IMG/VR virus record: IMGVR_UViG_3300047477_000011
Location: 1 to 27,808 of that record
DNA from: a virus
DNA length: 27,808 bases
Direction: 5' to 3' (one strand)
How positions within the stretch are numbered: position 1 is the stretch's first letter; every line of letters begins with the position of its first letter. The notes beneath the pieces are model-generated. The model searched no databases. It had not been told where the DNA came from and worked only from the letters and a program-made list of their open reading frames with translations. The position numbers and the translations under genes are program-made. This document shows, piece by piece, positions 1-27,808 of this stretch.

Positions 1-3000
1 GTACTATGTATTCCTTCAGTATCAGGAGTCCTGGTGCTTACAATACTACCTATTTTTACTTTTGATTTTGTATCGTCAGTTATCTGAGCTCTTTTTGCTT
101 TTAAATTATTTTTAGATTTTTCAGTAGGATTTGGTAAGTTTCCTTTTGAATCAACCTTTGTAGGCTGTATAATATTTACATCTTCTTCAGTAATAACCTC
201 TCCACTAGCAATCTTTCCAGAAATAGTATTCATAAAATCAATTACTTCTTTATCAGTAAATTCTTTTAATCCTACTAACTTGGCTAATTTATCTAACCAC
301 TCCTTAATTATATTCTTAGCTGGTTGGCTAAGGCTAGAGAAGTTTTCTGCTAAGTATCCTACAAGCTCAGCTAGTTTTTCTTCGTTCCAAAGATCACTTT
401 CAGCATCATATCCATTCTCTACAAAGTCTTGTAATTTAGCCTTCATATCAGCAGGTAATACTTTTTCAATAGCAGCCATCATAGCAGCAGTTACTCTTTT
501 AGCTTCTGGATCAGTCTTAACTATGTTTAAAAGTATAGCATGAAAAACCTCGTGAGCTACAGTCCTACCATTAGCTCTGTTTGGGTTGATATGAATCTTA
601 CCGCCAACAAAAGCGCCTCCGCTATTTTCGTCAGCTCCTTCATTAATCGCAGCTTTGTATTCAGCTTCTGTATTGTAAAGAATTATACCAGTACCAGGTA
701 ATATTCTAGATAATGCTGTTTTTGCTTTTTGAACTAACGAAGGTAAATCATTTGACTTTTCACTCTCATCAATTACTTCTTGCACAGTATTTGCCTCTGT
801 AGTCAAAGCCTTTGCCTGACCAACAAAACTATCTCTATAAGCCATAGCCTCGTCATAATCCTCAAAAGTTTTCTCCTCTATATCTAATTCGTTATTAGGG
901 TCATAAACCATAGCAACAACATCAGGAGTACCGTGCTTCTCTTTATTATAACCATCAGGAACTCCATACTCCAAACTAAAAGGGACTCTAGAAACTATTC
1001 TGAATCCTGCCTTCTCATATTGTTTTGTAAGATATCCATCAAAGTTATCTAACTTAATACCTCCGGCCTCTACAGCTTTATTCAATAAGTCCTGAGCAAC
1101 TCCCTTAGCTTTAGATGTTAATTTTTTAAATAATCCAGCTATGTCACCATCAGGTTTAACTAATGCAGATCCGTCAGCAGTGTCTATAATAGTTCCTTTA
1201 GCGGCATCTTCAGGAGATACCTCACTAACTGACCAATATGTTTCAGGATCAGATTCTTTTGTTTTAGCTAACTCTTCAACGTATGCTTGAGGTGTAATTT
1301 CTGTAGTAGTCTCTTGTGTAACTTCGATAGCAGGAGCTTCTATAACAACTTCATTTGTAGTCTGATTCTCAGCGGATTCAACTTCTTCATTAGTTTGCTC
1401 TTTAGAATTTCTATAGTTTTCTAAAGCTCTTTTTTCTATTTCAGTATCGCTTATAACTACTTCTTTACCTTCTAACTCTGGATTAGCTACTATTTTTTCA
1501 GCTGTCAACTCATTAGCAGCTTGTTCCTTTAACTTAGCTTTTTCCTCTTTAGATATTGTAGTTAATTCATTATAACTACCGTTAAGTATTCCATTTCTAT
1601 TTTGTTCTTGATAATCAAATTCAGCTTTTAATTCTTTTATTTTATCATTCTTTATCTCTCTTGAAAAATTAGAATTATAAACTTCATTATATTTTTCCTT
1701 TAATTCCTTTTGCTTTTGGTTTATATCTAACAAAGCAGATTTTTCTCTTACAGATAAATTAACTCCCTTATTAGCATTGCTAGCAACAACATCAAAGGCC
1801 TGATTATTTAAAGAATTCATCTTCTTGTATAAATCAGCTGTTTCAGATTCTGTTAGTAGTGGATTACTATCAATTTCAGATTTTATTTTTTGTATTTGAT
1901 TCATTAAAGATTGAACCTCTTTTATACTCTTAGTATCTGAATATAATTTTGATTGAGCTACAGCAAAACCTAAACCTCCTCCAATAACAGACATAGATCC
2001 GCCCATGCCAGTACCAGCAAAAAATGACTCAGATCTTTGTTCGTTCTTATCGAAGTCAGTTTTAACAATACCTAATAATTCTTCGTCAACTACAAACTGA
2101 CCCTCAGTAGTTACTAATTCAGTAGTACCTTCTAAGCCAGCATTATAAGAAAACTTACCTATAGAGTTTAACGTAGTTTTAAATAAACTATCCTTAAATA
2201 ATTTTCTAGAAGCGGAAGAAGCTGCGGAAACAGTTCTTTCTAAATCCTTAAGTATCCTTGCTGTACCTAATTGCTCAGGGATAAATTCAGCTCCAGCATA
2301 TAGCCATCCGGCAGCTAATTTTTCTCCGTCAGAATAAATTCTACCAAATGGTTTTTTAGCTTCATCTTCTAATTCTTTTATTTTTTGACCTCCAGAAGAC
2401 ATAGATACAAGAGCTGTACCAGCTGGACCTCCTAAATAAATTGTACCAAGTATAGGAATTTGTTCAGAACCTAATTGAGTTGCATATGATCCTAAATCAG
2501 ACCAACTATTTAGTTTAGTTGCTTTATATCTATAAAATGGAGATGTAAGGTCTTCACCTTCTTGCATAACATCAGATGCAGAGTCAGAAAGTAATTGGCC
2601 TAGTACTGGATTTATTCCTGTTCTGTTCTGCTTAAGAGTTTCTCCGGCTAACTTCGTAGCTCCTCCAGCTATTGTTTTTAATCCTCCATAAAATAAACTT
2701 GCGCTTTTCTCAAAATCATTATAGTTATATTTAAATAATTCTAATTTCTCTTGATCATCATTAGCTAATTTTAAAAGGCTATCGTAGTTTTTTGACAAAT
2801 GATCCAGACCATCAGCCGCTTTTTTAGCCTTCTCTAATAAAGAGTTGTACTTATTTATTTGTTCTGGAGTTGGATTTTTCTTGTCAACTTTTTTAGAGTA
2901 TTCTTCAAACTGAGATATTTGAGATTTAAATACCTCAGCACTAGCGACTTTCTCTCTTAATATATCGTTACTTCTAAGTTGGTTTAGTTTTAACTCTTTC

Positions 3001-3761
3001 CAAATACCTTCTCTATCGTATCCTCTAGGTAGATATCCGTCTATTAATGAGTGTAGTTGATCTTGCTCGTCATTCTTTAAGAATATCTCCTTAGCCTTTT
3101 TATTTATCTCTTGTTCTGTTATTTTAATTTCAGGTGCTTTTTGACCTTTAGGAACATTTAATTCAGCTTGTTTTTCTTCTATAAGTAATTTTCTAGCAGC
3201 TTCTTTTTCTGCTTGTAAAGGTCTATAATCTCCTATTTTAAAATCTTTATCTCCGCCTAATTGCTCGTTAATAAAGTTTAATGGAGTACCTACAAATGTA
3301 TTATATGACTTTTTTAAACCTTCCTTTACTCCATCAATAAATTGAAATTGATCAACTTCATCATTATATCTTTCTAGAGATTTTTGAGGATTTATATTTT
3401 TTAACGCATAGTCATAAGCGTCATTTGCTACTTGCAGACTTTTATTTACTGGAGTATAGTTTTCAGTTGGTTTTATTAATCCAGAATCAAATGCATTAGC
3501 ACTACCAATTAATCCTGATGATCCTTTAGGCGTACTTCCACTTGAAGAACCCGATGCCGGTTGAGGTATCTGTTTGTCTATAACCAACGAAGTATACGCA
3601 TCCTTCGGTTGTGAGTTTGATCCCCATACTTCTTCTTGAGAAGTAGGCTGAGAAGTTACTTTTTTTTTTACTTCAGAATAACCACTTAAATCTAAATTTA
3701 ATTTTTTTCCTTCTTTGTATCCACTTAAATCTAAGTTTAATTTCTTTTTAGGATCTGGCAT
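1..3761 (-). CDS. Giant polyvalent internal virion protein with zincin metallopeptidase motif (C-terminus beyond window)
   Basis: The frame opens at the ATG at 3761-3759, one base after the stop of the preceding gene, and stays open to base 1, so at least 1253 residues are visible and the C-terminus is missing. The N-terminus has a 13-residue tandem repeat with core KKLNLDLSGY. Residues about 150-430 are charged and helical. Gly/Ala-rich hydrophobic stretches lie near residues 430-455 and 575-605. A segment at about 890-955 contains QYEKAGF and ends in PDVVAMVYDP, which resembles a GNAT-like domain of phage polyvalent proteins. HEVFH at residues 1070-1074, inside GRTVAHEVFHAI, is a zincin HExxH motif. 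An acidic stretch ending EEKLAELVGYF follows it and may supply the third ligand. Last gene of the ejection-protein operon. Family knowledge suggests a protein packed in the head and delivered into the host; the protease target is unknown. No RNA polymerase motif is seen in the visible part. Confidence 0.8.
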   Translation of the reverse strand, partial: MPDPKKKLNLDLSGYKEGKKLNLDLSGYSEVKKKVTSQPTSQEEVWGSNSQPKDAYTSLVIDKQIPQPASGSSSGSTPKGSSGLIGSANAFDSGLIKPTENYTPVNKSLQVANDAYDYALKNINPQKSLERYNDEVDQFQFIDGVKEGLKKSYNTFVGTPLNFINEQLGGDKDFKIGDYRPLQAEKEAARKLLIEEKQAELNVPKGQKAPEIKITEQEINKKAKEIFLKNDEQDQLHSLIDGYLPRGYDREGIWKELKLNQLRSNDILREKVASAEVFKSQISQFEEYSKKVDKKNPTPEQINKYNSLLEKAKKAADGLDHLSKNYDSLLKLANDDQEKLELFKYNYNDFEKSASLFYGGLKTIAGGATKLAGETLKQNRTGINPVLGQLLSDSASDVMQEGEDLTSPFYRYKATKLNSWSDLGSYATQLGSEQIPILGTIYLGGPAGTALVSMSSGGQKIKELEDEAKKPFGRIYSDGEKLAAGWLYAGAEFIPEQLGTARILKDLERTVSAASSASRKLFKDSLFKTTLNSIGKFSYNAGLEGTTELVTTEGQFVVDEELLGIVKTDFDKNEQRSESFFAGTGMGGSMSVIGGGLGFAVAQSKLYSDTKSIKEVQSLMNQIQKIKSEIDSNPLLTESETADLYKKMNSLNNQAFDVVASNANKGVNLSVREKSALLDINQKQKELKEKYNEVYNSNFSREIKNDKIKELKAEFDYQEQNRNGILNGSYNELTTISKEEKAKLKEQAANELTAEKIVANPELEGKEVVISDTEIEKRALENYRNSKEQTNEEVESAENQTTNEVVIEAPAIEVTQETTTEITPQAYVEELAKTKESDPETYWSVSEVSPEDAAKGTIIDTADGSALVKPDGDIAGLFKKLTSKAKGVAQDLLNKAVEAGGIKLDNFDGYLTKQYEKAGFRIVSRVPFSLEYGVPDGYNKEKHGTPDVVAMVYDPNNELDIEEKTFEDYDEAMAYRDSFVGQAKALTTEANTVQEVIDESEKSNDLPSLVQKAKTALSRILPGTGIILYNTEAEYKAAINEGADENSGGAFVGGKIHINPNRANGRTVAHEVFHAILLNIVKTDPEAKRVTAAMMAAIEKVLPADMKAKLQDFVENGYDAESDLWNEEKLAELVGYLAENFSSLSQPAKNIIKEWLDKLAKLVGLKEFTDKEVIDFMNTISGKIASGEVITEEDVNIIQPTKVDSKGNLPNPTEKSKNNLKAKRAQITDDTKSKVKIGSIVSTRTPDTEGIHS
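3682..3750 (-). repeat. Tandem 39-base coding repeat at the start of the giant gene
   Basis: Two direct copies with a 39-base period begin at 3682 and 3721 on the plus strand, both starting ccacttaaatctaa. They are well conserved over about the first 28 bases and encode two copies of KKLNLDLSGY, each followed by a short divergent linker. The period is a whole number of codons, so the duplication kept the frame. Confidence 0.85.
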
Positions 3762-3762
3762 A

Positions 3763-5247
3763 TTATTTGTTTTTTAAAGCTTCTATAATTTGTTCTCTTG
3801 TAGCTCCTGGATTTTTTCCCATTAAATATTTAATCTCACTATCAGTATATTTCTTAGCTGATTGGCTGCTTGGATTATTGAATAAAGATTTAGCTTCTGC
3901 TAAACTTGAAATCCTATTACCTGTATTTGGATTAATTAAGTAATTGATTCTTTTTTTAAATTCAATATTATTTTCAGAATATCTTTTAGATACAGTTTTA
4001 CCTGTTATAGCACCAGGTTCTCCACCTATTGAATAAACATCCTCACCAGTTCCAGTAACTACATCAACAAACAATTTACCATTAGAATCTACTCCCCAAG
4101 TAGGTATGTTTTCTGTTTTAGGTCCTATTCTAATGTTAACTCCAGACATAGGTATATAAGCCCCTTTATTATTTGGTAAAACCTCTATACCGGATGCAAA
4201 TTGATTTTTACCCGGTTTATTTTTATTGTCATCATCACCTCCACCTCTTGGTGCCGGTGGTCTATATGTATTTTCTTCTTGCTTAAGCGTACTGTTTACT
4301 TGTTGAAGTATGTTTTCTTTAATGACATTCTTAGCAGCTTCCTCTTGCTCTTTAGTAAGCACGGGAGTATTCATTCCAGTAGAAGAATCCTTTTGCATTA
4401 ATATTTTATCTTTACTAGCTTGCTTCGGATCGTCTACTAAATTATAATTACCTACCTGACCTAAAATAGTAGTCATCTTATAAGGATTTGAAGCAATAAT
4501 AGTAGCTGTGTTTTCTAGCCAATCTCCAAAACCAGGACGCTTGCTCGCGTCTTCAATAGTCCATATTCCTCCTGCGGGTGGCTTACTTAGAATTTCTTGA
4601 AACTTACCAAGATCCTTAGTATAAGGAGCTATTTCTTTAGGAATATCAACCTTGCCAATAAATGTAGATCCGTTGGTCTTTATCCATGCAGGTGGTTGCA
4701 AGCTAGACTGATCTATCTTTCCATCCTTTAATGTACCAATATACCCTCTACCAGTTAATGGGTCAACATAAAATTCTTTGTTACTTAAATCTAAAGCTTC
4801 TCCCTTTTGTTTTTGATTATACTCGTCTATAATTGATGTCTGTCCTTTACCTAACAAGTCCATATACTTTTCATAATCAGACTGTAAGGTTTTAACAACA
4901 TCATTAATATCTGTAAAAGACTGCTTCATATTTTGCTTAATCTCAGCAAATTGTTTACCGCTTATTTTGTTAGATTTACGTAATTTTTCCGCTTCTAAAA
5001 TCATAGGTTTTGATTGATAGACGGCATTAGTTATAAAACCATTCAAACCTTGGTTTTGACCTAGAGATATTTTGTTTATTGAGTTATATAACTCATTAGT
5101 ATCTTTTCTTTCCTGTTCCCTTTTAGCCTCTCTAGTAGCTTCTTGCTGAACTAAAGTATCCCTAACATCGTTGATAACTGTAGACCAATCTAGCGTTGGG
5201 TTAGCCTTAGTTTCGGCTGGATTTACATATCCTAAGTATTCTGCCAT
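3763..5247 (-). CDS. Probable internal virion (ejection) protein, 494 aa
   Basis: Not assigned to a named family. The N-terminus (AEYLGYVNP, then TLDWSTVINDV) followed by a charged helical region at about 30-135 is a layout I associate with internal virion proteins of Bacteroidota podoviruses. The middle looks globular (about 150-290). A low-complexity hinge at about 335-355 contains PPAPRGGGDDDNKNKP. A beta-rich part and a short helical C-terminus follow. There is no signal peptide or membrane segment. It begins 2 bases after the 261-aa gene stops and ends 1 base before the giant gene starts, so the three are probably translated from one message. Its place downstream of the muzzle and beside the giant protein suggests it is packed in the capsid or tail lumen. 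The function is inferred from context only. Confidence 0.75.
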   Translation of the reverse strand: MAEYLGYVNPAETKANPTLDWSTVINDVRDTLVQQEATREAKREQERKDTNELYNSINKISLGQNQGLNGFITNAVYQSKPMILEAEKLRKSNKISGKQFAEIKQNMKQSFTDINDVVKTLQSDYEKYMDLLGKGQTSIIDEYNQKQKGEALDLSNKEFYVDPLTGRGYIGTLKDGKIDQSSLQPPAWIKTNGSTFIGKVDIPKEIAPYTKDLGKFQEILSKPPAGGIWTIEDASKRPGFGDWLENTATIIASNPYKMTTILGQVGNYNLVDDPKQASKDKILMQKDSSTGMNTPVLTKEQEEAAKNVIKENILQQVNSTLKQEENTYRPPAPRGGGDDDNKNKPGKNQFASGIEVLPNNKGAYIPMSGVNIRIGPKTENIPTWGVDSNGKLFVDVVTGTGEDVYSIGGEPGAITGKTVSKRYSENNIEFKKRINYLINPNTGNRISSLAEAKSLFNNPSSQSAKKYTDSEIKYLMGKNPGATREQIIEALKNK

Positions 5248-5249
5248 AA

Positions 5250-6035
5250 TTAAAGTCTCTTAGGGTTAAATGAGAATTGAGGTAATGAATTTTGTATAGG
5301 AGATATTGTACTTACAGCGGCGAATGGATTAAATGCGCTCTGTCCAATTACAGAAGGTTGTTGATACTTCATATACTTATTAAAAACATCAGATCCAGTA
5401 CCATTAGTAATACTAGTAGTATCAGAATACTCAGGAATTAATCCTCCTAGTCCTTTTATTAAATCACCTCCAGCACCTATTGCTTTTTGTTGAGCCTGTA
5501 GTTTAGCCATTTGAGCTGCTGCCGAAGCCTCTTGAGCCCCTGCTAATCTTTGACCTTCCATAATAGCTAACTGATCAGCTGTCTGTCCTGCCTCTTGAGC
5601 CTGTAACTTACCTATATTAAATAAGTCTTGACCTAAAGCATCTCTAGTCTTAGCTTCTTGATCAGCCGCAACAGCCTGTACTTTACCAACACCACCTAAT
5701 AGTAATCTTGGATCGCCCTCTTGAAGTGCCGACATAGCTTGTTGTTGTTGAGCTGTAGTCTCTCTAAACTCTCTATCGTATGCTTGCATAGGAACTTGTA
5801 GCCCTTCAAAAAAGTTTTGACTTAACAATCGTTCCTGTTCAGCTGCTGACTTTTCTACTTGTCTATCAGCTGCTCTTTGTAGTTCTTTTTGTTTACTAGC
5901 TTCAACCAAACTCATTCCGATGTTAGCTGCTCCAAGTCCTAAAGATACCCATGGCATTGCTGCCGATGCGGCTCCAGCTAAACCTCCGCCTGTACTTGCT
6001 GCTGCTCCAGTAGCTCCTGCTGCTCCTTGTCCCAT
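5250..6035 (-). CDS. Probable internal virion / DNA-ejection protein, Ala/Gln-rich, 261 aa
   Basis: The N-terminus is very rich in Ala and Gly and holds a hydrophobic stretch at about 18-45 (MPWVSLGLGAANIGMSLVEA) that could act as a membrane-active helix. Residues about 48-190 are a long Ala/Gln/Glu-rich helical or coiled-coil region. A Gly-rich stretch (GAGGDLIKGLGGLIP) near 187-200 and a polar C-terminus follow. This layout is typical of small podovirus internal proteins that help carry DNA across the envelope, but I see no diagnostic motif. It follows the GNAT-like gene by 2 bases and precedes the 494-aa gene by 2 bases. Base composition is a little richer in GC than its neighbours because of the Ala codons. 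Alternative: a structural protein of the tail tip. Confidence 0.75.
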   Translation of the reverse strand: MGQGAAGATGAAASTGGGLAGAASAAMPWVSLGLGAANIGMSLVEASKQKELQRAADRQVEKSAAEQERLLSQNFFEGLQVPMQAYDREFRETTAQQQQAMSALQEGDPRLLLGGVGKVQAVAADQEAKTRDALGQDLFNIGKLQAQEAGQTADQLAIMEGQRLAGAQEASAAAQMAKLQAQQKAIGAGGDLIKGLGGLIPEYSDTTSITNGTGSDVFNKYMKYQQPSVIGQSAFNPFAAVSTISPIQNSLPQFSFNPKRL

Positions 6036-6037
6036 AA

Positions 6038-6433
6038 CTATATATTTTTTATGTATTCGTTAACGTTATCTCCAGACATTAAATATCCGTTATCTTCGAA
6101 TATTTTCTTTAGTACAGGAGTCTTACTTACAGTCATTATAAACTTACGTCCAGACTGTTTTAAATATTGTTCTGTAAACTTTACTAAGTAATCTAAGGAT
6201 CCAGAACGTAACACCTTAGTGCTATTTTTATTTCCTGTTATAAATCCAACCCAACACACGTCAGAATCGCTTAAATAAACAGGTATTGCATATAAATCTA
6301 TTCCTTTATTACTCACTACAAATATGTTGTTTGGAAGAGCATCAATACTCATTACTGGAAATTTCCAGTCTGTCCACCACTTACATAATGTGTCGTAAAA
6401 ATCATGTTTATTCTCTATTCTACAGGAAAACAT
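6038..6433 (-). CDS. GNAT-like acetyltransferase-fold protein, 131 aa
   Basis: The pattern fits a small GNAT-type fold: a central beta region (IDLYAIPVYLSDSD, then VCWVGFITGN), a helix (SGSLDYLVKFTEQYLKQSG), a strand (KFIMTVSKTP) and a C-terminal segment (LKKIFEDNGYLMSGD) that matches the common 'lyeknGF' end of GNATs. The classical Q/RxxGxG/A acetyl-CoA loop is not obvious, so activity is uncertain. Small proteins of this kind are often found among phage tail and ejection genes. The start at 6433 is supported by a promoter element only 8 bases upstream, which would give a very short leader. First gene of the ejection-protein transcription unit; the 261-aa gene starts 2 bases after its stop. 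Confidence 0.7.
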   Translation of the reverse strand: MFSCRIENKHDFYDTLCKWWTDWKFPVMSIDALPNNIFVVSNKGIDLYAIPVYLSDSDVCWVGFITGNKNSTKVLRSGSLDYLVKFTEQYLKQSGRKFIMTVSKTPVLKKIFEDNGYLMSGDNVNEYIKNI

Positions 6434-6441
6434 TTTTTTTA

Positions 6442-6449
6442 CAAAGATA
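6442..6449 (-). promoter_or_regulatory. Bacteroidota-type promoter -7 element before the ejection genes
   Basis: On the minus strand the bases read TATCTTTG followed by T, an exact match to the Bacteroidota TAnnTTTG -7 consensus. It ends 8 bases before the ATG at 6433, so the message would be nearly leaderless. No clear -33 TTTG element is seen about 19 bases upstream, where the sequence is T-rich. The element overlaps the short gap after the 248-aa gene (stop at 6456). A 15-base string around it (plus strand tttttacaaagataa) is identical at 14527-14541. Confidence 0.6.
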
Positions 6450-6455
6450 ACAAAA

Positions 6456-7202
6456 TTATGGGTAACTTTTAAAAATGCTGCTTCCTACCGAAAACAATTC
6501 AACTCTTGACGTACTATCATTCTCTAATTCAAACTGCATATAGTATCCTCTAGCTCCATACGACTCCGCTGTGCTATTCTTTAAACATAAGACATAGTCA
6601 GATATTAACGGAATATTTCCTCCTGTTACAGATGTGTTTATGGTAATTGAATTACTTGACACAGATGTAATAGGTCCTAACTTCATAAGGGCTCCAGCAT
6701 TATTCTTGTAAGCAATGTCTCCAACATTTATGATACTTCCGATACCAAAACTAAACGTCATTACTACCGCGGCAGGATTAACTGAATTTACAGATGACAC
6801 TCCGCCTATTCCCTGAGCTGATCTCATTGATAGATTAGTATCTGACTCGTATCTTCTTATGTATCCGAAGTAGTCTCCTTCCTTTAATGTAAAATAAGAT
6901 GGACTAATGAAGCCTGTGTCCAAATCAGTAACAACATTACAGTTCCAAGAATCGTCGCTATTTAACGATACGGTCTTAAAGTTCTTTACCGTTCCGTTTT
7001 CTACATTGAACACACTAGTTATCTTAGAGTTATACTGAACCCCATAGAAGTTATTTCTAACTTCATTGGAGTTGTGTCTGTATAAGTTTCCGTTCTTAAA
7101 TGTATAGAAATAAGAGTTCATACCAATCATTTTTTCTGGTATAAAAGAGAAGAACGATGTCCATCCTTTTGAGTCTTCGCTAAATGATAGTGTATATGCC
7201 AT
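6456..7202 (-). CDS. Conserved tail protein (possible tail hub), 248 aa
   Basis: The N-terminal part (GWTSFFSFIPEKMIGMN, YTFKNGNLYRHN, NNFYGVQYNSKITSVFN) is a pattern I recognise as recurring in tail proteins of crAss-like and other Bacteroidota podoviruses, where it sits next to the large muzzle protein. The rest is beta-rich with many Ser, Asn and Val residues. There is no catalytic motif, signal peptide or membrane segment. It follows the 119-aa gene by 15 bases; that gap is A/T-rich (repeated TAA/ATAA, no Shine-Dalgarno), typical of Bacteroidota initiation regions. Its stop lies just before the promoter of the next unit. A tail hub or nozzle component is inferred from resemblance and position; the exact place in the virion is unknown. 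Confidence 0.8.
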   Translation of the reverse strand: MAYTLSFSEDSKGWTSFFSFIPEKMIGMNSYFYTFKNGNLYRHNSNEVRNNFYGVQYNSKITSVFNVENGTVKNFKTVSLNSDDSWNCNVVTDLDTGFISPSYFTLKEGDYFGYIRRYESDTNLSMRSAQGIGGVSSVNSVNPAAVVMTFSFGIGSIINVGDIAYKNNAGALMKLGPITSVSSNSITINTSVTGGNIPLISDYVLCLKNSTAESYGARGYYMQFELENDSTSRVELFSVGSSIFKSYP

Positions 7203-7217
7203 TTTATTTATTTATTA

Positions 7218-7577
7218 TTAAACACAAGGAGCACATCCTGCTATTGATACTATTGAAGAGGCTTCAAAGTTTACAGGATATCCTAACCAAATTTGATTTA
7301 TGGTAGTTTCTACACCTAAATTATTTATATAAGTAACTGAACCTCCACCTGGATGCACTGGATCATCTAATTCCCAGTATCCATCATAACAATAAGCTGT
7401 AGTAGGTATTGTACAGCTAGCTATAGCTGTTAATAACCCCTCAAACTGTTGTCTATAATTTCCTCCGAAAGAATAATATCCGTCAGGAGCTTTTGTTGTT
7501 AATGCAGTATCAGTCCATACAGCTGTTGCCGTAGAGAAGTCTGCTGTGTCTATGTAGTATGTTGAACTTGTTGCCAT
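7218..7577 (-). CDS. Small tail/adhesion-type protein, 119 aa
   Basis: Contains YYIDTADFSTATAVWTDTAL followed by TTKAPDGYYSFGG, a signature I associate with C-terminal modules of Bacteroidota phage tail proteins. Further on are a Cys pair near AYCYDGYWELDD and a C-terminal CAPCV. In other phages this signature often follows a 'Y.LCYD...AC' segment in one chain. Here the LCYD segments are in the C-terminal part of the upstream 1765-aa protein and this module is a separate gene. The gene follows that protein after a 25-base A/T-rich spacer. No known enzyme motif; probably a structural or receptor-contact protein of the tail. Confidence 0.7.
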   Translation of the reverse strand: MATSSTYYIDTADFSTATAVWTDTALTTKAPDGYYSFGGNYRQQFEGLLTAIASCTIPTTAYCYDGYWELDDPVHPGGGSVTYINNLGVETTINQIWLGYPVNFEASSIVSIAGCAPCV

Positions 7578-7602
7578 ATTTTATTATTTTATTATTTTTT
7601 TA

Positions 7603-10600
7603 TTAAGAACATGAATTTTGTATAGCACTAATTAATGTTGTTGCATTAAATGAAGTATTATATTGACCTCCTGTATTTGTAGCTAAACCTTGCCAAACTG
7701 TTAACGAAGCTCCTGAACCTAAAACCAATACCTTTATTCCTTTAGATATACAATCGTTTGTAAGTTGAGTTACTTTGTCTTGATCTATTTGGTTGTAAAT
7801 ATCATCATTACCTCCTGGTTCTGCATCTGTTATTAATATTATATATTTAGCAACACCTTGTCTAAATGAATTTGTAAAATCAGAATTAACAATTAAATCT
7901 ATAGCCATATCTGAAGGTTCTGGTATACTAACACCCCATCCTAAAGGCATAATTGCTGTATTTATTTTATTTAACTGATTAGTAAAAGAAATTTCATTGT
8001 TTAATTGAAACATCTCCATAGCTGTTATCCATTGATATTTACCAGATATACCAGTGTTTATATATTTTTGATTAGTAGGTAAAGATGTGTAATATTCACT
8101 TTGACTATAGTCATTTGGAGCGCCAGAATAACTTCCTGAAAACGAAGCGCTTATACCTTCATCAGCTAATACTAAAGACAATCTATAATCGTTAGTTCCT
8201 GATTGAGTATCTATTGTAGATATTATAGCCGCCGCACCACTTTTAGCTTCTTCTATAAAATCACCCATACTTCCAGTATAATCAAAAACAAAAGCTACAT
8301 CCATACCTGAGTCACAAGAATAAATAGGATCGCAATCACATGCTAACACACTATCAGTAGCATCATAACAAAGGCTTATCAAATAACTATCTACCGGCGG
8401 TAGTGTACAACTTTCAACTTCAATAAGCGAAGGACACTCTGTGCCTCCATTAGAAGCTGGAGTAATTACCGTTCTGGTTCTAGATCTAGACTCGTCTACA
8501 CACTCTGACCATTCTGACCATTCTGATACCGTACAATTAACAGGTAAGCACCCATTACAAGCATCAGAAGATGACAGTGCATCATAACATAGTTCAATTT
8601 CATACGAAACAACACAGCCGACACAAGCTTCCGCTGAACTATCGACATCATAACACAACTCAATACTATATGCATTCACTAAATCCCATACCAAATACAA
8701 GTACTGATATCCACTAGGATTGTTGTATACAAACGAAGACTCATACTTCCCCGTAACAGGATTAACTATTGGTGTAGCTTCTACTAGTAAAGGTCTTAGT
8801 GTGTTTATTTCTGATTCAGTATATAACGTATCAGATACTAAGTACTTGAATGAGTTAGCTAATGGATCAAAATCAAAAGTGTCTGTAATGTATTTCTCAG
8901 ATTGAATCTTAATCGCACTTCCAATCGCAGGAATAACTCCTACAGAAGGTTGAGCAGTATTAGAATTGTACAAAGACACTCCGTCACTTTCAAGTAATAC
9001 AAAGTCAATATTAGTCGGGCTTGTATATCCGTCAAGCGTCCAGTTGTAGTTATTATGAATAGTTTCACCTTCGTTTGATGGAGAGTTAATTACTATTCTA
9101 ACAACTGTTATAGGATCAGATACAGTACAGTTAAATACAAAAACATAAGTAGCGTCTACTGGAGTAATGGTAACTGTTGCAAATGTTGGGTTTACTTTTG
9201 TCTTGTTAAATATTAGTGTTCCAGATCCTGATACTATTTCATTTATAACAGTAGTGCCGTCATAAGAAACGGATACAGTGGCCGATCCTCCTTCAAAGTT
9301 GTAATCAAAAGAAGCCTCTCCAATAACACTTCCAAACTCTAAGTTAAACAATAACTCGTTATTAGCATCATCCTGAGATATAGTAAATCCACACTCAAAC
9401 GTCTCTACTGGTGCTGGAGTTGTATCGTCTGTTAATGAAAGTACATACTCTTTTAAGTACGGATCATAACCTCCAATTTTAACTCGGCTTATACTATCCT
9501 TAAATTCATTTCTAAACCAACCATTCATGCCTAGTTTAGATATTGGAATCAACGCATCTGACTGAGACGCTCCGCCCTTTAAATTAATAACAGACGTTCT
9601 CTTAGTGTCTGTAAAATAAATATCCTCTCCCCAAGAAGTAAAACTCGCAGCATCATTACTAATTCCGTACTCCTCTATTCTAGTTATCTGTGTACCAAGT
9701 ACTTCAGGAACAGATGTAATTGCTCCTCCACCTGCCGCGTCAGAAAGTAAATTCTTTTCAACAAGTACGTAAGATATTTTATCTTCTTGCAGTGTTAGTA
9801 CATCTTTTTTTCTTCCGTGAAGTATATTGATTGGACCAAATGATTTTTCACAGTCTTTAAAGTTTGCCAATGCTAAGTTAAATTCGTTTAACTTATTAAC
9901 ATTAGTTTCCTCGTTGTATATTCCGCTGTATGTTATTCCTGCGTATCTATGCGCTTCTTTAAAATCTTCTTGAGAAACAGCAGTAACTCTGCTTCCAAGA
10001 TAGAACGGAGCGCCAGTTAATGAATCTCCTATCTTATAACTCTCAACCCCATTACCAAATGTAAAGCAGTCAAAGAAGTTTAAGTTTACGGTTGCAAAAG
10101 CATTAGATATGGATTGGTTTACTACGTTTCCTTGGTGGTACCCGTCAATAATATCAAAGGATTCACTTCCTTCAAAGTATGTCTCTCCATTAGCTTCTGC
10201 AGCTTCTGTTTCAAATACTATTACAGATTCAGCTCTTTGTACTTGTATTTGACAACTTATTCTTGAATATTTAGGATTTATTCCTCCGCATTTAGGCGTA
10301 CCGCTTTTTATAACAAAAAATAACCTTCCGTCAGTAGAGTCCTGTTGAAATTGATACTGATTAGTTCCTGCAATATTTGGAATATCTCCGGTATAAGCAC
10401 CTGGTGTTTCTATAAAATCATTTTCGTTTACAGTATCATCTCCTCCAGTTGAATCACCAGATGTTAAATCAATATTATCTCCTCTTATAAAAGCATATAA
10501 GCTCAAATAATCTTGAGATGCAGTAAATGATTTAGTGAACGTATACGTTCTTTCTCCACAACTAGATCCTCTAGCAAATCTAAACACTTTAAAGTTAATA

Positions 10601-12900
10601 TTTATCAAACTCCCAGCTGGAACGTCATACGGAGAGAATTCTAACTCACCCGGATCTCCAAATAACGGATTATCTATATAACAAGGATAAGATAGACTAG
10701 GATAATTACCAGATGAACCTAATTCACCTTCATCTATAAAAGAATTCTCTGTATATGTTGCGGAGAAATTAGACGGCTTTAGCTTCATGTATAATCCAGC
10801 CGGCTCAATAATATCTTTCTCGGATTCGTTTTTATTATCTGCAATAAAATCTTTAGATTTAGCTTCTAAGGCTAATACTTTTGTTTTTACAAGGCTTTTT
10901 ACAACCCCGTTTGAATCTGCCTTTACAATTAATGTAGAGTTTTCTTGAACCTTACTTCTATTATCTCCATCTAATTTAAACCAAGAAAATCCAGAGTCTT
11001 CTTCAAAATAAATATTAGAGTATACTACCTGATACTGACTCTTAGATGGTTTTACTACAAACTTATATTTAGTAGCCCATGTAGGAGCTAAACTATTTAT
11101 ATTTACTCTTATATAATTTTTTGTATCAGAATTGTATGTAGGTACAAATACCGTGTTATTAGTATCTACTAAAGCAGTAGAACTACGCCCATACTCATCC
11201 ATATATACAATGGCTGCCTCGTAATCTCTATTGCTATGTAAGCTCTGTTTAGATCCTAATTCAGAAAAACTAGCAGATGTTATAGCGTTTGAAAGATATT
11301 CATAAGCATAAACAAAAACTCCAGGAGAAGATTCAAAACTAAACTTTATAGCAGGAATTTGGATTCCTATTACATCTGATCCTAATGACGCAGATATAAT
11401 GAAAGATCCATCAGGGCTTGCTATTCCGCTTCCGACTTCATTCCATCCAGATTTAGTAACTATCTGACAGTTAAAGAAATCTGTCAATGAAGTTCCAGCG
11501 CAAGCATTAGAATATACCTCATGAGTAGATATGGCGTCTATAAATTCTTGACTAGTAGCCAACTCATAAACACTTCCATAGCCCTTCTGAATATTAAATA
11601 TAAAATCATACTCAAAACTATTTTGCGGAGCATCAGTATAAGATGCATCTCCAGAATAAGAGTCGTGCTGCAAGTTTATGTTTATCGAAAGATATGATCC
11701 GCTAGTTAACGAAACACCTTCTAAATCTATATTAAACTGAGCGTTATTTACCGTTTTAGTAGTTGAAGAATCTATAGTATATACTGTTCCGTCAGTTAAA
11801 TCTACAGGTAACTCAACAAAGCCAACCTCTTCAGATATTAAACTTAAATCATAATCTATATCTATAGCGTTCCCATTCTCGTCCTCTATGTTGTATCCAT
11901 CAACATAGTTACCATACATTAATCTATTACCCATTGTTGTCTGGGCCTTAGCTAATCTAGGTACGTTATCAAAAAGACGAAGCAATTCACTTTCTGTTAG
12001 CGTAGTGTATATTTTTTTATTTGTAAATGTTATTTCTTGAGGACTATTATCGAACCATCCCTCTTGTTTCTTATTGTATTTTTCTATAACGTTTACAATG
12101 TTAGAATCAGAAAATTTAAAGCAAAGATCAATGCCAACTACATTCTTATCTCCAGTATTAAAATTAATATTAACTGAGTTAAATATATTTTGCATTCCGG
12201 CATTTTCAAATGTAGAATAATCTATACTAAAATTACCAGGCTCAAACGCTATTTCACTAAACTGAGATAAAGCACTGTACTCTCCATCTTTATATTTGTA
12301 TCTGTAAGCAAAGGATATAAACTTATCTGTTATGTAGTTCTCTTCGTCAGGAACAAACGCAAGTGTAATATTAGGCGCTGATGATGGAGGTGCTACTATT
12401 ACAGATATATCACTCTCATCAATTTGATCTACACCTAATATAGGGTCAGGATAGTTTCTGTCTACATTTATTTTTCTAGGCGGATTTAAATTATCTGTCC
12501 AAAACAATAAGTTATCTATCAAGTTTATCCCTGTTACTAAGTACTTAGGATTAAAGTTGAGCACCTCTTCAGATATAATGTGATACTTTAATAGATTGTT
12601 ATTAGTGTTAAACGAAACAACCATATCAACTAACGGAGATGCAACAAGCCAATATATCGTCTCTTTAGATCCATCCTCATACGCACCAATACAGGTAGCA
12701 TCTACAAGAGGAGATCCGTTATACTGTAGTGTAGTTAACTTTATATTCCCCTTAGTATTCTCTACAGCACCGATACTATTATTTTCAGTAGATCCAATTC
12801 TAATATTCAACGCGTCAATGTACTCCCCAGCAGGGACTACACGCTCGTCAAAATCCTTATTCATTCTACCGGCAATGAAATTTACATCAACGTTTGCCAT
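7603..12900 (-). CDS. Large tail muzzle/nozzle protein with C-terminal TSP1-like and von Willebrand A domains, 1765 aa
   Basis: The N-terminus (NFIAGRMNKDFDERVVPAG, EYIDALNIRIG) is typical of tubular tail or muzzle proteins of podoviruses, which close the tail tube below the rings. Residues up to about 1150 are beta-rich. An Ig-like beta domain is likely at about 1160-1265. From about 1405 there are Cys-rich repeats with core LCYD (two copies, then a third at about 1503-1530). Between copies two and three, at about 1453-1500, lies a thrombospondin-1-like segment with SEWSEWSEC, RSRTRT and GGTEC. Residues about 1530-1765 form a vWA domain: FVFDYTGSMGD carries a DxTxS metal-binding (MIDAS) motif with D1540, T1542 and S1544, and IILITDAEPGG supplies the later Asp. 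Starts 5 bases after the 305-aa gene. The C-terminal domains suggest metal-dependent binding of a host-surface ligand; this role is inferred. Confidence 0.85.
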   Translation of the reverse strand: MANVDVNFIAGRMNKDFDERVVPAGEYIDALNIRIGSTENNSIGAVENTKGNIKLTTLQYNGSPLVDATCIGAYEDGSKETIYWLVASPLVDMVVSFNTNNNLLKYHIISEEVLNFNPKYLVTGINLIDNLLFWTDNLNPPRKINVDRNYPDPILGVDQIDESDISVIVAPPSSAPNITLAFVPDEENYITDKFISFAYRYKYKDGEYSALSQFSEIAFEPGNFSIDYSTFENAGMQNIFNSVNINFNTGDKNVVGIDLCFKFSDSNIVNVIEKYNKKQEGWFDNSPQEITFTNKKIYTTLTESELLRLFDNVPRLAKAQTTMGNRLMYGNYVDGYNIEDENGNAIDIDYDLSLISEEVGFVELPVDLTDGTVYTIDSSTTKTVNNAQFNIDLEGVSLTSGSYLSININLQHDSYSGDASYTDAPQNSFEYDFIFNIQKGYGSVYELATSQEFIDAISTHEVYSNACAGTSLTDFFNCQIVTKSGWNEVGSGIASPDGSFIISASLGSDVIGIQIPAIKFSFESSPGVFVYAYEYLSNAITSASFSELGSKQSLHSNRDYEAAIVYMDEYGRSSTALVDTNNTVFVPTYNSDTKNYIRVNINSLAPTWATKYKFVVKPSKSQYQVVYSNIYFEEDSGFSWFKLDGDNRSKVQENSTLIVKADSNGVVKSLVKTKVLALEAKSKDFIADNKNESEKDIIEPAGLYMKLKPSNFSATYTENSFIDEGELGSSGNYPSLSYPCYIDNPLFGDPGELEFSPYDVPAGSLININFKVFRFARGSSCGERTYTFTKSFTASQDYLSLYAFIRGDNIDLTSGDSTGGDDTVNENDFIETPGAYTGDIPNIAGTNQYQFQQDSTDGRLFFVIKSGTPKCGGINPKYSRISCQIQVQRAESVIVFETEAAEANGETYFEGSESFDIIDGYHQGNVVNQSISNAFATVNLNFFDCFTFGNGVESYKIGDSLTGAPFYLGSRVTAVSQEDFKEAHRYAGITYSGIYNEETNVNKLNEFNLALANFKDCEKSFGPINILHGRKKDVLTLQEDKISYVLVEKNLLSDAAGGGAITSVPEVLGTQITRIEEYGISNDAASFTSWGEDIYFTDTKRTSVINLKGGASQSDALIPISKLGMNGWFRNEFKDSISRVKIGGYDPYLKEYVLSLTDDTTPAPVETFECGFTISQDDANNELLFNLEFGSVIGEASFDYNFEGGSATVSVSYDGTTVINEIVSGSGTLIFNKTKVNPTFATVTITPVDATYVFVFNCTVSDPITVVRIVINSPSNEGETIHNNYNWTLDGYTSPTNIDFVLLESDGVSLYNSNTAQPSVGVIPAIGSAIKIQSEKYITDTFDFDPLANSFKYLVSDTLYTESEINTLRPLLVEATPIVNPVTGKYESSFVYNNPSGYQYLYLVWDLVNAYSIELCYDVDSSAEACVGCVVSYEIELCYDALSSSDACNGCLPVNCTVSEWSEWSECVDESRSRTRTVITPASNGGTECPSLIEVESCTLPPVDSYLISLCYDATDSVLACDCDPIYSCDSGMDVAFVFDYTGSMGDFIEEAKSGAAAIISTIDTQSGTNDYRLSLVLADEGISASFSGSYSGAPNDYSQSEYYTSLPTNQKYINTGISGKYQWITAMEMFQLNNEISFTNQLNKINTAIMPLGWGVSIPEPSDMAIDLIVNSDFTNSFRQGVAKYIILITDAEPGGNDDIYNQIDQDKVTQLTNDCISKGIKVLVLGSGASLTVWQGLATNTGGQYNTSFNATTLISAIQNSCS
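8330..8675 (-). repeat. Three Cys-rich LCYD repeats flanking the TSP1-like module
   Basis: Within the 1765-aa gene, three segments encode Y-x-I-x-LCYD-(about 6)-AC-(1-2)-C, at about 8617-8673, 8550-8605 and 8332-8390. The plus-strand DNA shares catcataaca in each copy. The TSP1-like segment (about 8400-8545) lies between the second and third copies. A short tandem 'tctgaccat' at about 8505-8524 encodes the doubled SEW. Confidence 0.75.
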
Positions 12901-12905
12901 ATATC

Positions 12906-13823
12906 TTACTTAATCCATTTATCACGACCTCTCATATTCATCAATAATCTACCCGGATGAATATTACTTAATCTTATTTTTGCGTTTCTTAGAAGGGCTG
13001 TTTTATCCTTCTTAGCTCTATTAACTACATATTCTTGAACTCCAACTTTAGCGTTTAATATAGCATACTTAATGTACGCATATATAAACTCTTCGGCCAA
13101 CTTATTTATACTAACTTTAGAGTCATCACCATCCTGCATACCATCAGAAATGTATTCTAAAATACACAGCTCTCCAGCCATACCAGAACCAAAATTAATG
13201 ACACCTGAAGCTTTATCTATTCTATAAGTAGGATTAACGTTAGCCGTCTCGGTATTTAAACCATAGTTGGCTCCAACAGCATAATCAAAGTACCAGTTCT
13301 GATCTATGTTTACACCTTCTCTTCCAGCGTATAATCCACTTCCAGGATACATTGTCTTTTGTTGATTAGTAACTCTATCGTAATCTAAAACAGAAGTACC
13401 TTCAAGTACTTTTCCATCTTGATCAAATAATACTCTACAATTATTATCCTGTAAATAACTATTGCTGTAATTCGTTTGAATGTTTTCAGTAAGCGGTCGT
13501 AATACACCATCCTTATAAAGAGATATTCTAACGTAGTTTACGTAATTGTTTGGTAATACGAACTTAAGGTCGTCACAGATACTGATCTCTAGCACCTTAA
13601 TTTCCTTAAGTGCGTCGTAGTTTATTTCTTGAATTCCTCTCTTTGCGTGGAATAATACATTGTATCTCTGTACGTTATTTATTAATTTATCGTTACCAAC
13701 ATACATAAGCATAAAGTTATTCACGATATCTTCTAATGATATGTATTGGTACGATCCCCAATTTTCTCCTTCAGGTATGTTACCTGAATTCTCATAGTAT
13801 TGATAACCAGTTAAATATGCCAT
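12906..13823 (-). CDS. Head-tail ring / tail completion protein, 305 aa
   Basis: The segments YQYISLEDIVNNFMLMYVG, NNVQRYNVLFHAKRGIQE and FVLPNNYVNYVRISLYK, and the C-terminal MNMRGRDKWIK, form a pattern I recognise as conserved in connector or ring proteins of crAss-like phages. It has a helical N-terminal half that would pack against the portal or the first ring, a beta-rich middle, and a basic helical C-terminus (about 250-305). No signal peptide or membrane segment. It follows the 229-aa connector by 2 bases and precedes the muzzle gene by 5 bases; this order (connector, ring, muzzle) is the usual one in these phages and supports the call. Numbering against a specific ring protein cannot be settled without alignment. 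Confidence 0.8.
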   Translation of the reverse strand: MAYLTGYQYYENSGNIPEGENWGSYQYISLEDIVNNFMLMYVGNDKLINNVQRYNVLFHAKRGIQEINYDALKEIKVLEISICDDLKFVLPNNYVNYVRISLYKDGVLRPLTENIQTNYSNSYLQDNNCRVLFDQDGKVLEGTSVLDYDRVTNQQKTMYPGSGLYAGREGVNIDQNWYFDYAVGANYGLNTETANVNPTYRIDKASGVINFGSGMAGELCILEYISDGMQDGDDSKVSINKLAEEFIYAYIKYAILNAKVGVQEYVVNRAKKDKTALLRNAKIRLSNIHPGRLLMNMRGRDKWIK

Positions 13824-13825
13824 TA

Positions 13826-14515
13826 TTATCCTTGAGTTTGTTGATTCTTAACTTCTTCCTGTGTCCCGAAAGTAAACACATCTCCTTCTCTGATAGATAT
13901 ACCAGCGAACTGAAGTATCTTAGCTGTTAGTAACGGCTCGTCTGTTAGTGGTAACTCAAAGTCTTGGTAGTCAGATGCGGATTGATTAAACAACGGCTCT
14001 CCTCCTGACAATGAAGTATACGTCCACTTAGGATCCTTAGGATACCTAATGTACTGAGTACTAACGTTTGACGCTATAGATGTTGGGTATACATTGATAC
14101 TATCTCCCTCTAAAACATAAGCAGGGTATAGTATCGATGGTGCTGTTAGATTAGATGAAAGTAAATTTAGTATCTTATCTTGTGATACCCTGTCAATTTC
14201 TTTTGACCCGTATCTTACAGTATTTAAATAGTAAAAGTCACTAGGTAAATCAAATACAGGAGTTGTAAATGTTAACGAAGCTGTAGAAGACAAGCTATCA
14301 ATAACCTCTTCAACATTTTTTACTATATCTGCATATCCACTTCCAGACTGTCTAGCATTCTGCTTTAGTATCCATGTGTTGTACTGATAGAAGTAGTCTT
14401 CAAATATATCTAACTGTGCTTGTTTAGCGTACAAGTTGAAGTCGTCTGGGGTGATATACCCAAAATTATTCTTGTTAGCTACAGACAATACAGTATTTCT
14501 TACTGAGTTTATCAT
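13826..14515 (-). CDS. Head-tail connector / ring protein, 229 aa
   Basis: I place the start at the ATG at 14515, giving MINSVRNTVLSVANKNN and then TPDDFNLYAKQAQLDIFEDY. The frame is open upstream to an ATG at 14578 (250 aa), but those extra codons would run through the intrinsic terminator at 14541-14570 and the promoter element at 14532-14539, and they read as an unrelated hydrophobic stretch. The N-terminal helical pattern (F..YA..AQ..IFEDYF) and the 'FDLPSDFYYLNTVRY' strand region resemble connector proteins that sit under the portal. It is followed at 2 bases by the ring protein gene, which supports a role in closing the filled head. First gene of the connector/tail unit. Function is from resemblance and gene order. 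Confidence 0.78.
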   Translation of the reverse strand: MINSVRNTVLSVANKNNFGYITPDDFNLYAKQAQLDIFEDYFYQYNTWILKQNARQSGSGYADIVKNVEEVIDSLSSTASLTFTTPVFDLPSDFYYLNTVRYGSKEIDRVSQDKILNLLSSNLTAPSILYPAYVLEGDSINVYPTSIASNVSTQYIRYPKDPKWTYTSLSGGEPLFNQSASDYQDFELPLTDEPLLTAKILQFAGISIREGDVFTFGTQEEVKNQQTQG

Positions 14516-14531
14516 TCTTAAAAACTTTTTA

Positions 14532-14539
14532 CAAAGATA
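14532..14539 (-). promoter_or_regulatory. Bacteroidota-type promoter -7 element before connector/tail genes
   Basis: The minus strand reads TATCTTTG then T, an exact TAnnTTTG match, 16 bases before the chosen ATG at 14515. It lies directly behind an intrinsic terminator, as expected where one unit ends and the next begins. The -33 region is T-rich without a clear TTTG. The surrounding 15 bases are identical to those at the 6442 element. Confidence 0.6.
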
Positions 14540-14540
14540 A

Positions 14541-14570
14541 TAAAAAAAAGCGCCCTGTAAAAGAGCGCCT
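14541..14570 (-). terminator. Intrinsic terminator after the 246-aa gene
   Basis: On the minus strand GCGCTC (568-563) pairs with GGGCGC (555-550) with one U.G pair, extended by AG/UU, with a 7-base loop (TTTTACA). A run of eight T follows at 549-542. It lies 24 bases after the stop of the 246-aa gene and before the connector promoter. Confidence 0.8.
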
Positions 14571-14593
14571 TTAAGCATGAAAAGAAAAGTAAT

Positions 14594-15334
14594 TTACTCG
14601 ATTTTATTCTCAAGTAATCTCAGTACTTCAATACCTTCATCTGTTTGTAGGTAAGAAGCTAATATGTAAATATGATTCTCTCCGAATGGGACAGTCAATA
14701 ATTTTTTCTTGTTTTGTGGAAGATTAAAGTAAATATCTCTATTTTTATTCTTCATTTTTAACAAGTCATACTCGAAGAATTTAGCACATGTATTACGTAA
14801 CTGTAACATCGGATCGTTCAACATTTCCAAGAATGATGTTGGATAGTTTCTTGCGTATACAAATACGTCTCTCTTTAATTCAGCAGTAGACATTTTTTCG
14901 ATCTTAGATCCTAATAGAACTCTAGCTACAGCCTCTAACGAGTCGATATCTAAGTCTCTAGCAGCAATCTGAGCATCTAATTCACTTGTTAATTTATCAA
15001 TATCAGAAGAAGCATCCTTCTCTGTATTAACCTCTTCGAATACACTTCCATTACCTGGGTGTAAATCTAAGAATTTTTGTAAAACTGGATTTGTTTTAGA
15101 AACCTTTAAGGCTCCGTCCACAAATACAATAGGTTCTAAAATAGCGTTACCATCCTGTTCGTCTTCGAAAGGACTCTTCTGGTTAACTGCATATCTTAAA
15201 GGTCTGTTTGATTGTCCGTCGAAGTATAACAATGGTGCTCTATGAGTATTTCTAGATGACAACATGTAGGATAACGGAGTGTGTTTTTTCTTAAGTACGT
15301 AGATCTTGTCTACAGACATAGCTTGATTTTTCAT
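14594..15334 (-). CDS. Conserved virion-type protein between two terminators, 246 aa
   Basis: No named family can be assigned. The N-terminal half carries segments that look strongly constrained (PLSYMLSSRNTHRAPLLYFD, NRPLRYAVNQKSPFEDEQDG, ILEPIVFVDG and FLDLHPGNGSVFEE). A helical part at about 105-190 and a compact C-terminus follow. The protein is soluble, with no signal peptide or membrane helix. It sits directly after the major capsid gene, a position often held by capsid auxiliary or decoration proteins, but that is inference. An ATG five codons inside (15319) is an alternative start. It has a terminator on each side and no obvious promoter of its own in the 68-base gap, so it is probably expressed by read-through from the capsid unit, at lower level. 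Confidence 0.75.
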   Translation of the reverse strand: MKNQAMSVDKIYVLKKKHTPLSYMLSSRNTHRAPLLYFDGQSNRPLRYAVNQKSPFEDEQDGNAILEPIVFVDGALKVSKTNPVLQKFLDLHPGNGSVFEEVNTEKDASSDIDKLTSELDAQIAARDLDIDSLEAVARVLLGSKIEKMSTAELKRDVFVYARNYPTSFLEMLNDPMLQLRNTCAKFFEYDLLKMKNKNRDIYFNLPQNKKKLLTVPFGENHIYILASYLQTDEGIEVLRLLENKIE

Positions 15335-15349
15335 TTGATAAGATTTAAA

Positions 15350-15388
15350 TTTTTAAAAAATAGAGAGGGACAATTAAGCCCCTCTCTT
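15350..15388 (-). terminator. Strong intrinsic terminator after the major capsid gene
   Basis: On the minus strand AGAGAGGG (387-380) pairs perfectly over 8 bases with CCCTCTCT (369-362), with a 10-base loop (GCTTAATTGT). The bases after the stem are A, then six T (360-355), then A-rich. It starts about 15 bases after the capsid gene stop. Confidence 0.85.
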
Positions 15389-15402
15389 ATTATAACTATT
15401 TT

Positions 15403-16803
15403 CTAGTTCTCGAACAAGAAGAAGTTGTTAGCACCTAAAGTACATAAAGCTCTTTCTGACAAGAAGTGAACTTCCATAGCATCTAAGCTAGAAGTTTGTG
15501 CTCCACCAGCAGAACCAGTAATCCAAGTTTTGTAACGTCTGTCTTCAGTCTCAGAAGCTCTATAACGAACGTGTAAGAATGGACGTTTAGCGTTTTTACC
15601 AAGAACTTGATCGTAAACAGTAGTAGATCCAGCAGGAACTAATACACCGTTAATAGCTCCACCAACTACTCCACCTCTAAGTGTAGCGTCGTTCAAGTAT
15701 TTCCAGTCAGTTTTGTAGAAATCGTAACCTCTACGGAAACCTGTAAATCCTAAGTTCAATGCCATTTCTTTATCGTTGTCAAACAAACCATAAGAAGTAC
15801 CGCCAGCACCGTAAGAGTTTTGAGCAGCCAACATATCGTCGATATCGAAAGAGAACTGACGGTTCAAGAACAATACGTTTTCTTCGATAGCTCCTTGTTT
15901 GTCCAAACGTTGAATAATAGCATCAAAGTCAGATAATGCAGTTGGATTTCCACCAGCCCATACGTTACCTCTTTGTCCTACAGCGTAGAATAAACCTTCT
16001 GACCCTTTGTTTCCAAAAGCAGTGTTAGCGATAGCTCCTGAATTAGCTTCAGCAGGTACAGCTTCAATCATAGACATTTCTAAGTAATCTTCGAAACGCA
16101 AACGAGTTTCGTGCTCAGATTTAATGTACCATAAGTATCCAGTAGCTCCATTTTCAGTAGTTACTTCAACCCATCCAATTTGAGCCATGTCAGATCCAGA
16201 AACAGCGTATTTCTCTTTAATGATGATTGGGCTGTTTTCGAAGATATCGTCTTGAGCCTCTAAAGATTCAGTTTGACCTTCAGTTCCTTTTTTAAATTCA
16301 GAACCATAAACGAAAGCAGTTACTGTAGCAGTAGCAGCAAAAGTTTGACCAGCAGCCTCATAGTAAGCAACATCAAAAGTACCAGCAGCATAATCTACTG
16401 AAGTAATGATGGCTTTGTTAGAGTTAGCAGCAGCAGCATTATCTGATAAGAAAACTGTTTGTCCTGGTTTGAAAGCGATAGACCCTGTTAAGGCATCACT
16501 AACTGTAATTGTAGCAGTATCTCCACCTACAGCTGCGTCAGAAGCACAGTCAATGTATTTAGTGTGAAGACGACCTTGCTCTGCCCATTTGATAAGGTCC
16601 GAGTTAGACGGCATCTCAGCTCCAACTGCTCTTAAGAAAGATGCAACAGAACGATTTCCGTAACGTTCGAATTCTTTTTCATAAGTATCAGGAAGATACT
16701 GATTCAAGAAGTCAAAATTTGTGATGTAGTTAGTGCTTAATGTTTGTCTTGTAGCACTAGGTTGTAATGCAAACCCTGGGGTTGCTTGTACTGATCCAGC
16801 CAT
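15403..16803 (-). CDS. Major capsid protein (HK97-fold type), 466 aa
   Basis: Identified from position (after scaffold, before a strong terminator), size, and sequence character: an N-terminal arm (MAGSVQATPGFALQPSATR, then TNYITNFDFLNQYLP), a beta-rich Ala/Thr insertion at about 90-170, a long helical spine region (about 190-240), and a C-terminal part ending RALCTLGANNFFLFEN. Length is close to that of crAss-like capsid proteins. No separate protease gene or obvious N-terminal cleavage site is seen. The leader is very A-rich with repeated TAA and no Shine-Dalgarno, as in highly expressed Bacteroidota genes. It lies 19 bases after the scaffold gene and probably shares its promoter. Composition is richer in Ala/Gly codons than the neighbours, consistent with high expression. 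Confidence 0.85.
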   Translation of the reverse strand: MAGSVQATPGFALQPSATRQTLSTNYITNFDFLNQYLPDTYEKEFERYGNRSVASFLRAVGAEMPSNSDLIKWAEQGRLHTKYIDCASDAAVGGDTATITVSDALTGSIAFKPGQTVFLSDNAAAANSNKAIITSVDYAAGTFDVAYYEAAGQTFAATATVTAFVYGSEFKKGTEGQTESLEAQDDIFENSPIIIKEKYAVSGSDMAQIGWVEVTTENGATGYLWYIKSEHETRLRFEDYLEMSMIEAVPAEANSGAIANTAFGNKGSEGLFYAVGQRGNVWAGGNPTALSDFDAIIQRLDKQGAIEENVLFLNRQFSFDIDDMLAAQNSYGAGGTSYGLFDNDKEMALNLGFTGFRRGYDFYKTDWKYLNDATLRGGVVGGAINGVLVPAGSTTVYDQVLGKNAKRPFLHVRYRASETEDRRYKTWITGSAGGAQTSSLDAMEVHFLSERALCTLGANNFFLFEN

Positions 16804-16822
16804 TTTGTTTTAGTTTTGTTTG

Positions 16823-17929
16823 TTATTTTTTATTACTTTTTATTCTTAGTCCTCTTCCGCTATCGCTGTCAGAAGCCACTACTTTAAATCCAGACTGAGC
16901 AATTGATTGTGGAGCGTTTCTCATCTCCATATCGATATTTTTAATTTTTTTGGTGTTATCTAATAACGCCTCTGCTCTACCTTGTTCATAAAAGAACTTA
17001 GCCATTTTCTCCGGATTCATTGCCGCTGCTAATGAACGATGATAACCAACATGATCCGAAATTAATCCATCAGAATCTAAATACTTAGATATGAAATTAA
17101 CTACATCTGATTGAGCTCTCTTTGTCTCTGCCACATCTCCCGGCGAAAACTTAATTGTCTTATCTCCGACATTGAAATCAAAACCTTTGAATTCGTCTGA
17201 AAAAAGTTCTTCAGTTTTCTTTTGAAAGTATTGAGACTTTCTTAAACTCTCTTCCTGTTGACTACTGGAATCTTGAACGTATTTCTTGTAAGCATCGTAA
17301 GCTTCTTTTTCGCCATCAGAAACCAATCCACCTTTTGACTCAAGAGGCGTCTTATAAGTTTCTTTATACTCATCAAAAAACTTTTTAGCTTTAGCAAGCT
17401 CTTTTTTCTTAGCTATTTCCTTCTTCTTAATTTCCTTTGGGTCATCAAGGTCCTCATCATAATCAAACTTATCCTCGATCATATACTGGATATCATCTCT
17501 GTCTAAGTCCTCTTCCGTTTGAGAGTAGTACTCAACTAATAAATCGTTAGGATCCATGTCGTCAAAGTTTTTGTTTAATTTAACAAAATCTTCAATTCCA
17601 CGACCCGTTTCTTTTTTGTATTTGAAATATGCAGCTACGTCTTCTGGTAAGTCCTCTTTCTTTTCTTCTCTCTCTGCGATAAGATCGTTAATAGAGTTTA
17701 CTTCCTTTCCGTATCTGTTTTTAATATATGAAAGAACGTCATTATCTTCTAGCTCTGCCTTTGCTGGCTCTACTTGTGATTCTATTTCTACTTCAGGCTC
17801 TTGTTGAACTTCTACTTGTTCTGGTTGTGCAATACTCTCCTCATGCTTAGCCAATAACTCTTGTTCAACTTCTTGTACTGATTTTTGCTCGGCGACACCT
17901 AAGTCCCTTACAGTGAAAGTGTTTTCCAT
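16823..17929 (-). CDS. Capsid scaffolding protein, 368 aa
   Basis: A very hydrophilic, acidic, helical protein: residues about 18-60 are Glu/Gln/Val-rich, about 130-160 are a run of Asp/Glu (including DRDDIQYMIEDKFDYDEDLD), and about 160-185 are Lys-rich (KKKEIAKKKELAKAKKF). The C-terminal quarter (AAAMNPEKMAKFFYEQGRAEA, MEMRNAPQSIAQSGFK, basic end RIKSNKK) could be the capsid-binding part. This charge pattern and the place directly before the capsid gene are characteristic of tailed-phage scaffolds, which guide procapsid assembly and then leave. No protease motif is seen, so a fused maturation protease is unlikely. A promoter element lies 16 bases upstream of the ATG. Confidence 0.8.
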   Translation of the reverse strand: MENTFTVRDLGVAEQKSVQEVEQELLAKHEESIAQPEQVEVQQEPEVEIESQVEPAKAELEDNDVLSYIKNRYGKEVNSINDLIAEREEKKEDLPEDVAAYFKYKKETGRGIEDFVKLNKNFDDMDPNDLLVEYYSQTEEDLDRDDIQYMIEDKFDYDEDLDDPKEIKKKEIAKKKELAKAKKFFDEYKETYKTPLESKGGLVSDGEKEAYDAYKKYVQDSSSQQEESLRKSQYFQKKTEELFSDEFKGFDFNVGDKTIKFSPGDVAETKRAQSDVVNFISKYLDSDGLISDHVGYHRSLAAAMNPEKMAKFFYEQGRAEALLDNTKKIKNIDMEMRNAPQSIAQSGFKVVASDSDSGRGLRIKSNKK

Positions 17930-17945
17930 TTGATTTAATTTTTTG

Positions 17946-17953
17946 CAAAGTTA
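17946..17953 (-). promoter_or_regulatory. Bacteroidota-type promoter -7 element before scaffold and capsid
   Basis: The minus strand reads TAACTTTG then C, matching the TAnnTTTGY consensus exactly, 16 bases before the scaffold ATG at 17929. It lies in the 41-base gap after the portal gene. A TTTG further upstream is about 28 bases away, longer than the usual spacing, so the -33 element is weak or absent. Confidence 0.6.
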
Positions 17954-17970
17954 ATTATTATTATATTATA

Positions 17971-20406
17971 TTATCTAGGCTCAAACTCAGCAAAATCCAT
18001 TCCATCCAAACTATCCTCATTTGACTCGAATGTCATCGGAGGAAGGTTATTTTTTCGTTGATCAATTAGTTTAGACTGCTGTGTGTTTTGTAGGCTTATA
18101 CGCTTATCTTTTGCTTCTTCCTTCAAAGTTTCCTTTGTTTTCACGGCCTCAACCTCTACTCCTTTAAGTTGCATTTGCATCTGGAATTCTAACTGCATCA
18201 GCTCCATCTTCAACTGAGCCTCGCTCTTCATCTTCTCGATTTCATAGGCAACCTCTGCCTGCTTAATCTGCATTTTAGATTGAGTTTCAGCTTGTATATT
18301 TTGCATTGCTGTCTGAGCTGCCATCTGCTGTGATTGCATTTGGATCTGACCCTGCATTTGTTGCTTAGCCTGCTCATTCTTTTGAATAGCCTCTTCTTTT
18401 TTCTTTCTCTTAAGTTTAAGCAACTGATTAGCTAACTTAAGATTTCGCATCTCTCTAATATCAATTGCGTCTTCTAAGTAAATAGAATCACGAGATAATG
18501 CTAAGCTAATGTTTTGTTCTAGCTGAGCCTTCTCTTCTTCATCTGGAGATACCTCGATAAATATACCAAAGTCATAAATATATAAATCCTTAATCTCATC
18601 CAATATACCTACATTGTACTTACCAATTTGGTTGATAAACTCTTCTTTAAAGTCAGAGTACTCTAAGATATCGGCTACTCTATATGAAATAGCTTCAGCT
18701 AATGACTTGGTAACAAATAAGCTAGACTCTAGTATGTGTCTTGTAGCTGTATTTGAATTAAGAGCAGCCAGCTTTTGTACGCCGACTAACGAGTTAGGGT
18801 CAGGATTAGATCCGTCTCTAGCTTCATTCAATCCAGTAACATCTCTAATCATACTTAAGTAGTGATTATAACTACCTACTAAACTAGCAATTTTACCTTG
18901 TCCGCTATTAGAGTTAAGTTCTTGAATAGGAACTCTAGCGTTGTTAAACTCTCCATCTCCTGTATAACTTCTACCAATTACACTACCTGTCTGGAAGTAT
19001 AATCTTAATGCGTCTTCAGGATTGTATGCAGCACCATTACCAAGGTCTACCTCGTTAAGTCCATCGGCATCAATAAATACACCGTCAGGAACTACCTTAG
19101 CAATTACTTGTTGTAACTTTAAGTGAGTCATTTGAATCAAGTCTGCAAAAGGGATCATTCTCTTCACAAGAGATTCAATGTTCCCTTTGTACATTCTTGG
19201 TGCTACAGCTATGTAGTTAGGAATTGCGTGTTGTGAAGCTGACTTAGGTCTAACCATGTTGCGAGACAACTCCCACTTCAACATAATATTAGTACCCATA
19301 ACCATCACACCATCGTACCAAACGTCAATAGTCTTCTCAATCTTTTCAAAACGACCCTCATCCATCATCTCTTGTGGTGGATTGAACGTGTCGTCCTTTT
19401 CTATTATTTTATATCCACCGTCTTCTAAATTCTTTTTCTTATAAACGATTTTCTTTGTCGTCTTATAGTTTACGTATAATAAAGTAGCTGTGTCATTACT
19501 GAACAAGCTATTATTGTAAAACTGTGCTGAGTTGTAATAATCATACCATGACTGACTATACTTTGATATTTCAGCTAAATCTTCATTAGTAAGTGTAGGA
19601 TCAATTTTAACTAGCTCTGTAATCGGAACAGTTTTAATTTCTCCCCAATAGAAACAATCCTTAAAGTAAGGATCCTCAGTATAGCTATACACCACATTAG
19701 CAGGGTCAACATACTCAATTCTTACTCCGTCACCAGGAAGGAACATATGCTTAGCCATACCAACACCTAAGGTAGCGATATCGTAGTCTACTCTCTTTCT
19801 AGTTTCGTTATATTTATTTTCGTCAAATACTGTGTTAATAGCTTCCTCTTCAGCTATCTCAATAGCTGGCTTATACTTAAGCTGCATGTATAATGAAAGC
19901 TCTTCGTCATTCTCAGGTAAGTCATCAGGATTAGTATCGAATGCATTCACACCAAACTGCTCCTTAACTTGAAGTAGCATATCCTTAGATACCATATCAG
20001 CTTGTATCATGTCCTGATACTTAGATCTCTTGTCTGCTGATATTGCGTCCTGTGCGTATGCCTTAGGTTTAAACAACCTGTCATTCATTCCGTTAACAAC
20101 AATGTCAACGAATTTAGGTATAATAGGTACCGGAGTAAAGTCAAGGTTAGTATGAGATAAGTCACCATCAACGGCTATCTGATCCTTATACTTACCTATA
20201 GACTGTTCACCCCTTGCGTATAATCTTAACTTATGGAAGTTACCCCACTGATCGTAGAATCTACAATTATTATTGTCTTTACGAAACCACTCGTAAGACA
20301 CGGCCTGGCATATTTGTAATCCATACTCATAAGATTCTTTTTCTTTATCTGAAGCAAACTGATTTGGAAAATCAGTAGCAGGTATATTTATTTTTACGTC
20401 TTTCAT
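17971..20406 (-). CDS. Portal protein, 811 aa
   Basis: The dodecameric portal forms the DNA entry channel and docks the terminase. It starts directly after the terminase stop. Residues about 20-70 (YEWFRKDNNNCRFYDQWGNF) and 90-105 (VPIIPKFVDIVVNGMNDRL) are typical of the N-terminal clip and wing of long Bacteroidota podovirus portals. The region at about 520-555 (LNEARDGSNPDPNSLVGVQK, then NSNTATRHILES) is the stem and crown hallmark I associate with crAss-like portals. From about 665 to 785 the chain is an extended Gln/Met/Lys-rich helical tail, probably a barrel inside the head; the last 25 residues are acidic. The length fits the family. No frameshift. Followed by a 41-base gap with a promoter. 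Confidence 0.88.
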   Translation of the reverse strand: MKDVKINIPATDFPNQFASDKEKESYEYGLQICQAVSYEWFRKDNNNCRFYDQWGNFHKLRLYARGEQSIGKYKDQIAVDGDLSHTNLDFTPVPIIPKFVDIVVNGMNDRLFKPKAYAQDAISADKRSKYQDMIQADMVSKDMLLQVKEQFGVNAFDTNPDDLPENDEELSLYMQLKYKPAIEIAEEEAINTVFDENKYNETRKRVDYDIATLGVGMAKHMFLPGDGVRIEYVDPANVVYSYTEDPYFKDCFYWGEIKTVPITELVKIDPTLTNEDLAEISKYSQSWYDYYNSAQFYNNSLFSNDTATLLYVNYKTTKKIVYKKKNLEDGGYKIIEKDDTFNPPQEMMDEGRFEKIEKTIDVWYDGVMVMGTNIMLKWELSRNMVRPKSASQHAIPNYIAVAPRMYKGNIESLVKRMIPFADLIQMTHLKLQQVIAKVVPDGVFIDADGLNEVDLGNGAAYNPEDALRLYFQTGSVIGRSYTGDGEFNNARVPIQELNSNSGQGKIASLVGSYNHYLSMIRDVTGLNEARDGSNPDPNSLVGVQKLAALNSNTATRHILESSLFVTKSLAEAISYRVADILEYSDFKEEFINQIGKYNVGILDEIKDLYIYDFGIFIEVSPDEEEKAQLEQNISLALSRDSIYLEDAIDIREMRNLKLANQLLKLKRKKKEEAIQKNEQAKQQMQGQIQMQSQQMAAQTAMQNIQAETQSKMQIKQAEVAYEIEKMKSEAQLKMELMQLEFQMQMQLKGVEVEAVKTKETLKEEAKDKRISLQNTQQSKLIDQRKNNLPPMTFESNEDSLDGMDFAEFEPR

Positions 20407-22653
20407 TTATCTAATAAGTTCACTTCTAGTTCCTGAGTTATTATACTTTGCAAAATTAACACTTATTTTCGACTCTTTCTTTGCCGCTAAGTACATGTTC
20501 TTTTGATTAGCCATTATAGCTAGTCCTGAACTAATCGCAGCATCAAATTTTGTTCTATTATTTATATCAAATTTAGCCCACTCTTCTATCGTTCTAGTAA
20601 AGTACATATCGCCCATCTCGTCAGAGTCTCTGTAGGTACCTTCCGTGTCCATTCCCACGTACTTTTCTATATAAGATTGAATAGCAGCAGCGTGAGATTG
20701 CTTAACATCTTCAGACGAGTTAGGTATTCCACCGAGTTCTTTTTCTGTTTTAGATAAGTTAGTAAAGTGCTTATCAGGCCTGTTCATTGAAAATCCTCTG
20801 TATCCACGATTCTTAAAGTGATATAACAGTCTTGGCTTATTATTTTCCACAAGGATTGGCATTCCATAAAACACGCACGCCATCAACACCTCTTCAAAGA
20901 ATATCTCAGCTGTCTGAGGACGAGCTATATACTCAAGAAAAAAATGATTACTAGGAGCGTTATCCATGTTAAATTTCGTAAGTCCATGTAAGGATCCATT
21001 CGATCCGCCTCCGCCGACTGTTCCGGATATGTCATAAGGGTCACAACCAAAAGCGCCAATATGCTCATTTGCAGGATATTTATTTCCATTCTTATAAATT
21101 ACTTGATTCTGCATTGCTGAATTAGGAATCCAAGATACTAAAAACCTACCTCTTGGATCTGGAGTCCACACAACCTGAGTATCCTTATCTCCATTCTTCC
21201 AGTGAAACGATCCTCTAGTTAGAATCTGATCTCTAATTAAAGAGTCGTTATAGTCTATCTGTTGATAGATCTTCGTAAGGTTGAACAATGAAGACTTGCT
21301 CTCATCTCTAAACGCGTGAGACTCTGTTCTTGAGAACTGTCTATAGAACTCATTAAGAGCATCAGCGTCATTCTTTAAAGACGCTACCTCGTTCTCCCAG
21401 TAGTCAATAGCCCCATTACTTATAGGTCTGCCGTCAATTCCTGTTATAGGAGTCTCTGGCTTTCTAAATACAGGCATTCCGTATCTATCAATGTACCCTT
21501 CAAAGTTCCATTCCATTGGAATGTATAGTGAATACATACCTGACTTTGTTTGTCCGTTCTCATTACGAGTCTTTATGTTCGAGTCTTCGTATAATTTTCT
21601 AAAGTTAGCACCACCCTTAGCAAGTGCGTTAGGAGTAGATCCCATCATACACTTACCAATAATTCTACTACCTAAACGAAGGCAAGTCTTTCTAACTCGC
21701 CAACCGTTTAATATATTATTAGGAGCTTCTAACTTACCAGACTCATCCTCAACTAAGTATATTAGTTTCTCCCCATCATAGCTGTTGTCGGCCGTATTCT
21801 TCCAGTCAATAGACGTATCCAATCCCTCAAGCTCTGCTTCAGAATCATCGTACATATTCTTCTTTGTAATCTTAGATGCAGGAACCCTAAAGGCTAGTTC
21901 AGTCTTAGGCTTATCCATACCGTCCATGATCGGCTTAAAGAAGAATGGTAGGTTACTAGATATAGGAACCACCTTGTTTGTAAACATTGTCTTAGCATCT
22001 CCCCCTGTCTTAGACTGAATACCAATCCTAGCATCCTTAGCAAGCGTTCCAATATTTACAGCTTCAGAAGAAGCCATAAATGAAAACCCAGAACGTCTAA
22101 TCTTAAGATATACCATTCCAAAACATCTAGGATCTGCTTTACACGCTTCCCAGTAAATAAAGAATATCCTGTTAGCCTCTCTAAAGTCAGGGAGTCCGAC
22201 GTCAATCTTGGTCCACTGACAGTACATGTAGTGAGATCCGGTCATGTATGTCTCAACTCCATTATTCATAAAGAAGAATCCGTTCTCTCTTCTGTCGAAC
22301 TCTTGCTCTATATAGTCTACCCATTTAGCCTTAAACTCGCTAGGAGTATTATGCCATTGGAATATAGACTTAATCTTATCAAGCTCCTTAGGATACTCGA
22401 ATGGTTGCCAGTACTGATTCTCTTTCTTCTTGTCTCGTGAGTAAATATTGTCGGGAGTTGCGGGTAATGCAATATACAATCCGTTAACATTATAGATCTC
22501 TCCGATAGTACCGTTCTTTGATATAACAATCATGTCGTACTTCTCGTCATATCCATACTCCCAACTAGCCTTCTTGTTTTTAATAGACAAGGTGTTAGCT
22601 GGAATATGATTCCTGACTACTGAGTATAAGTTATTTTGATCGTTTTTCTGCAA
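20407..22653 (-). CDS. terL: Large terminase subunit (packaging ATPase and nuclease), 748 aa
   Basis: Two-part packaging motor. The ATPase half has a Walker A-like segment KIRRSGFSFMASSE at about 184-197, which lacks the usual GK[S/T]; a Walker B LIYLVEDE at 297-304 with E304 as likely catalytic base; and a coupling segment CMMGSTPNA at about 335-343. The C-terminal RNase H-like nuclease half has GAFGCDPYD at about 532-541 for the first metal-binding Asp and a late Asp in TKFDAAISSGLA. Segments such as YMTGSHYMYCQWTKIDVG and KSGMYSLYIPMEWN are familiar from crAss-like and related marine Bacteroidota phage terminases. Its start overlaps the preceding 93-aa gene by 23 bases and the portal follows without a gap, the classical packaging order. 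Confidence 0.9.
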   Translation of the reverse strand: MQKNDQNNLYSVVRNHIPANTLSIKNKKASWEYGYDEKYDMIVISKNGTIGEIYNVNGLYIALPATPDNIYSRDKKKENQYWQPFEYPKELDKIKSIFQWHNTPSEFKAKWVDYIEQEFDRRENGFFFMNNGVETYMTGSHYMYCQWTKIDVGLPDFREANRIFFIYWEACKADPRCFGMVYLKIRRSGFSFMASSEAVNIGTLAKDARIGIQSKTGGDAKTMFTNKVVPISSNLPFFFKPIMDGMDKPKTELAFRVPASKITKKNMYDDSEAELEGLDTSIDWKNTADNSYDGEKLIYLVEDESGKLEAPNNILNGWRVRKTCLRLGSRIIGKCMMGSTPNALAKGGANFRKLYEDSNIKTRNENGQTKSGMYSLYIPMEWNFEGYIDRYGMPVFRKPETPITGIDGRPISNGAIDYWENEVASLKNDADALNEFYRQFSRTESHAFRDESKSSLFNLTKIYQQIDYNDSLIRDQILTRGSFHWKNGDKDTQVVWTPDPRGRFLVSWIPNSAMQNQVIYKNGNKYPANEHIGAFGCDPYDISGTVGGGGSNGSLHGLTKFNMDNAPSNHFFLEYIARPQTAEIFFEEVLMACVFYGMPILVENNKPRLLYHFKNRGYRGFSMNRPDKHFTNLSKTEKELGGIPNSSEDVKQSHAAAIQSYIEKYVGMDTEGTYRDSDEMGDMYFTRTIEEWAKFDINNRTKFDAAISSGLAIMANQKNMYLAAKKESKISVNFAKYNNSGTRSELIR

Positions 22654-22912
22654 ATCCTTGTATTTTAGGTTCTGGTTTGTCAGCTTCTTTTGGGTCTTCG
22701 TTTAGTTTTTCAGATTCCTGCTCTATTCTGTTAAGAATACTAAAGGCATCCTCCACTGCTAAACGCTTGGTTGCTGCGGCATTCTTTAATTTATCAGCAG
22801 ATAGATCATCGTCTCCTCCTCTGATAATAGTATCCTCCGCTACTTTTATAAGTTCTTCAACAGCCTTATATCCAGCGTCTATAATTCTCTGTTTGATATC
22901 TTTTAATTCCAT
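22631..22912 (-). CDS. Probable small terminase subunit, 93 aa
   Basis: A short, helical, charged protein directly upstream of and overlapping the large terminase by 23 bases. The core (LSADKLKNAAATKRLAVEDA, then FSILNRIEQE) looks like the helical oligomerisation region of small terminases in Bacteroidota phages; the C-terminus (residues about 75-93) is basic, with Pro and Lys. A clear helix-turn-helix is not visible, so DNA binding cannot be shown. Its start overlaps the 188-aa gene by 10 bases, so it is translationally coupled on both sides. The assignment rests mostly on position, size and helical character. Confidence 0.6.
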   Translation of the reverse strand: MELKDIKQRIIDAGYKAVEELIKVAEDTIIRGGDDDLSADKLKNAAATKRLAVEDAFSILNRIEQESEKLNEDPKEADKPEPKIQGFAEKRSK

Positions 22913-23469
22913 TTAAGTGTGATGTTATTAGTAAACATCCTGTACAGTTTTTGATCTTCTATAGTAAAAGGATATTCACTGTCTGGTTCAAATGCAATTT
23001 CATCTCCGACATTAAGTCCTAGAGATAGTAGTTCATCATTTATATACTCTATAGTTCCTACAAGGGGTTCTTCCTTACAGTTCTTTTTAATCGCAGATGT
23101 TTTAACATCTACGGGTTTTACAAAACAATACTTAGAATGTGACTTCCAATTATCATTATGTTTGTAAAGAAAAAACTGTTCGTAGTCTACAAAGAATAAA
23201 TCATCCTTAAAATAACTAGCACCACTCTTTTCTCTACCACGCATATCATAGTATAGCTTAAATACGTTATGATGTACCAGTAGCACGTCTCCTTTAGTTA
23301 TTTCTCCTGAATAGTTGATAGGTGTTTCGACTACCTCAGCGTACCTGTTTGACGACTCGTGGTCTTCCTGAGATACACTAGTAATTAAGTCTACTCCTCC
23401 TATGTTCTTTATATTATCGTATCTCCTTCCATTCAAAGGTCTTACGATAAACATGTTTGGGGATTTCAT
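22903..23469 (-). CDS. GroES-like protein, possible phage co-chaperonin, 188 aa
   Basis: The N-terminal part follows the GroES pattern: a start like 'rPL.gR' (FIVRPLNGRRYDNI), GG in the first loop, then a variable loop with HESSNRYAEVVETP, and EITKGDVLLVHHN corresponding to the 'vkvGDxVl' strand. FVDYEQFFLY resembles the 'geeyliv' strand. A second similar unit appears at about 135-180: VGTIEYIN, GLNVGDEIAFEP and LYRMFTNNITL. Phages such as T4 encode a GroES-like partner (gp31) for capsid folding by the host chaperonin. The place in the packaging operon, ahead of terminase, portal and capsid genes, fits that role. The fold call is by pattern only, and the twofold arrangement would be unusual. 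Overlaps both neighbours (1 and 10 bases). Confidence 0.5.
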   Translation of the reverse strand: MKSPNMFIVRPLNGRRYDNIKNIGGVDLITSVSQEDHESSNRYAEVVETPINYSGEITKGDVLLVHHNVFKLYYDMRGREKSGASYFKDDLFFVDYEQFFLYKHNDNWKSHSKYCFVKPVDVKTSAIKKNCKEEPLVGTIEYINDELLSLGLNVGDEIAFEPDSEYPFTIEDQKLYRMFTNNITLKWN

Positions 23470-23696
23470 TAGAAGTTGATGTTGTACTCTATAGATATAG
23501 GCATGTTACTATTAAATTCCTTCCAAAGAAAAATCTCGTTATCCTTCTCTATCCAGATTTTTATAGCCCCTGTATTATCATCGAGTCTTATGAGGTGAAT
23601 TATATGAGAGTTGTTCAATATAGGCTGACCTACAATGTAATGCATACCATTACTCTTGTAGTCAGCCCCTATTGTTATTTTTCTAATGTCGAACAT
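23469..23696 (-). CDS. Small hypothetical protein, 75 aa
   Basis: Not recognised. The chain is beta-rich (HYIVGQPILNNSHIIHLIRL, then IKIWIEKDNEIFLWKEF), soluble, without Cys and without signal or membrane segments. It overlaps the 87-aa gene by one base (TAATG type) and the GroES-like gene by one base, so it is part of a tightly coupled set. The conserved position ahead of packaging genes is the main support that it is real. No function is proposed. Confidence 0.6.
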   Translation of the reverse strand: MFDIRKITIGADYKSNGMHYIVGQPILNNSHIIHLIRLDDNTGAIKIWIEKDNEIFLWKEFNSNMPISIEYNINF

Positions 23697-23959
23697 TATG
23701 CCTGAGCTTCTGCTTCAGAGATATCTCCTGTATTGATATCAATAGAAATATTCTCTCCGTAAGTTTCAGACAGTTCTTTTTTAAATTCCTCTCTCTTAAC
23801 GTACTGATCATTGATCTGTCTAAGAACGTCAGATTTCTTGAATTCAAATTCAGTTACTAATTGTCCTAATGCTTCATTAGCCTTTACAAAGAATCCTTCG
23901 AAATTTTGTAACTTAGTTAATTCTTTTTCTTCAATTTTTTTTAAGTCCACTTTTTTCAT
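23696..23959 (-). CDS. Small helical protein, first gene of packaging operon, 87 aa
   Basis: Not recognised as a named family. It is almost fully helical and highly charged (KKVDLKKIEEKELTKLQNF, FEFKKSDVLRQINDQYVKR, EEFKKELSETYG), with a likely coiled coil from residue 2 to about 65 and an acidic C-terminus (DISEAEAQA). Such proteins can be assembly chaperones or DNA-associated factors, but nothing specific is visible. A promoter element lies 17 bases upstream of its ATG, which supports the start at 23959. It shares one base with the following 75-aa gene. Confidence 0.65.
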   Translation of the reverse strand: MKKVDLKKIEEKELTKLQNFEGFFVKANEALGQLVTEFEFKKSDVLRQINDQYVKREEFKKELSETYGENISIDINTGDISEAEAQA

Positions 23960-23976
23960 TTTAATTTAATTTTTGA

Positions 23977-23984
23977 CAAATATA
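23977..23984 (-). promoter_or_regulatory. Bacteroidota-type promoter -7 element before packaging genes
   Basis: The minus strand reads TATATTTG then T, an exact TAnnTTTG match, 17 bases before the ATG at 23959 in a 37-base gap. It is preceded by ATAATTTTG, as is the element at 6442. No -33 TTTG at normal spacing is seen. Confidence 0.55.
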
Positions 23985-23996
23985 CAAAATTATTTT

Positions 23997-24260
23997 TTAA
24001 TGTACGATTTTTAGAACATCTGCTGTTCTATAAACTCTTCCAATAGCTAATCCAGCAGTAACTGCCGCTGCATTATCTGCATACTCAGGAACACCTGTTA
24101 GTGATGGAGTGTTTAGTATTAGCAGGTTCTGTTGTAAAAAACTTATAACATCAGCGAATGTAAAGTTTCTTGTTTCTAAACTGTTCTCAGCATCAGTTCC
24201 GACTAACTTGTCGTCTACTGTAATTTCGCTGTCGTCTGGGAATTGACTGATCTTTGTCAT
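23997..24260 (-). CDS. Small virion-associated protein, 87 aa
   Basis: The N-terminus (KISQFPDDSEITVDDKLVGT, then DAENSLETRNFTFADVISFL) and the C-terminal part (PEYADNAAAVTAGLAIGRVY, then RTADVLKIV) form a two-part pattern I have seen in small proteins near tail-fibre genes of Bacteroidota phages. The DDKLVGTDxENS and VPxYADNAAA elements are also common as head and tail pieces of fibre modules. No enzyme motif. It follows the 112-aa gene by 5 bases and ends the fibre unit; a promoter for the next unit starts just after it. A small hairpin (24012-24030) lies inside its last codons but lacks a T-run. Confidence 0.7.
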   Translation of the reverse strand: MTKISQFPDDSEITVDDKLVGTDAENSLETRNFTFADVISFLQQNLLILNTPSLTGVPEYADNAAAVTAGLAIGRVYRTADVLKIVH

Positions 24261-24265
24261 ACTAA

Positions 24266-24604
24266 TTACTCTACTATTGGAGTTTCTTCAACTACTACTT
24301 CTTCAACAACAGGTTCTGGTGGAACTGGTGGAACATATTCTCCTGTAATAACAAGATTAAGTTGTTCTGCAATCCAATCCCAAGCATAAGAGTCAACCTC
24401 CCATTGAGTGTAAGCCTCGCCTGACATGGTTAAATTACCTTGTGCTAATTGAGTACTTACGTTTCCTTCTTCTGTTTCAGCCATTAATCCGTACCAAAAA
24501 GTAGCTGATGTTCCTAACGCTACATTTACTGCATATGCATTTAATACTTTTGCTTCTTGTACTGTTCCGTTATCCCAAATGGATACTGCTTGAATTGTTT
24601 TCAT
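24266..24604 (-). CDS. Tail-region protein with Pro/Val/Glu-rich C-terminus, 112 aa
   Basis: The globular part (residues 1-88) contains AVSIWDNGTVQEAKVLNAYA, GTSATFWYGLM and a Trp-rich segment WEVDSYAWDWIAEQLNL. A low-complexity tail follows, made of Pro, Val, Glu and Thr (VPPVPPEPVVEEVVVEETP). I recognise the general pattern from small proteins next to tail fibres of Bacteroidota phages but cannot name a family. The upstream spacer is A/T-rich with ATAAATAAAC and no Shine-Dalgarno. It follows the 183-aa gene by 10 bases and precedes the 87-aa gene by 5. Likely virion-associated, with the tail as a flexible linker or partner-binding piece. Confidence 0.7.
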   Translation of the reverse strand: MKTIQAVSIWDNGTVQEAKVLNAYAVNVALGTSATFWYGLMAETEEGNVSTQLAQGNLTMSGEAYTQWEVDSYAWDWIAEQLNLVITGEYVPPVPPEPVVEEVVVEETPIVE

Positions 24605-24614
24605 TATTGTTTAT

Positions 24615-25166
24615 TTATGTTAATGTTATTGCTCTTGTTGCTCCAATTGTTGTTCCAAATGGATTTATAGTAGTTGATAATGTATAAAGCCATACGTTTG
24701 TAGGGTTATTATAGCTAACAGAAAAAGATGTCCTATTGTATGTATTTCCTCCAACACCCAATGTAGTCCATCCGCTAGGCTGAACCGTTGTGCTTCCATT
24801 GGTAATTGTAAAAGCTAAAGTATTTCCTCCCCAATATAAATCTCTTAAAACAGCATTTGCCCCCGCAGGAGTTGAAATATTATTGCTTGATATAGATCCA
24901 TAAATACCCTCTCTGTATCCAAATTGAGAATTTCCACCCACAGTCATAGTTGCTGAAAACCCAATAATAATTCCCCAAGATCCTTTAGGTACTAATTGAT
25001 TACTAGAATATCCTGATATAGTAACATTATACTTAGTTACAATATCTAATCTTGTCATACATTGATTAGACGTAACCTGAGACTGCCCTGATTTTAAGGT
25101 AGCTCCGCTAGTCTGAGCATCTGTATAACTTACCATTTGATTACTTGCTAAATTTGCCCAAGCCAT
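24615..25166 (-). CDS. Beta-rich tail/fibre protein, 183 aa
   Basis: The N-terminus (MAWANLASNQMVSYTDAQTS, then LKSGQSQVTSNQCMTRLDIV) is a short module that I associate with tail or fibre proteins of Bacteroidota phages. The rest is rich in Gly, Ser, Thr and Asn with alternating hydrophobic residues, typical of beta structure, and has a single Cys. No catalytic motif, signal peptide or membrane segment. Its ATG shares one base with the stop of the homing endonuclease gene. It probably once followed the fibre gene directly, before the endonuclease entered. Likely a receptor-contact or fibre-associated protein; the role is inferred. Confidence 0.72.
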   Translation of the reverse strand: MAWANLASNQMVSYTDAQTSGATLKSGQSQVTSNQCMTRLDIVTKYNVTISGYSSNQLVPKGSWGIIIGFSATMTVGGNSQFGYREGIYGSISSNNISTPAGANAVLRDLYWGGNTLAFTITNGSTTVQPSGWTTLGVGGNTYNRTSFSVSYNNPTNVWLYTLSTTINPFGTTIGATRAITLT

Positions 25167-25828
25167 TATTTCTCAAGTTGTTTAATTCTGTTTTCTAATT
25201 CTGCTATATATTCTTCTTTGCTTATTGCTTTTATATTAAACAATCTTTTATCTCTTGACTTTTTATTGTAATTTAATCTGTTTAATATTACTCGGTATTT
25301 TATGTTATATTTAAACGCAAGATCTACGATTGATTCAAATAATTCCCCTGTATCTGTGTTAATTAATTGAATAGCCGATGAGCTTTTTATTCCAGTATAC
25401 TGTCTTAATTTGCATTTAGTTTCCTCTTTTCTTGGAACGCCTATCTTTAAATTAAAAAGTTTATCCTTTAATTCCTGACTCATTTTTCTGCCTTTCCCAG
25501 CTTTTGAAAGTTTTTCCCTAGTATCTTTAGAAACTATTACGTTAATAGAACCATCTCCTCCATCTGTCATATTAACAAGTAGACCTTTCATCAAGTCTTT
25601 TCTTCCATACATATCTATTAAAAGCTGCTCTATTTCGCAAGCATCTTCCCAAGATATATCTTTATATACAATTTTTACTTTTATATTAGTTTTATTTTTT
25701 ATATTTATCCAATAACTATTTCTACCAGAACTAAATTCATTAGCTCTTTTAAAATATTTATCACTTCCTATTCCAATATAAAAAACTTGATTATTATCCT
25801 CTCTTATATGTTGATAAACGTATGCCAT
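25166..25828 (-). CDS. Free-standing GIY-YIG homing endonuclease, 220 aa
   Basis: A mobile DNA-cleaving enzyme. The GIY-YIG domain spans about residues 3-95: VYQH at 4-7 takes the GIY place, YIG is at 17-19, R28 in FKRANEF fits the catalytic Arg, and E67 in ACEIEQLL fits the metal-binding Glu. YGRKD and NMTDGGDG follow as in phage members. Residues about 99-145 hold NUMOD3-like DNA-binding motifs (KLSKAGKGRKMS, KIGVPRKEETK). Residues about 148-200 look like a NUMOD1-like part (IQLINTDTGELFESI). The C-terminus is a short coiled coil. It sits between two fibre genes with 1-base spacing on one side and a 1-base overlap on the other, and no intron signs are visible. Confidence 0.88.
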   Translation of the reverse strand: MAYVYQHIREDNNQVFYIGIGSDKYFKRANEFSSGRNSYWINIKNKTNIKVKIVYKDISWEDACEIEQLLIDMYGRKDLMKGLLVNMTDGGDGSINVIVSKDTREKLSKAGKGRKMSQELKDKLFNLKIGVPRKEETKCKLRQYTGIKSSSAIQLINTDTGELFESIVDLAFKYNIKYRVILNRLNYNKKSRDKRLFNIKAISKEEYIAELENRIKQLEK

Positions 25829-25829
25829 T

Positions 25830-27808
25830 TTATTTAGAATTTAATATTAATTTTTCTAATGATTCTATACGTTTTTCTAACTGTCTATTTTTAAGAACCA
25901 ATAATTCAATATAATTTACTGATAATGTTTTTTCTTCGTCTGTTCCTTCTTGAACCATATCAGGATATAACTTTTGCACTTCTTGAGCAATTACACCAAT
26001 ATGTTTTTTATTATCTCTTCCGTCCTTCCAAGTAAATTCAATAATATCACCATCTTGTGACACAATTTCTTTTAATCTAATATCTGAACTATTAAAGAAG
26101 CCTGTTGCAGTAACTGTACTACTAAATGTGGCTGCTTGTGAAAAAGTTGAAAATCCAAGAACTCTTAGAGCAACACCTGATCCAGCGCCAGCATTTTGAA
26201 ATGTTCCACCGTAAGATGATAAATCATTTGTATATCCATAAACGCCAGATCCAGCAGATCCTCCAGCTACAGAATATATACCACTCCCTCCATTTGCTCC
26301 TGTAGAATATATTCCATTTCCACCAAAGCCACTTCCAATAAATCTACCAGTTCCACTAACTTCTAGTTTATACCCAGCGTCTGATGGAGATGAACCTATG
26401 AATACGTTACCACTTGAGAAGATACGCATACGTTCAGTAGCATTTACTCCTCCATCACTTGTTCTGAATACTAAAGCCCCATTCCATAAAGCTCCGCTTG
26501 TTTCTGCTCCAATAGATGCTTTTATTAAGCTATCCCATTGATAATTATACCATTCAATATCTCCGTATTTACCAGCGGTATTTCTATTTGAATTAAACGC
26601 TATTTTTTTAGGTACATTTAATTCCACTTCGTCTAAAATTAAACCAGTAGTAACTATATTTGCAATTGTTTTAGAGGCTACTTGCAATCTAATTCCGTTT
26701 GCATTTGTCAAATCTATTCTTGAATTGTCTCCTCTATTACAAACAATAGAAGTCCAATAATCATTTGTCGTACCTATCCAGTTACTTGCAGCTACTCCCG
26801 TTGTGTCAAAAGCTATTTTACTTCCAACTCCGCCAATGTGTAACTTTTCACTTGGCGAAGTTGTTCCTATACCTACATTACCACCTGAAGTGATACGCAT
26901 ACGCTCTGAAGCATTTGTATAAATTGCTAAATCGTGATTTGTTACCGTACCAACAATTCCAACATCTGAACCGGTTACACCAAGTACATTTGAAACATTT
27001 GGAGAACTATAACGAATCTGATTCCCTGCAGCACCGTTAACGTGTAATAAAGTACTCGGACTTGTTATTCCTATACCTACGTTGCCTGATGATGTTAAAA
27101 CCATTCTAGGAGTTGAAGGTGTAGTTGTATTAGAGTTTGAAGAATAAAATCTTAAATCAGTTTCATTGTTAATACCCCAAGATGTATCTGTTCTTGTCAA
27201 ACTTAATTGAGAAACATTCCCATTATTTGCTCCATCTATTGATATATTCCCAACAACTTGAAGTTTTTGATTTGGCGAATTTGTTCCTATACCTACGTTG
27301 CCGTTAATTATATTTAAAGTATTATCGTAATCAACATTATTACTTCTTGTACCAAAAGACATAGCCAATGTATTACCATAAACTATATTTAAACCAATAT
27401 TACCGCTATACCTTGTAGGTTCTGCCCCACTTAAAGTAATTAATTTAGATGGAAAATAACCGCTTCCAGCAACATTTAAACTTGAACTTTGAACACTACC
27501 ACTAAACCTACCTGTTCCTGCAACATCAAGTTTATACCCTGCGTCTGTTGCGCCAGTATTAATTCCAATATTTCCATTATTAAAAATACGCATAGCTTCA
27601 GTAAAACTAAATGCACCACCAGCAGTTCCGCTTGGAGCGGTGTAAAATTTATGTGTTCCACTTGCTTGGTCATAAAGAGCCGCAGCAGAACTGTTTTTAT
27701 ACTTCCAACCGCTACTATCAAAATATGCGTTTGTTACAAATTGTAATCCAGGATTACCACTATATGTAAAAATACTACCTCCATTTATTTCTAAAGCAGT
27801 AAATATTG
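25830..27808 (-). CDS. Tail fibre with repeated beta modules and C-terminal S74 chaperone domain (N-terminus beyond window)
   Basis: The frame is open from the right edge, so the gene is truncated at its start. An ATG at 27593 exists, but 71 further in-frame codons upstream read as the same kind of protein (including WKYKNSSAAALYDQASGTH and GGAFSFTEAMRIF), so that ATG is internal. The visible 658 residues contain at least five repeats of the type ERMRI-GNVGIGTTSPSEKLHI. Counted from M at 27593, the C-terminal S74 intramolecular chaperone starts with SDIRLK (S503 and K508 are the Ser/Lys cleavage pair of the family), followed by HIGVIAQEVQKLYPDMV, LSVNYIELL and a terminal coiled coil. Such domains trimerise the fibre and then cut themselves off. 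The homing endonuclease follows at once. Confidence 0.88.
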   Translation of the reverse strand, partial: IFTALEINGGSIFTYSGNPGLQFVTNAYFDSSGWKYKNSSAAALYDQASGTHKFYTAPSGTAGGAFSFTEAMRIFNNGNIGINTGATDAGYKLDVAGTGRFSGSVQSSSLNVAGSGYFPSKLITLSGAEPTRYSGNIGLNIVYGNTLAMSFGTRSNNVDYDNTLNIINGNVGIGTNSPNQKLQVVGNISIDGANNGNVSQLSLTRTDTSWGINNETDLRFYSSNSNTTTPSTPRMVLTSSGNVGIGITSPSTLLHVNGAAGNQIRYSSPNVSNVLGVTGSDVGIVGTVTNHDLAIYTNASERMRITSGGNVGIGTTSPSEKLHIGGVGSKIAFDTTGVAASNWIGTTNDYWTSIVCNRGDNSRIDLTNANGIRLQVASKTIANIVTTGLILDEVELNVPKKIAFNSNRNTAGKYGDIEWYNYQWDSLIKASIGAETSGALWNGALVFRTSDGGVNATERMRIFSSGNVFIGSSPSDAGYKLEVSGTGRFIGSGFGGNGIYSTGANGGSGIYSVAGGSAGSGVYGYTNDLSSYGGTFQNAGAGSGVALRVLGFSTFSQAATFSSTVTATGFFNSSDIRLKEIVSQDGDIIEFTWKDGRDNKKHIGVIAQEVQKLYPDMVQEGTDEEKTLSVNYIELLVLKNRQLEKRIESLEKLILNSK
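26370..27560 (-). repeat. Degenerate coding repeats in the tail fibre
   Basis: The plus strand repeats strings such as cctatacctacgttgcc (about 27072-27090 and 27288-27303), with a variant near 26868, and gatacgcatacg (about 26422 and 26896). On the protein level these are GNVGIGT-type units about 25-110 residues apart, and an AGYKLDVAGTGRF/AGYKLEVSGTGRF pair near both ends. Such repeats can recombine and change fibre length. Confidence 0.7.

Follow-up and report, generated by a model that had tools for sequence, protein, structure and literature searches.

The window analysed here is a stretch of 27,808 nucleotides of viral DNA (IMG/VR record IMGVR_UViG_3300047477_000011, positions 1 to 27,808). 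The region studied encodes a tail muzzle on the minus strand, and its features, in the direction of transcription, are as follows:

12906..13823 (-), structural protein of the virion encoded upstream of the muzzle, probably a ring protein (phrog_13977, E 2e-48)
7603..12900 (-), muzzle N-terminal chain, 1765 aa (phrog_14478, E 4e-266), with a core of residues 1-1150 and a variable tail of residues 1151-1765
8671..9450 (-), segment of the tail (residues 1151-1410) that alignment shows to be conserved among related muzzles
8614..8658 (-), LCYD cap copy 1, LCYDVDSSAEACVGC, residues 1415-1429, by motif comparison across related muzzles
8548..8592 (-), LCYD cap copy 2, residues 1437-1451 (short DNA copies 74-84% alike)
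8401..8535 (-), spondin-like TSP1 domain, residues 1456-1500, a form with four cysteines that has the WxxWxxC and RxRxR layers (PF19028)
8332..8373 (-), LCYD cap copy 3, residues 1510-1523, directly before the vWA domain, by motif comparison across related muzzles
7606..8325 (-), vWA domain, residues 1526-1765 (PF00092, 28.4 bits; AF2 pLDDT 92.7; Z 18.9)
8269..8283 (-), MIDAS motif DYTGS, residues 1540-1544 (D1540 in 38/38 homologues, T/S1542 in 38/38, S1544 in 37/38)
7909..7923 (-), PEPSD at residues 1660-1664, predicted to be the second MIDAS loop (E1661 in 37/38, D1664 in 38/38)
7810..7833 (-), ITDAEPGG at residues 1690-1697, predicted to be the third MIDAS loop (D1692 in 37/38)
7218..7577 (-), ORF of 119 aa lying in the variable zone that separates the muzzle genes, with the recurrent domain YYID..F..AT.VWTD..APDGYYS..YRQ
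6456..7202 (-), muzzle C-terminal chain (PF25729 crAss_MUZ_C, E 4e-13; phrog_38031, E 4e-57)

The N-terminal chain had 40% identity to MW202828 and 32–35% identity to structural proteins of Cellulophaga and Flavobacterium phages, and it was weakly similar to the crAss 'stabilization' proteins. A preliminary description of this DNA had likened its N-terminus to a podovirus tail tube or muzzle protein. The family profile phrog_14478 identified it as a muzzle, and the MUZ_C domain was found in the nearby gene, so that both marks of a crAss-like muzzle were present. All the short strings quoted in that description were found in the same minus-strand ORF, and the span it had singled out (7603-8675) corresponds to residues ~1409-1765. 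The E-values, the homologues and the dN/dS values ruled out chance or a misread frame as the source of the ORF and its domains. The window derives from a crAss-like podovirus, probably with a flavobacterium-like host, as judged solely by the bacteria that its isolated relatives infect.

Seventy complete N-chains were compared, 60 of them with a recognisable MUZ_C, the window included. The muzzle was split in 59 of these 60, elemoA (L004) being the only unsplit one in that set; in L004 and L191, MUZ_C and the N part form one chain. The product of gene 6456-7202 probably supplies the rest of a propeller blade that is cut short where the gene is split. Among the 70 chains, the tails ranged from 260 to 615 aa and the zone separating the muzzle genes reached 4.5 kb, zones of up to this size being seen in L062, L070 and L059. 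Other tails and zones gave matches to Fib_succ_major, Lcl_C, cadherin-type and bacterial Ig domains. Matches to 2OG-Fe(II) oxygenase and glycosyltransferase-like domains were also seen in the tails and zones scanned, which suggests that enzymes are encoded at the tail-tip locus. The 119-aa ORF matched no Pfam family, and its YYID-type domain was found in the zone or fused to the muzzle tails of L005, L006, L007, L012, L017 and L086.

The three LCYD motifs start at residues 1415, 1437 and 1510. The pattern LCYx8CCxC caps the N-chain at the same place in ~45 related muzzles, and it was not found in the other ORFs of the loci scanned. The order in the window is cap-cap-TSP1-cap-vWA, and L044 likewise has three copies. 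LCYD forms a conserved cap at the C-terminus of the muzzle N-chain, triplicated here around added cassettes. The repeats noticed in the preliminary description are copies of this cap and no oddity of one protein.

The TSP1-like module proposed from the letters alone was recovered by PF19028 (TSP1_spondin), which scored 41.1 bits (E 2e-10) in the whole protein and 43.9 bits when the tail was scanned alone (cut-off 41). The strings SEWSEWSEC, RTRT and GGTEC lie in or beside this match. Among PDB sequences, the TSP1 repeats of complement C8 and spondin were matched, with an E-value of 2e-5 for C8 alpha. The score for PF00090 was 14.6 bits against a gathering score of 21.6, and the domain has four cysteines rather than six; several other phage TSP1 copies pass PF00090. 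Compared with L005, TSP1 plus cap 3 showed a dN of 0.058 and a dS of 0.645, and the muzzle core showed 0.048 and 0.918, respectively. Both segments are under purifying selection. A DNA pattern scan found more phage TSP1 copies in proteins of L229, L232, L241, L257, L276 and L289, and a 65-kb relative that is 78% identical (G401) encodes a muzzle of 2471 residues with 11 TSP1 copies. The match of MW202828 up to residue 1501 was only apparent, MW202828 having no TSP1. PF19028 had no match in 299 genomes of the family of the L204 MAG, but 14 control genomes were equally silent.

The vWA domain scored 28.4 bits with PF00092 as an isolated domain (cut-off 23.8) and fell below the cut-off in the whole protein (20.7); the same family matched 37 of 38 vWA homologues at E<=0.01. 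AF2 gave a useless model from the single sequence (pLDDT 32.5) and a confident one with 38 sequences (pLDDT 92.7, pTM 0.91). The model has the Rossmann-type alpha/beta fold of vWA domains. Integrin beta I-like domains were its closest solved folds, with an E-value of 6e-9, a Z of up to 18.9 and an rmsd of ~2.6-3.0 over 195-200 of 240 residues at 12-18% identity. The assignment to vWA made in the preliminary description is thus upheld, with integrin beta I-like domains as the nearest solved structures. The closest predicted viral structure was A0A7S9SU38 in BFVD, a VWFA protein of Virus NIOZ-UU157 (TM 0.90, 34% identity), on a carrier of 986 aa.

The putative metal site had been recognised as a DxTxS motif at D1540 with a later ITDAEPGG, and the alignment bore this out: D1540, T1542 (T or S), S1544 and the third-loop D1692 were kept in 37-38 of 38 homologues, as was D1580. 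In a classical MIDAS the second-loop ligand is a threonine, and integrin beta has a glutamate at this position, in a PE motif. In the window vWA the threonine is likewise replaced by a PE motif, PEPxD, with E1661 as the predicted counterpart of the integrin glutamate by motif and general knowledge. The acidic ADMIDAS pair after DxSxS is absent, positions 1547-1548 being variable in the 38 rows, so the domain is integrin-like and not an integrin. In the alignment with integrin beta3 (9iuj), vWA range 5..240 lies on 109..349 with a starting offset of 104. This offset would place D1540, T1542 and S1544 on the known beta3 residues D119, S121 and S123, and motif similarity pairs the PE and TDA loops with those of the integrin. 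The profile match puts DYTGS on DQSSS of Mfa5, whose crystal structure contains a vWA with a MIDAS metal (PMC7835359). Both domain matches on which the preliminary description depended were significant, the fold was confident and the MIDAS residues were conserved; the geometry of the site is predicted from these residues and the aligned ranges.

The pattern ITDAxPGG retrieved 10 vWA homologues with 40-48% identity. An alignment scan found 56 viral loci, but among 84,980 prokaryote genomes it gave just a single full-length match; the scan needs a short exact motif and misses more distant relatives. A profile search of 397 genomes of the prokaryote match's family added one full-length chromosomal lipoprotein (L221), encoded beside an OmpA-family protein. 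Exact 8-mers, tblastn against phage records and the pattern FDYTGSMG returned no homologue. Across the ~55 viral loci, the proteins that carry the vWA were of eight or more tail or structural kinds, including proteins of ~740, 500, 640, 1200 and 2000 aa, an SprB-repeat/Hoc-like protein (L149) and a laminin-G protein. The carriers also bear fn3, SprB, laminin-G and cadherin domains; the domains on these carriers and in the muzzle tails and zones are typical surface domains. Genes beside some carriers matched tail-fibre, baseplate and holin families, most clearly in L174. The vWA tree mixed the carriers: the window's domain clustered (96/84) with that of L150, a carrier of the 740-aa type, and with the SprB type. 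The vWA of the L191 muzzle, the other muzzle instance, fell elsewhere, and its long branch makes its placement unsure. The vWA is a mobile phage domain. L204 was rejected as a muzzle, its phrog_14478 match covering only a Big_9 stretch of a different, tandemly repeated protein, and the tree was rebuilt without it in that role. On this flavobacterial MAG contig (L204:1-4590), two related proteins lie in tandem, the first ending in Big_9/cadherin repeats and this vWA; they may stem from a phage, an injection system or a surface protein.

Comparison with near relatives showed the vWA to be an exchangeable unit. The DNA of L005 is 88% identical to the window through the muzzle and 82% through TSP1; the identity breaks at window position 8314 and resumes at 7611, which is precisely the vWA. 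L005 retains TSP1 and holds a different 415-bp stretch exactly in place of the vWA. In L006, the chain ends directly after two cap motifs. L191 has an unsplit muzzle with a vWA (36% identical) followed by MUZ_C; this vWA sits between '...GSYDTNKRLYNLSVKL' and 'TVSFSEDSKGWTSF...', the very point where the window gene splits ('...GGYDPYLKEYVLSLTDD' / 'MAYTLSFSEDSKGWTSF'). By the domain order of crAss001, the insertion and split site appears to be a propeller blade hairpin. Neither the muzzle core nor MUZ_C matched any PDB sequence, so the insertion is described without gp44 residue numbers. The preliminary description had proposed a search for the same fusion in related muzzles, and it was found as a vWA in L191 and as TSP1 in L005 and G401. 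Related phages swap the cassette, presumably to change receptor. In L191 (7403-9969), MUZ_C itself is interrupted: a 734-aa ORF separates it from a further ORF that holds its second half (model 139-244).

The crAss001 muzzle is hexameric, sits at the end of the tail and has been proposed to touch the cell surface (PMC10172136). The window muzzle belongs to the same family as crAss001 gp44 by PHROG and PF25729; gp44 also offers the tail-end position, and crassvirus muzzles vary in length by insertions (PMC10172136). Gp44 is a single chain with its reported length variation in the crass and IG2 domains (PMC10172136), whereas the window gene is split and TSP1 and vWA lie at the split. Mfa5, the fimbrial tip adhesin of Porphyromonas (Bacteroidota; 6tnj/6to1), was the best PDB sequence match of the phage vWA profile (E 0.016) and likewise has a MIDAS vWA at the tip of a surface appendage. 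It differs from the window protein in being part of a bacterial fimbria, in keeping the classical Thr at loop 2 and in having both an ARM insertion and an Ig domain with an isopeptide bond (PMC7835359). The integrin beta I-like domains, the best solved folds, share the D-x-S/T-x-S and TDA loops and, by motif, a PE loop, the roles of the integrin residues being general knowledge, but the window chain lacks the PSI, hybrid, EGF and membrane parts, and its acidic ADMIDAS positions are variable. TRAP-type apicomplexan adhesins combine vWA and TSP1 in one adhesive chain; this is an analogy only, with the domain order reversed and an unrelated carrier. Modular phage adhesins are already well known, and a jumbo-phage review names other lectin-type adhesion domains. 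No report of vWA or TSP1 at phage tail tips was found among the open-access papers searched.

We propose, with a probability of about two in three, that the muzzle N-chain and its TSP1/MIDAS-type vWA cassette form a six-fold, metal-dependent adhesin for a secondary receptor, swapped among phages. The N-chain is extended at its variable cassette site by TSP1 and an integrin-beta-I-like vWA, and homology with the hexameric crAss001 muzzle would put six head copies at the tail tip. TSP1 may act as a rigid spacer or contact glycans. The vWA would grip a ligand on the host surface via a divalent metal held by D1540, T1542, S1544, E1661 and D1692. The S74-type fibre would make the first contact and the vWA head would provide secondary attachment afterwards, with specificity altered by cassette exchange. 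We also consider it possible, though unlikely, that the vWA is an integrin-like allosteric switch in which ligand binding at the MIDAS would be relayed to the propeller and open the muzzle; the domain would then be more than an anchor and would trigger ejection in a metal-dependent way. This idea stems from the predicted position of the cassette on a blade of the propeller gating the tail channel.

Some vWA domains serve in assembly or enzyme complexes rather than adhesion, which counts against the adhesin reading, as do the PE motif in place of the MIDAS threonine and the PF00092 score of the whole protein. The vWA might bind a phage protein, such as a fibre or the separate muzzle C-chain, in a metal-dependent manner without touching the host. 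The position of the cassette between the two halves of the split propeller and the general ability of vWA domains to scaffold protein complexes fit such a role. However, L005 and L006 are nearly identical elsewhere and have no vWA, so assembly does not depend on it, and the same vWA occurs on unrelated proteins of other phages; we regard this role as quite improbable. Non-specific decoration, with the head sticking virions to polysaccharide, matrix or particles and leaving host choice unaffected, is also unlikely, though less so. A sticking role has been proposed for Ig-like domains on capsids, the vWA is also found on the Hoc-like/SprB-repeat protein of L149 and several other structural proteins, and the assortment of domains at the cassette site is broad. 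Nevertheless, the head is located on the muzzle, at the ejection end, and its clean exchange between near-identical phages looks like receptor switching. That a functionless vWA of bacterial origin hitch-hiked into the muzzle is very improbable: its active residues are conserved across the viral rows, there are two muzzle instances, the frame is open and the neighbouring TSP1 has a low dN/dS, although homologues do exist in the flavobacterial MAG (L204) and as the chromosomal lipoprotein beside the OmpA-family protein (L221).

Little is understood of how crAss-like phages bind their receptors. If the adhesin reading is true, these phages share the metal-dependent grip of integrins and bacterial pilus tips, placed on a defined cassette site, and this site is a place where receptor specificity could be read or predicted across environmental crAss-like phages. 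The window phage and L005, which differ in the vWA cassette, form a natural pair that makes the adhesin idea testable.

Two further ORFs of the window, both on the minus strand, were noted by eye only. ORF 25166-25828, between the fibre genes, has the look of a GIY-YIG-type homing endonuclease (MAYVYQHIREDNNQVFYIGIGSD...). The large ORF 3-3761 is truncated at the end of the window; with its HExxH motif (AHEVFHAIL), it perhaps encodes a virion-borne metallopeptidase.
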